Shown here one piece after another: positions 1 through 64,000 of a stretch of 64,000 bases of DNA. Each line of letters starts with the position of its first letter. The first letter of the stretch is position 1. Origin of the DNA: Calothrix sp. FI2-JRJ7. GTDB taxonomy: Bacteria; Cyanobacteriota; Cyanobacteriia; Cyanobacteriales; Nostocaceae. The notes under the pieces are model-generated. The model was not told the origin of the DNA and searched no databases. It saw only the letters and a list, made by a program, of their open reading frames with translations. The position numbers and the translations under genes are program-made. The stretch is from positions 372,001-436,000 of the forward strand of contig JAHHGX010000065.1 of the NCBI GenBank assembly GCA_019359675.1, given 5' to 3'.

Positions 1-2
1 TA

Positions 3-473
3 TTAGGTACCGTCGCAGTTGAAAAACCTGAATTAGTTCAAACGTTAGCACAAGAATATCCCGGTCAAATAATTGTTGGTATTGATGCTCGCAATGGTCT
101 TGTTGCTACACGGGGTTGGCTGGAAACTTCAGAAATACAAGCAACCCAACTCGCAATACAAATGCAAGAATTAGGCGCCGAGGCTATTATATATACCGAT
201 ATCCATCGTGATGGTACTATGCAAGGCCCCAACCTTGACGCACTTCGCGAACTTGCTAGTAAAATCTCAATTCCAATCATCGCTTCCGGTGGAGTTAGTT
301 CTATCACCGATTTACTTAGCTTACTCGCTCTCGAACCCCAAGGTGTAACAGGTGCAATTGTTGGACGCGCTATTTACACAGGTGATGTTAACTTGCGTGA
401 AGCCATAAAAGCAGTAGGCCCCGGACGCATTCAAGATATTCCTCCAAACCTAGACTTTTCTACCTTCGCATAA
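3..473 (+). CDS. hisA: HisA, phosphoribosylformimino-5-aminoimidazole carboxamide ribotide isomerase (5'-truncated by window edge)
   Basis: Only the C-terminal 156 codons are present; the open frame runs in from the window edge. HisA is a (beta/alpha)8 barrel enzyme that isomerises ProFAR to PRFAR in histidine biosynthesis. Visible family signatures are the second catalytic stretch [13 protein letters not shown], the phosphate-binding IIASGGVSS, and GAIVGRAIY near the C terminus. It could be confused only with its paralogue HisF; TDIHRDGT and the VGRAIY ending fit HisA. A clean hairpin terminator follows 13 bases after the stop, so this is the end of a transcription unit. Confidence 0.93.
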
Positions 474-485
474 TAAAGACACGTG

Positions 486-507
486 AAACAGGCATCGTGC
501 CTGTTTT
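486..507 (+). terminator. Rho-independent terminator of hisA
   Basis: AAACAGGCA (486-494), loop TCG and TGCCTGTTT (498-506) form a perfect 9-bp stem that runs straight into a short T tract, 13 bases after the hisA stop. Confidence 0.75.
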
Positions 508-881
508 ATAAAATTCTGTTTGAATATTTCCGGATTTAGAAATTCCGTCGGTGTATCTCATGTTATGGATAGTTACCAAGCCTCTGTGTTCCCTATTTGA
601 CTCCGAAGCTTCTGCTATCTACTAATAGCTACGCTCTTTCAATTGGTAATTTCAATATACAATTTCAATATCTTTTTCAATATATTTATAAATCAACAAA
701 AATTTAATGGGTTTCCTCTTTATAGAGACGCAGTGCGTCTCTTTTTTTGTTTGTTATAACTCTAATATTTCAGCACTAATACATAGCAACTAATGTCAAA
801 AAAAATATCTTTCATTTCCGGATTCAAGAAAACGACATATGTAGTAATACCTGTAACCAACCACAACAAAGGTAAACTAAA
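508..881. other. Intergenic region without a gene
   Basis: AT-rich sequence between the hisA terminator and the first small ORF. Apart from the hairpin at 724-742 I see no coding potential; any promoter for the two small ORFs must lie here, but none is obvious. Confidence 0.5.
724..749 (+). terminator. Hairpin plus T-run, member of the GAGACG...CGTCTC repeat family
   Basis: AGAGACGC (724-731), loop AGT and GCGTCTCT (735-742) are followed by TTTTTTT. It looks like a factor-independent terminator and shares its stem with the palindromes at 12261, 28008, 44671 and 51440. Confidence 0.65.
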
Positions 882-1004
882 ATGTCACGAAAAAGACCAA
901 CACCACCCACAAAAAATAGACCATTTAAAACAGATAACGGGTTTACTGTAGATACGAATAAACCCAATGAGAACAATACCAGAATCAAAAAATCAACTCC
1001 ATAG
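882..1004 (+). CDS. Small basic proline/asparagine-rich protein (40 aa), first of a similar pair
   Basis: A 40-codon ORF begins MSRKRPTPPTKN and ends RIKKSTP. It is hydrophilic and basic, with prolines near the N terminus, a central segment containing GFT, and an Asn/Lys-rich tail. The ORF 90 bases downstream has exactly the same length and the same plan (M-basic-Pro-rich, then GFT, then polar Asn/Lys tail), which argues that both are real and paralogous. No domain is recognised and no function is proposed. It runs convergently toward the coiled-coil genes. The upstream AAAGGTAAACTAAA is only a weak ribosome-binding site. Confidence 0.5.
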   Translation: MSRKRPTPPTKNRPFKTDNGFTVDTNKPNENNTRIKKSTP

Positions 1005-1093
1005 ATTATTTATTTACTAGCTTATTTCGTTTATTCAAAAATACGAAAAATAAAAATTATCAACTGTAAACACAAACTAACCAGGAGATTATT

Positions 1094-1216
1094 ATGGCAA
1101 GACCAAAACGACAAGACCCACCACCAGTAGGTCAACCAATAATTCGCGAAGCAGGTTTTACACCAGGAAATGATTCACCCAAACAAAATAATAATAGCAA
1201 AAAGAATAAGCCTTAA
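1094..1216 (+). CDS. Small basic proline/asparagine-rich protein (40 aa), second of a similar pair
   Basis: A 40-codon ORF starts MARPKRQDPPPVGQP and ends NNNSKKNKP, with a good ribosome-binding site (AGGAG, about 7 bases before ATG). It resembles the preceding 40-aa ORF in length, basic start, Pro cluster, GFT motif and polar tail. There is no signal peptide or membrane segment; it is probably intrinsically disordered. A long inverted repeat directly after the stop may terminate the pair. Function unknown. Confidence 0.55.
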   Translation: MARPKRQDPPPVGQPIIREAGFTPGNDSPKQNNNSKKNKP

Positions 1217-1282
1217 GAAACCGGGTTTATACGCAAAATCCTTATTTTTATTACAAGACTTCAACAAAAAAACCCGGTTTCT
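1216..1282. repeat. Inverted repeat of the AAACCCGGTTTC type
   Basis: AGAAACCGGGTTT (1216-1228) and AAACCCGGTTTCT (1270-1282) are perfect 13-bp inverted arms around an AT-rich centre. The same core recurs at 40779-40793 and, degenerate, at 15844-15911 and 62717-62729, so this is a dispersed element. It sits immediately after the second small ORF. Confidence 0.6.
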
Positions 1283-1287
1283 AGGAT

Positions 1288-1313
1288 TTGGGTTCCGATA
1301 TGACGGAACCCAA
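1288..1313. terminator. Hairpin between convergent genes
   Basis: TTGGGTTCCG (1288-1297), loop ATATGA, CGGAACCCAA (1304-1313): a perfect 10-bp stem only five bases beyond the end of the reverse-strand coiled-coil gene. No T-run is present on either side, so it may be a 3'-end stabiliser rather than a classical terminator. Confidence 0.45.
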
Positions 1314-1317
1314 TTAA

Positions 1318-2424
1318 TTATTTAGCTTTCATTTGACTTTTGGCTTGTTCTAAAGCAATTTCTTTCATTGCTTGATAAGAGTTTACACTCGAAGAACCTT
1401 CGATTGCCTTGACTGCCAAATCTTGAACTTGTTTTAATGCAGATTCAAGCTGTCTGGAAAGATTTTGAATGCGTGCGTCTTGGTTAGAAATAGTTTGCTC
1501 TAAAGATTGAAGTCTTTGTTCGTAGAAGCGCTTTTGTCCGTCTACGTCTTTTGCTAACAAGTCAGATTTAATTTTGGCTTGGTAATATGCAATTGCTTTA
1601 CCTTCTTCAGTTGCTTTCTTAATTGCTGCTTCTTTTTCTTTTGGCAAAGCTTCGACTTTCGCTTTTAATTCTTCAAATTGTTGCTCACGCTCAGAAATAC
1701 CTTTTTCGCGAGCTTCCCATTGTTTATTCGTTTCTTGCTGTAATTCTTCTAGCTGAGTATATAAAGTTTTTTGCTGCTGTTCGTACTCGTCTATTGCGAG
1801 TTTGCGTTGCAGTTCTAAGTCATATTTATACCCAGATTCTTCACGCTGACGAGTTCTAGAAAGATTATCATTACGTTCTTTAACTGTTAACTTGTGCGCT
1901 TCTTGTTCCTTTTGCCAAGAACTTCGCATTTCCTGAATTTGCTGCAATAGCATTTCTGACTGCTTTAAATATTCTTCTTGGTAAGTTTTAGAGTTATTTT
2001 CATAAGTTTCGATGAGAGTGTCTAGGGTATTCTCTTTTACTTCTAGCTTATGTAATTCTTTGAGTTGCTGTACTTCCTGCTCAAAAGATTGCTTGACTTC
2101 TGCAAGCTTTAATGCTCTTGCTGTTAATAGTTCAGATAATTCATTCGCAGCACTCCCAAACCCCATTTGAATTTTAATCAAGCTTTCAATCGTCGAGTTC
2201 ATTTTTTGTTGAACGCTTGCTCCGGAATTCATAGTTGTTTTCTCTACTACTACTGGTTTTTCTTTGACTGTGGTTTTAGGCGCCGATGCTGTACTATTAT
2301 TTGAACTATTTTTGGCTGCTGCGTCAAGCTCTGTTTTCAATGCTGCCTTCTCTTTCGCTAACTCTTCGTATGCTTGGAGGATTTCGGCTTTGGTGTTTTT
2401 ATCTGTTGGTTTTTTTGCTGGCAC
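1318..2424 (-). CDS. Coiled-coil-rich protein (368 aa), possible filament-forming LfiB-like protein
   Basis: The protein is almost entirely Glu/Lys/Gln-rich heptads with a disordered Ser/Asn/Thr-rich segment at about residues 38-60 and no membrane span. Start is GTG, with GGAGAG five bases upstream. It is clearly paralogous to the adjacent 323-aa gene: both share a QxGFG/LEFGG-type segment, a long central coil, KYDLELQRK versus QYKLDNTRK, a KEKEAAIKKA/LEEAVKKA segment and an ending in LKQVQDLAVKA / LKQAQDLAMRA. From memory, the Anabaena PCC 7120 genes beside sphRS (alr4504/alr4505) encode the filament-forming coiled-coil proteins LfiA/LfiB; the identical divergent arrangement here supports that match, but it is recollection plus synteny. 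Confidence 0.8.
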   Translation of the reverse strand: MPAKKPTDKNTKAEILQAYEELAKEKAALKTELDAAAKNSSNNSTASAPKTTVKEKPVVVEKTTMNSGASVQQKMNSTIESLIKIQMGFGSAANELSELLTARALKLAEVKQSFEQEVQQLKELHKLEVKENTLDTLIETYENNSKTYQEEYLKQSEMLLQQIQEMRSSWQKEQEAHKLTVKERNDNLSRTRQREESGYKYDLELQRKLAIDEYEQQQKTLYTQLEELQQETNKQWEAREKGISEREQQFEELKAKVEALPKEKEAAIKKATEEGKAIAYYQAKIKSDLLAKDVDGQKRFYEQRLQSLEQTISNQDARIQNLSRQLESALKQVQDLAVKAIEGSSSVNSYQAMKEIALEQAKSQMKAK

Positions 2425-2469
2425 TCTCTTCTCTCCTTCATAAACAATTAATTAGATAGCACTGAAGTG

Positions 2470-3441
2470 CTAATTACTGCTAAAGGCGCGCATTGCTAAA
2501 TCTTGTGCTTGTTTGAGCGTTGTTTGGAGTTGGGTAGAGATACTTTCGATTTGTTCGACTTGTTTTTGAATTGTTTCTTCGAGAGATTTTACCTTGAGTT
2601 CGTAACTTTGCTTCGTTCCTTCCCACTCTTTCTCAAGTAAGTCAGCTTCAACTTTGGCTTTTTGGCTTGTGTCTTTTATTGCTTCTTCGCGCGCTTTCTT
2701 AACTGCTTCTTCTAATTCTGCTGGGAATGCGGTGACAATATTTTGATATTCACCTAACAATGTTTGATTTGCTTTCAACGTTGTCTCGCGTTCTGCCCAA
2801 TTTTTTTCTCTTGTTATGGCGCCTTCTTTGAGTTCGCGTTCTAAGTTACGCTTTTTAGCTTCGTATGCGTCGGTATTAATTTTACGAGTATTATCGAGTT
2901 TATACTGATAGTCTTCAGTGTCTTGCTGACGCTGTTTTGCTTGCAGTTGATTATACACTTGTACCGCTTCATCAAACTCGGCTTGTTCCTTGAGCCAATC
3001 TTTACGAGCTTGTGCTGCTTCCTTGGATAATGCTTCGCGCTTATTTTGGGTATCTTGTTCAAGAGTTTTCAATTTCTCTTGATGCTCCTGGGTCAAAATA
3101 TCAACCGCATCTGCTACGACTCTTACTTGTTGAATTTCTTGCAATAGAGCAGTTTCAATCTCTATACCCCGGTTGAGTTCATCGAGCTTTGAGTTCTCTT
3201 TGGCTAACTTCTCAGATAAGCTATTGACAATACCACCAAACTCTAGCTGTAAATCTGCCAAGCTTTTAACTATACTATCAACGGTATATGTAGAAGCGGC
3301 TTCGAGAATTTGTTTATTTTTAGCTTTCTCCGCAACTTCGAGCTTTGTAGCTATCTTCGACTCAAGCTGTTTACGGGGAGCAATGATTTGCTCGAAAGCT
3401 TGCATTAACTGCCGTTTAGCGTCTTTATTCGCAACGTCCAT
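2470..3441 (-). CDS. Coiled-coil-rich protein (323 aa), possible filament-forming LfiA-like protein
   Basis: Long coiled-coil protein without signal peptide or membrane segment; the start MDVANKDAKRQL has AGGAG upstream at good spacing. Heptads run nearly end to end, and the C terminus TLKQAQDLAMRAFSSN matches that of the 368-aa neighbour 45 bases downstream, so the two are a tandem duplicate operon. It is the gene nearest the divergent sphR. Such proteins can polymerise into intracellular filaments; by position it would correspond to LfiA of Anabaena. Cytoskeletal function is inferred from fold type and synteny only. Confidence 0.8.
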   Translation of the reverse strand: MDVANKDAKRQLMQAFEQIIAPRKQLESKIATKLEVAEKAKNKQILEAASTYTVDSIVKSLADLQLEFGGIVNSLSEKLAKENSKLDELNRGIEIETALLQEIQQVRVVADAVDILTQEHQEKLKTLEQDTQNKREALSKEAAQARKDWLKEQAEFDEAVQVYNQLQAKQRQQDTEDYQYKLDNTRKINTDAYEAKKRNLERELKEGAITREKNWAERETTLKANQTLLGEYQNIVTAFPAELEEAVKKAREEAIKDTSQKAKVEADLLEKEWEGTKQSYELKVKSLEETIQKQVEQIESISTQLQTTLKQAQDLAMRAFSSN

Positions 3442-3605
3442 ACAAACAAACTCCTAATATACGAAATCTGAAATTCTCGCAAACGCACAGCAATACCAAG
3501 GCATTACCCATGCAGACATTAGGCTAGCCTTGAAATGCTTATTTTTAGTAGGGTGAAAATGCTGAAAACGACTTCATTAAGCTTTTTGAAACATAGTTCC
3601 TTACG

Positions 3606-3637
3606 ACTTAATTTAGTTCTATTGTACTAAATTAAGT
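3606..3637. promoter_or_regulatory. Perfect 12-bp inverted repeat, candidate operator in a divergent promoter region
   Basis: ACTTAATTTAGT (3606-3617), 8-base spacer, ACTAAATTAAGT (3626-3637). It lies 165 bases upstream of the coiled-coil operon start and 256 bases before sphR. The arms contain CTTAATTT, which resembles a single cyanobacterial Pho-box unit (YTTAAYYW), but I see no 11-bp tandem array. No T-run follows, so an operator is more likely than a terminator. Confidence 0.4.
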
Positions 3638-3892
3638 ATACAAATGAAAATACGGCTTGTCAAGAAAGTGATGAAAAATAGAGATAAGGTTGCGGCGCCG
3701 CAATTTATTAGTACTTAGACCACGAACGATAACAAACTTCTCATGATTTCCACTGAGTTTGGTCTATAATTGGGTGGGTGTCTTTGTGTAAATTACTTTT
3801 TAAAAGTTTTAGTAATTACTCCAAACCATTTAGTACGCATAAGTAATAATCAAGATTTCTGCAAGCGAAAACCTCATAAAGTGATATCATCA

Positions 3893-4645
3893 ATGTATAG
3901 CAATGAACTAAGTAAGTATCCCTCGAATACGGAGTTCGTACAAACAAGCCGCATTTTGGTAGTAGAAGACGAAGAATTGATACGCGAAATGCTACTGATG
4001 GCTTTAGAGGGTGAAGGGTATGTAGTAGTAACGGCTTCGGATGGACGTTCGGCAGTTGATTATTTGAAGGGTAACGAATCGAATTCAAGTGAGAATAACT
4101 TTGATTTGGTGATTTTGGATTTAATGCTGCCGCAAATTAATGGTTTAGATATTTGTCGATTTTTACGTCAACAAGGTAATCCTGTACCAATTTTAATGTT
4201 GAGTGCGAAGGGTAGCGAGACCGACCGTGTGTTAGGCTTAGAGGTTGGCGCCGATGATTACTTGACGAAACCGTTCAGTGTTCGAGAGTTAGTGGCACGT
4301 TGTCGGGCATTATTACGGCGCCAGCGGTTGAGTGCATTACCGCAATCTCCTGTTTTACAATATAAAGAAGTAACATTGTACCCCCAGGAATGTCGCGTTT
4401 TGGTACGGGGACAGCAAGTGAACTTATCACCAAAAGAATTTCGCTTGTTAGAAGTATTTATGAGCTATGCACGACGAGTTTGGTCACGTGAACAGTTATT
4501 AGACCAAGTGTGGGGGCCAGACTTTGTGGGTGATAGCAAAACAGTTGACGTACATATACGCTGGTTGCGCGAAAAGCTCGAAAAAGACCCCAGTCACCCA
4601 GACTACATTGTAACTGTACGTGGTTTTGGCTACAGATTTGGTTAA
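3893..4645 (+). CDS. sphR: SphR, OmpR/PhoB-family response regulator of phosphate starvation
   Basis: A 250-aa protein with an N-terminal receiver domain (ILVVEDEELIREML acidic pocket, phospho-acceptor Asp in LVILDLMLP, conserved Lys in DDYLTKPFS) and a C-terminal winged helix (LSPKEFRLLEVFM, VDVHIRWLREKLE, TVRGFGYRFG). The family binds DNA as a phosphorylated dimer. It is immediately followed by an SphS/PhoR-like kinase and PhoU, which identifies it as the phosphate regulator. I chose ATG 3893; an in-frame TTG at 3770 adds 41 residues with no homologous look and is rejected. Confidence 0.88.
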   Translation: MYSNELSKYPSNTEFVQTSRILVVEDEELIREMLLMALEGEGYVVVTASDGRSAVDYLKGNESNSSENNFDLVILDLMLPQINGLDICRFLRQQGNPVPILMLSAKGSETDRVLGLEVGADDYLTKPFSVRELVARCRALLRRQRLSALPQSPVLQYKEVTLYPQECRVLVRGQQVNLSPKEFRLLEVFMSYARRVWSREQLLDQVWGPDFVGDSKTVDVHIRWLREKLEKDPSHPDYIVTVRGFGYRFG

Positions 4646-4717
4646 TTAATTAAGTTTTATTTTCGTAAAATTAACTTACTTGCTAGCTTATATAAATAAA
4701 TGAGCAAGTGATAGGTA

Positions 4718-6031
4718 ATGGTGTTATTGAGTTTTTGTTTGGGTTTGGTGGTTGGTTTGAGTATTTGGGTGTGGCAGCAGTTTCAACTAAACGGCTACAT
4801 ATCCCAGGTGCTGCGACCCCTAACCGCTCAATCATCGAAAGTGGCGCTACCATTAATTCCCCGGTTGCGTCATGAACTTGCATTGGTAAAATACCAAGGG
4901 TTACACCTACAGCAGCAATTACAAACTTATCAAGATTTGTTAGAGTTCGCACCAATTGGTTATTTACAGCTAGATGACCAAAATCAACTGCTGTGGTGTA
5001 ACGAACAAGCGCGCGAAATATTGTATTTACAGCGTTGGCAACCAGGACAAGTTAGGTTACTGGTAGAACTGGTGCGTTCGTATGAACTGGATAGATTAGT
5101 TGAACGAACACGCGAACGTCAACAGTTACAAATTAAAGAGTGGGAGTATCACCCCTCTTGTGACAATGCGGCGGCAATGTTAGATGTAAAGTCATCGGTT
5201 CTTCGTGCAACTGGATTGCCTTTACCGAAAGGTCAAGTTGGTGTGTTTCTAGAAAACCGTCAGCCGTTACTCGAAGTTAATCAGGTTAGAGACCGGGCAT
5301 TTTCTGACTTAGCACATGAGCTAAGAACACCTTTAACATCAATTCGACTCGTAGTAGAAACTTTACAAGACCGTTTAGATTCACCCTTGAAGCGCTGGGT
5401 TGACCGTTTGATGCTCGAAGTTGACCGCTTAATTAATTTGGTGCAAAGCTGGTTAGACTTAACCCAACTCGAAACCAATCCGACAATGCAGTTAGCTCGA
5501 CAAACCATAGACCTGCGCTCGCTGATTATTTCTGTTTGGGAAACACTTGAACTCAGCGCACAACAGCGAGAGATGCATTTTATGTATTCTGGGCCTGACC
5601 ATGTATGGGTTAGTGCTGACTCTTCGAGAATGTTTCAAGTATTTATTAATTTACTTAATAACTGCATTAAATATAATCCGCCTGGTGCTAAAATTCATGT
5701 TGATGTGAGAATCGACGCTCGCAATCAGCAAGTTGAAGGTAACATTGGTAATTATTTGCCAAGTGTGGAGATTAATATAGTTGATTCTGGATTTGGGTTT
5801 TCAGAAGAAGACTTACCCCACGTATTCGAGCGATTTTATCGAGGTGACACTGCCCGAACTCGCGCCACGGCATTAGAAGAAAGCATAACGACAATTGGTA
5901 CTGGTCTTGGGTTAGCTATAGTTAGGCAAATTGTAATAGCACATAATGGCTCAATTAAAGCTATGAATCATCCGGAAACTGGAGGCGCGTGGATGCAAAT
6001 AGTCTTACCAGGGATAATGGCAAAATTTTAA
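4718..6031 (+). CDS. sphS: SphS, phosphate-sensing histidine kinase (PhoR-like)
   Basis: Sensor kinase of 437 aa. Residues 1-20 are one hydrophobic anchor (VLLSFCLGLVVGLSIWVW). A PAS-like domain follows (about 60-170, DLLEFAPIGYLQLDDQNQ), then HisKA with the phospho-accepting His in AHELRTPLTSIR (about residue 200), and an HATPase_c domain with N box (INLLNNCIKYNPPGA), G1 (VDSGFGFSEEDL) and G2 (GTGLGLAIVRQ). The size and single-anchor layout fit cyanobacterial SphS rather than a periplasmic sensor. It lies 72 bases after sphR and overlaps or abuts phoU, so the three form an operon. Confidence 0.9.
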   Translation: MVLLSFCLGLVVGLSIWVWQQFQLNGYISQVLRPLTAQSSKVALPLIPRLRHELALVKYQGLHLQQQLQTYQDLLEFAPIGYLQLDDQNQLLWCNEQAREILYLQRWQPGQVRLLVELVRSYELDRLVERTRERQQLQIKEWEYHPSCDNAAAMLDVKSSVLRATGLPLPKGQVGVFLENRQPLLEVNQVRDRAFSDLAHELRTPLTSIRLVVETLQDRLDSPLKRWVDRLMLEVDRLINLVQSWLDLTQLETNPTMQLARQTIDLRSLIISVWETLELSAQQREMHFMYSGPDHVWVSADSSRMFQVFINLLNNCIKYNPPGAKIHVDVRIDARNQQVEGNIGNYLPSVEINIVDSGFGFSEEDLPHVFERFYRGDTARTRATALEESITTIGTGLGLAIVRQIVIAHNGSIKAMNHPETGGAWMQIVLPGIMAKF

Positions 6032-6765
6032 AGTTGATATTATTGTTAGAATTATCTTCTCTATCTGAGAATTACCGAAGCGTGAAAGCTCCACTTTCTA
6101 ATCACGGCAGTAACAGCAGTAACAATTGCGAATCTCAACTAACGCGCGATATCCGGCGCCTTGAACGAGATGTACTGCGTATGGGCGCCTTAACAGAGAA
6201 ATCTTTTCGCCTTAGTCATCAAGCATTGTTCGCTCGCGACCTTTCAGCAGCCCAAGAACTGCCTCAAATCGATAAAAGAATCGACACTTTTTATCGGCAA
6301 ATTGAGTTAGAATGCACATTGATAATGACAAGTCTTGCACCTACCGATAGAGATTTAAGGTGTTTGAGTGCATTTATGCAGCTAGTGCGTGATTTAGAGC
6401 GCATTGGCGATTATGCTGAAGACTTGGGAGAAATAGCAGTCAAAATATTTCCTTATCCTCAGCATCGTTTGCTTTCAGAAATTGCGATGATGTCACTCCA
6501 TGCACAAGCAATGTTGGCAACTAGTTTAGTCGCACTCGCCGATTTAGATGAAGTTAATGCACGTAACATTAAATATCTTGATGACACAGTTGATAACGCT
6601 TATGAACGAGTTTATAACGCTCTGGCTCAACAACACGATATTAGCGGCGCCTTAGAACCATATTTACTTTTAGGATTAGCAATTCGTTGCTTAGAGAGAA
6701 TGGCAGACCATGCCACCAATATCGGTCAACGAGTCGCGTATATAGTTACAGGTCAACGTTCTTAA
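5989..6765 (+). CDS. phoU: PhoU/SphU, phosphate signalling regulator
   Basis: PhoU proteins are three-helix-bundle dimers that restrain the SphS/PhoR kinase when phosphate is plentiful. Two tandem PhoU repeats are visible, each with its metal-binding signature: RDLERIGDYAEDLGE (about residue 145) and RCLERMADHATNIGQ (about 235). The first ATG (5989) overlaps sphS by 43 bases; an in-frame GTG at 6082 (VKAPLSNHGSN) is a plausible alternative start that removes 31 unconserved-looking residues. Either way it is translationally close to sphS. It is the last gene of the operon. Confidence 0.87.
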   Translation: MDANSLTRDNGKILKLILLLELSSLSENYRSVKAPLSNHGSNSSNNCESQLTRDIRRLERDVLRMGALTEKSFRLSHQALFARDLSAAQELPQIDKRIDTFYRQIELECTLIMTSLAPTDRDLRCLSAFMQLVRDLERIGDYAEDLGEIAVKIFPYPQHRLLSEIAMMSLHAQAMLATSLVALADLDEVNARNIKYLDDTVDNAYERVYNALAQQHDISGALEPYLLLGLAIRCLERMADHATNIGQRVAYIVTGQRS

Positions 6766-8240
6766 TAATTTTTATTTTATTTCGCTACGTCTCGCATTTA
6801 AGCATGAACTTGTAAATAAATTACTTCTTAAGGTAGATATCGCAAACAGCAGGCAATAATTTATACCAGAAAAACGCATTTACTTAGAATAGTTTATAAA
6901 TTCAGATAGAGGAGTAAGGTTATTCGTTATACATCCCTTTAAAGTTTATAGATACTATAGAGAAAATGCTATATTATTTCCCTAATCTTTATAAAAAACT
7001 ACACCATTGTATTTTTTGAATTTGAGTATTTGAATAAATTATTAAAAGTTACTCAAATATAAAGTAAATCTTAAGATATATGGATGTATAATTTAAGTAT
7101 AAATTTGAACGGTCTCGATTTTGAATTCTACAATCATTACTAAACAAGACTTTGCAGCCTTAGATGCTTGCTAGTTAAATTTGTTAGTTAAGTTAAGTAT
7201 TGGTTAAATGACATACATTTTATGTAAAGCTTACCTATTCTTAATCTTCTCAGATTAAATTAGCAGAGGCATCAATAAAGTGTTTATGATACCATTCATA
7301 GATTTGGTACAATTACGAAGAACAGATATTGCTAACGCGGTATTTTTACTTCTTGCAAAAGTTACATCAATAGCTTTGGCGTTGGACAGAATGTGAGTGA
7401 ATATTTATTGTAGCAGATAATATGGCTTGGTGCGAAATTTTTATAAAAAGATCAGGGAAAAATCGAATACGCTGATTCTGTGGATATTACATGCCTACAA
7501 GCATTTCTTAAGCAGAGTAAGTGCCGTTAAATTCAACATACAAACCTTAGAATTAGATAGTTTGTTACCATAAAGAAAACCAATGTATAAAAGGTGACAC
7601 ACAAGGGCGTAAAAAAGCACAATAATGCGATTGAACGTCAAGCTCGTTACAAAGGAAGATTCACAACAACATGTGAATCGTATCGTTAACCGAAATATTA
7701 CAGGTTATTGATTTGAGCAATTGAGGAATATTGTATGTGGTGAGCAGTTAAAAAATTAATAGTCGCTGCCACTACATGCAACTTGCTTATCGTGTCTAAG
7801 TGAAAGTTGTTTGTAACTTTACTTGGGCAGCATTGCTAAAAATCATTACTACGAAGCAGAAACTGCGCGATTCGGTTGAATCTGAGCAAAATCATTAATT
7901 GAAAATTATTCTCAATTAATTAAAAATACATCAGGAAGAACAAGTTATGTCCTGAGTAGCTATTGCGAATGTAGTTTAAAGTATCAGTTTCTCTTAGGTT
8001 TAAAGAAAAGCAGGTATTTATTGAAGCGTTGCTCAGATAAAAATATCAACAATCAATCGATTATTAAAGTATAAGCCTTTAGGCATCTATCTTTGGGTAT
8101 AACCGCGCATTTCGCATTAGTTAAATTGCCAGATGTTCCTGAATTAATTCTGCCACTAGTTGCTTATTTAGGGCAGATAGCCAGGATACCTTCGACAAAG
8201 TTTAAATCGACAAAACACATTTATTCACTTATCTCCAACT
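6766..8240. other. 1.47-kb non-coding gap between phoU and a Crp-family gene
   Basis: Frequent stops interrupt all six frames; I found no ORF that looks like a protein and no fragment I can assign. The sequence is AT-rich. One cluster of GTTAA direct repeats (7173-7207, two copies spaced 11 bp) weakly resembles a reverse-strand Pho box. It could hold a long leader, small RNAs or a fully decayed gene. Confidence 0.45.
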
Positions 8241-8873
8241 ATGATGTATTCCACAAGCCGCAACACAAATGGTATTCCACAGAATTCAGCTACCAACACC
8301 AGTACAAATACATCTGGTTTGCAGCAACGGTTATTTACTCGTCGCGAAACAATTCCTTCACGTAATGACGTGTTATGGAAAATCGAGCGTGGCGCCGTTC
8401 GGACTTTGACATGGAGCGAAGATGGAACGTTCATCACCTTGGGATATTGGGGACCTGGAGATTTAATCGGTTACCCCTTGTCACGTGTAAAGCCTTATCA
8501 AATTGAATGTCTGACCAGCGTTGAAGTTAGCGTCGTTCCTCCTCAGTTGTGGCATCAAGACATCAACTCATTCTTGTCACACATTCAGCAAGCAGAAGAG
8601 TTATTGAGCATAGTACACCGTAAACCTATTTCTCTACGCTTGTGGCAATTCTTAGTATGGTTGAGTGAGAAATTTGGTCGTGACGTTGAGCAAGGTAAAT
8701 TAATCGACCTCAATGTTACTCACCAAGAAATGGCAGAAGTATTAAATACTACTAGAGTTACCGTAACTCGTTTGTTACAACAGTTTGAAGAAGAGAACAC
8801 AATGATTCGTCACAAGCGTCGGATTATATTACTTACACCAAATAACAACCAGAATAGCATTCAGCGAAAATAA
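8241..8873 (+). CDS. Crp/Fnr-family transcriptional regulator
   Basis: A 210-aa protein with a cyclic-nucleotide-binding-type beta-roll (about 40-110; RGAVRTLTWSEDGTFITLGYWGPGDLIG) and a C-terminal Crp helix-turn-helix (VTHQEMAEVLNTTRVTVTRLLQQF, about 165-190). It is not NtcA: the NtcA-specific sequences are absent. The first 25 residues are Ser/Thr/Asn-rich and probably disordered. Two consecutive ATGs (8241, 8244) are possible starts. It lies just upstream of two porin genes in the same direction, so it may control them, but this is only proximity. A hairpin separates it from the porin relic. Confidence 0.82.
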   Translation: MMYSTSRNTNGIPQNSATNTSTNTSGLQQRLFTRRETIPSRNDVLWKIERGAVRTLTWSEDGTFITLGYWGPGDLIGYPLSRVKPYQIECLTSVEVSVVPPQLWHQDINSFLSHIQQAEELLSIVHRKPISLRLWQFLVWLSEKFGRDVEQGKLIDLNVTHQEMAEVLNTTRVTVTRLLQQFEEENTMIRHKRRIILLTPNNNQNSIQRK

Positions 8874-8882
8874 ATCAAACGT

Positions 8883-8936
8883 GCGGTGGTTGACAGAAAT
8901 CAGCCATCGCATCTTGCTACACTTTTTTGGTAATCA
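8883..8936 (+). terminator. Hairpin terminator after the Crp-family gene
   Basis: GCGGTGGTTGA (8883-8893), loop CAGAAA, TCAGCCATCGC (8900-8910): an 11-bp stem with two G-T pairs. A T6 tract follows after about a dozen bases, so termination may be incomplete. Confidence 0.5.
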
Positions 8937-8965
8937 TAAGTAAATTCTCGTAGAGGAAAAAGACT

Positions 8966-9938
8966 ATGAGAAGCAGCTTAATAATCAAACCACTAGGTGT
9001 GAGTGAGAGAAAAATAATGACAAAGCTATTCTGGAACGTTATCAAGTTGGCGCCAGTTTTAGTTGCTGCAACATTCGTTGCTTCAAACAGCGCATTCGCA
9101 GCTGAAGCAAACGAAACATCAGTAGCTAAACTAGTAGAATCGAACAACATCGGACAAGTAACTTCAGTTTCACAGTTTTCTGATGTACAGCCTACCGATT
9201 CGGCTTTCCAAGCATTACAGTCTTTAGTAGAACGTTACGGATGTGTTGCAGGTTATCCCGGCGGCACATTTCGTGGTAACCGTGCATTGACTCGTTTTGA
9301 GTTTGCGGCTGGTGTAAATGCGTGCTTAGACCGTGTAAACGAATTGATTGCCACAGCCACCGCAGATTTAGTTAAGAAAGAAGATTTAAGTGCATGGAGA
9401 GCGCTTACAAGAAGAGTTCGCTGATGAACTCGCAACCCTACGTGGTCGTGTTGATGAACTCGACGCACGCACCACAAAAGCTAACTACAAATTCAATCCT
9501 CAAGTTGCTCTTGGTGGTTGGGTTGGTTATTCTAACGCTACCGCTGAAACCAACGCTTCTAGCACACTGACTGCGGCTCAACTTGCAACTGGTAACTTTG
9601 TTCGCAAAGGCGACAGCGCAGATATGTTCTACTGGGCTGCTAACTTCAAAGTCTTTGACTTCATCAAGGAAGGTAACTTGCTTGGTATTACCTTTGGTCA
9701 ATCTCCCAAAGTAACCGACAGTGACTTCGCACCTACACTTCGTTTAGTAAATGGTGTAGCAACAAAAACCGAGCAAAAAGATGCTGATACTTCTTACCAC
9801 TTAGAGGCTCTTTATCGTATGCAAATCAACGATAATGTTACAGTAGCTCCTAGCTTGTTGGTTATCTTCAACCCAGAACACAACAGCCTTAACAACACAA
9901 TCTACGTTGGTACTCTTCGTACCACCTTCTCTTTCTAA
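8966..9938 (+). pseudogene. Decayed SLH-OprB porin (frameshift plus large internal deletion)
   Basis: The first frame (8966 or better ATG 9017) gives a signal peptide (WNVIKLAPVLVAATFVASNSAFA) and an SLH domain nearly identical to the intact porin downstream (VTSVSQFSDVQPTDSAFQAL). At about 9390-9402 one extra base relative to the intact copy shifts the frame, and translation stops at 9424. The reading continues in the next frame as LQEEFADELATLRGRVDELDAR. It then jumps to the last ~150 residues of the barrel (VALGGWVGYSNATAE ... IYVGTLRTTFSF), so about 280 residues (840 bp) of barrel are missing. A terminator follows. An assembly error is possible but would not explain the deletion. Confidence 0.8.
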
Positions 9939-9996
9939 GATTTAATCAATCTTAGTCGTCTATGTTTCTCCAGTAATCCTCCAATAATTTAATCCC

Positions 9997-10028
9997 ACCC
10001 CCATTTCTATCCAGATGGGGGGTTCTTT
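9997..10028 (+). terminator. Rho-independent terminator of the porin relic
   Basis: ACCCCCAT (9997-10004) pairs with ATGGGGGGT (10015-10023) around a 10-base loop and is followed by TTCTTTT. Confidence 0.75.
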
Positions 10029-10029
10029 T

Positions 10030-10480
10030 GTACTAGTCTGTTCACAAGCTTCTCCCCCGTCATGAAACAGAGGCGCCATCTTTTATGTGGGGAATTTACC
10101 TTATTGACAAAATATAATTTATTCTTTATTTTGAGACAGGCGGTTTTTGGACAAGAAAGATTAAGACGCTATCCGGAGCTTTTTTGTGCCCAAATGTTTC
10201 TAAAATTTTATGTAAAAAATGTTACATATAAAAATCTTGATTCCATAACACTTCCACAACTATATAGGTACATTTTCAGCCTTCATAACCTTGCCTTAAC
10301 CTACTGGTAGGTCAAATCATGCCTAGTCGTGAACTGTCTTGACAACGGTAAAATACGGCATCTCAGAAATTTGACGAAATGTCAAGAGATTTATTCGTAA
10401 ATCCAATGCAAATAATTTAAATTAAATCTTTGTAGAAATGAGAAAAAACTCCCAGACATATGTAAAATAATTACGTAGGT
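10030..10480. other. Promoter/leader region of the intact porin
   Basis: 450 bases without a convincing gene; an 82-codon ORF here has no protein-like features. The last 20 bases (TAGGTGTGAGTGAGA) are shared with the start region of the decayed porin, showing that the two loci were duplicated with their translation-initiation region. Confidence 0.45.
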
Positions 10481-12247
10481 GTGAGTGAGAATACAAAGAT
10501 GCGAAAACTACTTTGGAACACGATTAAGTTAAGCCCAGTTGTTGTAGCTGCGGCATTTGCCACTGCAAACAGCGCTTTCGCAGGCGAAATGAATGATAAA
10601 GTGCCTTCGGTTAGCGAAATGGCACAGGCGCAAAAGACCGACAATATAGGTCAAGTAACATCAGTATCACAATTTTCAGACGTACAACCTACTGACTGGG
10701 CATTCCAAGCATTGCAGTCATTAGTAGAACGCTACGGTTGTATCGCAGGTTATCCCAACGGAACCTATCGTGGAAACCGCGCATTAACTCGTTATGAATT
10801 CGCAGCAGGTTTGAATGCTTGTTTAGACCGCGTAAACGAATTAATCGCAACTGCAACCGCTGACTTAGTTAGAAAAGAAGACTTAGCGACATTACAGCGC
10901 TTACAAGAAGAATTTAGTGCAGAACTAGCAACCCTACGCGGTCGCATTGACAACTTAGAAGTACGCACCGCTGAATTGGAAGCAAACCAGTTCTCGACAA
11001 CAACCAAGTTACTAGGGGAAGCAATCTTTAGCGTTTCCGATGCTTTTGGCGACGAAGCTGCAGTTGGTTCTCGTCAATTAGTTAATAACCCAAATGCTGC
11101 AAGAAGAGACTTGGATAGCAACACTACCTTCTCTGACCGGATTCGTTTGAACCTACTCAGTAGTTTCAGTGGTAAAGACCAGTTGCAAATTCGTTTGCAA
11201 GCAGGAAACGTTATTTCCAATAACAGTGCTGTTGCTGGTACAGGGTCTACAGGTACACAAATGACCCGTTTGGCATACGATGGTTTCAACGACAACTTCA
11301 ACAGTGTTGGTATTGATAAAATTAACTACGCTTTTAACCTGAGCGATGCTATTCGTATTAAGGTTGACGCTAACAATGGTGAGTTCTGGGAAAACATCAA
11401 TAACTTTAACCCAGACTTCGCGAGTTCTAGCCGTGGTTCGATTTCTCGCTATGGTCGTTTCAGCCCAATTTACCGCCAAGGTCAAGGTGGCGCCGGTGCT
11501 ACTATTGTCTTTAATCCTAGCGGATCAATTTCTCTGTCTGGTGGTTATTTAGCTGGTGGACGTACCAACACAGCAAACAACCCTAATGATAGAAATGGTC
11601 TTACAGATGGTAACTATGCTGCGCTTGCACAACTTTCTTTCCAACCTAGCAAACAACTAGGTATCGGTTTGACTTACGCTCACAGTTATCAAAATAATGC
11701 TGGTGGAGTTAATGTATTTGAATCTACAGGTAGCGATTTCGCAAGCGCACCTTTTGCTACTATTACTAACCCCGCCACTGGCGCTATTATTAATAACATT
11801 GCTACTTCTGCGAATCACTACGGCGCCCAAGTTAACTTCCGTCTAAGTGACAAAATTGCAATTGGTGGATGGTACGGTTTGGCTGATATCTCAGGTGAAA
11901 CAGATGTAAATAATAATAGATTAGATGCAACTGCTACATACTGGGCTGCAAACTTAGCACTTAGAGATTTTGGTAGCAAAGGTAGCTTACTAGGTGTTAC
12001 TTTTGGGCAACCTCCTAGAATTACAGGTAGCAATTTTAGAGGAACTGTAGCTGGTGGTGTAGGCAGCGCAACTGGTATACGTCAAAAAGACGAAGACACT
12101 TCTTACCATTTAGAAACTCTGTACAGATTACAACTCAATGACAACGTTTCGGTAACTCCTGCGCTGTTAGTAATCTTTAACCCAGAACATAACGACCGTA
12201 ACGATACCGTTTATATCGGTACATTACGTACAACCTTCACATTCTAA
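10481..12247 (+). CDS. SLH-domain OprB-type outer-membrane porin
   Basis: Intact 588-aa cyanobacterial porin. It has a signal peptide (residues ~10-34, TIKLSPVVVAAAFATANSAFA), an SLH domain that anchors to peptidoglycan-linked polymer (about 55-115, SVSQFSDVQPTDWAFQAL ... RGNRALTRYEFAAG), a short coiled coil (about 125-165, RLQEEFSAELATLRGRIDNLE), then a ~400-residue OprB/iron-uptake-porin beta-barrel that ends in a terminal Phe (TLRTTFTF), as outer-membrane assembly requires. Start may be GTG 10481 or ATG 10499; the ATG gives a more typical signal peptide (MRKLLWNTIKL). Such proteins are the bulk porins of cyanobacteria; the substrate cannot be read from sequence. Confidence 0.92.
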   Translation: MSENTKMRKLLWNTIKLSPVVVAAAFATANSAFAGEMNDKVPSVSEMAQAQKTDNIGQVTSVSQFSDVQPTDWAFQALQSLVERYGCIAGYPNGTYRGNRALTRYEFAAGLNACLDRVNELIATATADLVRKEDLATLQRLQEEFSAELATLRGRIDNLEVRTAELEANQFSTTTKLLGEAIFSVSDAFGDEAAVGSRQLVNNPNAARRDLDSNTTFSDRIRLNLLSSFSGKDQLQIRLQAGNVISNNSAVAGTGSTGTQMTRLAYDGFNDNFNSVGIDKINYAFNLSDAIRIKVDANNGEFWENINNFNPDFASSSRGSISRYGRFSPIYRQGQGGAGATIVFNPSGSISLSGGYLAGGRTNTANNPNDRNGLTDGNYAALAQLSFQPSKQLGIGLTYAHSYQNNAGGVNVFESTGSDFASAPFATITNPATGAIINNIATSANHYGAQVNFRLSDKIAIGGWYGLADISGETDVNNNRLDATATYWAANLALRDFGSKGSLLGVTFGQPPRITGSNFRGTVAGGVGSATGIRQKDEDTSYHLETLYRLQLNDNVSVTPALLVIFNPEHNDRNDTVYIGTLRTTFTF

Positions 12248-12260
12248 GAATATAAACATG

Positions 12261-12292
12261 TTGTAGAGACGTTACACGTAACGTCTCTACAA
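12261..12292. repeat. Palindrome of the GTAGAGACG...CGTCTCTAC family
   Basis: 15-bp perfect arms TTGTAGAGACGTTAC / GTAACGTCTCTACAA with two bases between. It sits 14 bases after the porin stop and may act as a transcription terminator or 3'-end protector. Confidence 0.7.
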
Positions 12293-12319
12293 ATATTGTA
12301 ATTTGATTGAATTTGCTGT

Positions 12320-12345
12320 AGCTCACCAGGTGGTGGGCTTTTTGT
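12320..12345 (+). terminator. Rho-independent terminator of the porin gene
   Basis: AGCTCACC (12320-12327), loop AGGT, GGTGGGCT (12332-12339), then TTTTTGTTT. One G-T pair in an 8-bp stem. Confidence 0.7.
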
Positions 12346-12375
12346 TTATATTTTTTTGTTGGGAGATTTTTTTGT

Positions 12376-12411
12376 TGGGTTCCGTTCCTCCACCCAACCT
12401 ACAGTTCATCG
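12376..12411. repeat. GTTGGGT...ACCCAAC dispersed hairpin
   Basis: TGTTGGGTT and ACCCAACCTACA arms around CCGTTCCTCC. A related hairpin GGTTGGGT-GTT-ACCCAACC is at 23933-23951. This resembles a repeat I remember as common in Nostocales genomes. Confidence 0.5.
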
Positions 12412-12653
12412 TCTGGTTTTTTTAAGTTGGTGGGTGGTCTATCATTACTCCAAGCCCACCAAACGCCACCGCACTGGCAATGGTAAAATTCTTGCCATTT
12501 ACGTTTATAATTTTCGGTAGTTACAGGCGCCCGTCGGTTAATCCAAACTTGTGTTGCTTCCAAACTACTCGAATGGCATGTGGGACAACAAAAATCGTAA
12601 GCATGAATTGCCTCATTTGTCCATTCAGGCGGAAAAAATGCAAAAGCTTCCAT
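12399..12653 (-). CDS. Small zinc-ribbon-like conserved hypothetical protein (84 aa)
   Basis: The sequence has two cysteine pairs, CCPTC (about residue 22) and CQCGG (about 60), separated by ~37 residues with many aromatic residues, consistent with a small zinc ribbon. The N terminus MEAFAFFPPEWTNEAIHAYDF has no signal peptide. The C-terminal tail (NLKKPDDEL) overlaps the dispersed GTTGGGT repeat, so the last residues may be repeat-derived. Function unknown. Confidence 0.65.
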   Translation of the reverse strand: MEAFAFFPPEWTNEAIHAYDFCCPTCHSSSLEATQVWINRRAPVTTENYKRKWQEFYHCQCGGVWWAWSNDRPPTNLKKPDDEL

Positions 12654-12833
12654 AGTATGTTGAATTAGAATTGAATTGATTTGATTTGATTTGTATGTGT
12701 ATGGGTTTGATTTTGAAGTTTTTGATGTGATATTTATTAATCAAGATTATTTGATTATGTAAAAAATATTACTGTAGTCCAATTATTCCACGCTCGTTGC
12801 TTGTTTTAATAATCACAATTTTATATCAAAAAT

Positions 12834-13433
12834 ATGGAGCAGAACATTGAGATTCGCCGCTTGTTGGAAATAATGCCAGCATCAAGCAGGATGACAGTAA
12901 AAATAATCAGCAAGCCGGAGCAAGCTAAAGTAATAGATGTGGCTTTGCCATTGCCTTGGAATTCTGATAGACCTATATATATTAACTTTGATTTGTGGCG
13001 CCGACTAACTAAACCCCAACGCGACATGTTGTTACTGCGAACGGTAAGTTGGTTAACAGGGGTAAAATGGTTTAAGCCTGATATCTATCAAGGTGTGGCA
13101 GTTGCTGGGTTATTAGGTGGGTTTGTAGAATTAGCACAACGAGATGTTGTAGGTATTATAGCTGCTGTGGGTTTAAGTTCAATGGCTGTATTACGAATAT
13201 GGCGCCTGAATAATGGACAAGACTCAGAAATTATAGCCGACACTGCGGCAATAAAAATCGCACAACGTCGAGATTATACCGAAACCCAAGCAGCAGAACA
13301 TTTATTAAATGCTATAGAAATAGTAGCAAAAATAGAAGGGCGCCAAGGTTTAAATTTTATCGAATTAATTCGTACTCAGAACTTGCGCGCAACTGCTGGA
13401 CTTTCTTCTATGGGTATTCCTAGGTCAAATTAA
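12834..13433 (+). CDS. DUF3318 domain-containing protein
   Basis: A 199-aa protein resembling the cyanobacterial DUF3318 family: an N-terminal soluble part (MEIRRLLEIMPASSRM-like, LPLPWNSDRPIYINFDLW), a hydrophobic central region at about 95-125 (GVAVAGLLGGFVELAQRDVVGIIAAVGLSSMAVLRIW) that may be one or two membrane helices, and a helical C-terminal domain (EIIADTAAIKIAQRRDYTETQAAEHLLNAIE). The RDMLLLR and DTAAIKIAQ segments faintly recall an M48-type helical scaffold but no HExxH is present. Function unknown. Confidence 0.75.
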   Translation: MEQNIEIRRLLEIMPASSRMTVKIISKPEQAKVIDVALPLPWNSDRPIYINFDLWRRLTKPQRDMLLLRTVSWLTGVKWFKPDIYQGVAVAGLLGGFVELAQRDVVGIIAAVGLSSMAVLRIWRLNNGQDSEIIADTAAIKIAQRRDYTETQAAEHLLNAIEIVAKIEGRQGLNFIELIRTQNLRATAGLSSMGIPRSN

Positions 13434-13565
13434 TCCCCCTACACATGCTACGGGAGCAAGGGTGGGGGAATAGAGTTTAAACGCGCGCCAGAAGTTAAAA
13501 AAGATATGAAAAAGGAAGTAGTGTGAGTTATAAAGTTTCTTTATCAAAGGGTACATCAAAACAAC

Positions 13566-14150
13566 TTAAGCAGACAAAATCTGTTGTGCCGTCAAATTAA
13601 AACTAGGAAGAGTAGAAGAAATAATTTTGGCGCCTGCAATAAACTCACTAACTTGATAAGTACTATTAAGCAAAGTTAAAATTAATACTTTTTTCTGTTT
13701 TAAATCTACTATCCAATATTCAGGAATACCTAAATTTTTATACTCCAGTAGCTTAGTATCATAATCGGTTTTTTTAGAGCCAGGACTAACTATTTCCACT
13801 ACAAGCAAAGGTGCAGTTCTAAAAACAGCAGCACGAGTCTTATCAGCTTTAATTACAGCCCACTGTGTATCAGTTAAGACTGTTAAATCAGGAGTACGAG
13901 AACGGTCTCTGCCAGTTTTGAGATTAATACCTATATATACTCCTACGTCACGCTTTACTTTCCAAGGTTGCTGTTGTTGAGAAATAGCAGTTTCAATACC
14001 CTTTGATAGTAAATCGATTACATCTGAGTGGTCACCTGTCGGTAGTGGAACCATGACTAATTCCCCATCAACAAGTTCATAACGGTTATCAGTTCCGTCA
14101 TCGTAAGTCAAATACTCCTCGAAGCTTAACTGTAAAGGTGTTTTGGTCAT
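13566..14150 (-). CDS. Uma2-family (DUF820) putative endonuclease
   Basis: A PD-(D/E)XK-like fold of the Uma2 family, very abundant in cyanobacteria and of uncertain function. Markers are the N-terminal LSFEEYLTYDDGTDNRYELVDGELV, the acidic RTPDLTVLTD, and PLLVVEIVSPGSKKTDYDTKLLEYKNLGIPEYWIVD with the E-x-S...K nuclease-like core. ATG 14150 (MTKTPLQL) is preferred over TTG 14165. It stands alone, convergent with the DUF3318 gene. Confidence 0.88.
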   Translation of the reverse strand: MTKTPLQLSFEEYLTYDDGTDNRYELVDGELVMVPLPTGDHSDVIDLLSKGIETAISQQQQPWKVKRDVGVYIGINLKTGRDRSRTPDLTVLTDTQWAVIKADKTRAAVFRTAPLLVVEIVSPGSKKTDYDTKLLEYKNLGIPEYWIVDLKQKKVLILTLLNSTYQVSEFIAGAKIISSTLPSFNLTAQQILSA

Positions 14151-14244
14151 AGTATTTTTCCACAACCTATGCTCTTGTTATTGAGTATATCGTTAAAAAC
14201 ACAGTAATGGATGGAAAGGGCTAAAGCCCTTACACGAGGTTTTT

Positions 14245-15804
14245 TCACATCTTACTAAATCCTCCTCCTCCGGGTGTTTCGATGATGAATATGTCTCCTG
14301 GTTGCATTTCAACTGTTCCGGTGCTGCCTAAATTTTCTTTGTTTCCGTTACTGCGTTGTATTGAGTTGCGTCCTAGTTGTCCGTTTTCGGCGCCTTTTAA
14401 ACCAAAGGTGGGAATTATTCTATGACTTGAAAGAATATTTGCTGTCATTGGTTCGAGAAATTTAATTTTACGAATTACTCCGTTTCCTCCTGAATGTTTG
14501 CCTTTGCCACCGCTATCAAAACGTATACCAAAACTTTCTACCATGACTGGATATCTAGTTTCTAATACTTCTGGGTCGGTTAAGCGGGAGTTTGTCATGT
14601 GCGTATGAACTGCGTCGGTTCCATCAAAGTCGGCACCTGCTCCTGAACCGCCGCAAATTGTTTCATAATATTGATAGCGTGCGTTTCCAAAGGTGAAGTT
14701 ATTCATTGTTCCTTGAGAAGCTGCCATTACTCCTAATGCACCATATAAAGCATCGACTATTGTTTGGGAGGTTTCGACGTTACCAGCTACTACTGCTGCT
14801 GGATATACAGGGTTAAGCATTGAGCTTTCGGGGATAATTATTTTCAAGGGGTTGAGACATCCAGCGTTGAGAGGAATGCTATCATCTACTAATGTTCTAA
14901 ATACATATAAAACAGCAGCTTGAGTTACAGCTTTAGGAGCATTAAAGTTTGTATTGAGTTGTTGAGATGTTCCAGTAAAATCTATTACAGCGCTACGATT
15001 TTCTTTATTAATAGTGACCGTAACTTTTATAACTGCATCGTCATCCATATGATACGTAAAGGCGCCGTCTTTTAGAACATCTATTGCGCGTCTGACTGCT
15101 TCTTCTGCATTATTTTGCACAAATTGCATGTAAGCTTGAACTGTTTCTAAGCTATATTGAGACACCATCTTTTGCAGTTCTTGAACTCCCCGTTCATTTG
15201 CAGCAATTTGTGCTTTTAGGTCTGCTATATTTTGGTCGGGGTTACGCGCTGGGTAACGATGGTTTGCCAAGGCTTCGCGTAATTGTGTTTCTTGGAAGTT
15301 TCCTTGTTCGACTAAGAGAAAATTATCAAATAATATTCCTTCTTCTTCGATTGTAGTACTGTTGGGTGGCATTGAGCCAGGAGTTATGCCTCCAATATCA
15401 GCTTGGTGTCCGCGCGATGCTACGTAAAATATTGGTGTGGCGCCGTTTTTTAAATTGGCATTTAAAAATACAGGTGTAATTGCTGTAACATCAGGAAGAT
15501 GTGTTCCTCCGTTGTAAGGGTTATTGGATAAATATACATTTCCTGGTTTAATAGTGTTTCCTTTGTCGTTGATTAAACAGCGAACGCTTTCACTCATGGA
15601 GCCTAAATGTACAGGAATATGAGGAGCGTTTGCTACTAATAAACCGGAAGTATCAAATATTGCACAGGAAAAATCTAATCTTTCTTTGATATTTACCGAA
15701 GTAGCTGTGTTTTGCAGCACTATTCCCATTTGTTCGGCAATAAATTGATACAGATTTTTGAAGATTTCTAAGCGTACTGGGTCAGGTTGTGATGTAGTAT
15801 TCAT
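14245..15804 (-). CDS. hyuB: Hydantoinase B/oxoprolinase family protein (HyuB)
   Basis: A 519-aa HyuB subunit. Visible marks are RLDFSCAIFDTSGLLVANAPHIPVHLG near residues 45-70, NNPYNGGTHLPDVTAITP, SRGHQADIGG, the Gly-rich GGSGAGADFDGTDAVHTHMTN and a C-terminal GTVEMQPGDIFIIETPGGGGFS. With HyuA it forms an ATP-dependent amidohydrolase acting on 5-oxoproline or hydantoin-type rings. It is normally next to or fused with HyuA; here a GNAT gene and a broken small gene lie between the two, all on the same strand. Confidence 0.9.
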   Translation of the reverse strand: MNTTSQPDPVRLEIFKNLYQFIAEQMGIVLQNTATSVNIKERLDFSCAIFDTSGLLVANAPHIPVHLGSMSESVRCLINDKGNTIKPGNVYLSNNPYNGGTHLPDVTAITPVFLNANLKNGATPIFYVASRGHQADIGGITPGSMPPNSTTIEEEGILFDNFLLVEQGNFQETQLREALANHRYPARNPDQNIADLKAQIAANERGVQELQKMVSQYSLETVQAYMQFVQNNAEEAVRRAIDVLKDGAFTYHMDDDAVIKVTVTINKENRSAVIDFTGTSQQLNTNFNAPKAVTQAAVLYVFRTLVDDSIPLNAGCLNPLKIIIPESSMLNPVYPAAVVAGNVETSQTIVDALYGALGVMAASQGTMNNFTFGNARYQYYETICGGSGAGADFDGTDAVHTHMTNSRLTDPEVLETRYPVMVESFGIRFDSGGKGKHSGGNGVIRKIKFLEPMTANILSSHRIIPTFGLKGAENGQLGRNSIQRSNGNKENLGSTGTVEMQPGDIFIIETPGGGGFSKM

Positions 15805-15843
15805 TGTTAAGTCCTAGGGCATAAAAAATTTGATGTTGGCGCC

Positions 15844-15911
15844 GAGAAACCCGATTTCTTTTCGTTTTATTTCAATATTGTTGTGCTTAGTGTAGAAGAA
15901 ACCGAGTTTCT
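15844..15911. repeat. Degenerate AAACCCGGTTTC-type inverted repeat overlapping a gene end
   Basis: AGAAACCCGATTTCT and AGAAACCGAGTTTCT lie about 40 bases apart. The second arm encodes the last residues of the GNAT protein (PETRFLLH), so the repeat has become part of its C terminus. Confidence 0.45.
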
Positions 15912-16381
15912 GGGGTTTCTATGATAAATTTTTCCATTGCGTAGTTTATAAATGTTTGTCCTCTTGCTTCTACTTGTTGTTCTTTAATAACTGAGAAGCC
16001 CATGCGTAGGAAAAAGGCTTTGGCTGTAATGCTTGCTTCGGTGTATAAGCGATTTATTTTTAGTTCATGGGCTTTTGTTTCTATGGCATTGTATATACTA
16101 CTACCAACACCCATGCGCTGATACTCTTTGTGACAGTAGAAACAATCTATATGACCGTTTGGTTCTAGTTCGCCAAACCCGGCAATTATTCCTTCATGAT
16201 CAGCAACAAAGGTAAACTTTGACGAACAAGCTTTTGCCCAGTTTCTAAAATGTATATTGTCCGGCGCCCATGCTTGTACTTGTTCAAGTGAGTAATCACG
16301 AATATTTACTTCACGAATTGTTTCATGAAATAAACACGCGATTTGTTCAGCATCATTTTCTTGGAATAAACGTATATCCAT
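15887..16381 (-). CDS. GNAT-family N-acetyltransferase
   Basis: A 164-aa single GNAT domain: MDIRLFQENDAEQIACLFHETI (beta1-alpha1), FVADHEGIIAGFGELEPNGHID (beta4), and the acetyl-CoA-binding motif A YCHKEYQRMGVGSSIYNAIE (Q/RxxGxG/A type), then LYTEASITAKAFFLRMGFSVI. ATG 16381 has GGAAGAG at good spacing and is preferred over TTG 16399. Acceptor substrate unknown. Its start overlaps the 3' end of the reading frame interrupted by a stop just upstream. Confidence 0.88.
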   Translation of the reverse strand: MDIRLFQENDAEQIACLFHETIREVNIRDYSLEQVQAWAPDNIHFRNWAKACSSKFTFVADHEGIIAGFGELEPNGHIDCFYCHKEYQRMGVGSSIYNAIETKAHELKINRLYTEASITAKAFFLRMGFSVIKEQQVEARGQTFINYAMEKFIIETPETRFLLH

Positions 16382-16718
16382 TTTCTCTTCCCCATTCAAT
16401 CCATGCTTGAGTCATTTGGTCGAGTCTGCCACGCTCTTCTTCCTTTACACGATTTGCACCTGTAATAGCAGTTAATGCTAAAAACCAATGTTAAGGTTCA
16501 CGCTCAAGTTCACGCATAATTAAAGGTACAATCGGTTGTCCCATTCCAATTATCCTTTGATACGCAGGATGCATTGACATTTTGGAAGTGACAGAGAGCA
16601 TTCCAGTTTCACGGCGCCATTGTTCAGCTAATTCCAAAAAAGTTGTTTCTATTTGTGTAGTTTCAATAACTGGATACTGATAAGCAAAGCGTAAGTATGA
16701 TTGAATTCGAGATTTCAT
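16353..16718 (-). pseudogene. Conserved small gene interrupted by an in-frame TAA
   Basis: The frame from ATG 16718 gives 75 residues (MKSRIQSYLRFAYQYPV ... PIVPLIMRELEREP) and then TAA at 16493-16491. The same frame continues sensibly for 45 codons: HWFLALTAITGANRVKEEER, then GRLDQMTQAWIEWGREN, to TGA at 16353. As I remember the cyanobacterial family, proteins with ELAEQWRRETGML...YQRIIGMGQP end with exactly such a PxHWFxALxAITG...W segment, so one codon (likely GAA or CAA) has mutated to TAA. It may be a young pseudogene or two expressed pieces. Function unknown. Confidence 0.72.
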
Positions 16719-16788
16719 AATTTACCATCTAGATTTGGACAGGGCATTCTTAAAGCCCATTCCACAATATTATGTTCACAAAATACTA

Positions 16789-18885
16789 TTAAATTAAACG
16801 CTCTAAAATTAAATGATTACGTTCAGTTAATTTTGCTTGCCAATTTGGCTCAACTATAATAGTGCTAATTTTCTCTACGATAATTGCAGGCCCATTGATA
16901 CTATCTTCTGGTTGTAAATCGTTGCGTCGATAAACTGGTGTATCATGCCATTTATCCAGAGCAAATATCTGTACTGTCTCTACAAAAGCAGGCGCCTCAT
17001 CTAAAGTTCGAGTGCGAGCAATTAAAGGTTCTTCGGGAGTATCCATTTTTAGAATAACTTCTACGCTTGCTGATTCGACAATTAAAGTCTTTCCTGATTG
17101 AATAAAACCGTAGCGTGTTTTATGTTCAATCTCAAATTCCTGTTGTATAGCTGTTATATCCGAGTCAAAATCAACTGTTAATATTGAATTAGTCCCTTCA
17201 TACTTCAAATTAATTTTTTGTACTACTTCCTGCTCGCTCTCGTTGTTTAGGGGTAACTCACCTCTAGCTTGTATCTCTAAACTTTCCATCAGCACCTGCA
17301 ACTGATGTATTAAATCCTGTGTTAAAGTTTGTTCTACGGCGCCTTCACGAAGCGCGCGCACATCAGCCAAACCCATCCCATAAGCTGAAAGTACTCCTGC
17401 ATAAGGATGTAAAAATATCTTTGTCATCCCCAATGTATCAGCAATTAAACATGCTACCTGCGCTCCGGCGCCTCCAAAACAGCAAAGCACATACTGCGTT
17501 ACATCATATCCACGCTGCAAACTAATCTTTTTAATTGCCGAAGCCATACTTTCTACAGCAATGGCAATAAATCCAGCAGCAACTTGTTCGGGGGTACTAT
17601 TATTTCCTGTCTTTGTTTTTATCTCTTGTGCTAGCTGTGTAAATTTCTCAATCACAATATCTTTATCTAAAGGTAAATTCCCATCTACACCAAATACAGA
17701 AGGAAAATATTGGGGATGGATTTTGCCTAAAATTACATTCGCGTCTGTCACTGCCAACGGTCCACCACGCCGATAACAAGCAGGCCCTGGATTTGAGCGA
17801 GCAGATTCTGGACCAACGCGGTAGCTTGAACCATCGAAAAATAGTATTGAACCACCACCTGCTGCGATAGTATGAATATCTAATACAGGTACTCGCATTC
17901 TGGCGCCTGCTATTTCGTTTTCTAATTGTCTTTCATATTCACCTTTAAAATGGGCAACATCAGTACTAGTACCTCCCATATCAAAGGTAATGACTTTAGA
18001 AAAACCTGCGCGCTTGCTTGTTTGAACGGCGCCGACGATACCACCAGCAGGCCCACTTAATATACTATCCTTACCTTGAAACTGTTCTGCCGCAACCAAT
18101 CCCCCGTCAGATTTCATAAACATTAATCTAACTCCAGGTAGATGACTTGCTACTTGGTTGACGTAATGCCGCAAAATCGGAGTTAAATAAGCATCAACAA
18201 CAGTTGTGTCTCCTCGACTAACTAGTTTCATCAAAGGACTTACTTGATGTGATATAGATATTTGTGTAAATCCAGTATCTGAAGCTAATTGTGCAACTTG
18301 TTGTTCGTGTTGAGGATAACGGTAAGCGTGCATGAGTACTATTGCACAGCTACGAATGCCTGAATTATAAGCTGCTTGTAAGTCTTTTTTTACTGCTTCG
18401 ATATTTACAGGCGCCAGTTCAGTACCATGAGCATTGTAGCGCTCGTCAACTTCGATTACCTGTTCGTAAAGCATCGTCGGTAAAACAATACGACGGGCAA
18501 AAATATCAGGACGGTTTTGATAGCCTATTCGTAAAGCATCTCTAAACCCTTTAGTAATAGCAAGAACAACGCGCGAACCGTTTCTTTCTAACAGCGCATT
18601 TGTTGCTACTGTTGTTCCCATTTTTACTACTTCAATTTCTTCGCATGGAATAGGCGCCTCACCAGAAAGTCCTATAATATCTCTTATTCCTTGAATTGCG
18701 GCATCCTCGTATAATTCGGGATTTTCGGAAAGAAGCTTATAAACGATTACCCACTGATTATTTTCTAATGGCACAATTAAAAACCGTTCAGGATGATTTG
18801 AGAGATTATCTATTATTTCTCTACTATCTGTAACAGCTACTAGGTCTGTAAATGTACCACCCCGATCGGCAAAAACTTTCAACAT
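16789..18885 (-). CDS. hyuA: Hydantoinase/oxoprolinase family protein (HyuA)
   Basis: A 698-aa HyuA subunit with the ASKHA-type ATPase fold: N-terminal FADRGGTFTDLVAV phosphate loop, MGTTVATNALLERNGSRVVLAITKGFRD, LSGPAGGIVGAVQTS and ITFDMGGTSTDVAHF (second phosphate loop), HTIAAGGGSI, NPGPACYRRGGPLAVTDANV, and FGGAGAQVACLIADTLGM. It supplies ATP-driven substrate phosphorylation for the ring-opening reaction of HyuB. Size matches separate HyuA proteins rather than the ~1250-aa fused 5-oxoprolinase. It is probably cotranscribed with the genes downstream to hyuB; gaps are short. Confidence 0.92.
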   Translation of the reverse strand: MLKVFADRGGTFTDLVAVTDSREIIDNLSNHPERFLIVPLENNQWVIVYKLLSENPELYEDAAIQGIRDIIGLSGEAPIPCEEIEVVKMGTTVATNALLERNGSRVVLAITKGFRDALRIGYQNRPDIFARRIVLPTMLYEQVIEVDERYNAHGTELAPVNIEAVKKDLQAAYNSGIRSCAIVLMHAYRYPQHEQQVAQLASDTGFTQISISHQVSPLMKLVSRGDTTVVDAYLTPILRHYVNQVASHLPGVRLMFMKSDGGLVAAEQFQGKDSILSGPAGGIVGAVQTSKRAGFSKVITFDMGGTSTDVAHFKGEYERQLENEIAGARMRVPVLDIHTIAAGGGSILFFDGSSYRVGPESARSNPGPACYRRGGPLAVTDANVILGKIHPQYFPSVFGVDGNLPLDKDIVIEKFTQLAQEIKTKTGNNSTPEQVAAGFIAIAVESMASAIKKISLQRGYDVTQYVLCCFGGAGAQVACLIADTLGMTKIFLHPYAGVLSAYGMGLADVRALREGAVEQTLTQDLIHQLQVLMESLEIQARGELPLNNESEQEVVQKINLKYEGTNSILTVDFDSDITAIQQEFEIEHKTRYGFIQSGKTLIVESASVEVILKMDTPEEPLIARTRTLDEAPAFVETVQIFALDKWHDTPVYRRNDLQPEDSINGPAIIVEKISTIIVEPNWQAKLTERNHLILERLI

Positions 18886-19018
18886 AACTATATTTATTTT
18901 GGTTTTACAGCAATTCTTACTCTGTTTCTCTGCGTAAGAGTGGTGAAATTATGCATTTTGAAATAATTTTTTTACCACAGAGGCACGGAGGGCACAGAGA
19001 AAAGAGTAATTACTAGAT

Positions 19019-20812
19019 TTACCTACACCGATAAACTTTGTACTCGTAACCATTTACTGCTGGCAACGGTTTACTATTAAGCGTACAAGTTTCTAGCTCT
19101 TCGGGGTCGTTGGCAAAAAAGTTCACTTTCCACAAATCAAATGGACGGGGTAGGGTTTTTACGGCTTTGCCTAATGCTTTTGATGAAGTGCTAGGATTAT
19201 CATCTTGATGTGCTAGTAGAAACTTTGTATTAGTCAATTTCTGATTTTTTTTCAATTCCCTTGCTACACCCATCATTTCCCCTATATGTACATGGGTTTT
19301 TTGTGTGGTGGCAATCAATACTGGTTGGCTAGATACTCTCTGAATAATACCAATGAATAAATCAGGACGATAGTATTTTTGATAGCCTAAGTTATTAACA
19401 ACTGTTATACCGCTCGCTAATGACATCAGCCAAATTATTAACACGGCTTTTTTCCCTGATATCCGCCATTTAAACATTTTGACTGTTTCTAGGCGCCAGC
19501 AGATAGCTAAACTTGCTCCCACTAGTATTATTACTGCCGGAAAATAAATAAAGTTATAGCGGGCGCCGCGTGTTAAATCTATACCTAAAAAGTAGGTAAA
19601 TATAGAAAATAACAGCAGTGCGCTGATTATAAATGCAATTAAGACCTTGGTGATAAATTGGTTTTCTGGTTCATTGAGTCTAGCTTTTAGACCACGAACT
19701 AATATTGGTGTTGCCCAAATAAAAAAAGCTAGCATTACAACTCCCGAAGCAATAACGAAAGCTAACCGTGGAGACTCAACGGGCAGTAGCGAAATCATTG
19801 TAATCCAAGCTGCTAAACCTTGAAAAATTGGACTCAACCAAGCAAGTCCAACTCTATCGCCTTGAATCCATTCGGTTAATTTTCCACCATAGCTATTCTG
19901 TAAAAATACGGGTATCCAGACGGCGCCTGCTATTGCTGTACCCACTGCCACCGCGAATATACGGTACCATACGCTTCCCCATTCTTTATTCCTTACTTGT
20001 TTGACTAAAAGGAAAAGTAATACAATGGCTTCACAACAAAGAGTTAAAACAAAGAAATAATGTGTAGCTATACCTAAAGTGTTAACAACAATCCATGTTA
20101 AAGCGACTTTGAGAGGTAATTGACTACGACTTTGAACGTGGCGAATGGCACTGATAAAACAAGCAAGCGTTGCCATAACCCACAAAATAGGTAAAGTATA
20201 GTGCCGTGTTTCTTGAGCCAAAAAGATTGCGTAGGGTGAAGTCGCCATAAAAGCAGCAGCTAAATGACTGACTAACCGTGAACGATAGAGCTTAGAGCTT
20301 AGTACATAAATGCACAGAACGCTCATAGCACCAAATAGTGCAGCTAAAGCACGGGCGCCCCAAACCGATACCAATCCCGCATCTGTTGGAAATAGCCGCA
20401 GCCACAAATGCGTCAATATAAAATAAAGCGGCGGGTGATTACTTTCTGTAAATAAGTGCTTTAACACATCTTGTACACCAGCACCTACGCGCGGTTGCAG
20501 TGGCTGTAAAAGTGTATCAATACCAATAGGCTGGTCGAGCGGTACATTTAAGAAGCTATTACCAAGACTAAATACCAAAGTTGAAAACTCATCAGTCCAA
20601 GGTGGTTTAGCATCCAAATTAATGAAGCGTAAAATAGTACCAACAGCAAACCAAAATAAAAGTAGAAAGTGAGTCGTGAGTCGTGAGTCGTATTTAGTGC
20701 TGAGTTTTGAGTGCTGAGTTTTGAGTGAAGAGTGAGAGAAGAGCTTTTTCAACATAAACGTCAGCATAAGGTAGAAAGCGGCAAGGGGCAGTAGGACTAG
20801 GATACGGAACAA
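19019..20812 (-). CDS. ArnT/GT39-like membrane glycosyltransferase with a repeat-derived insertion
   Basis: Polytopic membrane protein of up to 597 aa with ~11 hydrophobic segments. The periplasmic-loop acidic motif AKPPWTDEFSTLVF after the first core helix and HPPLYFILTHLWLRLF fit the GT39/PMT superfamily that transfers sugars from polyprenyl phosphates. A DPM-GtrA-like transferase that could supply the donor lies 64 bases upstream. The listed start is TTG 20812; ATG 20767 or 20755 are alternatives. Residues about 26-48 (SHSSLKTQHSKLSTKYDSRL) are encoded by ten heptanucleotide repeats (20669-20738), a very unusual insertion between two N-terminal membrane helices. Confidence 0.82.
   Translation of the reverse strand: MFRILVLLPLAAFYLMLTFMLKKLFSHSSLKTQHSKLSTKYDSRLTTHFLLLFWFAVGTILRFINLDAKPPWTDEFSTLVFSLGNSFLNVPLDQPIGIDTLLQPLQPRVGAGVQDVLKHLFTESNHPPLYFILTHLWLRLFPTDAGLVSVWGARALAALFGAMSVLCIYVLSSKLYRSRLVSHLAAAFMATSPYAIFLAQETRHYTLPILWVMATLACFISAIRHVQSRSQLPLKVALTWIVVNTLGIATHYFFVLTLCCEAIVLLFLLVKQVRNKEWGSVWYRIFAVAVGTAIAGAVWIPVFLQNSYGGKLTEWIQGDRVGLAWLSPIFQGLAAWITMISLLPVESPRLAFVIASGVVMLAFFIWATPILVRGLKARLNEPENQFITKVLIAFIISALLLFSIFTYFLGIDLTRGARYNFIYFPAVIILVGASLAICWRLETVKMFKWRISGKKAVLIIWLMSLASGITVVNNLGYQKYYRPDLFIGIIQRVSSQPVLIATTQKTHVHIGEMMGVARELKKNQKLTNTKFLLAHQDDNPSTSSKALGKAVKTLPRPFDLWKVNFFANDPEELETCTLNSKPLPAVNGYEYKVYRCR
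20669..20738. repeat. Heptanucleotide tandem repeats (STRR) inside a coding region
   Basis: Ten consecutive 7-bp units: GTGAGTC x3, GTATTTA, GTGCTGA, GTTTTGA, GTGCTGA, GTTTTGA, GTGAAGA, GTGAGAG. They lie within the 5' part of the GT39-like gene. Gain or loss of one unit shifts the frame. Confidence 0.8.
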
Positions 20813-20842
20813 AGTAATGAGTCCTGAGCAATAGTTATTCGC

Positions 20843-20873
20843 AACTCATAACTCATAACTCATAACTCATAAC
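20843..20873. repeat. Heptanucleotide tandem repeat AACTCAT x4
   Basis: Four perfect AACTCAT units followed by AAC. They fill the space between the stop of the GT2-GtrA gene (20876) and the start of the GT39-like gene. Typical cyanobacterial short tandemly repeated repetitive sequence. Confidence 0.85.
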
Positions 20874-20875
20874 TT

Positions 20876-22114
20876 TTACTTTTGTACATCAGTTACACGC
20901 CAACTGAGCTTGAGATTAACCCAAAAGTTCCACAAAACTACCACTGCTATCGCAATTAATTTTGCTAGATACTCGTTGACCTTCACAACGTTGTAGAGCA
21001 AATTTACTATCAATGCTTGTAAAATGACTCCAGCCAAACAAATTACGTTAAATTTCAAAAATCTTTTTAAACGGGCGCCTTTTCCCGTTTGCCTGCTTGA
21101 GATATCGCGGAATGTCCAGATATCATTCCATAGGAAGTTGTTAATGATTGCCGTTTCTGCTGAAAGTATAGTGCTACGTGTCAGTCCTAGCTCGAAAATT
21201 TGCCGCAGTATATAAAATACCGTCAAATCGACTCCTAAACCACTAAAACCAACTACGCCAAACCGCAAAAATCTACCAATAGGAAAATTCAAACGTTTAT
21301 TCATACGTTCCAAGTGTCCTGTAGTTAGACGCAAGCGGATTAAATGCCGTAAGTAATCTATATACTGTTTCCATGTGACTTTGCTTTCACCTTCGAGGCG
21401 CTCGTTAAAAACATACCCTACTTCAGTAATTTCCTGAATATCACCTCGTCCAATTATTTCCAACAGTATTTTGTAACCAACCGGATGAAGTGTAATTTCA
21501 GCTATGCTATCTCTTCGCACCATAAAATAGCCGCTCATCGGGTCAGAGACTCTACCTAAAACCCCTGGTAAAATAATTAGACCTAATACTTGGGCGCCTC
21601 TTGATAAAAATCTTCTGACTACACTCCAACTGCTTACCCCACCTCCATCTACATGACGACTACCAACCGCTAAGTCGGCGCCTTCTTCTACTGCGCGTAG
21701 CAATTGCAACATCACATGCGGTGGATGCTGTAAATCTCCGTCAATAACTCCCAAAATACGTCCCTTTGCCACTTGCCAACCGCGAATTACCGCTTGTGAT
21801 AGTCCTCGTTCTCCAACTCGACGCATTACCCGTAATTGGGGGTATGAAGTCATTAAAGAAGCGGCAACTTCCCAAGTACCATCAGGACTATCATCATCTA
21901 CAACAATTAGCTCGTAATCTCCATATATCGACGAATCGAGTAACTTCGTCAACACCTGTATAACGTTTGTTATATTGTCGCGCTCGTTATAAGTGGGAAT
22001 TATTAGTGAGAATAAGATACGATCTTTACTACCAGTAGAAATGGACTGATACTTTGGAACCCGTAATGCACCAGATGGCGCCGATAGCAATGGATTTGGT
22101 TCAATAATACTCAT
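20876..22114 (-). CDS. Polyprenyl-phosphate glycosyltransferase (GT2, DPM1-like) fused to GtrA membrane domain
   Basis: Residues ~30-255 are a GT2 domain: FSLIIPTYNERDNITNVIQVL, VVDDDSPDGTWEVA and the DGDLQHPPH metal site, then SRHVDGGGVSSWSVVRRFLSRG and SDPMSGYFMVRR, as in dolichyl-phosphate mannose synthases. Residues ~280-405 are a GtrA-like four-helix membrane domain (FLRFGVVGFSGLGVDLTVFYILRQ ... NNFLWNDIWTFRD). The fusion makes and probably flips a polyprenyl-linked sugar, feeding the adjacent GT39-like transferase. ATG 22114. Confidence 0.9.
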   Translation of the reverse strand: MSIIEPNPLLSAPSGALRVPKYQSISTGSKDRILFSLIIPTYNERDNITNVIQVLTKLLDSSIYGDYELIVVDDDSPDGTWEVAASLMTSYPQLRVMRRVGERGLSQAVIRGWQVAKGRILGVIDGDLQHPPHVMLQLLRAVEEGADLAVGSRHVDGGGVSSWSVVRRFLSRGAQVLGLIILPGVLGRVSDPMSGYFMVRRDSIAEITLHPVGYKILLEIIGRGDIQEITEVGYVFNERLEGESKVTWKQYIDYLRHLIRLRLTTGHLERMNKRLNFPIGRFLRFGVVGFSGLGVDLTVFYILRQIFELGLTRSTILSAETAIINNFLWNDIWTFRDISSRQTGKGARLKRFLKFNVICLAGVILQALIVNLLYNVVKVNEYLAKLIAIAVVVLWNFWVNLKLSWRVTDVQK

Positions 22115-22306
22115 TCAATAAAATGGTGGAATGTCCAAGGGTGAGCAGGGAGATGAGGTTACATCAAAATTTATCGCTCTTGATTTTAAGCCAAAATCAG
22201 AATTTCACAAGCATTGGTTACACTTTCCAAAACGGTTAATGGTTGTATATATTACAATTAATAAAGTGATTTAATATAAATAAACCCATTACAAACAAGT
22301 TTAGCT

Positions 22307-23467
22307 GTGGTTGTTATAAGTGTTGACGCTATTTTAGAACGCGCTAAAGAGTATGATTTGTCTCCACATGAAGCCGTGTTCTTATTGAAACAAACTGACC
22401 CTAGTATTATTGCTGAAATCCGCGTAGCTGCTGATAAATTACGTCAACAGCAAGTTGGAGACACTGTAACATACGTCGTCAATCGCAACATCAATTTTAC
22501 TAACATTTGTGAACAGCACTGTAGTTTCTGTGCTTTCCGTCGAGATTCAAATTCAGATGGTTCATACTGGTTAGATTGGGAGCAAATTAGAGCTAAAACA
22601 ATTGACGCAGTACAACGAGGTGCCACAGAAATTTGTATGCAGGGTGGCTTAAACCCAGAAGCTTTAATCAACGGCAAGTCATTGAACTACTATATAAAGC
22701 TTGTCGAAATTATTAAACAAGAGTTTCCACAATTACATCTCCACGCATTTTCGCCCCAAGAAATTCAGTTTATCGCCAGACTTGATACAATTTCTTACGC
22801 CGAGGTAATAACAGCTTTACACGCAGCAGGTCTCAACTCAATGCCTGGAACAGCCGCCGAAGTGTTAGATGATAGTGTTCGTGCTGTTTTATGCCCTGAA
22901 AAAATCAATTCAGCAACTTGGTTAGAAATCGTCGAAACAGCCCATAAATTGGGTTTACCCACCACCAGTACAATGTTATCGGGACATATCGAAACACCCT
23001 TACAGCAAATTGAACACTTAGAGCAACTCCGCACGCTTCAGCAAACCGCCATTAAAAACAACTATCCAGCCCGAATAACCGAATTTATAATATTACCCTT
23101 TGTAGGAGCATTAGCACCAAAACCCTTACGGCGCCGTGTTGGTCGTGACCAACCAGTATTACTTGACACACTTTTACTTACAGCCGTTGCTCGAATATAT
23201 CTAGGTAATTACATACCAAATCATCAGCCCAGTTGGGTAAAACTTGGTCTAGATGGCGCCAAAGAAGCATTGAAATGGGGTTGTAACGATATTGGTGGCA
23301 CCTTAATGGAAGAACACATTACCACAATGGCAGGCGCCATAGGTGGAACGTGTATGTCCGTCTCAGATTTACAAAACGCAATATCAGAACTTGGGCGCCC
23401 GTACCAGCAACGTGACACCCTATATAAAACCCAATTTGTTACCAATCCAAGATACGATAAAGCTTGA
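22307..23467 (+). CDS. cofH: CofH, FO synthase subunit 2 (radical SAM)
   Basis: A 386-aa radical SAM enzyme with the cluster motif [10 protein letters not shown] (Cys at about residues 67, 71 and 74), [31 protein letters not shown] and C-terminal [15 protein letters not shown], all typical of CofH. With CofG it makes the deazaflavin FO from tyrosine and a pyrimidine; in cyanobacteria FO serves as photolyase antenna. CofG is not in the window. Start is GTG 22307. Paralogues MqnC/MqnE are less likely given the CofH-type C terminus. Confidence 0.9.
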
Positions 23468-23495
23468 TTTAAGTATTTTTTCACTTTGATTGCTT

Positions 23496-23897
23496 ATGAA
23501 GCGCTATTTGTCACGCCTACTTGCCTTGGTTTTGGTTGTAACTATTGGTTTGATGGGTTGTTCGTCTTCTGACCCTAACAGCTTAACGGGGAATTATAGC
23601 CAAGACACGTTAACTGTAGTCAATATTATACGTAATGCAATTGAACTACCGAATGATGCGCCTTCTAAAGCAGCAGTTCAAACCGAAGCACGTCAAAAAA
23701 TTAATGACTTTTCGGCACGCTATCAGCGTAACACCTCTGTTGCAAGCTTAAGTTCTTTCACCACCATGCGAACTGCCCTAAATTCTTTGGCAGGACATTA
23801 TAGCTCTTATCCGAATCGCCCTGTGCCCGAAAAACTTAAAACCCGTTTACAACAAGAGTTGAAACAGGTAGAGTCTGCTTTGCAACGTGGTGCTTAA
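23496..23897 (+). CDS. psb27: Psb27, photosystem II assembly/repair lipoprotein
   Basis: A 133-aa precursor with a lipoprotein signal peptide (MKRYLSRLLALVLVVTIGLMGC; lipobox LMGC, lipidated Cys near residue 22) followed by the four-helix Psb27 domain (LTGNYSQDTLTVVNIIRNAI ... EKLKTRLQQELKQVESAL). Psb27 binds lumenal CP43 during PSII assembly and repair. ATG 23496 is chosen over TTG 23490. It begins 28 bases after cofH, so the two may be cotranscribed. Confidence 0.92.
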   Translation: MKRYLSRLLALVLVVTIGLMGCSSSDPNSLTGNYSQDTLTVVNIIRNAIELPNDAPSKAAVQTEARQKINDFSARYQRNTSVASLSSFTTMRTALNSLAGHYSSYPNRPVPEKLKTRLQQELKQVESALQRGA

Positions 23898-23932
23898 CCA
23901 TTTGTCGTGCTGTACTTACTGTACTCGCTGTG

Positions 23933-23951
23933 GGTTGGGTGTTACCCAACC
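23933..23951. repeat. GGTTGGGT-GTT-ACCCAACC hairpin
   Basis: Perfect 8-bp stem with 3-base loop, 36 bases after the psb27 stop. It belongs to the same dispersed hairpin type as 12376-12411. No T-run follows, so termination is uncertain. Confidence 0.55.
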
Positions 23952-24055
23952 TACTATAGAGAACTTTTATATTAAAAGAATTAAATTAGATATATAAAAG
24001 AATTAATTATTGGCTCATCTCGACTCAATATTTAAAATTAAATTAAATTCCATCT

Positions 24056-25543
24056 ATGTCTCTACGTCCTTTGGATGTTGTAAAAATGTTCTCTAGGCGA
24101 CGCTTCGGAGCTGCCGCTTTAATCAGTAGCTTATTAATTCCCTTTTTGGGACAACCTTCAGAGGCTCAACTCAACGAGTATTGTCAGTTACCTAACAAGG
24201 CAGTACAAGAAAAGGAAAACTTACGTATATCGGCGTTTCGAGGAAACTTGTCGGCGCAAAAACAGTATCAAAATTTACTACAAAAACACGGTGAAGCCGT
24301 TCGAGACTGCCGTCAAGACAATTGGTTGCAGGTTCAAGCGATTTGGTTACGTTTGTATCCTTGTGATATTCAAGCAGGCGCCCTCGACCGGATTATGGAT
24401 AGAATCGTCAATAAGGGTTACAGCGCTGTCTATGTAGAAACTTTTTATGATGGACGGGTAATGTTACCCTCAAACGATAATCCTACGGTTTGGCCTTCTG
24501 TTGTACGGGCGCCGGGACAAGAAAATACCGATTTACTAGAGAAAGCAATTCAGAAAGGACGGGAACGTGGTTTAAAAGTGTACGCTTGGATGTACACTGC
24601 TAATTTTGGTCTTAATTATGCTCAACGAAAAGATAGAGAAAGTGTAATTGCGCGTAACGGTAAGGGGCAAACAAGTTTGTACGTTGTCGATGGTGGTAGT
24701 CATGTTTTTATTGACCCATACAGCGTAATTGCTCGAACAGATTATATACGCATGGTACAAGAAGTCGCTCGTCGGCGCCCAGATGGTATTTTGTTCGACT
24801 ATGTACGTTATCCGCGTCAGTCTGGTAATAATTCAATCGCGACAAAAGTTACAGATTTGTGGCTATATACAGAATCAACTCAGCAAGCTTTATTTAAAAG
24901 GGCACAAAATACCAAGGGGTTAGATTTAATACGTCGCTTTCTAGGCAAAGGATATGTAACTACTAGTGATATTACGGATGTGGATAGATTATATCCCTCG
25001 GAAGGCGAACCAATGTGGCAGGGACGTACTTTGGTTGCTTCTAAGTCGCTCTTATCGGCAAGTCAACGTCAACCCCAACTTCAATCAGATTTATGGCAGC
25101 TTTCGGTTGCTCACGCAATGCAAGGAATTGTTGATTTTATAACTTTAGCCGCATATCCAGCACAACAAATGGGTGTTCCCGCAGGCGCCGTCTTTTTTCC
25201 TGAAGGCAACCAAATTCACGGTCAAGGTTACGATTCACGTCTACAACCTTGGGATACATTTCCTAGTAACTTTGAATGGCATCCAATGTCTTATGCGAAC
25301 TGTGGAAACGTTGCTTGTATTGCCCAACAAGTTCAGCGCGTTTTAAGTATGTCAAGACCAGAAACACAAATTATTCCTGCTGTCGCTGGTACTTGGGGTA
25401 AATCTGTTAGCGGGCGCCCATCATTAGAAGTTCAAATGCAAGCACTCCGCCAATTTGCTCCCCGTGTACGTTCCGTTAGTCACTTCGCTTACTCTTGGCA
25501 AGACCCACAACACGACAGCGAACGTAAATTATGCCGCACGTAG
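24056..25543 (+). CDS. Family-10-like glycosylhydrolase (GHL10-type), exported
   Basis: A 495-aa protein with an N-terminal export signal (about 12-37: SRRRFGAAALISSLLIPFLGQPSEA, arginine-rich like a Tat signal). The catalytic-type barrel spans about 100-470: IWLRLYPCDIQAGALDRIMDRIVNKGYSAVYVETFYDGR, GLKVYAWMYTANFG, RRPDGILFDYVRYPR. These strand ends match GHL10/DUF187-like putative glycoside hydrolases of cyanobacteria. Start could also be ATG 24086. The stop codon lies inside the GGTGCGTGA inverted repeat. Substrate unknown; a cell-wall or exopolysaccharide glycan is plausible. Confidence 0.82.
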   Translation: MSLRPLDVVKMFSRRRFGAAALISSLLIPFLGQPSEAQLNEYCQLPNKAVQEKENLRISAFRGNLSAQKQYQNLLQKHGEAVRDCRQDNWLQVQAIWLRLYPCDIQAGALDRIMDRIVNKGYSAVYVETFYDGRVMLPSNDNPTVWPSVVRAPGQENTDLLEKAIQKGRERGLKVYAWMYTANFGLNYAQRKDRESVIARNGKGQTSLYVVDGGSHVFIDPYSVIARTDYIRMVQEVARRRPDGILFDYVRYPRQSGNNSIATKVTDLWLYTESTQQALFKRAQNTKGLDLIRRFLGKGYVTTSDITDVDRLYPSEGEPMWQGRTLVASKSLLSASQRQPQLQSDLWQLSVAHAMQGIVDFITLAAYPAQQMGVPAGAVFFPEGNQIHGQGYDSRLQPWDTFPSNFEWHPMSYANCGNVACIAQQVQRVLSMSRPETQIIPAVAGTWGKSVSGRPSLEVQMQALRQFAPRVRSVSHFAYSWQDPQHDSERKLCRT

Positions 25544-25604
25544 GGTGCGTGAAAGCTATTACTATCAATCAATGTAACGCAAAATTAAACTGCTTTCACG
25601 CACC
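25544..25604. repeat. GGTGCGTGAAAGC...GCTTTCACGCACC hairpin element
   Basis: 13-bp perfect arms at 25544-25556 and 25592-25604. It starts at the stop codon of the GH10-like gene and ends one base before the stop of the convergent gene. Related elements are at 38533-38594 and 48170-48228. Confidence 0.7.
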
Positions 25605-25605
25605 A

Positions 25606-26337
25606 TTAACACGCACTTGCAATTGATAATGCAGTTTGCACTCCCGCCATTTCGATAACTCTAAATGTGAAATCTAATAGTTCAGCGTCGTTTAATTGTC
25701 GGCGTGAAGTTTTTGCGTAATTTTGCTGTAAGTATTTACGCCCCATTTCTGGTGTCCAATTCAACTGCGCTAAATACTTATCTATCTGTGCCATCATCAT
25801 GGCGCGAATTTCAGTGTTTTTACTCGTACTGACTTGCGTGACTTGCGTGGTTTGAGTTTGTGATGCGATAGTCTCTATTTTGGAGCTAACTCTCTGCTCT
25901 AACGCTTGCAAATCAATTTCTTTGTGTCCACCCCAACTAAAATCAACGACTCGATACGTCGCCGGGTCGTAAATGCTGCAAAATACTACCGTTTTTTCAC
26001 CAGGGCTAACCGCAATTGTTAAAGGATTACGCAATTGCTCAACAGTCAAAGCATCAAGCGATAGCAGTAAACTCTTGGAAAAATACGATTCCCTTCCCGA
26101 ACGTATTATGCAAGGTGTTGGCGCCAAAATTGCTAAGTCGGTTTTATAAGTTAACCCGTACTGCGTTTCAACGCTCTTATTACACTCAATCCCAGTAATT
26201 AAACCTGTTAAAGCTTTTTCATGAATTGGTACTTGCTTACCCTCTTCGGAGAGACTATACCAGCAAGCATCACCTTCTCGACTCACAAAAACATATTGCG
26301 CTTTTGGAACTGTTCCAAACCCTAACTTTATATCCAT
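25606..26337 (-). CDS. Conserved hypothetical protein, possible beta-barrel plus helical C terminus
   Basis: A 243-aa product. The N-terminal two thirds are rich in short beta strands (MDIKLGFGTVPKAQYVFVSREGDACWYSL, LTGLITGIECN, KTVVFCSIYDPATYRVVDFSWGG). A Thr/Gln-rich linker follows (TQTTQVTQVSTS), then a helical region (MMAQIDKYLAQLNWTPEMGRKYLQQNY, LLDFTFRVIEM). ATG 26337 has AGAGAGGG upstream and is preferred to ATG 26385. I do not recognise the family; the C-terminal helical stretch resembles a short motif found at the ends of several cyanobacterial hypothetical proteins. Confidence 0.65.
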   Translation of the reverse strand: MDIKLGFGTVPKAQYVFVSREGDACWYSLSEEGKQVPIHEKALTGLITGIECNKSVETQYGLTYKTDLAILAPTPCIIRSGRESYFSKSLLLSLDALTVEQLRNPLTIAVSPGEKTVVFCSIYDPATYRVVDFSWGGHKEIDLQALEQRVSSKIETIASQTQTTQVTQVSTSKNTEIRAMMMAQIDKYLAQLNWTPEMGRKYLQQNYAKTSRRQLNDAELLDFTFRVIEMAGVQTALSIASAC

Positions 26338-26488
26338 ACGCCCTCTCTTACACGCTACAGTAAGTGTACCCAGACGCGACAGCATTCTAACAACGCACGC
26401 ATCCAGTTATAATTAACTATAGTACTAATTTACTGTGAATGATTAAAAAAGGGTAGGATACTTCTCACATTTACACCCTTTTGACTGA

Positions 26489-26788
26489 TTATTCGGGAGA
26501 CCCTTGAATCATTGTCATCAAGCGGTCTAAAGTTTGTGTAAGCTGCGAAAGCTTTTGTAGAGAATCATCTTGAGTTTCAGCCAAAGTTTGCACTGCGTCG
26601 CACAATGCCAAAATTTGATATCCCTGTTGTTTAATTTGCTTTCCTTGCTCTTCAATCTGCCCGCTTAAATTTTCAACACGGTCTCCCAACCGCTCAATTG
26701 TCTCCGTAGTCGCAAGTACTGCTTCTCCGATTTGTTCGACAATCGACTCTAAACGACCAACTTTTACGTCAAATCCTACAGCAACCAT
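26489..26788 (-). CDS. Small coiled-coil protein (99 aa)
   Basis: Nearly continuous heptads (LESIVEQIGEAVLATTETIERL ... LSQLTQTLDRLMTMI), acidic, one Cys, no signal peptide. The IEEQGKQIKQQGYQI segment is typical of small cyanobacterial coiled-coil proteins of unknown role that sit near Uma2 or toxin-like genes; no such partner is adjacent. Stands alone 100 bases downstream of the preceding reverse-strand gene. Confidence 0.6.
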   Translation of the reverse strand: MVAVGFDVKVGRLESIVEQIGEAVLATTETIERLGDRVENLSGQIEEQGKQIKQQGYQILALCDAVQTLAETQDDSLQKLSQLTQTLDRLMTMIQGSPE

Positions 26789-27324
26789 TTTTTTAGCACC
26801 TCATCGATAGCACGAGCAGACAGCAATCGTAATTGCCTGTCCTGGAACATATAGTTATTCAGAATTTAAGTAGCAGTAAAATTTACTACCTAAATCCCAA
26901 ACTTAATCAAGATTTTATACAATAGTTTCTAATGTTTAACTTAAATTGACATAACAGTCAAATGTATACATTACACAAAGACGACTTTTTATCAGACATA
27001 TTGTAAATATTTAAGCTAAATAGGTATTTTACCCGTTACTTGCGTGTAATTTATACATTGGCGAATGAATTTATTACACGTAGTTTACTGGTAGTAAACT
27101 ATAGCACAACTCTCTCAAATATGCACAGCATAAAATATTTTTCATCCTTCATAAGATATACTAAATTTACTTTATATAAGATTTATAAAAAATCATCAGA
27201 AGCCCTATGCTGATGAAGATTCAGTGAATATACGGTTGATAGTAATTATATTTAGGAAAGACGAGTCTATAGTCTAATTAAGCTTACGTAGATATACGTT
27301 TTAATAAAAAAATTCGGCTTTACA
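26789..27324. other. Intergenic region upstream of the sugar transferase
   Basis: 536 AT-rich bases without coding potential. They contain a perfect 8-bp inverted repeat TAGTTTAC-TGGTA-GTAAACTA (27081-27101), possibly an operator, and a GTA-N8-TAC match at 26876-26889 that could bind NtcA but is not linked to a clear -10 box. Confidence 0.45.
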
Positions 27325-28002
27325 ATGTATCAAATACTATTTACAACCATAGTTCAGGGTGCAGCATCTGAAACTTGGGATAATCAAACTCAATACCACC
27401 CTTCGGTCAAGTCTAAATTTAAACGTTGTTTAGACATTGTGGGTAGCATAGTCGGGTTAGTTATTTTAAGTCTCGTATTCATACCTATAGCCATTGCGAT
27501 AAAATTTGACAGTCCCGGGCCTGTTTTCTTTGTACAGGAGCGTTATGGACTACATGGGAAGACATTTAAAATTCGCAAATTTCGCTCGATGGTAGTGGAA
27601 GCAGAACAGCTAAAGAACTTGGTTGAGAACGAAGCGAATGGATTATTTTTTAAAAACAAGAACGACTTTAGAGTCACAAAATTCGGTCGTTTTTTGCGAA
27701 GCACAAGTTTAGACGAGTTACCTCAGTTCTGGAACGTTTTAATGGGGGATATGAGCTTGGTTGGTACCCGTCCCCCAACAGCAGACGAAGTTATGAACTA
27801 TAGTCAGCATCACTGGCAGCGCTTAAATGTTAAACCAGGTCTGACAGGTGAGTGGCAAGTCAACGGTCGCTCTCAGGTCAAAGACTTTGAGGCAGTCGTC
27901 GATTTAGACTTACAGTATCAAAAGAAATGGTATCCGATGTACGACGTGTTAGTAATCGTTAAAACTATTTATGTCATCTTAGCCAAAGTCGGCGCCTTTT
28001 AA
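27325..28002 (+). CDS. Bacterial sugar transferase (undecaprenyl-phosphate glycosyl-1-phosphate transferase type)
   Basis: A 225-aa monotopic phosphoglycosyl transferase: one re-entrant hydrophobic segment (about 35-60, LDIVGSIVGLVILSLVFIPIAI), FVQERYGLHGKTFKIRKFRSM, the catalytic Asp-Glu LRSTSLDELPQFWNVLMGDMSLVGTRP, and PGLTGEWQVNGRS near the C terminus. It starts an exopolysaccharide or lipopolysaccharide repeat unit by placing a sugar-phosphate on undecaprenyl phosphate. It lacks the N-terminal CoA-binding/flippase-like half of longer WbaP enzymes. The gene stands alone, followed by a palindrome. Confidence 0.9.
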   Translation: MYQILFTTIVQGAASETWDNQTQYHPSVKSKFKRCLDIVGSIVGLVILSLVFIPIAIAIKFDSPGPVFFVQERYGLHGKTFKIRKFRSMVVEAEQLKNLVENEANGLFFKNKNDFRVTKFGRFLRSTSLDELPQFWNVLMGDMSLVGTRPPTADEVMNYSQHHWQRLNVKPGLTGEWQVNGRSQVKDFEAVVDLDLQYQKKWYPMYDVLVIVKTIYVILAKVGAF

Positions 28003-28007
28003 AACGT

Positions 28008-28037
28008 TGTAGAGACGCGATATATCGCGTCTCTACA
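28008..28037. repeat. 30-bp perfect palindrome, GTAGAGACG family
   Basis: Arms TGTAGAGACGCGATA / TATCGCGTCTCTACA. It lies between convergent 3' ends (sugar transferase stop 28002, DUF924 stop 28040), where it could terminate both. Confidence 0.75.
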
Positions 28038-28039
28038 TG

Positions 28040-28615
28040 CTAAAAACTCGACCCTGGTTTTTTCAAAAACTCTCTTTCTTCTGGAGTCGAAGCGCGCCCT
28101 AGAATGGCATTACGATGTGGAAAGCGTCCGAACCGCTCAATAACTTCCATGTGGCGAATAGCATATTCCACCGTGCTTTTACTATCAGGGTCATCACTGA
28201 GGTGTTTAAATAACTCTACACTACACCGCTGATGCTCTAAATTTTCGCTATGTTCAAAAGGTAGGTAGATGAACCAACGCGGAACCGGCAATAACGAACG
28301 GTCATAACCAAGTTTTACAGCATGTTGTGCTGCCGATAGAGCTTCCCAGTCCGTTGCAAAAGCGAATTGTGTTCCGCGAAATATATTGCGAGGAAACTGG
28401 TCGAGCAATAAGATTAACGCTAAACATGATTTTGGCGCCTCTTTCCACCCATCAAAATAGCCTAACGCTGCTTTCTCATAATCTTTTAGGAAGCGGGTTT
28501 TGATTTCGTTATCAAACTCCGCTTCGTTGGAAAACCAAACCTTTCTAGGTTTGCCGTAATCAGCATCAGTAGAATTACCGAACCAAAAGTTTAGAATTTC
28601 GTTTGCCTGAGACAT
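28040..28615 (-). CDS. DUF924 family protein
   Basis: A 191-aa TPR-like helical protein of the DUF924 family: ILNFWFGNSTDADYGKPRKVWF, LILLLDQFPRNIFRGTQFAFATDWEAL, FIYLPFEHSENLEHQRCSVELF and RFGRFPHRNAILGRASTPEEREFL are the conserved blocks. Biochemical role is unknown. Six bases separate it from the SRPBCC gene upstream, so the two are likely one operon. Confidence 0.9.
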   Translation of the reverse strand: MSQANEILNFWFGNSTDADYGKPRKVWFSNEAEFDNEIKTRFLKDYEKAALGYFDGWKEAPKSCLALILLLDQFPRNIFRGTQFAFATDWEALSAAQHAVKLGYDRSLLPVPRWFIYLPFEHSENLEHQRCSVELFKHLSDDPDSKSTVEYAIRHMEVIERFGRFPHRNAILGRASTPEEREFLKKPGSSF

Positions 28616-28621
28616 TCGTTC

Positions 28622-29179
28622 TTATTGACCTAACATAAGCACTTGTCGCATTTTACGCATATTAGCAGGCAATTCAAGGTTCATGGCTTGTTGAATTAAA
28701 ATTGATGGTACAGGAATTGTCGGTGTTGCCTGAACTGCGTATTTTAACAAGGTTCCATTACCAAAATCAGATAGCTCAAGATTTGCCGTAAAGTCATGGA
28801 AAGTACCCTTCTCTAATTTAAATTGGATACGCTGTCCTAATTCCTCTACTACATTCAGGTAAATTTCAACTTGGGCAGTCAAAAATAAAAACGCTTTTTG
28901 TGCTGCTTGATACAGACGTTTAACTTCGCCTCGTTGTATAATTTCGCTTTTTGTAACATCGGGGAAATATTGCACCCAGCGAGGATAATCTGTTAGTTGT
29001 TGCCATACTTGGTTTCGTTTCATTGGCAAATACATCCACGCTGTCACCGCTCCACCCCAAGCACTATGAGCAGAAGTTTCAACAAAAACCTCACCTTGTA
29101 GCATTTTCGCTTGCTTGTCAGGACTCCAAGCTGTGCCTTCGGTATATATCACTGAATCAGAAGTATGGGATATAAACAT
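28622..29179 (-). CDS. SRPBCC (polyketide cyclase/START-like) family protein
   Basis: A 185-aa single START-like domain: VTAWMYLPMKRNQVWQQLTDYPRWVQYFPDVTKSEII is the typical first strand and helix, followed by alternating strands (FKLEKGTFHDFTANLELSDFGNGTLLKYAVQATP) and the long C-terminal helix. It probably binds a hydrophobic ligand or helps assemble a membrane complex; ligand unknown. ATG 29179 is used; GTG 29194 would leave no room for the GAGGA ribosome-binding site. Confidence 0.82.
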   Translation of the reverse strand: MFISHTSDSVIYTEGTAWSPDKQAKMLQGEVFVETSAHSAWGGAVTAWMYLPMKRNQVWQQLTDYPRWVQYFPDVTKSEIIQRGEVKRLYQAAQKAFLFLTAQVEIYLNVVEELGQRIQFKLEKGTFHDFTANLELSDFGNGTLLKYAVQATPTIPVPSILIQQAMNLELPANMRKMRQVLMLGQ

Positions 29180-29194
29180 AATATTTTCAATCAC

Positions 29195-29658
29195 TCCTCA
29201 ACACATTTACTACGAAAGCGCATACAAACACAGAAATTTGGACAAGACTTTAAAATTGGAACGTGAATTCTAGTTAACCCACTAGTTCTCATTCCACTAC
29301 ATTATCTAAATTGTCCGGAAATGGTTCTTTGTTGCCATATTATTCCCCAAAATTCACCAAAAATATGTTTTTTTTATCAACAGTATGTTTTTTATGTAAA
29401 AATACTGAAGCATTTATTGAAATAAGCAACATCAAATGTAGTTAGCTGCTAATAGAGACGTTACAATAGCACAAAAAGTATAACGAATGCGTCTTGTCTT
29501 AAGAGTTGCCTAACGTCTGAAATCTCCAATTCTATAGATAAAGAGCGTTCAGGCGCCATATCAAGTCCAAAACAACGTTAGCTTATCGTTAATGAAAACA
29601 AAAACCAAGATAACTATTTATACTTCATCAAATCTTTATAGTAGTTGGAGAAACCTAA
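29195..29658. other. Intergenic region without recognised gene
   Basis: 464 AT-rich bases between divergent genes. One GGCGCC at about 29552 and a short poly-T hairpin near 29380 are visible; nothing codes. Confidence 0.4.
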
Positions 29659-29862
29659 ATGTCACAGTCTTCTAAATTAAACCGTTTATTAACGCAAGCA
29701 TTTGGAATGTTTTTTGGTATAGCTCTTGCCGTCTGGATACTGCGAGGACTTGGCGTTGGAATTTTAGCTGCCATCCCAGGAGGAATTATTTGGCTGCTAC
29801 TTGGACTCGCAATTGTATTCGCTATTCTTGCTTACGTACAAAAAACTTGGTGGCGCTTCTAG
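29659..29862 (+). CDS. Small membrane protein (67 aa)
   Basis: Two hydrophobic helices: FGMFFGIALAVWILRGLGVGI and IPGGIIWLLLGLAIVFAILAYV, ending KTWWRF. ATG 29659 has GGAG about 9 bases upstream. No conserved motif; function unknown. Its stop is directly followed by the TnpB relic, so it flanks a former insertion site. Confidence 0.65.
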   Translation: MSQSSKLNRLLTQAFGMFFGIALAVWILRGLGVGILAAIPGGIIWLLLGLAIVFAILAYVQKTWWRF

Positions 29863-30081
29863 GCAACGGATATGACGAATGTAACGGATGTAGAATAGGC
29901 GCCTCAAACGACGGAGTATCTAATAAACGTATTCATGAAACAACAGGGTTATCATCCAGGCAAATTAGCTATACTTCGATCCGGTTATTGTGTTCATAGT
30001 GGATTAAACGCTGCAAGAAACATTGGAATGCGTTTTTATCAGCGTTACAGTAATGCAAAGCTTGTCCTTGTAAAGGGATAA
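29863..30081 (+). mobile_element. Relic of an IS200/IS605-type TnpB C terminus (zinc ribbon), frameshifted
   Basis: One frame reads GYDECNGCRIGASNDGVSNK and then HETTGLSSRQISYTSIR. The next frame takes over as GYCVHSGLNAARNIGMRF and YQRYSNAKLVLVKG, ending at TAA 30079-30081. The CxxC ... C-G-Y-x-x-H-x-x-x-N-A-A-x-N-I pattern is the zinc ribbon and final RuvC piece of TnpB-like proteins. No upstream part of the nuclease remains. The assignment is by motif only. Confidence 0.5.
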
Positions 30082-30340
30082 GTCAAACGAGTCGCTACAC
30101 GCAACGCCGTTTGTGCCCATGTGTAGAGGGCAGACAACTTTCCTACTATATAGCTGATTGCCATTTACTGAGAATGGTCTATTGATGAGTTTATCTATGA
30201 AGGAGAAGATGCTCTGATCAGCCGGACAGAGGAGAACCGAAAATGTAAGGATATTAGGGAAAGTCCAATAAATACCGAAATCCGCCTACACTAGATACGA
30301 TGGAGGGTTATCAGCAGGTATACAGTATGACCCTTTTTGT
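30082..30340 (+). ncRNA. Possible structured RNA ending in a terminator, downstream of the TnpB relic
   Basis: No ORF is present. Short hairpins are CAAACG/CGTTTG (30084-30113), GCCC/GGGC (30115-30131) and CCATT/AATGG (30161-30177). A terminator-like GGGTTAT/ATGACCC stem (30305-30333) plus TTTTT closes the region. It could be the remnant of an element right end with guide RNA, or an unrelated leader. No known RNA family was recognised. Confidence 0.3.
30305..30338 (+). terminator. Rho-independent terminator upstream of the hybrid kinase
   Basis: GGGTTAT (30305-30311) pairs with ATGACCC (30327-30333, one T-G pair) around a 15-base loop, followed by TTTTT. There is no gene immediately before it, which suggests a non-coding transcript. 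Confidence 0.5.
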
Positions 30341-30434
30341 TGTATTATTTAGGATACATATCTTAACAATAGTATACATTTATCAGAAAAGTTGATACTT
30401 GAATTTTCGCACGTCAGGTACAAGTGTTATCTTG

Positions 30435-33419
30435 ATGCTCATGAATAAAAACTTTATAAAAATCTTATTGGTTGTAAGCGAGCAGAAAGATGTCGCTTTA
30501 CCAATTAATTTTATCCAAGAAGAGAATTTAGACATCCAAATCGCGACTTCAACTCAAGAAGCTATCACAGCAATTGTCTCACCTCCAGATTTAATAGTGT
30601 TGGACGTGACAACAGATAACATAGATGAAGTTAAAATATATAATTATTTAAAAAATTTAAAAGATTTAAAAGATAAATCCAAAGAAAATTTACTTGCTGA
30701 AATTGCAATTATTTTTATTACAGACATTAATCGTAATTTTTCGTTTATAAGTAATATTGATGTTAATAATTTAAATTTTGATTATTTAAAAAAACCGTTT
30801 ACACAAGATGAATTATTAGTTAGACTCCGGCAGCATTTGCGAATTATTAAATTAGAAAATAATTTAGATATAAAAAAACAACAGTTATGTACTGAGCGCG
30901 AAATAAAATCGATTGCAGCGCAGTTGGAAATTGAGCAAAAAACTTTAGAGCGTACACTGGCAATTCATGAAGCACGCTTGGATGCTTTTTTTAATAATGC
31001 TCCTGTTGGTCAGTGTATTGTAGACGAGCAAATGCGCTTTGTGCAGGTTAACGAGTTGTTAGCGCAGATGAATGGATTAAGCATCGAAGCACATAATGGT
31101 AAGTCTATATACGAAGTTTTTCCGGCTCTTGCATCTGTAATTGAACCGATTTATCGACGAGTATTAGAAACGGGAGAACCAGTTCTCTGCCAAGAAATAA
31201 GTGCTTACTCTTCTGACGAACGAAATTCTTTGCGCCATTTTTTAACTTCTTATTTTGCTATTCAAGGTTCAGACGGGCGCCCTAGTAATGTCGGCACAGT
31301 GGTTGTAGAAATCACAAACCTCAAACGCGCAGAAGCTGCTTTACGCTCTGCTGCTGAACGCGAGCGCGCCATTACACAAGCAATTCAACGGATGCGGCAA
31401 ACGCTCGATTTAGAAACAATATTTACCGCTACAACTGAGCAATTACGTCAAGTTATTAACTGTGACCGCGTTGTTGTTTATCGATTTAATCCTGACTGGA
31501 GTGGCGAATTCGTCGCTGAGTCCGTCGGTTCCGGTTGGGTTTCACTTATAGAAGAACATAATACCAACCCCAACTTTACTAACGGCGCCCTTAATGCGGA
31601 TACTTGTGTAGTAGAAAAAATGAACAGTAACGATAATCAAGTTATCGATACTTATCTCCAAATAACGAGAGGAGGAGCATATAATCGTGGCGCCAGCTTT
31701 CTATGTGTTAGCGATATTTACAACGTAGGATTTGAGGACTGTTATATTAAACTGCTAGAACGATTTCAAGCCAAAGCATATATTACCGTGCCCATCTTTT
31801 GCAGCAGCAAACTCTGGGGATTGCTTGGTAGTTATCAAAACAGCAGTTCGCGTTCTTGGGAAAGGGGAGAAATTAATATTGTAGTTCAAATTGGCAACCA
31901 ACTTGGTGTCGCACTTCAACAAGCAGAACTATTAGCACAAACACAACTTCAATCGCAAGCACTACAACAAGCTGCCGTCGCTGCTGATGCTGCCAACCGC
32001 TCGAAAAGCGAATTCCTAGCTTCGATGAGTCATGAGCTACGAACTCCACTCAATGCCATCTTAGGATTTACGCAGCTAATGAGTCACGATAATGATTTAT
32101 CTGAAGAACATCAGCAAAACCTCAGCATTATTAACAAAGCAGGTGAACATCTCCTCAACCTTATTAACGACATTTTAGAAATGTCAAAAATTGAAGCGGG
32201 TCAAAGCCACCTTAACATCACTAGCTTTGATTTAATTAGCTTACTCGACACTCTCAAAGAAATGTTGCTATTCCGTGCAACAGCCAAAGGTTTAATGCTG
32301 ACATTTGAATACGAAAGCAATATCCCTCAATATATTCAAACCGATGCTAGTAAACTTCGCCAAGTTCTATTAAATCTTTTAGGTAACGCAATTAAATTTA
32401 CAAGTAATGGTAGCGTTAAGCTGCGCGTATGTATAAGACAAAGCAGACAAGGAGACACTCAATACCTTGTGTTTGAAGTTAAAGATACAGGACCCGGTAT
32501 TTCTCCAAAAGAAATTGGGTTAGTTTTTGAAGCATTTGGACAAACTGAAACTGGTAGAAAATCGCAGCAAGGAACTGGGTTAGGTTTAGCAATTAGTCGT
32601 AAATACGTCAAAATGATGGGAGGTGATATTATACTTAATAGTACTTTAAACGTAGGTAGTACATTTACTTTTGATATTGAAATGTTACCTGCCTTACAAG
32701 ATGACATTTCCACAAATTCCTTTACCAATCAAATCATCAGTTTGGTGCCCGACCAACCGACTTACCGTATTCTAGTTGTAGATGATGCTGAAGATAGCCG
32801 TATATTTATCGTAAAACTACTGAGCTTAATTGGTTTTGCAGTGAAAGAAGCAGTAAACGGAAGAGAAGCGATATCAATATGGAACGAATGGCAACCAAAC
32901 CTAATTTTAATGGATTTGCGAATGCCAATGATGGATGGTTACGCCGCAACGCGAGAAATTAAACTGCGTGACTTAGAAAAACACTCCTCTCCATTAAATC
33001 GCACAGTCATCATAGCGCTTACAGCCAACGTTTTTTCTGAACAGCGTCACGCAATCCTCGAAGCTGGGTGTGACGACTTTATTAACAAACCTTTTCGCGA
33101 AGAATTTCTCCTCGAAAAAATTAGACAGCATCTCAAGGTGGAATATATATATAAAGATGCAACGAGTCAAACTAGCGAAGCTCAATATCCCCACACTCTA
33201 TCCGATACTCAAGTAGTTAAAATATTGTCCAAGCAACCGCGTGCATGGGTAGAACATTTATATCATGTTGCCGCTAGTTGTAGCGATAACCTCATTTTCG
33301 ACTTACTCAAACAAATATCCACACCACATGTTTCGTTACACAACTTCTTACAAGATTTAGCGACTAGTTATAACTTTGAGAAAATTATGGAATTAGCAAA
33401 TTTAGCTTTGAACTCGTAG
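30435..33419 (+). CDS. Hybrid sensor histidine kinase/response regulator (REC-PAS-GAF-HisKA-HATPase-REC)
   Basis: About 994 aa. Domains in order: N-terminal receiver (residues ~8-140; Asp in LIVLDVTTDN, Lys in FDYLKKPFT), coiled linker, PAS (~180-310, FFNNAPVGQCIVDEQMRFVQVNELLAQMNG), GAF of the cyanobacterial type (~330-510, DCDRVVVYRFNPDWSGEFVAESVG; no chromophore Cys context typical of phytochromes was identified), HisKA (His in MSHELRTPLNAILGF, ~535), HATPase (LLNLLGNAIKFT, DTGPGISPKE, GTGLGLAISRKYV), and a C-terminal receiver (ILVVDDAEDSRIF, LILMDLRMPMMDG, INKPFREE). A ~90-residue helical tail follows. Start ATG 30435 or 30441; TTG 30399 rejected. Signal unknown. Confidence 0.9.
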   Translation: MLMNKNFIKILLVVSEQKDVALPINFIQEENLDIQIATSTQEAITAIVSPPDLIVLDVTTDNIDEVKIYNYLKNLKDLKDKSKENLLAEIAIIFITDINRNFSFISNIDVNNLNFDYLKKPFTQDELLVRLRQHLRIIKLENNLDIKKQQLCTEREIKSIAAQLEIEQKTLERTLAIHEARLDAFFNNAPVGQCIVDEQMRFVQVNELLAQMNGLSIEAHNGKSIYEVFPALASVIEPIYRRVLETGEPVLCQEISAYSSDERNSLRHFLTSYFAIQGSDGRPSNVGTVVVEITNLKRAEAALRSAAERERAITQAIQRMRQTLDLETIFTATTEQLRQVINCDRVVVYRFNPDWSGEFVAESVGSGWVSLIEEHNTNPNFTNGALNADTCVVEKMNSNDNQVIDTYLQITRGGAYNRGASFLCVSDIYNVGFEDCYIKLLERFQAKAYITVPIFCSSKLWGLLGSYQNSSSRSWERGEINIVVQIGNQLGVALQQAELLAQTQLQSQALQQAAVAADAANRSKSEFLASMSHELRTPLNAILGFTQLMSHDNDLSEEHQQNLSIINKAGEHLLNLINDILEMSKIEAGQSHLNITSFDLISLLDTLKEMLLFRATAKGLMLTFEYESNIPQYIQTDASKLRQVLLNLLGNAIKFTSNGSVKLRVCIRQSRQGDTQYLVFEVKDTGPGISPKEIGLVFEAFGQTETGRKSQQGTGLGLAISRKYVKMMGGDIILNSTLNVGSTFTFDIEMLPALQDDISTNSFTNQIISLVPDQPTYRILVVDDAEDSRIFIVKLLSLIGFAVKEAVNGREAISIWNEWQPNLILMDLRMPMMDGYAATREIKLRDLEKHSSPLNRTVIIALTANVFSEQRHAILEAGCDDFINKPFREEFLLEKIRQHLKVEYIYKDATSQTSEAQYPHTLSDTQVVKILSKQPRAWVEHLYHVAASCSDNLIFDLLKQISTPHVSLHNFLQDLATSYNFEKIMELANLALNS

Positions 33420-33493
33420 CAAAGGCCGGAAAGCCTGTGTAATAAAAGTAATTATTTTTACTACATAGACGCAGACTACACAGAGAGAATATT

Positions 33494-33539
33494 TTCCTAG
33501 AGGATATATTTACATCCAACTTATCCTCTAGGAATTTTG
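33494..33539 (+). terminator. Rho-independent terminator of the hybrid kinase gene
   Basis: TTCCTAGAGGATA (33494-33506) and TATCCTCTAGGAA (33522-33534) are perfect 13-bp arms with a 15-base loop, followed by TTTTGG. Confidence 0.7.
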
Positions 33540-33691
33540 GCGCCATCTCTGTATACCCGTGGTGAAAATCATTACCATTACCACTTTGAACAATTAAATA
33601 TTTTTATATAAGTCAACTGCATAAGCGTGATACTTCCACAACTATATAATTAGTGTATTTACATATTGGGCAAATGCCAGGAGCAGGTGTA

Positions 33692-35143
33692 ATGAAGGGT
33701 GCTTCACCAAGATACTGGAAAATATACCGAATCAATCCAACACGGACTCATAATGGTTATGAGCATTCTGTTGTTTCTGCTGCCCAAGCATTTTTGCAAC
33801 AAAGCATTTCTGAATCTGAGGATATACAATCAGCACTGCTAGCATGTTTCTATGCTCCAGCTAGTGATGTTAAAAGTCGCGCTTATGCTGGGTTGTGCTT
33901 ACGGTGCTTTGTCTCAGAACCCATATTAAAAGCTTGTAAAAAAATTCATAATCTTTTTGCTAGCAATAAAAGTTTTACATATCAAGACTTATTGGGTTTT
34001 GTTTTGAATGATGACGGTCAAAGTTTGGTAATTACAGATGATGACCGCAAAGCACAACTCGTTGTTAATAGCGAAGGAAAAACGGACATAGCTAAGTATC
34101 AATTTTTTACAGTCAAAGTCTTACAAACGTTTAAAAGCGATTTGCGTGTGCGTTTATCGTTAGAAAACTGGGCTTACTTGCAAACGAAGCAAAATCCTGA
34201 AGTTAAAGACTTTTTATCGGAGTTTGGCTTTAAAAATTTGAGTGACTGGGCACTTTTAAACCGTGTTCGACCCAAGCAAATAGAACGATTATCAAAACAA
34301 GACGCAAATCTTGTTGAAGTTTTTCATTCTTGTTACCGTCGCGACCGAATACAACAACGTAAACAAAACCGCTCATTCGGCGCCAAATGTCCTGACCCTA
34401 GTGAGTGCCAACTTCAAGAAATGCTAGCGTTACTGCAAAAACGCGGTAATAGTGCAGTGATTAATAATACTAAAGAATTAATCAAAGCACTTAAATATGT
34501 GGCAATACAACTGCGGCAATACGACATTTGGAGTTACCGCGAGTCACTAGAAATTCAAGACCCAGAAACAGGAAGCTATGTAACAAGGACAGATTTAACA
34601 TACAACTCAACTAGCGAAGTCGATGTAGAGCAAAATGAAATATTAGAGTTCTTACACTCTCAACTCGAAATGGCTTTAATTAACAGTATTGAGCAAGAAG
34701 TCGAAAGTAGCATCTTAAGATTACAGAAAAGTAAAAAATATGCTCCTTTTGCTGCAAAGTTTATTCCTGGTTTACAGCTATACTATCAAGAGGGAAAATC
34801 GCTCAAAGAAATTACCGATATTTTACAAATGTCGAGTTGGGACCAAGCACGTCGTGTGTTTAACCCTGGTGAACTATTGGCAAAAGTCCGTTCAAAAACA
34901 GTTGAACAGCTACTCGACAGTATTTTAAACAAAGCATGTGAATTAGGTCTAACGAATTTGCCTCCTGCACCCGACTATCTCAAAACTTTAGCAGAACAAA
35001 TCGAATTGTTTGCCGATGAGGAAGTATTTCAAAGCGCAGCAGAAGAAATTCGCGCAGGTAAAAATCGTGTGATGAATAGTCGCTACGCTCATTTTTTGTG
35101 TCAAAATTTACAGCTTGCGTCAGTTATTTCAGTTGCATCATAA
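33692..35143 (+). CDS. Sigma-like conserved cyanobacterial protein (483 aa), CHAT-associated
   Basis: Helical protein without membrane segments. The C-terminal part (about 350-430) carries a helix-turn-helix resembling sigma region 4: PGLQLYYQEGKSLKEITDILQMSSWDQARRV, followed by FNPGELLAKVRSKTVEQLL. The middle part has FGFKNLSDWALLNRVRPKQIERL and an acidic segment with IWSYRESLEIQDPETG. I recognise this as a conserved cyanobacterial family found with DUF1822 and CHAT genes, not a canonical sigma factor. ATG 33692 has AGGAG 8 bases upstream; GTG 33653 and ATG 33674 are less likely. It lies 23 bases before the DUF1822 gene, so they are cotranscribed. DNA or RNA-polymerase binding is inference. 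Confidence 0.72.
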   Translation: MKGASPRYWKIYRINPTRTHNGYEHSVVSAAQAFLQQSISESEDIQSALLACFYAPASDVKSRAYAGLCLRCFVSEPILKACKKIHNLFASNKSFTYQDLLGFVLNDDGQSLVITDDDRKAQLVVNSEGKTDIAKYQFFTVKVLQTFKSDLRVRLSLENWAYLQTKQNPEVKDFLSEFGFKNLSDWALLNRVRPKQIERLSKQDANLVEVFHSCYRRDRIQQRKQNRSFGAKCPDPSECQLQEMLALLQKRGNSAVINNTKELIKALKYVAIQLRQYDIWSYRESLEIQDPETGSYVTRTDLTYNSTSEVDVEQNEILEFLHSQLEMALINSIEQEVESSILRLQKSKKYAPFAAKFIPGLQLYYQEGKSLKEITDILQMSSWDQARRVFNPGELLAKVRSKTVEQLLDSILNKACELGLTNLPPAPDYLKTLAEQIELFADEEVFQSAAEEIRAGKNRVMNSRYAHFLCQNLQLASVISVAS

Positions 35144-35166
35144 TTTATTCCATAGGAGTTTCATAA

Positions 35167-36243
35167 ATGTTGTCGGCAAATTCAACTAATAATTTCAGTG
35201 ATATAAGATTATTAATACCAGAAACAATTTGGTTAGAGATAGAACATTTTGACCAAGCGCAAGCACTAGTAAATAAAGATATAGACTCGATTAAAAATTC
35301 AACTACCAATGAGTTACAGCAGTGGCAAGCGTATCTAAATGCATTAGCGCTGTTTGCTTTAAAAGCATGGGTAAACGAGCGTATTAAAGTCCCAACAATT
35401 TGTGAGACTAAAACTATTTCACAATATGGTATTATTAAAGTTGGAGAATTTCAAATTTGTCTTATTGCTACAGAACAAGTGCTTGATGAAGTTGTAAATA
35501 TACCTCAACAAGCATTAAATAATTCCGAACCAATACACTTTTATTCACTGCTAGAAGTCAACGAAGAAGAAGAACAACTAATAATTCGTGGATTTATCCG
35601 TCACGACCAGTTAGTTAATTACCTTAATACTTCATCTAATAGCTTATATAATAACTGCTACCAACTACCTTTAACTTTATTAGATGCCGAACCATCACAT
35701 TTATTATTCTACATTCGCTATGTTGAACCAAGTACAATTAACTCACAAATTGGCGCCTCTCAACAAAATGTCGTAAAAAATAACTTAAACACAGTAGAAA
35801 TAACTACTAAATTAAGTAATTGGCTGCAAAATATATTTGACGACACATGGCAATTAATTGATACAATGGTTAACCGCGAAGCTAGTTTAGCTTTTAGTAC
35901 TCGCAGCATTGAACAAAATATTTCCTCGTCAACGCGCGGAAAACTAATAGATTTAGGAATACAAATTGATAACCAAAAATTAGCGCTACTAGTCAGTATA
36001 ACAGAACAAGCAGAAGGTATAAATGTTTTAGTTCAATTACATCCCACTAATGGCGAACAAACTTTGGCGCCAAATATAACCTTAACCTTACTCTCTAAAG
36101 CCAAAAAAAATCTACAGCAAGTGCAATCTCGCGCTTCAGACAACTATATTCAACTTAGACCTTTTCGTGGCGAAGTCGGCAAAAAATTTAGCATCGAAGT
36201 TAAATTCAACGATGCTACTATTTGCGAAAACTTTGAATTATAA
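35167..36243 (+). CDS. DUF1822 family protein
   Basis: A 358-aa cyanobacteria-specific DUF1822 protein: N-terminal IRLLIPETIWLEIEHFDQAQ, LQQWQAYLNALALFALKAWVNERI, a central FQICLIATEQVLDEVVNIPQQAL and FYSLLEVNEEEEQLIIRGFIRHDQL, then the linker WLQNIFDDTWQLIDTMVNRE and a C-terminal beta-rich domain ending in a carrier-like sandwich (GIQIDNQKLALLVSITEQAEGINVLVQLHPT). ATG has AGGAG upstream. Family function is unknown; it recurs beside CHAT proteases and sigma-like proteins, suggesting a common pathway. Confidence 0.85.
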   Translation: MLSANSTNNFSDIRLLIPETIWLEIEHFDQAQALVNKDIDSIKNSTTNELQQWQAYLNALALFALKAWVNERIKVPTICETKTISQYGIIKVGEFQICLIATEQVLDEVVNIPQQALNNSEPIHFYSLLEVNEEEEQLIIRGFIRHDQLVNYLNTSSNSLYNNCYQLPLTLLDAEPSHLLFYIRYVEPSTINSQIGASQQNVVKNNLNTVEITTKLSNWLQNIFDDTWQLIDTMVNREASLAFSTRSIEQNISSSTRGKLIDLGIQIDNQKLALLVSITEQAEGINVLVQLHPTNGEQTLAPNITLTLLSKAKKNLQQVQSRASDNYIQLRPFRGEVGKKFSIEVKFNDATICENFEL

Positions 36244-36319
36244 AAGTATCCTCTCTTGTGGAGTAGGTTTTCTTGTGGGGTGGGCATCCTTGCCCGCCTT
36301 CGCCCTCACCCTCAGTATA

Positions 36320-36916
36320 TTACACAGTTTTCAATTCCATAGCATTAATACAAAAAGGAATATGAATACCTTGCTCTTTCGCGGATATTACTAACTTCTT
36401 AACTCTACCTTTAACATCTAATAAAGTTAAAGGAATGGCGCCAGCATCTAGTTGTTGACTGAGTGCAGAATGTTTAATTTTCTTAATACTAGTGTCTAAG
36501 CGGTCTAACGCTTCTATCGAGATCGAATAATCGGGGTCATTGACAACATCTGGCTGAATTCTCATGTTGACTCCATATACTGGTTGTTCAAACACGATTG
36601 TCATGGGTCCAGGATTACCATGACCTGTACATAAAAGCGCATCACCAATACAAAAGTCCAACGGTTCAGAGGATGTTTGGTCTATTCTTAACAAATGTCC
36701 TGCAGCAATACTTACTAAAACTTCACGACCTTGACGTGAATTGATTAAAAATGTTGTTGGCAAATAAGTTAAAGATTTACCAAGCACTTGCCAATCAATT
36801 ACATCATCAGTCTGAAAATCATCTCTATTTTCCTCTCCCTCTGCCTTAATTGAATTCGATGTCATATTATTTGCAGTAGTAAGATATTGGGTTTTAACGT
36901 CAGAACCGATAATCAT
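36320..36916 (-). CDS. Unrecognised 198-aa protein, probably beta-rich
   Basis: No signal peptide or membrane helix. Residues ~30-40 are acidic (DDFQTDDVIDW); the rest alternates short strands and turns (FLINSRQGREVLVSIAAGHLLRID, GDALLCTGHGNPGPMTIVFEQPVYGVNMRIQPDV, KGRVKKLVISAKEQGIHIPFCINAMEL), suggestive of a jelly-roll lectin- or carbohydrate-binding-like fold. It is convergent with the DUF1822 gene and divergent from the CHAT gene. Real coding is supported by length and clean composition; no family is assigned. Confidence 0.6.
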   Translation of the reverse strand: MIIGSDVKTQYLTTANNMTSNSIKAEGEENRDDFQTDDVIDWQVLGKSLTYLPTTFLINSRQGREVLVSIAAGHLLRIDQTSSEPLDFCIGDALLCTGHGNPGPMTIVFEQPVYGVNMRIQPDVVNDPDYSISIEALDRLDTSIKKIKHSALSQQLDAGAIPLTLLDVKGRVKKLVISAKEQGIHIPFCINAMELKTV

Positions 36917-37391
36917 AATTTTGACCGTCCCTTTTAATATTTACAGATTATTAAATGATAAGCAAGACTTTAATAGCTTCGTACTTGAAACCACACCAAC
37001 ATAATTATTTTCAAGTAGATAAATTTAGATGTCTGTATAGGTTATATGTAACGATTAGCAGACTTTGTGACTCATATTGCTTGGTATTGTTATTGGCATA
37101 ACACTTATTCAAGCGTCGATAAAGAAATTATTAATTGTATTGTTTGTTGTTTACTGCTCAATCCGTTGCTGTTATCTTCAACTGCGAAATTCCTCATTCC
37201 GGAAATGCATCTCAACATTTTTTCACGGTTTTATAAGTGATTTATTATACTGAATACTGAGAATTGAAGTAGATTGATGATTTTTGATTTAATAGTGGCT
37301 AAAGAAAAATGTCGTCTTACGAAAAAGAATATTTTTTACATGTAGGAAAGAGCATAATACTAGTTCACATGTAAAAAATAAGTGTATTCTC
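36917..37391. other. Divergent intergenic region upstream of the CHAT gene
   Basis: 475 AT-rich bases; the only notable structure is the long inverted repeat at 37330-37380 just before the CHAT start codon. Confidence 0.45.
37330..37380. promoter_or_regulatory. 14-bp inverted repeat immediately upstream of the CHAT gene
   Basis: TATTTTTTACATGT (37330-37343) and ACATGTAAAAAATA (37367-37380), 23 bases apart; the second arm ends 11 bases before the ATG. No Shine-Dalgarno sequence lies between. It could be an operator or an RNA hairpin that controls initiation. Confidence 0.5.
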
Positions 37392-38510
37392 ATGAGTAAG
37401 TCTGTTGTCATAAGTTTGGGACACGGTAACTTAAATCAGGGATTCCCAAGAGTCACAGTGCAGGTTTGGGAAACTAATAACCCCCATAGAGAACAGTTTA
37501 TTGGAAGCTTGCCACCCGCTCCACAGTTAGACCAGTTGTATAAAAGCTGGCGAATTATTTATCAAAGTTTATGTGACCGTAAGTTACTTCGGACACTAAG
37601 TACTGATGACTTGGATGATTATTTAGACATTGGTAACGGTGTTACGAATGTATCTCAACATAACTTTACTGAGTTGTGTGCCGGTTTGGAGGCAGGAATG
37701 GATACCTGGCTAAAATCTGAGGGGATACTTGGTTTAAGTCGCAAATTACGTTCAGCATTACATTTGAACGAAGAAATTAACGTAATAGTAGAAACTGATG
37801 ATGACTTGATGCGGCGCCTACCTTGGCATCGCTGCGATTTTTTTCGTGATTATTCTAAAGCTGAAATTGCAATATCACGACCTGAGTATATGCGTCACAA
37901 TGATTTAGATTTGCCACCAAAACGTAATGTAGTTCGCATTTTAGCGATTCTTGGTGATAGCGAAGGCATTGACTTAGGCACCGAAACCGAATTTTTACAA
38001 GGTTTGAACGAATGTGAAGTTGTATTCCTCCAAACTCCAACTCGTCAAGAGCTTAATGGTTCTTTATGGGATAATCTCGGTTGGGATATTATTTTCTTTG
38101 CTGGTCACAGTCGTACCGAAGGCGCCACTGGCAGACTATATATAAATAATAGTACTGATAACAGTATTACTATAGAAGAACTCTCTGAAGCACTCAAAGC
38201 TGCAATTGAGAAAGGTTTGAAATTAGCAATTTTTAATTCTTGTGATGGCCTTGGAATGGCACTTGCACTGGAAAAATTACATATTCCAACTGCTATTGTG
38301 ATGCGCGAACCTGTTCCTAACCGCGTTGCTCAGGTTTTTTTCCATAACTTTCTCACCGCGTTTGCTATATCGCATTTGCCTTTATATACATCATTCCAAA
38401 TGGCACGCAGGCAGTTACAAGGTTTAGAAAATGAATTCCCTGGCGCCTCGTGGTTGCCTATAATTTGCCAAAACCCTGCTGTGGAACCGCCTGTTTGGGC
38501 AAAAATATAA
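37392..38510 (+). CDS. CHAT-domain (caspase-like) protease
   Basis: A 372-aa protein with a C-terminal CHAT domain (about 170-360). The catalytic dyad is intact: His239 in IIFFAGHSRTEG and Cys284 in LAIFNSCDGLGMA. Further CHAT blocks are VRILAILGDSEGIDLGTE, PTAIVMREPVPNRVAQVFFHNFLTAF and a C-terminal ASWLPIICQNPAVEPP. The N-terminal ~160 residues (VISLGHGNLNQGFPRVTVQVWE) resemble the domain that precedes CHAT in many cyanobacterial proteins. Unlike the common CHAT-CHASE2 fusions it has no membrane sensor. Substrate unknown; the sigma-like/DUF1822 operon 1.1 kb upstream is a natural candidate partner. Confidence 0.85.
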   Translation: MSKSVVISLGHGNLNQGFPRVTVQVWETNNPHREQFIGSLPPAPQLDQLYKSWRIIYQSLCDRKLLRTLSTDDLDDYLDIGNGVTNVSQHNFTELCAGLEAGMDTWLKSEGILGLSRKLRSALHLNEEINVIVETDDDLMRRLPWHRCDFFRDYSKAEIAISRPEYMRHNDLDLPPKRNVVRILAILGDSEGIDLGTETEFLQGLNECEVVFLQTPTRQELNGSLWDNLGWDIIFFAGHSRTEGATGRLYINNSTDNSITIEELSEALKAAIEKGLKLAIFNSCDGLGMALALEKLHIPTAIVMREPVPNRVAQVFFHNFLTAFAISHLPLYTSFQMARRQLQGLENEFPGASWLPIICQNPAVEPPVWAKI

Positions 38511-38532
38511 AACAATACAATATATGTGATAT

Positions 38533-38594
38533 GGTGCGTCACGCTTTTAGATTACTTGCTTCGTTGTAAGATTGTTTATGGTCTGATCGCACCC
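38533..38594. repeat. Degenerate GGTGCGTCA...TGATCGCACC hairpin element
   Basis: Arms GGTGCGTCA and TGATCGCACC (one extra base) around ~45 bases. Third, decayed member of the family at 25544 and 48170; it lies between the CHAT and ankyrin genes. Confidence 0.5.
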
Positions 38595-38599
38595 TACAT

Positions 38600-39868
38600 A
38601 TGACTCAAAACGTTTTGCTGTTGGCCGTACAAAGTGGTGATATTAAAAAAGTACACACGTTATTGGACACTGGAGCGTCTGTTAATGTTTGTGATAATTA
38701 TACTGGTACAAGCGCATTAATGTATGCTGCTAATTATGGTTATGTTGAAGTAGTGCGTGCGCTGATTAAAGCAGGAGCAGATGTTAATTTACGACGACGA
38801 CAATATGGGTTAACGGCATTAATGTTAGCTGCGGCAGCAAACCAGGTTGATGTTGTTAAGTTACTTGTTGCTGCGAACTCAGATGTGAATGCTACAAACG
38901 AAGATGGTAGTACTGCTTTAATGGTGGCGACGAGTAAGGGTCATGTTGAAGTTGTTAAAATACTTCTTGATAACGGCGCCGACCCAAATATTATAGATAA
39001 TGACTCAGATACAGCGCTGCGGTTAGCGGTAAAGCTTGGTAATATTTCTATTCTTAAATTGTTATTGTCAGCAGGTGTAGATATAAATACTCAAGATTCT
39101 GATGGCGAAACTGCGCTGATGTTAGCAGCGGACTTGGGAAAAATTGATATTATTCAAACTTTGCTTAATGGGGAAGCGGAAGTAAAATTACAAAATCAAG
39201 ATGCAGGAACAGCACTTTCAGCAGCAGTGGCAGCGGGGAATAGTGCGATAGCATCTTTACTACTACAAGCAGGCGCTTCGGTCAATCATCAAGATAAAGA
39301 TGGTGAAACCGCGCTTCATATTGCTGCTTTGGAAGGATATGTTGATGTTGCTGAAGTTTTGCTAAATCGAGATGCTGATGTCAATATTAGAAACAAAATT
39401 GGTGATACTCCATTACTAGTAGCAGCATTACAAGGGCATAATCAAATTATCGAAGCTTTACTACGACGCGGCGCCGATGTTAATGTTAGTAACTTGAATG
39501 AAACTCCTTTAACACTGGCAGTAGCACAAGGACACACTGATATTGTTAAAACACTATTAGATTTTGGCGCCAACCCCAACACAGTGAACGCAGAAGGTAA
39601 AAGTGTTTTGCTCAAAGCATCAGAACGTAGTCATACCGACATCATTAAATATTTAACTTTATCAGGCGCCGATGTAAATTTCCAAGATGCAGCAGGTGCA
39701 ACCCCATTAATGTGGGCAGCATCACGGAACTCACTACCAGCATTACAAATATTACTACTAGCAGGCGCCGATGTCAGTTTAAAAAATAAAGGTGGATATA
39801 CAGCGCTTATGCTCGCAGAATATAATAATTACCCAGATATCATAAAAGTGCTGAGTGAGTCGTGCTAA
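38600..39868 (+). CDS. Ankyrin-repeat protein (about 12 repeats)
   Basis: 422 aa made entirely of ~33-residue ankyrin repeats (e.g. GSTALMVATSKGHVEVVKIL, GETALMLAADLGKIDIIQTL, GETALHIAALEGYVDVAEVL, GYTALMLAEYNNYPDIIKVL), with no signal peptide or other domain. Such proteins are binding scaffolds; the partner cannot be told. It is 90 bases downstream of the CHAT gene on the same strand, separated by a hairpin element. The stop codon lies in a heptanucleotide repeat tract. Confidence 0.92.
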   Translation: MTQNVLLLAVQSGDIKKVHTLLDTGASVNVCDNYTGTSALMYAANYGYVEVVRALIKAGADVNLRRRQYGLTALMLAAAANQVDVVKLLVAANSDVNATNEDGSTALMVATSKGHVEVVKILLDNGADPNIIDNDSDTALRLAVKLGNISILKLLLSAGVDINTQDSDGETALMLAADLGKIDIIQTLLNGEAEVKLQNQDAGTALSAAVAAGNSAIASLLLQAGASVNHQDKDGETALHIAALEGYVDVAEVLLNRDADVNIRNKIGDTPLLVAALQGHNQIIEALLRRGADVNVSNLNETPLTLAVAQGHTDIVKTLLDFGANPNTVNAEGKSVLLKASERSHTDIIKYLTLSGADVNFQDAAGATPLMWAASRNSLPALQILLLAGADVSLKNKGGYTALMLAEYNNYPDIIKVLSESC

Positions 39869-39952
39869 GTGCTAAGTTTTTATTCCTAACTCCTAACTCC
39901 GCTCCTCATAACTCTTCACTTCACTCAGCACTCAGCACTTTTAACTCAACAC
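39848..39952. repeat. Heptanucleotide repeat tract (STRR) at the ankyrin gene end
   Basis: Degenerate 7-bp units (GTGCTGA, GTGAGTC, GTGCTAA x2, then TTCCTAA, CTCCTAA, and CTCAGCA x2 in the opposite sense), forming a loose inverted arrangement. It encodes the last residues of the ankyrin protein (VLSESC). Confidence 0.65.
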
Positions 39953-40041
39953 TACTAGTTACTCCTACTGAACTCATAATTGAGTTAAAAATGTAATATT
40001 AATACTTAGGTGATCTAATTTATATAATCTAATATCTATAA

Positions 40042-40779
40042 ATGGTTTCTTTATCTAAACTTGTGAAAGAACGGCAATATCCTCAGCTTGCGGCACTATT
40101 GTTACTGATATTGTTACTTGTGTTTGCAGCAGTACCAGGATATTTGAGCGGAAAGTGGCAATGGAAACAACCCCCAGCAATTCCTACACTCAAAGAATTA
40201 AGACAAATACGCAGTCAAGGTTTAAATATACCAGGATGGCAAACTATCGAACAAAGCGAACACACCATTGGTGAACGCAAATGGTCGTTACAGACGATTC
40301 TTAAAGTTGGCGCCGACAATACCGATAATAAAAATAAAGTTATCTTGCTACTGTTGCCGCAAAATGGCCCAGCAGACCAACCCCAAGTTGAATGGTCAGA
40401 AGTAAATAGTTTTTGGCAATGGGATACTGCTCAAGAACGTGACGTTGAATTTACCGTTAAACCACCAGCAGGTTCAACTGTAAAAAACGATGTGTTAGTC
40501 AAAGCAAGATTCCTTCGGGGTTCAACAAAGCAGCAAACCTTTAGCGTCTTACAGTGGTATGCTTGGTCGGATGGTGGCAACCCATCACAATTAAAATGGT
40601 TTCTTGCCGACCAGTCAGCGCAATGGCATAAACATCGTGTAGCTTGGGTTGCCGTGAGTATTCAAATACCAATGGAACCTCTAGGACAAATAGATACGAC
40701 TTGGGAGCAAGCGAAATCAATAGGTCAAACCATACAAACTCGCTTAATGCAAGGTATCGTGTCAGCAGTTAAGAGTTAA
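40042..40779 (+). CDS. Cyanoexosortase B system-associated protein
   Basis: A 245-aa protein with one N-terminal membrane anchor (about 14-36, QLAALLLLILLLVFAAVPGYLSG) and an exported domain (IPTLKELRQIRSQGLNIPGWQTIEQSEHTIGERKWSLQTI; VEWSEVNSFWQWDTAQERDVEF; SVLQWYAWSDGGNPSQLKWFLADQ; AWVAVSIQIPMEPLG). The domain resembles EpsI-like partners of exosortases, and I recognise the cyanoexosortase B-associated family. Exosortases process PEP-CTERM proteins such as the one at 63085. The exosortase gene itself is not adjacent. Polysaccharide-export genes follow. Confidence 0.8.
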   Translation: MVSLSKLVKERQYPQLAALLLLILLLVFAAVPGYLSGKWQWKQPPAIPTLKELRQIRSQGLNIPGWQTIEQSEHTIGERKWSLQTILKVGADNTDNKNKVILLLLPQNGPADQPQVEWSEVNSFWQWDTAQERDVEFTVKPPAGSTVKNDVLVKARFLRGSTKQQTFSVLQWYAWSDGGNPSQLKWFLADQSAQWHKHRVAWVAVSIQIPMEPLGQIDTTWEQAKSIGQTIQTRLMQGIVSAVKS

Positions 40780-40793
40780 GAAACCGGGTTTCT
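40779..40793. repeat. AGAAACC-G-GGTTTCT palindrome
   Basis: Odd palindrome with 7-bp arms at the stop codon of the exosortase-associated gene; same core as the inverted repeat at 1216-1282. Confidence 0.5.
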
Positions 40794-41064
40794 ATCTCAA
40801 ATTGATAAAGATTTGGTATTGTGCATTTGACAATTTGGCTGTAATTTGTTCTTTATGCAGCCAAAGAGATTATTTTTTAAATTTCTTGATTTAAGATTAG
40901 CAATTAATTGTTACCAAGTATATAACCGTATTTGTGCTTCGCAATTTTACGTGTGAGGCTCTTTCGGGAACTTCTCAAATGAAACAACGGACACAATTTA
41001 CTAGGTTTGGAGAGTAGAATGGCATATCGGCGCCTTGTCTCTCTAAAGAAGCATCATAGTATCA

Positions 41065-42456
41065 ATGTTTATGTCTTTGATTTGGAAAATACGTGGGTAC
41101 CGCGCTTTATGTGTCGCTAGTCTCCAGGTGGTAGTTTATGCAGCAACAATTGCGAATGATGCAGCTTTTGCTCAAAACAACCCACAGACAGCACCATCAC
41201 CAATACAATTACCGACAACAGGAGAATCACCATTACAACCAGCTCCACCTCCATCGAGTGTTGAGTTTACACCATTAGATATTAATGATGGAAATTCACC
41301 ACAGTTTAGTCGATACTATTTAGGTCCTGGTGATGTAATCAACATCGCAGTTCAACGTCCTCCTGGCCCTTATGTTTTGGGACCGGGTGACGCTGTTTCT
41401 GTTTCGGTGCTGCGTTTTCCTGATTTAAGCTTTAGCGCACAAATCAATCCAGAAGGTAATATCGTCGTACCGCTATTAGGGACAGTACGGTTACAAAATT
41501 TGTCGCTCTCCCAAGCGCAAGAAAAAATCCGCGTCGGGTACAATCGCTTTGTTGTCAACCCAGAAGTGGTATTAGCGCTAGCTGCTGTGCGTCCTGAACA
41601 AACGTTTGCAGTTCAAGTTAATACTGAAGGTAATATCGCTGTACCACAGTTGGGAACTATTTCGGTACAAGGTTTGACATTAGAAGAAGCCCAAGAAAAA
41701 ATTCGCGTTGGATTGAGTAAAATATTAGTACAGCCTGTAGTTACTGTATCTATTTCTGCCCCACGACCAGTGCAAATTACTGTGAGTGGTGAAGTCTTCC
41801 GACCAGGTATTTACCCAGTTGGTTCATCTGTACCGCGTATAACAGACGCTGTATTAATCGCAGGTGGTTCAACAATGATGGCTGATTTGCGACAAGTTCA
41901 GGTACGAAGGCGCCTAGTTGATGGTACTGTTATTTCACAGAATATAAATTTATATGCATCAATACAGAACGGCGGTTCAGTACCAAATTTGCGCTTACAA
42001 GACGGTGACAGTATTGTAATACCTCGTCGCGAAGTAGGAACAGATGATGGTTATGACCGCAATTTGGTCGCACGTTCGTCTCTAGCAGTACCTCAAATTC
42101 GTATACGTGTATTAAACTATGCAGGTGGAGGCTTGGTGACACAAGCATTACCCAATGGCAGTAACTTTGTTGATGCCATATCAGGAATTAATCCAGATAA
42201 CGCGAATTTGAGTGATATTGCCCTAGTTAGGTTTGACCCCGAACGTGGAAAAGCAGTGACGCAACGACTTGATGGCAAAAGGGCACTTTCTGGGGATGTA
42301 ACGCAAAACGTGCCACTTCAAGACAATGATGTTATCGTGGTTGGTCGAAACTTACTTGGTAAAATTACGAACGTTTTGAGTACGATTACAAGACCATTTT
42401 TTGACATACAATCGTTTATTCGCTTTTTTGAAACCTTCGGTGGAAGAAGGTTTTAA
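41065..42456 (+). CDS. Polysaccharide export protein (Wza-like, SLBB domains) with duplicated Poly_export unit
   Basis: A 463-aa periplasmic/outer-membrane protein: signal peptide (ends near residue 37, ATIANDAAFAQ), Pro-rich linker, then GPGDVINIAVQRP followed by a second GPGDAVSVSVLRFPDLSF. The next unit is internally duplicated: PEGNIVVPLLGTVRLQNL + AQEKIRVGYNRFVVNPEV and TEGNIAVPQLGTISVQGL + AQEKIRVGLSKILVQPVV. SLBB-type domains follow (VSGEVFRPGIYPVGSSVPRI). It forms the exit channel for exopolysaccharide with the Wzc-like protein encoded 61 bases downstream. No lipobox Cys. Confidence 0.9.
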   Translation: MFMSLIWKIRGYRALCVASLQVVVYAATIANDAAFAQNNPQTAPSPIQLPTTGESPLQPAPPPSSVEFTPLDINDGNSPQFSRYYLGPGDVINIAVQRPPGPYVLGPGDAVSVSVLRFPDLSFSAQINPEGNIVVPLLGTVRLQNLSLSQAQEKIRVGYNRFVVNPEVVLALAAVRPEQTFAVQVNTEGNIAVPQLGTISVQGLTLEEAQEKIRVGLSKILVQPVVTVSISAPRPVQITVSGEVFRPGIYPVGSSVPRITDAVLIAGGSTMMADLRQVQVRRRLVDGTVISQNINLYASIQNGGSVPNLRLQDGDSIVIPRREVGTDDGYDRNLVARSSLAVPQIRIRVLNYAGGGLVTQALPNGSNFVDAISGINPDNANLSDIALVRFDPERGKAVTQRLDGKRALSGDVTQNVPLQDNDVIVVGRNLLGKITNVLSTITRPFFDIQSFIRFFETFGGRRF

Positions 42457-42517
42457 AACACTTAGTGGGTGAGACTCCCACTCAGACACTCAAACATCCC
42501 ACTATGCAGTTACGGCA

Positions 42518-44665
42518 ATGGCACCACCAATTGTTAAGCGCTACTTAATAGCATTTGATAAATATAAATGGATAGGACTAGCAAGTTTTGCGCTAGTTGT
42601 TGCGGGTTCGACGGTAGTCGCGATGCAACCAGACCCACCTGCAAATTATGTAGGTGATGCTGCGTTAGCTTATTCAGGTCCACCAATCTCGTTTTCAGCA
42701 ATTGGTAGTGAAATTCAGCAGAAGGGACAAACTTTAACTGAAGCTGATTTATTGTCAGAACCAATTGTGCGGGTGTTGGTAGATAGAACAAGCTTAAAAC
42801 CGCAGCAGTTAGCAAATACAATTGCTATCGCGTTTCCCAAGCGTACAAAAACAGGCGAGTTAGAATCAAATATTATTGAGCTTAAATATCAAGATACCGA
42901 CCGCAAAAGAGCAGCAGAAGTTTTAACAATAATGTTAGAAGAATCTGTGAAATTGAGCTTAGACCGCAACACAAATCAATTAAAAACAATTATTAGTAAA
43001 ATCAATGAGCGTTTACCGGATGCAAAAAAAGAACTTGAAGCTGCTGAAAAAAAGCTTGAGCAATATGACCGTAAAGAGCGTCCAGCAATTTTAGCCGCAG
43101 AAAACGGCAGTTTATTGAGCGCTGTGACAGTCAGTCAAAACCAACAGCGTCAATTGGTGCAAACTTTGATTGGTATTGATGCTCAAATTCGTAGTCTCCA
43201 AGAAAAATTGGGTATGGACGCAACAAGCGCTTATGTATCTAGCGCGCTTAGTGCAGACCCAATATTAAATAATTTACGGGCCCAAATTTTTCAAATCAAG
43301 TCACAAATGGAGCCATTGCAAAAGGAAGTACGAGCTGAGTATCCAGCAATGGTACAGTTAAGGCGCCAGCTTGAAGCAGCAGAAAAGTTATTTAACGAGC
43401 GTGTCGCACAAGTAGCAACAGGTGGTGGTAATGCGGCACCTTTACCAGGAAGAGTAACAGACCAACTAGCTCGTAACAATTTAGACCCAGCGCGTCAAGA
43501 ACTAGCAAATCAACTAGTAGCGCTACAAACTCAACGTGATACACTGCGTCAGCAATTAGGTAACGAAACAAGTCAAGAAGCGCAACTGCGTCAACAATAT
43601 GCACTTATTCCTAATAAACAATTAGAGCGCTCGCGTTTAGAGCAGCAAGTAGTTCTTAAAAGGTCTATTTTCGACCAAATGCAGGTCAAACTTACCGATG
43701 CAAGAGCAGCGGAAGCAGAAACGGTAAGTAGTTTGAGTATTGCTCGTCCACCGCGAATTCTAGCCGATGCCAAACCACCTAAGAGCGTTCCCATTACCTT
43801 AGCAGCAGGTGGATTTTTCGGACTTGTGATTGGAGGTGGGGTGATATTCTTACTTGGTTCGCTCGAAGGTACCTTCAAAACCAAAGAAGATATTCGCGAC
43901 AACTTGAAACAAAAAGAAGTTGCGCTATTGGGAGAATTACCTTTATTACCATTTGATTACGGTAAAAATACGGTACCTGTAATTGTTTCACCCGATTCAG
44001 GATATTTAGAAATCTACGAAAAATTCCGTAGTAACCTGCGTCGAGTTGGAGGTAGCAATATCAAAGTAGTACTGGTAACGAGTACAGGCACAGGAGAAGG
44101 AAAAACAGTAAGTGCTTACAACTTAGGAATAGCCTGTGCGCGTGCTGGAAAACGCACTTTAATAATAGAAGCAGATTTACGTTCGCCTTCTTACTGTGAA
44201 TCATTAGGAGTTAGCATAGACCCAGATGCAACGACAGAACCGCTACGTTACTACGCGAGTTTAGGGGAATGCATTCGTCTAGTTCCCGAAGTAGAAAACC
44301 TATACATCGTTCCAAGTCCGGGGCCAGTAAGGAATTCAGCGGCAATATTAGAATCAAGCGAAATGCGGCGCCTAATGGAAGACGTGCGAGCGAGGTTTGA
44401 TTTCGTCATCTTAGACTCAAACCCCCTTGGTTTATCGAACGATGCCCTACTAATTCAACCTTACAGCGACGGTATGATATTAGTTGCACGACCCAACTTC
44501 ACACAAGAAAACGTATTTAGTGAAGCCATAGATCAGCTAGTTGAGTCAGAAATGAACTTAATAGGCGCCGTCGTCAACGGAGCAGAAGACATAGTTGTTA
44601 CCTCTCAACCAGTAACAACCCTAGAAGACGAAACCAATAAAGTCACAGTAAACGGCAGAAATTAA
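42518..44665 (+). CDS. Wzc-like polysaccharide copolymerase/tyrosine-kinase-type ATPase
   Basis: 715 aa: N-terminal Wzz domain with membrane helix (about 18-36), long periplasmic coiled coil (~150-420, e.g. LPDAKKELEAAEKKLEQYDRKE), second membrane helix (~430-448, LAAGGFFGLVIGGGVIFLLG), then a BY-kinase ATPase with Walker A TSTGTGEGKT (about 521-530), Walker A' IIEADLRSPS and Walker B FVILDSNPLG. The C-terminal tail (VTTLEDETNKVTVNGRN) has no tyrosine cluster, so classical autophosphorylation may be absent. It controls chain length and export with the upstream Wza-like protein. Confidence 0.88.
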   Translation: MAPPIVKRYLIAFDKYKWIGLASFALVVAGSTVVAMQPDPPANYVGDAALAYSGPPISFSAIGSEIQQKGQTLTEADLLSEPIVRVLVDRTSLKPQQLANTIAIAFPKRTKTGELESNIIELKYQDTDRKRAAEVLTIMLEESVKLSLDRNTNQLKTIISKINERLPDAKKELEAAEKKLEQYDRKERPAILAAENGSLLSAVTVSQNQQRQLVQTLIGIDAQIRSLQEKLGMDATSAYVSSALSADPILNNLRAQIFQIKSQMEPLQKEVRAEYPAMVQLRRQLEAAEKLFNERVAQVATGGGNAAPLPGRVTDQLARNNLDPARQELANQLVALQTQRDTLRQQLGNETSQEAQLRQQYALIPNKQLERSRLEQQVVLKRSIFDQMQVKLTDARAAEAETVSSLSIARPPRILADAKPPKSVPITLAAGGFFGLVIGGGVIFLLGSLEGTFKTKEDIRDNLKQKEVALLGELPLLPFDYGKNTVPVIVSPDSGYLEIYEKFRSNLRRVGGSNIKVVLVTSTGTGEGKTVSAYNLGIACARAGKRTLIIEADLRSPSYCESLGVSIDPDATTEPLRYYASLGECIRLVPEVENLYIVPSPGPVRNSAAILESSEMRRLMEDVRARFDFVILDSNPLGLSNDALLIQPYSDGMILVARPNFTQENVFSEAIDQLVESEMNLIGAVVNGAEDIVVTSQPVTTLEDETNKVTVNGRN

Positions 44666-44670
44666 AAATC

Positions 44671-44696
44671 TAGAGACGTTACATGTAACGTCTCTA
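44671..44696. repeat. 26-bp perfect palindrome, GTAGAGACG family
   Basis: Arms TAGAGACGTTACA / TGTAACGTCTCTA. Located between the convergent stops of the Wzc-like gene (44665) and the rhomboid gene (44700). Confidence 0.75.
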
Positions 44697-44699
44697 CAT

Positions 44700-45377
44700 C
44701 TAATATTCATCCTGCTTAAGCAAACCAAATATAGGGCCAAGAATAATACCAAACACAAACCCACCAATGTGTGCCCAATAGGCGACACCTCCACTTTCCA
44801 CGCTCATATTAGCTGCTGCTTGCAAACTAGCTAAACCAGATACAATATTATTAACCACAAAAAGTCCAATCAGCACTAATGCTGGTAGACGAATCGTAGT
44901 CACAAAAAAGAATAAAAATACTAGAGTTACAACTTGTGTTCGTGGAAAGCGTATAAGATAGGCGCCCAAAATACCTGCTATTGCACCACTGGCGCCTAAA
45001 GAAGGAATATTGCCATTTATATCAATTACCCACTGACACAACGCCGCCAAAGCACCACAACTTAAATAGAAAATTAGATACTTAAAGTGACCCATACGGT
45101 CTTCGATATTATTACCGAAAACCCATAAATACAGCATATTAGAGGCAAGATGCCACCAACCACCATGTAAAAATTGTGACGTAAATAACGTTACCCATTC
45201 AACATCAGGAAACCGAGTTAGCTGGCGTGGAATCACAGCATAAAGCTGCAAAAACTGGTCGAGTTGAGTTTCAGACAGGCGTAATTCGTGCAAAAACACC
45301 AGAACATTGATACCTATCAGCCCGTAAGTAATGTACGGGGTGATTCGCGTTGGATTTTCGTCGTATAGAGGAAACAC
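44700..45377 (-). CDS. Rhomboid-family intramembrane serine protease
   Basis: 225 aa with six or seven membrane helices. The catalytic Ser lies in GASGAIAGILGAYLI (about residue 132) and the His in AHIGGFVFGIILG (about 205); the conserved loop QFLHGGWWHLASNMLYLWVFG precedes them. It cleaves membrane proteins within the bilayer; substrate unknown. Start is GTG 45377 (VFPLYDENP). Confidence 0.93.
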   Translation of the reverse strand: MFPLYDENPTRITPYITYGLIGINVLVFLHELRLSETQLDQFLQLYAVIPRQLTRFPDVEWVTLFTSQFLHGGWWHLASNMLYLWVFGNNIEDRMGHFKYLIFYLSCGALAALCQWVIDINGNIPSLGASGAIAGILGAYLIRFPRTQVVTLVFLFFFVTTIRLPALVLIGLFVVNNIVSGLASLQAAANMSVESGGVAYWAHIGGFVFGIILGPIFGLLKQDEY

Positions 45378-45541
45378 AAGTGGTTTTTTCTATATTGTTA
45401 TAAATGCACTATAGCCTGAATCCTTATATAAGCATCGGTTATAGATATACATCTAAAGCAGTATTTCTTTAACTTTCTTAACAAAATTTTCTTGTGGTCT
45501 TGTGAAACGGGCATCCTTGCCCGTCCCCCCAATACAACATA

Positions 45542-46840
45542 CTATTTCAACAGCAAATAATACAACTGCCCATTACCACCAGTAACACCAGCTCTATTAC
45601 CAGCCATTTCACCAGTACCCATAAAATAATCAACTCTCCCAGGGCCTTTTATTGCACTACCAGTATCTTGGTCGAGAACAAAACGACTAACTTGGCGCCT
45701 AACCATACCTCCACCTGGTGCAGGAAATGGGAAAGCGTTGTTAACCAAAGCAAGGGCGCCTGGAGGCATTAGTGATTTATCGGTAGCAATCGAACGTTCG
45801 GCTGTTACGGGTACACCAATACTACCTGTTGCTGGGGCACCGTTAGTTTCTTTAAAGAAAACAAACCGCTCCCATTTAGGTAAATAAACATTCATATCTT
45901 CTGGTACGCGGCGGAAGTGACTAATTAGAGCAGGCATAGTAGCATTTTGAGGGTCTAATTTGCCGTCTTTAATTAATGCTCTACCAATACTCGTCCAAGG
46001 GTAGTCAGTGGCGCCTGCAAAACCGACACTCGTTTGGGTACCATCAGCGAGTCTTAGTTGGGCTGACCCTTGAATGTGAATCATGTAGGCATCTAAACGA
46101 TTGCGGAACCAGAACATTTCTGAGCCGCGTAATGGACTCTTGTCGCCTAATAACCCATTTTCCCCTTCGAGTTGCACTCGTGTAGGATGAGGTTTTGCCC
46201 ACTGGCTGAGGTCAATAGGAGCTTTATAAAGTGGGTACTTATACTGAGCAGAGCGAGTACGGCTAGCAGTATAAACAGGCTCATAATAAGCAGTAAACTT
46301 TACAGTACCATTACCGTCGTTACCGATTGACTTATAAAAATCAAACTCACGTTTAACAGCAGTTTGTAATTGTGCAGGTGACTTGGCGCTAACAACCAAT
46401 TGCCGAAACCGCACTAAACTTTTGCGTACCCGGTCAAGTGTAATTCCTTCAACAGGAAAATTTTGATACACTGTAGCCGCTCTCGGTGTATTCAAATAGC
46501 GCAAACTATAATCAATTGATGTCAATAACGCTTTGCGGTCTCCTGGCTTACCTTTGCTCCAAAAAAGTTGCTCATCCCAACCAGTACAACCGCGCGTGCA
46601 ATTTGGGTCTAACTTGACTAGTTTGAGCGGTTGAACAGGTTGAGGTTGAACTTCCCCTCCAGGTAATGGAACGCCTTGAGTGGGTGGTGGTAACTGGGGA
46701 GGTAATTGGGGTGGCAGTTGAGGTGGACTACTAGGAATTCGTATTGGAGGTAATGTTGGAACCTGAGCAACCACAGATAAAAGAGGTATAAAAGCGGCAA
46801 TACCTAGCAAACCCGAAAATAAAGCAAGCGTTTTTCTCAT
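45542..46840 (-). CDS. mltA: MltA, membrane-bound lytic murein transglycosylase A
   Basis: 432-aa exported protein: signal peptide (TLALFSGLLGIAAFIPLLSVVAQ), Pro-rich low-complexity spacer (PPQLPPQLPPQLPPPTQG), MltA barrel domain (FTAYYEPVYTASRTRSAQYKYPLY; FWFRNRLDAYMIHIQGSAQLRLADG) and C-terminal 3D domain with catalytic-type Asp residues (RFVLDQDTGSAIKGPGRVDYFMGTGEMAGNRAG). It cleaves peptidoglycan to 1,6-anhydro-muropeptides. The lipobox of E. coli MltA is missing. Lies 3 bases after a small upstream gene, so cotranscribed. Confidence 0.93.
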   Translation of the reverse strand: MRKTLALFSGLLGIAAFIPLLSVVAQVPTLPPIRIPSSPPQLPPQLPPQLPPPTQGVPLPGGEVQPQPVQPLKLVKLDPNCTRGCTGWDEQLFWSKGKPGDRKALLTSIDYSLRYLNTPRAATVYQNFPVEGITLDRVRKSLVRFRQLVVSAKSPAQLQTAVKREFDFYKSIGNDGNGTVKFTAYYEPVYTASRTRSAQYKYPLYKAPIDLSQWAKPHPTRVQLEGENGLLGDKSPLRGSEMFWFRNRLDAYMIHIQGSAQLRLADGTQTSVGFAGATDYPWTSIGRALIKDGKLDPQNATMPALISHFRRVPEDMNVYLPKWERFVFFKETNGAPATGSIGVPVTAERSIATDKSLMPPGALALVNNAFPFPAPGGGMVRRQVSRFVLDQDTGSAIKGPGRVDYFMGTGEMAGNRAGVTGGNGQLYYLLLK

Positions 46841-46843
46841 CGT

Positions 46844-47098
46844 TTAAGTAAATCGTTCGACACTAGAGCTAAAAATAGGCTCAACGCGAATTGCCACGAC
46901 TCTGGAAGGTCGGACAACCATGTATTCACCTTGAATATTTTTTATAGGGACGCTGATGAAATCATCCGAAGCGGCCTTGGGCATCAATTCGCCACTGTAC
47001 CACTTTTGGAATTCTTGAATCGTAGGGAAGCGTACTTCCTCCCTATGACCGCTTTCCATCATCATATGTACTACGTATTCGTTCGGTGTTCTAGGCAT
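46844..47098 (-). CDS. Conserved small hypothetical protein (84 aa), mltA operon
   Basis: MPRTPNEYVVHMMMESGHREEVRFPTIQEFQKWYSGELMPK followed by short strands (DFISVPIKNIQGEYMVVRPSRVVAIRVEPIF). Soluble, single small alpha/beta domain. Its stop is 3 bases upstream of the mltA ATG, strongly suggesting translational coupling. Function unknown. Confidence 0.75.
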   Translation of the reverse strand: MPRTPNEYVVHMMMESGHREEVRFPTIQEFQKWYSGELMPKAASDDFISVPIKNIQGEYMVVRPSRVVAIRVEPIFSSSVERFT

Positions 47099-47170
47099 AG
47101 GTTGAATAATTTATAAATACATCCAACCCCTTTTTAACTTCCCAACTCACTGAATGGGAAGAGCAAAACA

Positions 47171-47329
47171 ATGGTACTTTATGCTATTTCTCATTTAGAC
47201 GCTCGTTTACCCAAATACAGTTCCCCCGAATGGTTAAGTAAATTAACTAAAACCAATAAGCATAATAGTTTTTACACTTCCCATCAATCCGCATACAATA
47301 TTTTTGATACTGTGCGAGGTACATACTAG
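47171..47329 (+). CDS. Small ORF (52 aa) immediately upstream of the DUF1868 gene
   Basis: ATG 47171 preceded by GGAAGAG; translates to MVLYAISHLDARLPKYSSPE followed by WLSKLTKTNKHNSF and ends at TAG one base before the GTG of the next gene. Composition is protein-like and the tight junction suggests translational coupling, but I do not recognise it and it could be chance. Confidence 0.4.
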   Translation: MVLYAISHLDARLPKYSSPEWLSKLTKTNKHNSFYTSHQSAYNIFDTVRGTY

Positions 47330-47330
47330 G

Positions 47331-48122
47331 GTGGACGACGATTATCAGACTTATTTAAACCGATTAGCGCGCATGACGCTGCCTGAGTCTTACCAAACTC
47401 AAGTTCAACACATTCATGAGTCCTACAAATACTCTTCGGCGCCTAATGGATCCCGACAACCTACCCCATTTCCGGGTTATACAATCATTACCCCACCAAA
47501 CGAGGATGATAAGAATAATGCTAACTTCTATGCTGCGTTACAGGAATACCAATCTCAAATACTAGATTTATCAGTGAGTACGGAGTTTATTGTACCATTG
47601 CCATCTACGAGTTTTCACTTAACTGTTGCTGATTTAATATGGGATAGTGCTTACCGCGACGAGCATTCACGCAATCCTAATTACGAATCAGATTTACAAT
47701 CATGCTGCGCCAAAATATTTGATACATACAAACAAACGGCGCCTGCAAATAATGAGATTCGGTTTGGCGTACTAGGAGTAATGGTAATGCCAAGGGCAAT
47801 TGGTGTTTGTTTGGCGCCAAGTACACGCAGCAGCTACGAGCAAATAATTAATTTTCGTCGCACTTTATACCAAAATCCTCAATTAATGAGTTTAGGTATC
47901 GAACAAAACTACCATTTAACGGCTCATATTACCCTAGGTTACTTTGGAGAAGTGGCGCCTGACTTAGACCGTACATCTTTAGCCGAAAAAATAACCGACT
48001 TCAATCAGAAATGGCTAGGAAACCTCCCCGAATTCGTAGTACATCGTGCTGAACTACGAAAATTCGACGACATGACTCGCTATTATCGTCAACCCGAATG
48101 GGCAGCAATTGATTTTTCTTGA
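47331..48122 (+). CDS. DUF1868 family protein (2H phosphoesterase-like)
   Basis: A 263-aa protein starting VDDDYQTYLNRLARMTLPESYQ (GTG 47331; TTG 47304 rejected). Two His-hydrophobic-Thr motifs, FHLTVADLIW (about 97) and AHITLGYFGE (about 200), define the 2H phosphoesterase superfamily that cleaves cyclic phosphates on RNA ends or nucleotides. PFPGYTIITPP and VMPRAIGVCLAPS are typical DUF1868 blocks. Substrate unknown. Confidence 0.85.
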   Translation: MDDDYQTYLNRLARMTLPESYQTQVQHIHESYKYSSAPNGSRQPTPFPGYTIITPPNEDDKNNANFYAALQEYQSQILDLSVSTEFIVPLPSTSFHLTVADLIWDSAYRDEHSRNPNYESDLQSCCAKIFDTYKQTAPANNEIRFGVLGVMVMPRAIGVCLAPSTRSSYEQIINFRRTLYQNPQLMSLGIEQNYHLTAHITLGYFGEVAPDLDRTSLAEKITDFNQKWLGNLPEFVVHRAELRKFDDMTRYYRQPEWAAIDFS

Positions 48123-48129
48123 ATAGTAA

Positions 48130-48145
48130 GGTGGCTGAAGCCACC
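48130..48145. terminator. GGTGGC-TGAA-GCCACC hairpin after the DUF1868 gene
   Basis: Perfect 6-bp GC-rich stem, tetraloop TGAA, 7 bases after the stop; no T-run. Adjacent CTCCTAA heptads (48149-48165) are a short STRR. Confidence 0.45.
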
Positions 48146-48169
48146 CTACTCCTAACTCCTAACTCGTAA

Positions 48170-48228
48170 GGTGCGTGACGCTACTAGCTCATTAGTTTTA
48201 CTTTACGATTGTTATGGCGTCACGCACC
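48170..48228. repeat. GGTGCGTGACGC...GCGTCACGCACC hairpin element
   Basis: 12-bp perfect arms 35 bases apart directly upstream of surE. Best-preserved member of the family with copies at 25544 and 38533. Confidence 0.7.
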
Positions 48229-48248
48229 CTACCTTTATACTCTTCCAC

Positions 48249-48929
48249 ATGACTTTTATTCTTACCAACGACGACGGTATCGACGCTCCAGGAATTCAAG
48301 CACTATTAAAAGCCGTAGAAGGTTACGAAACAATTATCGCCGCTCCTTCATCGCATCAGTCAGGTTGTGGACATCAAGTAACTACTACGCACTCAATACC
48401 ACTTTTACAGCGTTCCGAACGTGAATATGCTATTGGTGGCACACCTGCTGACTGTTCCCGAATCGCATTAACTCATATTTGTAAAGGCGCCAAATATGTA
48501 TTATCAGGTATCAACGCAGGCGGTAACTTAGGTGTTGATGCGTACATTTCTGGTACCGTCGCCGCAGTTCGTGAAGCGGCAATGCTAGGTGTACCGGGCA
48601 TAGCAATTTCACACTACCGTAAAGGTAAACTCAACTACAACTGGGATGCAGCATCAAAATTTACCACAAAAGTTTTGGAAGAATTATTAAATCGTTCATG
48701 GGAACCTGGCACATTTTGGAACGTAAACTTACCGCACTTGCAACCAGGTGAACCAGAACCAGAAATAATATTCTGCCAACCTTGTACTAAACCCTTACCC
48801 GTAAATTACCGCATTGAAGGCAACGAGTTTTATTACGTTGGTGACTACAGCAAACGCGAACGCACAAAAGGAAGCGATGTTGAAGTTTGCTTTTCAGGCA
48901 ACATCGCAGTCACTCAATTAAAAGTTTAA
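48249..48929 (+). CDS. surE: SurE, 5'/3'-nucleotidase
   Basis: A 226-aa protein starting MTFILTNDDGIDAPGIQAL with the metal-binding Asp pair (NDDG), then IIAAPSSHQSGCGHQVT, AIGGTPADCSRIAL and LSGINAGGNLGVDAYISGTVAAVREAAMLG, all canonical SurE. It dephosphorylates nucleoside monophosphates (and short polyphosphate in some species). ATG 48249 is certain from homology; the open frame further upstream is repeat DNA. Its TAA overlaps the stop of the convergent nuclease gene within a TTAA palindrome. Confidence 0.93.
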   Translation: MTFILTNDDGIDAPGIQALLKAVEGYETIIAAPSSHQSGCGHQVTTTHSIPLLQRSEREYAIGGTPADCSRIALTHICKGAKYVLSGINAGGNLGVDAYISGTVAAVREAAMLGVPGIAISHYRKGKLNYNWDAASKFTTKVLEELLNRSWEPGTFWNVNLPHLQPGEPEPEIIFCQPCTKPLPVNYRIEGNEFYYVGDYSKRERTKGSDVEVCFSGNIAVTQLKV

Positions 48930-49438
48930 CGAAAATTGAACTTACTTTGAGCTTGTTCTATCAATTCTATTAATGTAGCCCTATCCCATAACTCGATATT
49001 ATTGCATTCGGCTAGTTCGCGAGCTTTTTTAGTGAAAAAATTATTAGTAATTACTATCCCTAGGTTTGCATGGTAAGGTTTAATTGCTCCTAAAACTTCT
49101 TGTACAGCGTCACTTCCTACACGTTTACTATACCTTTTGGCTTGAGCAACTATTTTAAGATTATCTATTATGATTACAGAATCAGCCCCAAAATCTCCTG
49201 TAGCCCGAGTTACATATGCATGATATCCAAGTTTATTCAAAAGAAATACGAAAAATTCTTCAAATTGTTGCCCAGTCATTTTGTCAACACGTTGAAGAAT
49301 TTGCATACAATTTAATTTCAAATCCTCAATCCCAAATTCTACTTTTTCTATCTTTTCCTTTTTGTCTGGCTTGTAATAACGATTGATATCTGAATTGATC
49401 ACCAATGCTAACAAGATAAACAAAATCCAAAATTCCAT
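48926..49438 (-). CDS. Membrane-anchored Mrr-like restriction endonuclease domain protein
   Basis: 170 aa. Residues 2-16 are hydrophobic (EFWILFILLALVINS), predicting an N-terminal anchor. Then comes a coil and an Mrr_cat PD-(D/E)XK domain: TGQQFEEFFVFLLNKLGYHAYVTRATGDFGADSVIIIDNLKIVAQAKRYSKRVGSDAVQEVLGAI, with the D-GAD...QAKR active-site pattern intact. Such proteins cut modified DNA or act in defence; the anchored form is less usual. Single gene without a methylase neighbour. Confidence 0.85.
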   Translation of the reverse strand: MEFWILFILLALVINSDINRYYKPDKKEKIEKVEFGIEDLKLNCMQILQRVDKMTGQQFEEFFVFLLNKLGYHAYVTRATGDFGADSVIIIDNLKIVAQAKRYSKRVGSDAVQEVLGAIKPYHANLGIVITNNFFTKKARELAECNNIELWDRATLIELIEQAQSKFNFR

Positions 49439-49618
49439 ATTTATGAGTGATACTTTATTTACAAAAATTTGCCGTATTTAAATTTTGGTTAGAAGACTCT
49501 AAAACTCTTCTTTTCTCTACTGTGTCTCTGTAGGAAAAGGAGAAAGCGACTTTTACCTAAATTTATTATTCCCAGATAAATTAAAAAATTATCACGATAA
49601 AAAATATTAAACAAAAAA

Positions 49619-49640
49619 GAGTAGGCGCCATGTCCTACCC
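49619..49640 (-). terminator. Rho-independent terminator of ndhD1
   Basis: On the reverse strand GGGTAGG and CCTACTC pair (one G-T) around ACATGGCG, followed by TTTTTTG. It lies about 30 bases after the ndhD1 stop. Confidence 0.65.
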
Positions 49641-49670
49641 TAAAAAATTAATGAAATTTGAGAAATATTA

Positions 49671-51242
49671 TTATTCGCTTATAGCAGGCGCCTTAAGCGA
49701 AACGTATGGTGATTCTTTTTGTGCTATCGTAGGCACTGAATCACGTAATCTTGCGGTTAGCTGTACCGTAGTGGAATCGTAAACTTGGGTTAACATCTTA
49801 GGATATAAACCAATTCCAATAATGGGTACCAACAAACAAGCAATAATGAAAATTTCGCGTGGTTCAGCATCGATAAGGTTTTGATGCGATACGAGTTCTT
49901 CATTTTCCTTACCATAGAAAATCTCGCGCAGCATCGACAGCAAGTAAATTGGGGTAAGAATAACACCAATTGCCATCAAGAAGATTACAATCACTTTAAA
50001 AGTTGGGCTATAAGCATCGCTAGTTGCGAAACCAACAAATACCATCAATTCAGCAACGAAACCGCTCATTCCAGGCAATGCCAAAGATGCCAGCGAACAA
50101 GTTGTAAACATCGCGAAAATTCTACCCATACGCTTACCAACACCACCCATTTCATCAAGCATCAGCGTGTGAGTACGGTCGTATGTGGCGCCAACAAGGA
50201 AGAATAAACTAGCCCCTATCAAACCATGAGATATCATTTGGAGTACGGCGCCGTTTAAACCCAAATCGGTAAATGTAGCAATACCAATAGTTACAAACCC
50301 CATGTGCGAAATCGAAGAATAGGCGATTTTACGCTTGAGGTTACGTTGGGCAAACGATGTTAAAGCAGCGTAGATAATATTTACGACACCTAATATCACC
50401 AGTACAGGCGCAAAATAAGCATGAGCATCAGGTAACATCTGAGCATTCATGCGAATTAACGCATATCCACCCATTTTCAGCAGAATACCAGCAAGCAACA
50501 TGTGGACAGGTGCTGTTGCTTCACCATGAGCATCGGGTAGCCAAGTGTGGAGAGGAATGATAGGTAATTTTACCGCGTAGGCAATTAAAAAGGCGCCGTA
50601 AAGCAAAAGTTCAACATTGAGCGCATAGTCTTTAAGTCCTAACGCTTGCATGTTAAATGTCACCGTATCGCCATAAAATCCCATTGTTAGGGCAGCGAGT
50701 AAAATAAACAGCGACCCACCTGCTGTGTACAAAATAAACTTGGTTGCAGCATACTGTCTCTTCTTACCACCCCATATAGACAGCAAGAAGTACACAGGTA
50801 CAAGTTCAAGTTCCCATACCAGGAAAAACAGCAGCATATCCTGCACAGCGAATACGGCTATTTGTCCACCGTACATCGCCAAAATTAAGAAGTAAAATAG
50901 CCTTGGTTTCAGGGTTACAGGCCATGCAGCCAAAATTGCCAGTGTCGTAATAAACCCTGTCAAAATAATAAGGGGCATCGACAAGCCGTCTGCCCCTAAT
51001 GACCAATTCAAATCAAGTTGTGGGACCCAAGGGTAGCTTTCTACCAACTGCAAATCTGGATTAGAAAAATCATATCCGGTGTAAAATGCAGCAACAATCA
51101 ATGCAAAATCAACCAGTCCAACGATTAGCGCGAACCAGCGTACTGTTTTGCCATCTTTATCCGGGATAATTGGTACTAGTAGCGACGCCGCAATCGGCAA
51201 AAGAATAATCGTCGTCAGCCACGGGAAATGAGCTGTATTCAT
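49671..51242 (-). CDS. ndhD1: NdhD1, NAD(P)H-quinone oxidoreductase subunit 4
   Basis: A 523-aa antiporter-like membrane subunit of thylakoid NDH-1 with ~14 helices. Key residues are in [17 protein letters not shown] (Glu of TM5), [17 protein letters not shown], and [19 protein letters not shown]-like [17 protein letters not shown] (TM7-8 Lys/His proton path). It pumps protons in cyclic electron flow and respiration. Pairing with ndhF1 next door and the sequence start [19 protein letters not shown] identify the D1 isoform (NDH-1L) rather than the CO2-uptake isoforms D3/D4, moderately surely. Confidence 0.92.
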
Positions 51243-51439
51243 CGGAAGTTTTTGAGTAACGAATAATCAAGTTTCGGCTATCATCCACTAGCTATTTAGT
51301 AGCAGTTTTTTTTAGCTTTCGCCCAGATTGTTAGGTTGATTTAATAAAAATGAAAAAACATGAAGGATAATTACACACTCCCCCATGTTTACGTTAAGTA
51401 TTATTAAAATTTTTGTAGATTTGACATCCCTCGTTAGAT

Positions 51440-51491
51440 GTAGAGACGTGTAAACCGGAGGTTTTCCCGCAGGGATTAATCGCGTCTCTAC
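51440..51491. repeat. GTAGAGACG...CGTCTCTAC inverted repeat with insert, between ndhF1 and ndhD1
   Basis: 9-bp arms at 51440-51448 and 51483-51491 with a 34-base interior. Located just after the ndhF1 stop (51510), so it may reduce readthrough into ndhD1. Confidence 0.6.
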
Positions 51492-51509
51492 GCCAACATG
51501 GCGCCATTA

Positions 51510-53597
<2,088 letters not shown>

Positions 53598-54115
53598 CAC
53601 TGGCGCCTACTTTTAGAATTCACAGATTAAGTTATTTGTCGGAACTGTTAATAATTGTGACACACACCTTTATTCATAAAATACCCCACCAGAAAGGAAT
53701 CGGGTGGGTAGTTAAGCCAATGTTTAGATTTTGAACAGATTGTTGGGGTGACAAATTTTGAGTCCTGTACAATAAGACACAAATTATTTTCGTGATATAG
53801 AAAATATTTTACTGGCACCGAAAATAAACCTCGCTGTCTCAAGACTCTATTTCAAACTTAACCCATGATTAAAGCTTTCTACTTGACCATCTTATCTAAC
53901 CATAAATTTGGCGAAAGTCTCATAACGCTTAGTGATGACAAATATTACTAATATACTTGGCATCACTAGATGTCACGTGGGTAAAGCAAGCAGCTTATTA
54001 GTCAATGAATGTCTATTTTATCTATTTGAGATTTATATTCAATTTTTAAATGTGTCAAAAATTTGTAGTGCCAACTACATATGTAAGCACCCTGGAAAGT
54101 AAAAAGAATTGGAAG
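53598..54115. other. Upstream region of ndhF1
   Basis: About 515 AT-rich bases between the thioredoxin gene and ndhF1, both on the reverse strand. It should contain the ndhF1 promoter; I see no ORF and no clear regulator site. Confidence 0.4.
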
Positions 54116-54490
54116 CTACATTACATTGGCTGCTTTTGAACTACTGTGGTTACGCTCCGAAAGAATGTAGCTTTCTTTGATTCGTTCCAAAGCATGGAGC
54201 AAATCCTCGCGTCCCTTAAATCCTTCAAGCCTTTGCCGAACCAGCCCTTGTTCAATCAAGATTAAAGTTGGTAGCGATTTCAGCCTGTACTGATTCGATA
54301 GTTTAAAATTTTCATCAGCGTTGACGCTAACGAGTTTGATTTCTTTTCCACACTCTCGGCTGAACTGTAACAGTAGAGGGTGAATAATACGACATAACCC
54401 GCACCAAGGCGCCCCAAAATTGACTAAGACAGGAACATGAGATTCTAAAACTTCTTGAGTAAATGTCCGCTCACTAACCGACAACACCAT
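54116..54490 (-). CDS. Thioredoxin-family protein with WCGLC active site
   Basis: 124-aa thioredoxin fold: VLVNFGAPWCGLCRIIHPLL (active site CGLC instead of CGPC), LVSVNADENFKLSNQYRLKSLPTLILIEQG with the conserved cis-Pro (SLPT), and a short extra C-terminal tail. Loss of the CGPC proline changes redox potential; the family recurs near ndhF in cyanobacteria as I remember it. A general disulphide reductase role or a specific role in NDH-1 or RbcR control are both open. Confidence 0.88.
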   Translation of the reverse strand: MVLSVSERTFTQEVLESHVPVLVNFGAPWCGLCRIIHPLLLQFSRECGKEIKLVSVNADENFKLSNQYRLKSLPTLILIEQGLVRQRLEGFKGREDLLHALERIKESYILSERNHSSSKAANVM

Positions 54491-54668
54491 GACGCCTCTA
54501 TGATTTATAGGGTTTTTATATTAAAGGTATCTCACAATCCCACACTGACCCGCAGGGCAGTGTAGGCAGTTGACTTCATCGTACATTGATTTCGCTGTAT
54601 TAGATAACAGCAAACTCTCTTTTATAATTACTTTTGGGTCAGTCTGTCAATAGACCATGTGCTAGTAT

Positions 54669-55382
54669 TCAAAACTGTATCCTACTTGTTGACACTAAGA
54701 GCAAAGGGTGTAACCACCAAAATAGCAGTACAAAAAGTGTAACGCCTAAATAGGCAGGACGGACGAATTCTTGCCACTTTAGTGACTGGCGCCCGTCAAG
54801 AATTGCTAACAATGGAATAATACTAGTGCGTTGTCTTACCAATTCAAAAGCTTCGCCGTAGCGAGCGAGTAGGCGCCGATCACCGTGCCAAACTGCAAAT
54901 AAATGGTGCAATATTAGACCAATCGAAGTAACGAGTGTAAAAGTTGTGCCTATCCATAGAGTATGGGCAATGCACCAAATTACCTGTCCAACCATTTGCG
55001 GGTGGCGGGTAATACGAATAATACCTGTCTCGTACAAAAGAACTTGGGGCTTTTGAATGGCAGCAATTTCTAGTAGATTGAATGTGGCAGGATACAAGAA
55101 TAAAAACGATATCGCTGATAGCACCCAAACGAATGTTTGTACCCCTGGTAGTCCTTGGACTTGCCAAAGTTGCAACCCATCATAACGGTGATTAAAAAAG
55201 TAAACAACTAAAATAACAGCCAAAGGTAGGCTGATTAAAGCAAAAATAACGCGATATAACCTTGCACCTGTATACTTTTCTGCCCACGGACGCAGTGCAG
55301 CGCCTCCGCTGTGCGCGATTGCAAATACTATTTGTAATCCAAGCATCATAAAATGACTAGGGGTTAACCAATCTGGCATCAT
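54669..55382 (-). CDS. NnrU family membrane protein
   Basis: A 237-aa protein with ~6 helices: LTPSHFMMLGLQIVFAIAHSGGAALRPWAEKYTGARLYRVIFALISLPLAVIL, LLYETGIIRITRHPQMVGQVIWCIAHTLWIG, HHLFAVWHGDRRLLARYGEAFELVRQRTS. This is the NnrU family, related to 15-cis-zeta-carotene isomerase (Z-ISO), including the conserved haem-ligand-type His residues. In this context (beside rbcR and ndhF1) a carotenoid or haem role is possible. Start: consecutive GTG/ATG/ATG at 55385/55382/55379. Confidence 0.88.
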   Translation of the reverse strand: MMPDWLTPSHFMMLGLQIVFAIAHSGGAALRPWAEKYTGARLYRVIFALISLPLAVILVVYFFNHRYDGLQLWQVQGLPGVQTFVWVLSAISFLFLYPATFNLLEIAAIQKPQVLLYETGIIRITRHPQMVGQVIWCIAHTLWIGTTFTLVTSIGLILHHLFAVWHGDRRLLARYGEAFELVRQRTSIIPLLAILDGRQSLKWQEFVRPAYLGVTLFVLLFWWLHPLLLVSTSRIQF

Positions 55383-55470
55383 CACGCGACATACGCTCCG
55401 GTAATTTAAATCAACGCTTATTTCAGTACAATCAATTTCACAAAGTGTTTAAAGGGGGACAATAGTCAAG

Positions 55471-55635
55471 ATGTTGCTTATGTTGCCTTTTTCGACCAAA
55501 GCCTCCAAGCTTAAGATGCTTTCAAACAAGTCCAGTAAAGTGGAGAATTATTTCAACCGCACTCGTTTTATAACGGGCGCCTTTTCCAAACTGAATTATC
55601 AATTTTCGTTGCTCCTTTCAACGTTTGTGTGTTGA
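55471..55635 (+). CDS. Possible small upstream ORF (54 aa) of rbcR
   Basis: Begins [20 protein letters not shown], ends STFVC with TGA five bases before the rbcR ATG. GGGGG lies ~13 bases upstream. It may couple translation to rbcR, but composition is unremarkable and it may be chance. Confidence 0.2.
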
Positions 55636-55640
55636 GCCTT

Positions 55641-56651
55641 ATGTCTGACCTTCCTTTTACTCTAGATCAGTTACGTATTCTCAAAGCGATTGCCGCAGAA
55701 GGGAGCTTCAAGCGTGCCGCTGACAGCCTTTATGTTTCTCAACCTGCTGTTAGTTTGCAGGTGCAGAACTTAGAGCGTCAACTTGATGTTCCCTTATTTG
55801 ACCGTGGAGGTAGACGCGCGCAATTAACCGAAGCGGGACATTTATTACTTAGCTACGGTGAAAAAATCCTTAGCTTATGTCAAGAAACCTGTCGCGCTAT
55901 CGATGACCTGCAAAATCTCCAAGGTGGTACCCTAATTGTCGGCGCCTCTCAAACAACAGGCACTTATTTGCTGCCACGAATGATAGGCATGTTTCGACAA
56001 AAATACCCCGATGTAGCCGTACAATTACACGTCCACTCAACGCGACGCACAGCTTGGGGTGTCGCCAACGGACAAGTCGATTTAGCTATTATTGGTGGTG
56101 AAGTTCCTGGTGAACTTGCCGAGTCACTCGAAACGATTTCCTACGCAGAAGACGAATTGGCATTGATTTTACCCGTATCTCATCCTTTCGCAAAACTGGA
56201 AAAAATTCAAAAAGAAGACTTATATAAATTACAATTCATTACCCTCGATTCGCAATCCACTATACGCAAGGTTATCGAACAAGTGCTATCGCGCTGTGAT
56301 ATCGATACGCGACGTTTTAAAATTGAGATGGAGTTGAATTCCATCGAAGCGATCAAAACAGCTGTGCAATCAGGTTTGGGAGCAGCGTTTGTTTCCACCT
56401 CGGCAATTTCTAAGGAATTGCAAATGGGAGTACTGCACCGCTCACCAATAGAAGGTGTAGTAGTCAAGCGAACGCTATGGCTAATTTTTAATCCCAACCG
56501 TTATCGTTCCAAAGCAGCAGAAGCCTTCAGCCAAGAAATTTTACCTCAATTTGCGGCACCGGGCTGGAATATGGAAGTGTTAAAATCAACACACAGAGAA
56601 ATAGTGGTTGCTGCTTTAAATGGTGAGGAGGCAGTTTTGGACGATGATTAA
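55641..56651 (+). CDS. rbcR: RbcR-type LysR-family transcriptional regulator
   Basis: 336 aa. N-terminal winged HTH (residues 5-65: [61 protein letters not shown]) and C-terminal effector-binding periplasmic-binding-like domain ([61 protein letters not shown]). The sequence and the linkage to nnrU and ndhF1 identify RbcR of cyanobacteria, which controls RuBisCO operon expression with Calvin-cycle metabolites as effectors; CcmR/CmpR are paralogues. ATG 55641 preferred over GTG 55629. Confidence 0.87.
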
Positions 56652-56745
56652 GTTCGTTTTATCACGCAGTCTGGCACTGTAATACGGGATGCCCACGACT
56701 GCAAGTGGGTTATCTCACCTTCAAAGATAATGGCAATTGCTAAAT

Positions 56746-58110
56746 ATGGAAGTTTACTGCACTCGTCCGCATTGTCCGCGTCCGCTAAATTATTTTGCCG
56801 ACCTTGACGAAACAACTGTAATTAGAACCGTGCAGCAGAAATACTGTACTAGTTGCGGAATGCCATTGATTTTAGCTGGACGGTATATTCCAACTAAAGT
56901 ACTTGGTAGAGGTGGATTTGGCGCAGCATTTTTCGCGCGTGACCGTTATACTCCAACGATGCGTTCTTGTGTAGCCAAGCAATTTTTGCCATCAACTTCT
57001 TTGAGTCCCACACAACTAAAACTCGCGCAAGACTTATTTGAACGCGAGGCAGTGGTTTTAGAAGAAGTTGGCTACCAGCACGACCAAATACCCAATTTGT
57101 ATGCTTACTTTCCGGTTATTGTCGAAAGTTCACCACCTGGACGGCAAGAGCAGTATTTCTATTTAGTCCAAGAGTACATTAACGGAGAAAATCTAGAACA
57201 AGAACTAGTACAAAAAGGTCATTTTTCCGAGTCTGATGCCGTCGAAGTGTTAAGTTCAATTTTAAAAGTACTTGATTTTGTTCATAACCAAGGCATCATT
57301 CACCGTGATATTAAACCCTCGAATATCATGCGTGATAAAAGCGGCAAACTCTTTTTACTTGACTTTGGCGCCGTTAAATTAGTGACAAATTCTCCAGCGG
57401 GGACTACAGGCGCCTCAACGGGGATTTATTCAATTGGATTTGCACCACCCGAACAAATGTCAGGTGGCCAAGTATTTCCATCTACAGATTTATACGCTTT
57501 AGCAGTAACTATAATCATTCTCCTTACTGCTAAAGATGTTATAGAACTATTTGATTCCTACACCAATCAGTGGAAATGGCAAAATTTTGTTACTATCAGT
57601 CCGACGTTAACATCCGTGTTAAATCGCATGTTACTTCCTGCTGCAAACCAGAGGTTTCAAAGCGCCACTGATGTACTTGAAGCTTTAGGTACACCACAAC
57701 CACAACCACAACAACATCCAACACAACTTCAGTCATCACAGACAGGGACACTTACGACATCAAAACGAAACTTTTCTCTAATAGAAGTATTAACAGGAGC
57801 AGGATTTAGTGGGTTTGAAGGTGGCTTAATTGCAATAGCGGTTTTTAGTTTGATTAAATCTACACCAATTAGTTTAGTTATATCACTAGTCGTAATTAGT
57901 GCTATGATATTTGCTCAATTCCGACGTTGGGTAGGTGGCTCAGATTTAATTATTTTTCCAGTAATAACTTTACCAATAGTCCTAATTTTTCTACGAGGTT
58001 CGCTAACCATACCTGAAGTTTTATTTTACGCGGTTATTGCTGGCTTAATATCTATTGCCGTTACTTCACTATTTCGACTGATATATAAACTTTTATCAAA
58101 AATTCTGTAA
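56746..58110 (+). CDS. Ser/Thr protein kinase with N-terminal Cys4 zinc ribbon and C-terminal membrane domain
   Basis: 454 aa. Residues 5-37 hold two Cys pairs (CTRPHCPRPL and CTSCGMPL), a predicted zinc ribbon. The kinase domain (~42-300) has the glycine loop LGRGGFGAAFFARD, VAKQF (ATP-binding Lys), catalytic HRDIKPSNIM, DFGAVKLV in place of strict DFG-L, and PPEQM. A Pro/Gln linker (PQPQPQQHPTQLQ) leads to ~4 membrane helices. ATG 56746 is chosen over TTG 56737. Two PstS-like relics follow; in related genomes a phosphate-binding-like gene after such a kinase is a common pairing. Confidence 0.9.
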   Translation: MEVYCTRPHCPRPLNYFADLDETTVIRTVQQKYCTSCGMPLILAGRYIPTKVLGRGGFGAAFFARDRYTPTMRSCVAKQFLPSTSLSPTQLKLAQDLFEREAVVLEEVGYQHDQIPNLYAYFPVIVESSPPGRQEQYFYLVQEYINGENLEQELVQKGHFSESDAVEVLSSILKVLDFVHNQGIIHRDIKPSNIMRDKSGKLFLLDFGAVKLVTNSPAGTTGASTGIYSIGFAPPEQMSGGQVFPSTDLYALAVTIIILLTAKDVIELFDSYTNQWKWQNFVTISPTLTSVLNRMLLPAANQRFQSATDVLEALGTPQPQPQQHPTQLQSSQTGTLTTSKRNFSLIEVLTGAGFSGFEGGLIAIAVFSLIKSTPISLVISLVVISAMIFAQFRRWVGGSDLIIFPVITLPIVLIFLRGSLTIPEVLFYAVIAGLISIAVTSLFRLIYKLLSKIL

Positions 58111-58217
58111 TTTTATAAAAAATGCATAAAAAACTGCTGCTCCTTTAGAAATAGAATAATGAAGGGCAGACGACTATACGTTACAAAATATTATATATCT
58201 TAAATAAAAAAAGCTCT

Positions 58218-58415
58218 AAATGTCCTTCGGAGCGCAATCAAATTAATATTGATGCTTTTAAAACACATAAATACCCAATAACTAGGCGCCTGTTTGTAAT
58301 TGTGAAGCAGAACAAACAAAGCGACCAAGAAGCAGGAATAGCATATGCTAATTTACTTCTTACCGAACAAGGACAAGAATTAATATCTAAAACAGGATTT
58401 ATAAGAATTAAGTAG
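58218..58415 (+). pseudogene. PstS-like substrate-binding protein, C-terminal fragment (copy 1)
   Basis: A 65-codon frame without a start reads CPSERNQINIDAFKTHKYP, RRLFVIVKQN, then YANLLLTEQGQELISKTGFIRIK and stops. This is the last part of a PstS-family phosphate-binding protein. The N-terminal 80% is absent. It lies 107 bases after the kinase gene. Confidence 0.65.
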
Positions 58416-58427
58416 TCAAAAGTTAAT

Positions 58428-59038
58428 ATGTCGCAAAAAAAACGAAACATCTATTTTAGTATTATCGCTTTTAATAACACTAACAATTGACCAACTAAAA
58501 TCTATCTACACAGGGAAAGTTACTAATTGGAAAGAATTGAGTGGCGCTTCAATTGCAATAAAAGCCTACTCACGCCGTGTTGAAGACGGTGGAACTTTTG
58601 AACTATTTGTCCAAGATATTTTGGGTGGACAAGCATTTGGTTCTAATGTGGAATTTGTTTCCACAACAACCCTTCTGCTAGTCCAGGTGGCATTTACTTC
58701 GCTTCTGCCCCAGAAGTCGTTCCTCAATGTTCAATCAAACCAGTGCCGTTGGGGCGGAAGCAAAGGTCAAAAGTTGCTCAATACATTGAACCATTCATCC
58801 TCCCAGCAGAATGTCCAGGTAAGCGCAACAAATTGAACATTGAGGCATTTCAATCTGGTAAGTACCCTCATAGCGCCCAATTTGTTCGTAGTCGTCAAAC
58901 AAAACGGGCAAATTGAGCAACTTTTAGGTGATGCTTACGCTAACTTACTTCTTTGCGAGCAGGGGCAGGAATTGATATCCCAAGCTGGGGAAAGTCAAAA
59001 TTCGCTCTCCTCCTGCTGCTTTAAAACTAGAATGTTAG
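58428..59038 (+). pseudogene. PstS-like substrate-binding protein, decayed (copy 2)
   Basis: A signal-peptide-like start (MSQK, then NETSILVLSLLITLTI in a shifted frame) is joined directly to DQLKSIYTGKVTNWKEL, so ~200 residues are deleted. The frame reads on through AIKAYSRRVEDGGTFELFVQ and ILGGQAFGSNVEFVSTTT, then shifts to PGGIYFASAPEVVPQCSIKPV and KRNKLNIEAFQSGKYPH. It shifts again to LFVVVKQNGQIEQLLGDAYA and ANLLLCEQGQELISQAG, and a last shift gives KIRSPPAALKLEC. At least three frameshifts make it clearly non-functional. Confidence 0.8.
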
Positions 59039-59754
59039 CTCGCTCGGTTAATCGACTCAGCAGGCAAGCAGATTAAATTATCCCCTTGAGTTAATATCAA
59101 ACCGCGTTGACGCAGTTTACCCATCAAACGAGTTACGGTAACACGGGTTGAACCAATCGCGCTACCAATTTGAGCATGAGTTAAAGGGAATGGCAAACAG
59201 TAACCACGAATTACATCTGGGTCGGTTTCGCTCATCGCCGGCTCACCGTATTCCTCAATTAACAAGGTCAGGAAACCGAGGAGTCGGTCGATAGTGCGTC
59301 GTTGTCCCAAGGCACTCAGCCACAATAGCTTGCGTTGGTGCTGGTATCTAAAGGCGTCCATTACTTCGCGACGGAAGTGTGGCCAGTTGTCCAAGTCGTG
59401 CCAATACATCCACAACACTGCTGTTTGGTCAACGTGAGCGTAAGCTTGGAGTGTAAATGGTGACTGAGCAACTATTTCAAACGGCTGTCCGGCGCCAACA
59501 AACCCTAAGAAAGCTTCTTCAGGGGTTCGATTAATACGACGAGACGTTAACTGACTAGCAGTTGCACTAACTTGTGCAGTCCCTACCATGCGGATAGCAC
59601 CTCTTTGCACCAAGTACAACAAACCAGGTCTAGCTGGAATGCGTTCATCTTTGCTAAAGGTACGACAGCGATAGTGTTCTTGGGCCCAGTCAAGAATACG
59701 TTGCCAGGTCAAGAAAGGACGTGATGCTTCTGAAAAGGAGGATGGAGATTGCAT
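59035..59754 (-). CDS. Crp/Fnr-family transcriptional regulator (second)
   Basis: 239 aa: an N-terminal beta-roll (about 30-120; FSKDERIPARPGLLYLVQRGAIRM ... FLGFVGAGQPFEIVAQSPFTLQAYAHVDQTAVLWMYWHDL) with an insert, a long helix, and a C-terminal HTH FPLTHAQIGSAIGSTRVTVTRLMGKLRQRGLI that resembles NtcA's recognition helix. cAMP-contact residues are not obvious. ATG 59754 is preferred over TTG 59784. The stop overlaps the end of the PstS relic. Regulon unknown; it differs from the Crp-family protein at 8241. Confidence 0.85.
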   Translation of the reverse strand: MQSPSSFSEASRPFLTWQRILDWAQEHYRCRTFSKDERIPARPGLLYLVQRGAIRMVGTAQVSATASQLTSRRINRTPEEAFLGFVGAGQPFEIVAQSPFTLQAYAHVDQTAVLWMYWHDLDNWPHFRREVMDAFRYQHQRKLLWLSALGQRRTIDRLLGFLTLLIEEYGEPAMSETDPDVIRGYCLPFPLTHAQIGSAIGSTRVTVTRLMGKLRQRGLILTQGDNLICLPAESINRAS

Positions 59755-60064
59755 AGGTAACAAAGAGCGTTCGGCTGAAGACAAAGACAGGCGTCGTCAA
59801 AAAGGTGCAAGGAGTGTCTTTGCGTTGGCATGTCAGGCTAAACACCTAACGTGCCAGCCATAACAGAGTAGAAATTAAATTCTACTATGATTGTTATACT
59901 TCTTACTGTACAATGATGGTAGTAAAATTTACCCATCTTTCATCAAATTTCATGGAATTCTTATTTTTCTCTCTCTAAATTAAAGTTATGCCAAAAGGCA
60001 GATAGCATAAAAATACGTTGTTTGGTATGTAGAGGGGTTCTTACAAGCTTACTATGTGTATATT

Positions 60065-60862
60065 ATGATACTAGTTAGCAAATACACAGCAATTAGACAG
60101 CAAGTAAACAGTTATTTATTAGAAGTCTTAAGTATTTATATCAACGAAAATAAACTATTACCGTTTGCGCTTGCGGAAGTTTGGGTACGCAAAAGTAAAG
60201 AAACATGTAAAGTTTTGTATATTTCAGAAGTAGCTTTTAAAGCAGCAAAAGTATATGGGATAAGCGCTTCAGTCATTGCGTCTCAACTTGTCTCTCATTT
60301 TTGTGATTGTAACGAGAATTTTATGTTGAAGGCAGCGGCAGGTTTGATTTATATCGAAGTCGCTCCAAGTGTCATAGCAACCTGTCTACAAAGTGTGGTA
60401 GAACAACATACGGGCACACACGGACACACGGACACACGGACACACTCGGGCACTCCTCCATTTTTAATCCAATATACCCATGCGCGTTGTTGTTCTTTGT
60501 TAAGACTAGCTGGGCATGAGGGGTTAATATCATTTGACCAGCCATTACAAGTTTCTTGGTTAGACAGTCAAAGTAAACTTCGCTTCAACTCACACGAGTC
60601 GCAACGTTTAATCGCGACAAGCGTGGAAATAGTAGATGATTTGGTATGTGTTGATGTACGTTCACCAATCTATTGGCATTCCAAAGCGTTAAATTTAAGC
60701 CAAGCTTTTATTTGTTTTTGGCGCCATACTCGTATTTGGGGCGAAGTAAAAAACCAACCTGAACTAGTTCGCGCGTATATAGGGCTGATAGTAGTTACTC
60801 AACAGATATTAAGATTGTTATTAGAAGAGAAATTAAATTCCGTCGCTTGCTTTGAAATATAA
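60065..60862 (+). CDS. DALR anticodon-binding-domain protein with 8-bp microsatellite
   Basis: A 265-aa free-standing homologue of the C-terminal part of arginyl-tRNA synthetase. The DALR-like helical domain is visible at about 150-260 (TPPFLIQYTHARCCSLLRLAGHEGLI ... LNLSQAFICFWRHTRIWGEV ... LVRAYIGLIVVTQQILRLLLEEKL). The N-terminal half (ALAEVWVRKSKETCKVLYISEVAFKAAKVYGISASVIASQL) resembles the ArgS additional region. Residues ~119-135 (HTGTHGHTDTRTHSGT) are encoded by GGACACAC-type repeats. No Rossmann catalytic core is present, so it is not a tRNA synthetase. ATG 60065 chosen over GTG 60056. Confidence 0.82.
   Translation: MILVSKYTAIRQQVNSYLLEVLSIYINENKLLPFALAEVWVRKSKETCKVLYISEVAFKAAKVYGISASVIASQLVSHFCDCNENFMLKAAAGLIYIEVAPSVIATCLQSVVEQHTGTHGHTDTRTHSGTPPFLIQYTHARCCSLLRLAGHEGLISFDQPLQVSWLDSQSKLRFNSHESQRLIATSVEIVDDLVCVDVRSPIYWHSKALNLSQAFICFWRHTRIWGEVKNQPELVRAYIGLIVVTQQILRLLLEEKLNSVACFEI
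60411..60446. repeat. 8-bp tandem repeat (CGGACACA x3) within a coding region
   Basis: Three exact CGGACACA units at 60421-60444 plus a degenerate unit before them. The unit length is not a multiple of three, so slippage would shift the reading frame of the DALR-domain gene. Confidence 0.75.
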
Positions 60863-60967
60863 ATTACTAATTGTGAATATTTTTATAAATTAGGCGAACA
60901 GGACTTAATCAACTAAATTAAATAACTAGCCAAATTATTAAAAATATAAAAAGTTTTGTAAAATCTA

Positions 60968-60996
60968 TTGACTCATTAAAAAGGTCGAGATATAGT
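60968..60996 (+). promoter_or_regulatory. Sigma-70-type promoter for a small RNA
   Basis: TTGACT (60968-60973), 17-bp spacer, TATAGT (60991-60996). Near-consensus at both boxes with ideal spacing. Predicted start about 61002. Confidence 0.6.
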
Positions 60997-61001
60997 ATCA
61001 A

Positions 61002-61074
61002 GTGTGTGAGGAGCGAACCAGTAAGGGCACCGAGACGAAACACGGCCAGTCGTCGGTGCCCTTTCTGATTTTTT
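61002..61074 (+). ncRNA. Predicted small RNA (about 72 nt)
   Basis: A single-stranded 5' part with GUGUGUGAGGAGCGAACC is followed by a strong hairpin: AAGGGCACCGA (61023-61033) with TCGGTGCCCTT (61053-61063), extended inside by GAC/GUC, loop GAAACACGGCCA, and ending in a T tract (61069-61074). There is no ORF. The consensus promoter directly upstream makes an independent transcript likely. The GAAACA in the loop recalls the Yfr2-type loop motif, but I cannot assign a family. An alternative is that this is only a terminator for the DALR gene 140 bases upstream. Confidence 0.5.
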
Positions 61075-61180
61075 ATGAAACGTATCTCCTTACATTAATT
61101 ATTTTCAACTATAGATAAATCTAAATGGTAATGATTAATCAATCGTGATGACTAAGCATTAATGATTAACCATTTAGATG

Positions 61181-62011
61181 TTAAGCAAGAATAAACTTGT
61201 TAATAGCGGCAGCAACTCCATCATTTTCAACAGTTGGAGCAACCCAATTAGCTTGTTCTTTGACTTGGGATGGCGCCCCACCCATCGCAACACCAGTACC
61301 AGCGTATTGCAGCATTTCGACATCATTAAAATTATCACCAATCGTCATAACATTTTTACTTTCAATACCTAGGAGTTCTTCAGCTAGATATTTAACGGCT
61401 ACTCCTTTATTTACTAACGGGTTAGTAGCTTCAAAAAAAGTTGCAACAGATGTAGTTAGGTAAAGTTCAGCGGGAGTATATTGACGACGTAAATTACCCA
61501 GCAGGTTGTTTATGACATCAGTGTCGTCACACAAAGCCAGAATTTTAGTTGGTTCGTTATCAAGGCACAAGCGCAAGTCACCAACTGCGATAGGAGTGAT
61601 ATTAGAACGTTTCGCGTAAATCTTTGTTTCGCGTGTTATCGAGCGCACGTAAAGTTCATCATTTATATAGAAGTGTACAGAAAGCAACTCACGCAGTTCT
61701 GGTTGCTCGAAATAATCAAGTAGTTGTATTGCAGTTGCGCGGTTAACTGGGTAATGTCGATGGATTTTATTCGAGGCTGGGTCTTGTATCCAGGCGCCTT
61801 GATAAGCTATGAGTGGTAGCGTCGAACCAATTTCGAGATGGAACCGTAACGCGGAACGATACATTCTACCCGTCGCGACAGCAACTTGAACTCCACTTTG
61901 CTTAACTTGCTGGATAGCATTTTTCACTGCTTGACTGATTTTGTTCGAGTGTCCGGCGATAGTACCGTCAATATCTACTACTAGTAGCTTGATATCTGTT
62001 TTTGAGTGCAT
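61181..62011 (-). CDS. Cof-type HAD-IIB family phosphatase
   Basis: 276 aa. HAD motif I LLVVDIDGTIAGHS (nucleophile Asp), motif II VAVATGRMYRSAL, C2B cap domain in the middle, motif III Lys within NPLVNKGVAVKYLAEELL and motif IV MTIGDNFNDVEMLQYAG. These enzymes dephosphorylate sugar phosphates, FMN or similar small molecules; substrate cannot be predicted. Gene stands alone. Confidence 0.92.
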   Translation of the reverse strand: MHSKTDIKLLVVDIDGTIAGHSNKISQAVKNAIQQVKQSGVQVAVATGRMYRSALRFHLEIGSTLPLIAYQGAWIQDPASNKIHRHYPVNRATAIQLLDYFEQPELRELLSVHFYINDELYVRSITRETKIYAKRSNITPIAVGDLRLCLDNEPTKILALCDDTDVINNLLGNLRRQYTPAELYLTTSVATFFEATNPLVNKGVAVKYLAEELLGIESKNVMTIGDNFNDVEMLQYAGTGVAMGGAPSQVKEQANWVAPTVENDGVAAAINKFILA

Positions 62012-62217
62012 ATCTCGGTTGATTTAAGTGAGCAAGTACAAGACTATCAGGTAAAGGTACGTATAAACTTGGTCAATTAAAATGGTTGAAGCTACGCAAT
62101 TAAAAGCGTAAGCCTAAAATTATAAGCTGTGTAGTCTCCAATAATACGCCCTCTTAACCCAGTTTGCGCGCGTAATACTTAAAATTTGATACAGACTTTT
62201 TTCTTTTCGTTAATCAG

Positions 62218-62402
62218 GTCAGTAATAATACGAAAATTACTCAGTAATTTGACAGATATTTGCTGAAAATTTCCCCACAAATAGCTTAATTAGAACTGTA
62301 AAAGCCAACTTTTATAAAGACTCAGCAAAAAAGGTTTTTAGATATCGACATTTAATTTAATACTGAGCTATAAAGTATATATTAATACAAAAAAATTACG
62401 GT
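62218..62402 (+). repeat. Upstream copy of the PEP-CTERM gene's 5' region
   Basis: Diverged duplicate of 62818-63005: shared blocks include ACAGATATTTTGC/ACAGATATTTGC, TATAAAGACTC-GCAAAAAAGG and TATCGACATT. It shows that the promoter/leader of the PEP-CTERM gene was duplicated along with the gene. Confidence 0.6.
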
Positions 62403-62531
62403 TTTGTTGTAGATTTTGGTAAAGGAAACTTTAAAACAACAGCCGTACCCGAACCAGGAGCTATGGCTGCACTTCTAGGAGTAACAGGCGCCTCTCTATG
62501 GTCACGTCGTCGCAAAAAACAAGTAGGATAG
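62403..62531 (+). pseudogene. PEP-CTERM protein relic (only the sorting signal remains)
   Basis: FVVDFGKGNFKTTAVPEPGA followed by MAALLGVTGASLWSRRRKKQ and a stop: almost the same C terminus as the intact protein encoded at 63085. It is joined straight to a copy of the upstream leader, with the start codon and ~230 codons missing. Confidence 0.8.
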
Positions 62532-62596
62532 AACGGAAAGCCTGTCCCGGAGCGCTCTAACATATCTACATAAGATTTGCTGTAAAGCTGTAAAAC

Positions 62597-62624
62597 AAGC
62601 CTAGTTTCTTGAAACAGGCTTTTT
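62597..62624 (+). terminator. Rho-independent terminator after the PEP-CTERM relic
   Basis: AAGCCTAGTTTC (62597-62608), TT, GAAACAGGCTTTT: 10-bp stem with one mismatch followed by T's. Confidence 0.65.
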
Positions 62625-63084
62625 ATCATGCTGGGCAATGTTAGCTTGATAATTACAAATAACTGTAATGAAAAGTATTAAATCAGGACTTACGCAGAAA
62701 ATGCTATAAACCGTATAAACCCGGTTTTTTAGGGTAAATTATATAAATAATAAGTTGATTTTTTAGAATAAGTCAGTGATACTGAAAATTTTACAGAGAC
62801 TTTTGGCGTTTTCATTTATTAACTCAGCAATTGTACGAAAGCTTCTAAGTAATTCAACAGATATTTTGCAATTTTGTGCAGATAAATAGATAAAAATGAA
62901 TCAGTAAGTCCTAGTGAATATAAAGACTCTGCAAAAAAGGGATTTAGGTATCGACATTCATTTTTACGGTGAGTTATCAAGTATGTATTGAAACAAAAAT
63001 TATTTTCAAAGAGAAAAATAAAAGTTAATTGTTTCAATAAACTCAAAACAAAGAAATTCAGTAAAACGAGAAGGATTTTAAATC
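62625..63084. other. Leader/promoter region of the PEP-CTERM gene
   Basis: Non-coding. Contains TCAGGACTTACGCAGAAA (about 62684-62701), a phrase I remember as frequent in Nostoc genomes, an AAACCCGGTTT core (62718-62728), and the leader block duplicated upstream (62818-63005). Confidence 0.45.
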
Positions 63085-63909
63085 ATGTTTAAGAAAGCTT
63101 TAACCGGAATTGCTGCTGCTGCAACTGTTGCTGGTTCTTTGGTTGCAATGGCGCCTGCACAAGCTGCTGGGTTGACTACCCCAATGCCCAAATTTGAGTG
63201 GAAAGACCTTAAAAATCACGAAGTTAAAGACCGTTCAACTGATACCTCCGGTTTCCAAGCCTTAATTCCTCAGTTTCAAACATATGTACAAAAAGAAAGA
63301 TTAGCTATCAGCGCAGAAAAACAAAAAGCTCAAGCATTAGACCCAACTAAGTTATTTATGAAATTTGACCACAACGTCCGCGTTTGGTTCTTAAATGAAG
63401 GTGCCGGTTACAAAAACCAATTAGGTTATCAAACCGTCAAAGATGGTCAAGAGACTAGTAAAGGTCAGATTTTCAATAACATTTCTTGCGATATCTCTGG
63501 TGGTAAAAACAGTGCTTGCCAACTAGGTAACAATGGTGATGGCGTTTTAGATATTGGTGATTATGTTGATATCGGTAAGGTTAAGGCTGGTACACAACTG
63601 AACTTCTTATTGAGGTCGGATGGATTTAACGGGGGACAAACGGTACTCGGTGGCGCCGATCCAAGCCAAAATATTGATAAGTTACAACATATGATGGCAT
63701 ATCAAGTTGGCGACTACTTGTTAATGGGGTTTGAAGACATCATTGGCGGTGGTGACTTAGACTTTAATGATGTAGTATTTGTGGTTGACTTCGGTAAAGG
63801 TAACTTGACTAATCAAGCAGTACCAGAACCAGGAACAATGGCTGCACTCTTGGGTGTAACGGGCGCGAGTATGTGGATGCGTCGTCGTAAAAAGCAAGCT
63901 TCAGCTTAA
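63085..63909 (+). CDS. PEP-CTERM sorting-domain protein with DUF4114-like region
   Basis: A 274-aa exported protein: signal peptide (FKKALTGIAAAATVAGSLVAMAPAQAA, cleavage near 28), a beta-rich domain with acidic calcium-binding-like loops (DGVLDIGDYVDIG; GFEDIIGGGDLDFNDVVFVVDFG, typical DUF4114), and a C-terminal sorting tag VPEPGTMAALLGVTGASMW with basic tail MRRRKKQASA. The PEP motif, hydrophobic helix and Arg/Lys cluster are recognised by exosortase, matching the cyanoexosortase-associated gene at 40 kb. ATG has AAGGA 9 bases upstream. Probably surface- or exopolysaccharide-associated. Confidence 0.92.
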   Translation: MFKKALTGIAAAATVAGSLVAMAPAQAAGLTTPMPKFEWKDLKNHEVKDRSTDTSGFQALIPQFQTYVQKERLAISAEKQKAQALDPTKLFMKFDHNVRVWFLNEGAGYKNQLGYQTVKDGQETSKGQIFNNISCDISGGKNSACQLGNNGDGVLDIGDYVDIGKVKAGTQLNFLLRSDGFNGGQTVLGGADPSQNIDKLQHMMAYQVGDYLLMGFEDIIGGGDLDFNDVVFVVDFGKGNLTNQAVPEPGTMAALLGVTGASMWMRRRKKQASA

Positions 63910-63961
63910 CTCCCAAGAAAGATGTTCTGTGGCGGAAGCAACTGGTTACAATTGAAGTATT

Positions 63962-64000
63962 ATGTCAGATACTAATACATCAAACCAGTTGACTTCCCAA
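63962..64000 (+). CDS. Possible start of a gene cut by the window edge
   Basis: ATG 63962 opens a frame (MSDTNTSNQLTSQ) that remains open to the edge; a weak GAAG lies 8 bases upstream. Too short to identify. Confidence 0.3.
   Translation, partial: MSDTNTSNQLTSQ

Follow-up and report, generated by a model that had tools for sequence, protein, structure and literature searches.

Does the CHAT protease encoded in a 64,000-nucleotide stretch of the Calothrix sp. FI2-JRJ7 genome, here called the window, control transcription together with its neighbors, and if so, which neighbors take part? The original prediction had joined it with a sigma-like protein, a DUF1822 protein, a 198-amino-acid protein, and an ankyrin-repeat protein into a possible protease-controlled transcription system, and all five open reading frames lie where it placed them. 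The sigma-like gene (33692 to 35143, forward strand) encodes 483 amino acids from its ATG, with a possible longer start at a GTG at 33653, and alignment reads its product as a sigma region 2 with an insert and a region 4 helix-turn-helix (HTH). The DUF1822 gene (35167 to 36243, forward strand; Pfam, 1.1e-51) comes next. The gene for the 198-amino-acid protein (36320 to 36916) lies on the reverse strand and separates the DUF1822 gene from the CHAT gene (37392 to 38510, forward strand). The ankyrin-repeat gene (38600 to 39868, forward strand; Pfam, 1.9e-95) follows.

The sigma-like protein, the DUF1822 protein, and the CHAT protease form a real unit. We surveyed 39 of the 66 matches listed to the sigma-like protein, full length or cut by a contig end and at least 47% identical, with four partial matches excluded. 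The sigma-like gene adjoins a DUF1822 gene in 36 of these 39 loci, and a caspase-fold protease follows on the same strand in 22; the other 17, some of which reach a contig end, have no protease in the next three same-strand open reading frames. The organism's own genome has 19 DUF1822 genes, 2 of them at contig ends; in 10 cases, counting the one in the window, a CHAT gene comes after on the same strand, which is more than chance. Chance clustering of the three genes was rejected.

No model in the curated libraries names the first of these proteins a sigma factor (best NCBIfam E value, 0.057), and against TIGR02937, the sigma70-ECF model, it scores 10.7 bits, below the cutoff of 42.9. Because it passes no curated sigma model, we call it sigma-like. 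By sequence comparison, it is tied to sigma factors through intermediates only: an iterated profile seeded with the window protein recovered paralogues that match TIGR02937 at 3e-29 and 6e-34, the paralogue scores being 101.7 and 117 bits. Among solved structures, the top matches of the family profile are HTH regulators, followed by sigma regions 2 and 4, all of them weak (best E values, 2.4e-4 and 1.2e-3). An AlphaFold model built from three near-identical rows had a pLDDT of 35 and was discarded.

The new element of this analysis is a bipartite promoter-like box with ECF-like spacing, TGCATAAG-N13-CAtCTAT in consensus. The window copy, TGCATAAG-N13-CAACTATATAA (33618 to 33649, forward strand), lies 74 nt 5' of the sigma-like ATG and, at 26.0 bits, is the best match in the window, the next scoring 12.0. 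Dulcicalothrix desertica PCC 7102, whose gene order here matches that of the window, and Calothrix sp. HK-06 carry both conserved halves without a change. Of 48 loci, 38 have the box before the sigma-like gene, and outside the training set of 15 sites, among which is the window site, the count is 24 of 33; the held-out loci include near copies of each other, and one locus (L060) was scored as missed, though its box had been found in an earlier box search, because its open reading frame starts far upstream. The box precedes DUF1822 in ten loci. When genomes were classed as carriers or noncarriers by a sigma match at an E value of 1e-60, the 24 with the sigma-like gene held 411 boxes and the 20 without it held 15. 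Within genera the contrast is smaller yet present (median of 4 sites in 9 carriers and of 1 in 12 noncarriers), three genomes with only a paralogue of 38 to 39% identity (0, 3, and 18 sites) being set aside; the 18 sites of G089 are mostly one repeated sequence. Two genomes, G174 and G181, have the sigma-like gene and no site by the pattern. Sites of this 44-genome survey were viewed one by one only among the matches listed. A literature search for TGCATAAG returned nothing on the subject by title among the matches listed, but this does not prove that the box is new to the literature.

Autoregulation through a promoter common to the target genes is frequent, if not universal, among ECF sigma factors, and a 7-mer/16/4-mer spacing is usual in their promoters; the box has this spacing. 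Given the co-distribution of box and gene and the promoter position of the box, the sigma-like protein therefore probably acts as a sigma factor, with a regulon that is partly of the conflict type. The box might instead serve a different activator, or DUF1822 itself, working with the housekeeping sigma factor, and the sigma-like protein might be a non-sigma adaptor. The weak sigma scores of the window protein speak for such an arrangement, as does the TATAAT, the housekeeping -10 sequence, that the window copy of the box has in its downstream half, but we consider it unlikely, since the box tracks the sigma-like gene over the 44 genomes and stands, with its ECF-type spacing, before that gene itself, and two paralogues, L081 and L083, are strong sigma70-ECF matches.

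Among the genes linked to the box in one genome (G017) are four other CHAT genes, against 0.03 expected, in a test made after CHAT genes had been noticed behind some of its boxes. Neither in G018 (18 sites) nor in the own genome (8 sites) was a CHAT match found within 300 nt of a box; the own-genome comparison covered 25 of 51 CHAT matches by script, and the site and match lists by eye. With a less strict pattern, the own genome yielded 32 sites and the backward controls 15; of the 30 of these 32 sites that were viewed, few have convincing targets. Box-linked genes were viewed in 20 regions of G017 and G018 and in 20 of G004 and G006 (two of the regions, L316 and L319, overlap).

The protease itself has 372 amino acids, with an N-terminal pseudo-protease-like (EACC2-like) domain at about residues 1 to 170 and the CHAT domain at about 180 to 370. 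It matches Pfam PF12770 (CHAT) at 30.7 bits against a cutoff of 24 (2.8e-7) and has the His/Cys pair of a CHAT peptidase. Both residues, His239 and Cys284, had been predicted to be intact, and indeed 17 of the 18 rows in the alignment, the window's among them, have both; the remaining row, L092, has misplaced ends. In a fold search, the predicted structure resembles Csx29 of Craspase and separase over its whole length; these relatives were found by fold only, and against PDB sequences the CHAT profile reached a best E value of 0.4. Identity with the cell division protein HetF was rejected (NCBIfam NF045509, 16.4 bits against a cutoff of 1200).

Residues 1 to 372 make up a module common to nSTAND1, NB-ARC, and CHASE2 fusions, to which the name EACC2 is assigned by likeness. 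The window protein nests among CHAT-nSTAND1-WD40 receptors and terminates at the junction where the fusions go on into the receptor, so that the variable C-terminal sensor or effector domain is missing. We therefore call it a derived variant and not a standard member; on sequence comparison, it is a copy whose receptor has been lost. The original prediction had pointed to the lack of a CHASE2 membrane sensor. CHASE2 is indeed absent from the protein by Pfam, but this is not the key difference, because its closest relatives are nSTAND1-WD40 receptors, and that receptor is what the window copy has lost. Decay of the gene after receptor loss was rejected, as its dN/dS of 0.11 to 0.22 across three species indicates purifying selection. 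Directly 5' of the CHAT start is a perfect inverted repeat with 14-nt arms and 23-nt spacing (37330 to 37380, unstranded), conserved in three species and a candidate operator. No sigma box lies upstream of this CHAT gene, which thus has its own upstream region.

Instead of being the trigger, such a bare protease could be a decoy, or a partner that regulates full-length EACC2-CHAT receptors encoded at other places in the genome. The genome does encode 23 further relatives (24 matches counting the protein itself), the receptor is gone, and the gene, which has an inverted repeat of its own, is set off from the sigma-like and DUF1822 genes. We nevertheless find this role quite improbable: the catalytic residues are kept, the gene is under purifying selection, and it is gone along with sigma and DUF1822 in two congeners (G002 and G005).

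These two congeners, which lack all three genes and have differing scars, bear also on the remaining neighbors. Deletions flank the 198-amino-acid gene on both sides and spared it, and the ankyrin gene is likewise intact. Remnants of the three genes were searched for in G003 and G001, and none were found. In six genomes, of which G002, G003, and G005 lack the three genes, the 198-amino-acid and ankyrin genes are stop-free, with pairwise dN/dS values of 0.12 to 0.34. Because they are intact in congeners that lost the sigma-like, DUF1822, and CHAT genes, we place both outside the unit, as bystanders, and reject them as partners. The proposals that the ankyrin protein is a scaffold and that the 198-amino-acid protein, which has no Pfam match, is a sensor or substrate are not supported. 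For a four- or five-part system with these two roles speaks that in three species the five genes stand side by side and are conserved, but we find it highly improbable, given constrained copies in genomes without the trio and deletions that spared the 198-amino-acid gene.

Our preferred reading, to which we give a probability of roughly 55%, is that the window trio is a receptor-less descendant of an EACC2-caspase/ECF sigma/DUF1822 conflict module of filamentous cyanobacteria, in which a protease-freed sigma factor reads box promoters. The ancestral CHAT protease, with an nSTAND1-WD40 receptor as its fusion partner, would sense an invader or stress, and the activated CHAT would act on the DUF1822 protein, which would hold the sigma factor. 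We propose DUF1822 as an anti-sigma factor or substrate that would inhibit sigma and that CHAT would cut to free it. The freed sigma would bind the box, reading TGCATAAG-N13-CAtCTAT promoters before its own gene and, in some genomes, before DUF1822 and CHAT; in at least one genome, NB-ARC genes and further caspase and CHAT genes would be among its targets. The window lineage lost the receptor at the domain junction, so that the bare protease would need to be activated in trans or through its own expression.

More tentatively, and as a conjecture that we would not yet favor, a sigma factor that is gated by a protease and widespread across this family of cyanobacteria may be a bacterial counterpart of NLR-to-transcription signaling. 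WD40 or membrane receptors would fire a separase/Craspase-like protease, sigma would be released from DUF1822, and one promoter would switch on its own operon and a genome-wide arsenal of caspase, CHAT, TIR, and NB-ARC genes, further such receptors among them; the window lineage has been stripped of its receptor. The box, common to related genomes and standing before sigma-like/DUF1822 genes and some other death- or defense-type genes, makes the predicted protease-controlled genetic switch directly testable. It also suggests a link, in multicellular cyanobacteria, between STAND receptors and a group of genes of the cell-death type.

The constant sigma-like/DUF1822 pair, the protease in many loci, and the box that tracks the sigma-like gene all favor the protease-linked transcription originally predicted, but as an idea it is not new, because EACC2-caspase neighborhoods with ECF sigma and DUF1822 had already been predicted (Kaur and others, eLife 2021, PMC8195603). 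Like those systems, the window has the constant N-terminal alpha+beta module with a caspase domain and adjoining sigma and DUF1822 genes, its sigma identity resting on intermediates, and there too a protease step is proposed to feed transcription. The window protein differs in lacking the variable C-terminal sensor, and its gene set is split by an opposite-strand gene. The passages of that paper drawn on here predict the systems from gene neighborhoods and mention neither a promoter box nor a regulon, nor do they give DUF1822 an anti-sigma role. In the type III-E CRISPR Craspase, which comprises Cas7-11, Csx29, Csx30, and CASP-sigma, Csx29 cuts Csx30, an inhibitor of sigma, according to the parts of PMC10028731 used here. 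Shared with it are a CHAT-type protease with, by its model, the same two-domain fold and a sigma factor and a third protein side by side. In contrast, the window CHAT has no TPR, and the window, which was said to hold no CRISPR, is free of CRISPR-like direct repeats (at least 22 nt, within 120 nt); no Cas7-11 was found among six window proteins scanned. Against the PDB, the DUF1822 profile reached a best E value of 0.036, and neither a structure nor a similarity to Csx30 was found. The defined box suggests a broader scheme in which a CHAT protease controls a sigma factor, with Craspase as a single CRISPR-linked example.

PADLOC gave no match for the sigma-like, DUF1822, 198-amino-acid, or CHAT proteins. 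Another comparison is DdvA, a Myxococcus protein with an ECF partner. By its PDB title (8rw5), DdvA is itself a transmembrane anti-sigma factor, whereas the window CHAT is separate and has no receptor or membrane domain; no paper mainly on DdvA appeared among the literature matches listed. In the passages of PMC10907252 drawn on here, the word sigma is absent, and CHAT and nSTAND1 are named in DGR targets. Four CHASE2-CHAT/DUF1822 paralogues of the own genome (L081, L083, L084, and L085) have no box of at least 13 bits. They have the same gene order as the window and a protease part 43 to 46% identical to it, but with a membrane CHASE2 sensor fused to the protease, and the upstream gene is a clear sigma70-ECF in L081 and L083 and a weak one in L084 and L085.

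The constant pair in this gene set is the sigma-like gene and the DUF1822 gene, and the protease is exchangeable. Matches to the sigma-like protein at E 1e-60 or better were found in 65 of the 192 genomes of the family, and we surveyed the neighborhoods of 39 loci, drawn from the 66 matches listed at 47% identity or more. DUF1822 came directly after the sigma-like gene in 36 of the 39 loci, and a caspase-fold protease lay within the next three same-strand open reading frames (ORFs) in 22, in five forms; these frequencies, and the diversity of the protease, define the constant pair. The other 17 loci had no such protease within that interval, and in 2 of them a TPR protein takes its place.

An ORF check placed all five genes where they had been predicted: sigma-like (33692 to 35143, forward strand), DUF1822 (35167 to 36243, forward), the 198-amino-acid (aa) gene (36320 to 36916, reverse), CHAT (37392 to 38510, forward), and ankyrin (38600 to 39868, forward). 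The DUF1822, CHAT, and ankyrin families exceed their Pfam cutoffs. Curated sigma models score the sigma-like protein far under their cutoff, and the paralogues reached from it by iterated profile are clear sigma70-ECF proteins; judged from sequence, the label is right, yet weak by itself. The CHAT residues His239 and Cys284 are intact, as had been claimed, and are conserved in all but one of the 18 aligned rows, the exception being a sequence cut at the wrong place. The next gene after ankyrin, at 40042, is cyanoexosortase B-associated, and therefore the set stops before it. Upstream, a histidine kinase (30399 to 33419) has 1,006 aa versus 1,263 and 1,266 aa in Dulcicalothrix desertica PCC 7102 and Calothrix sp. 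HK-06, relative to which an internal segment is absent near residues 178 to 226. A palindrome with 13-nt arms lies 3' of the kinase gene (33494 to 33534), and three copies occupy the same place in genome G003.

The organism's own 8.66-Mb genome contains 51 CHAT and 19 DUF1822 matches. A CHAT gene follows on the same strand for 10 of the 19 DUF1822 genes, 6 of those 10 CHAT proteins are CHASE2 fusions, and at several other DUF1822-CHAT loci the upstream gene is sigma-like. In the window, DUF1822 and CHAT are parted by the 198-aa gene on the opposite strand.

Gene losses indicate which genes belong together. D. desertica (genome G004) and Calothrix sp. HK-06 have the five genes in unchanged order. 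Genomes G002 and G003 lack sigma, DUF1822, and CHAT and run from the kinase through the 198-aa gene and ankyrin to the cyanoexosortase gene; G001 resembles them, but without a kinase match, and in G005 just the final 70 residues of DUF1822 remain. DNA comparison revealed fragments of both CHAT ends and of DUF1822 in G002, and a different CHAT fragment with a longer DUF1822 piece in G005. Because these scars differ and silent changes place G002 closer to G004 than to G005, the two are best read as independent losses, with deletions flanking the 198-aa gene on each side. The 198-aa and ankyrin genes are stop-free in the 6 genomes compared (pairwise dN/dS, 0.12 to 0.34), and both stay intact and constrained in genomes without sigma, DUF1822, and CHAT. 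Their proposed roles as partners, the ankyrin protein as scaffold and the 198-aa protein as sensor or substrate, are therefore abandoned, and by this pattern of conservation both genes are independent of the protease unit. The sigma, DUF1822, and 198-aa genes of G041 are neighbors, with a single extra ORF among them, and the position of the unit beside the 198-aa gene is therefore probably old.

A bipartite promoter-like motif (the box), with two conserved halves and an N13 spacer, precedes the sigma-like gene of the window (33618 to 33649, forward). TGCATAA lies 74 to 83 nt upstream of the start in 16 of 23 sigma-like loci, and columns at set distances downstream of this anchor are also conserved (C at +21 in 19/23, A at +26 in 21/23), a conservation not forced by the choice of anchor. 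TGCATAA was also upstream in 14 of 205 control ORFs, 7 of the 14 being DUF1822 or CHAT genes. A matrix built on 15 training sites recovers the box upstream of 38 of the 48 sigma-like genes, including 24 of the 33 outside training, and matches 0 of 48 control stretches inside the genes; it gave 119 matches in 2.48 Mb (both strands) versus 2 in 0.41 Mb of shuffled control. At 21 bits or more, the box stands before DUF1822 in ten loci, where DUF1822 is split from the sigma-like gene by ~100 nt or more or by another gene, and before CHAT in a few. The window CHAT gene has no box and a conserved inverted repeat instead.

Box and sigma-like gene co-occur across genomes. A pattern search tolerating one mismatch, with the backward pattern as control, found 411 sites (median, 17; control, 6) in 24 genomes with the sigma-like gene and 15 (median, 1; control, 48, of which 44 were in G020) in 20 genomes without it. 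The contrast was smaller in genera of mixed presence (median of 4 sites in 9 carriers versus 1 in 12 noncarriers), a comparison that excluded three genomes with just a 38 to 39% paralogue (0, 3, and 18 sites). The four sites of G157 all cluster around its sigma-like gene, no more than 6 kb away, and most of the 18 in G089 are a single repeated sequence. G174 and G181 have the gene and no site by this pattern.

Candidate targets include further CHAT genes. Of the 57 CHAT matches in G017, 4 are located at most 300 nt downstream of one of 27 boxes (0.03 expected), a test made after some of these genes had already been seen there; there were none at this distance in G018 (18 boxes, 48 CHAT matches) or in the organism's own genome, which has 8 boxes and 51 matches. 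Across 20 regions of G017 and G018, genes after boxes encode C14-nSTAND1, CHAT-nSTAND1, and CHAT-TIR-AAA proteins, one further CHAT protein, an NB-ARC protein that matches WD40 weakly, and a second sigma; the remaining scanned genes are metabolic or envelope, and 7 regions had no ORF of at least 100 aa within 260 nt. Targets that recur in the window's genus are a Dyp-type peroxidase, of which G004 has just a short ORF, along with a small Cys-rich protein and two other small proteins. A looser pattern gave 32 sites versus 15 backward controls in the own genome, where weak sites precede a gene with a caspase domain and also a TIR gene, the latter back to back with a CHAT-TIR gene.

Locus L093 (7603 to 9700; G000:C65, ~477.6 to 479.7 kb) encodes a 352-aa CHAT protein with a second half that is TIR-like by eye, back to back with a TIR gene and with a weak box in between. 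Cys-rich proteins of 109 to 113 aa follow boxes at L228, L304, L317, and L320 (own genome and two congeners) and look like peptide precursors; those of L304 and L320, the two scanned of the four, matched no Pfam family. A 295- to 297-aa protein, peptidoglycan-binding-like by eye, has a box in four genomes (L184, 7847; L210, 1743; L217, 1581; L212, 15949). Its conserved 198-aa neighbor, set apart from the 198-aa gene of the window by name only, is behind the box in three genomes, as is a 282- to 296-aa protein, lipoprotein-like by eye (L066, L071, and L185).

The model for the proposed protease-controlled transcription is the Craspase system, with protease Csx29, substrate Csx30, and CASP-sigma, as outlined in PMC10028731. 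By that analogy, the simplest reading is that DUF1822 would hold back sigma and CHAT would lift the restraint. Of the 39 loci surveyed, 38 have DUF1822 near the sigma-like gene, while the protease varies or is absent; this is the pattern that would be expected of a putative sigma inhibitor. A profile search of the PDB found no sequence link between DUF1822 and Csx30. PMC8195603 describes a module of EACC2 (an N-terminal module) and caspase with variable C-terminal domains, adjoined by ECF sigma and DUF1822 genes, and proposes transcription as its output. To this the present analysis adds a variant without receptor, gene-loss evidence on unit membership, a predicted fold link between the CHAT protease and both separase and Csx29, and the promoter box together with a candidate regulon.

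Over the whole window (1 to 64000), the palindrome GGCGCC occurs 112 times versus 3.9 expected and GCGATCGC (HIP1, the palindrome typical of cyanobacteria) 0 times; the comparison also took in loci L058, L128, L130, and L131. Three congeners are like the window, with GGCGCC present and GCGATCGC absent. Four loci from other genera show the reverse (GGCGCC, 0; GCGATCGC, 6 to 13), and G001 has both, at 14 and 2.
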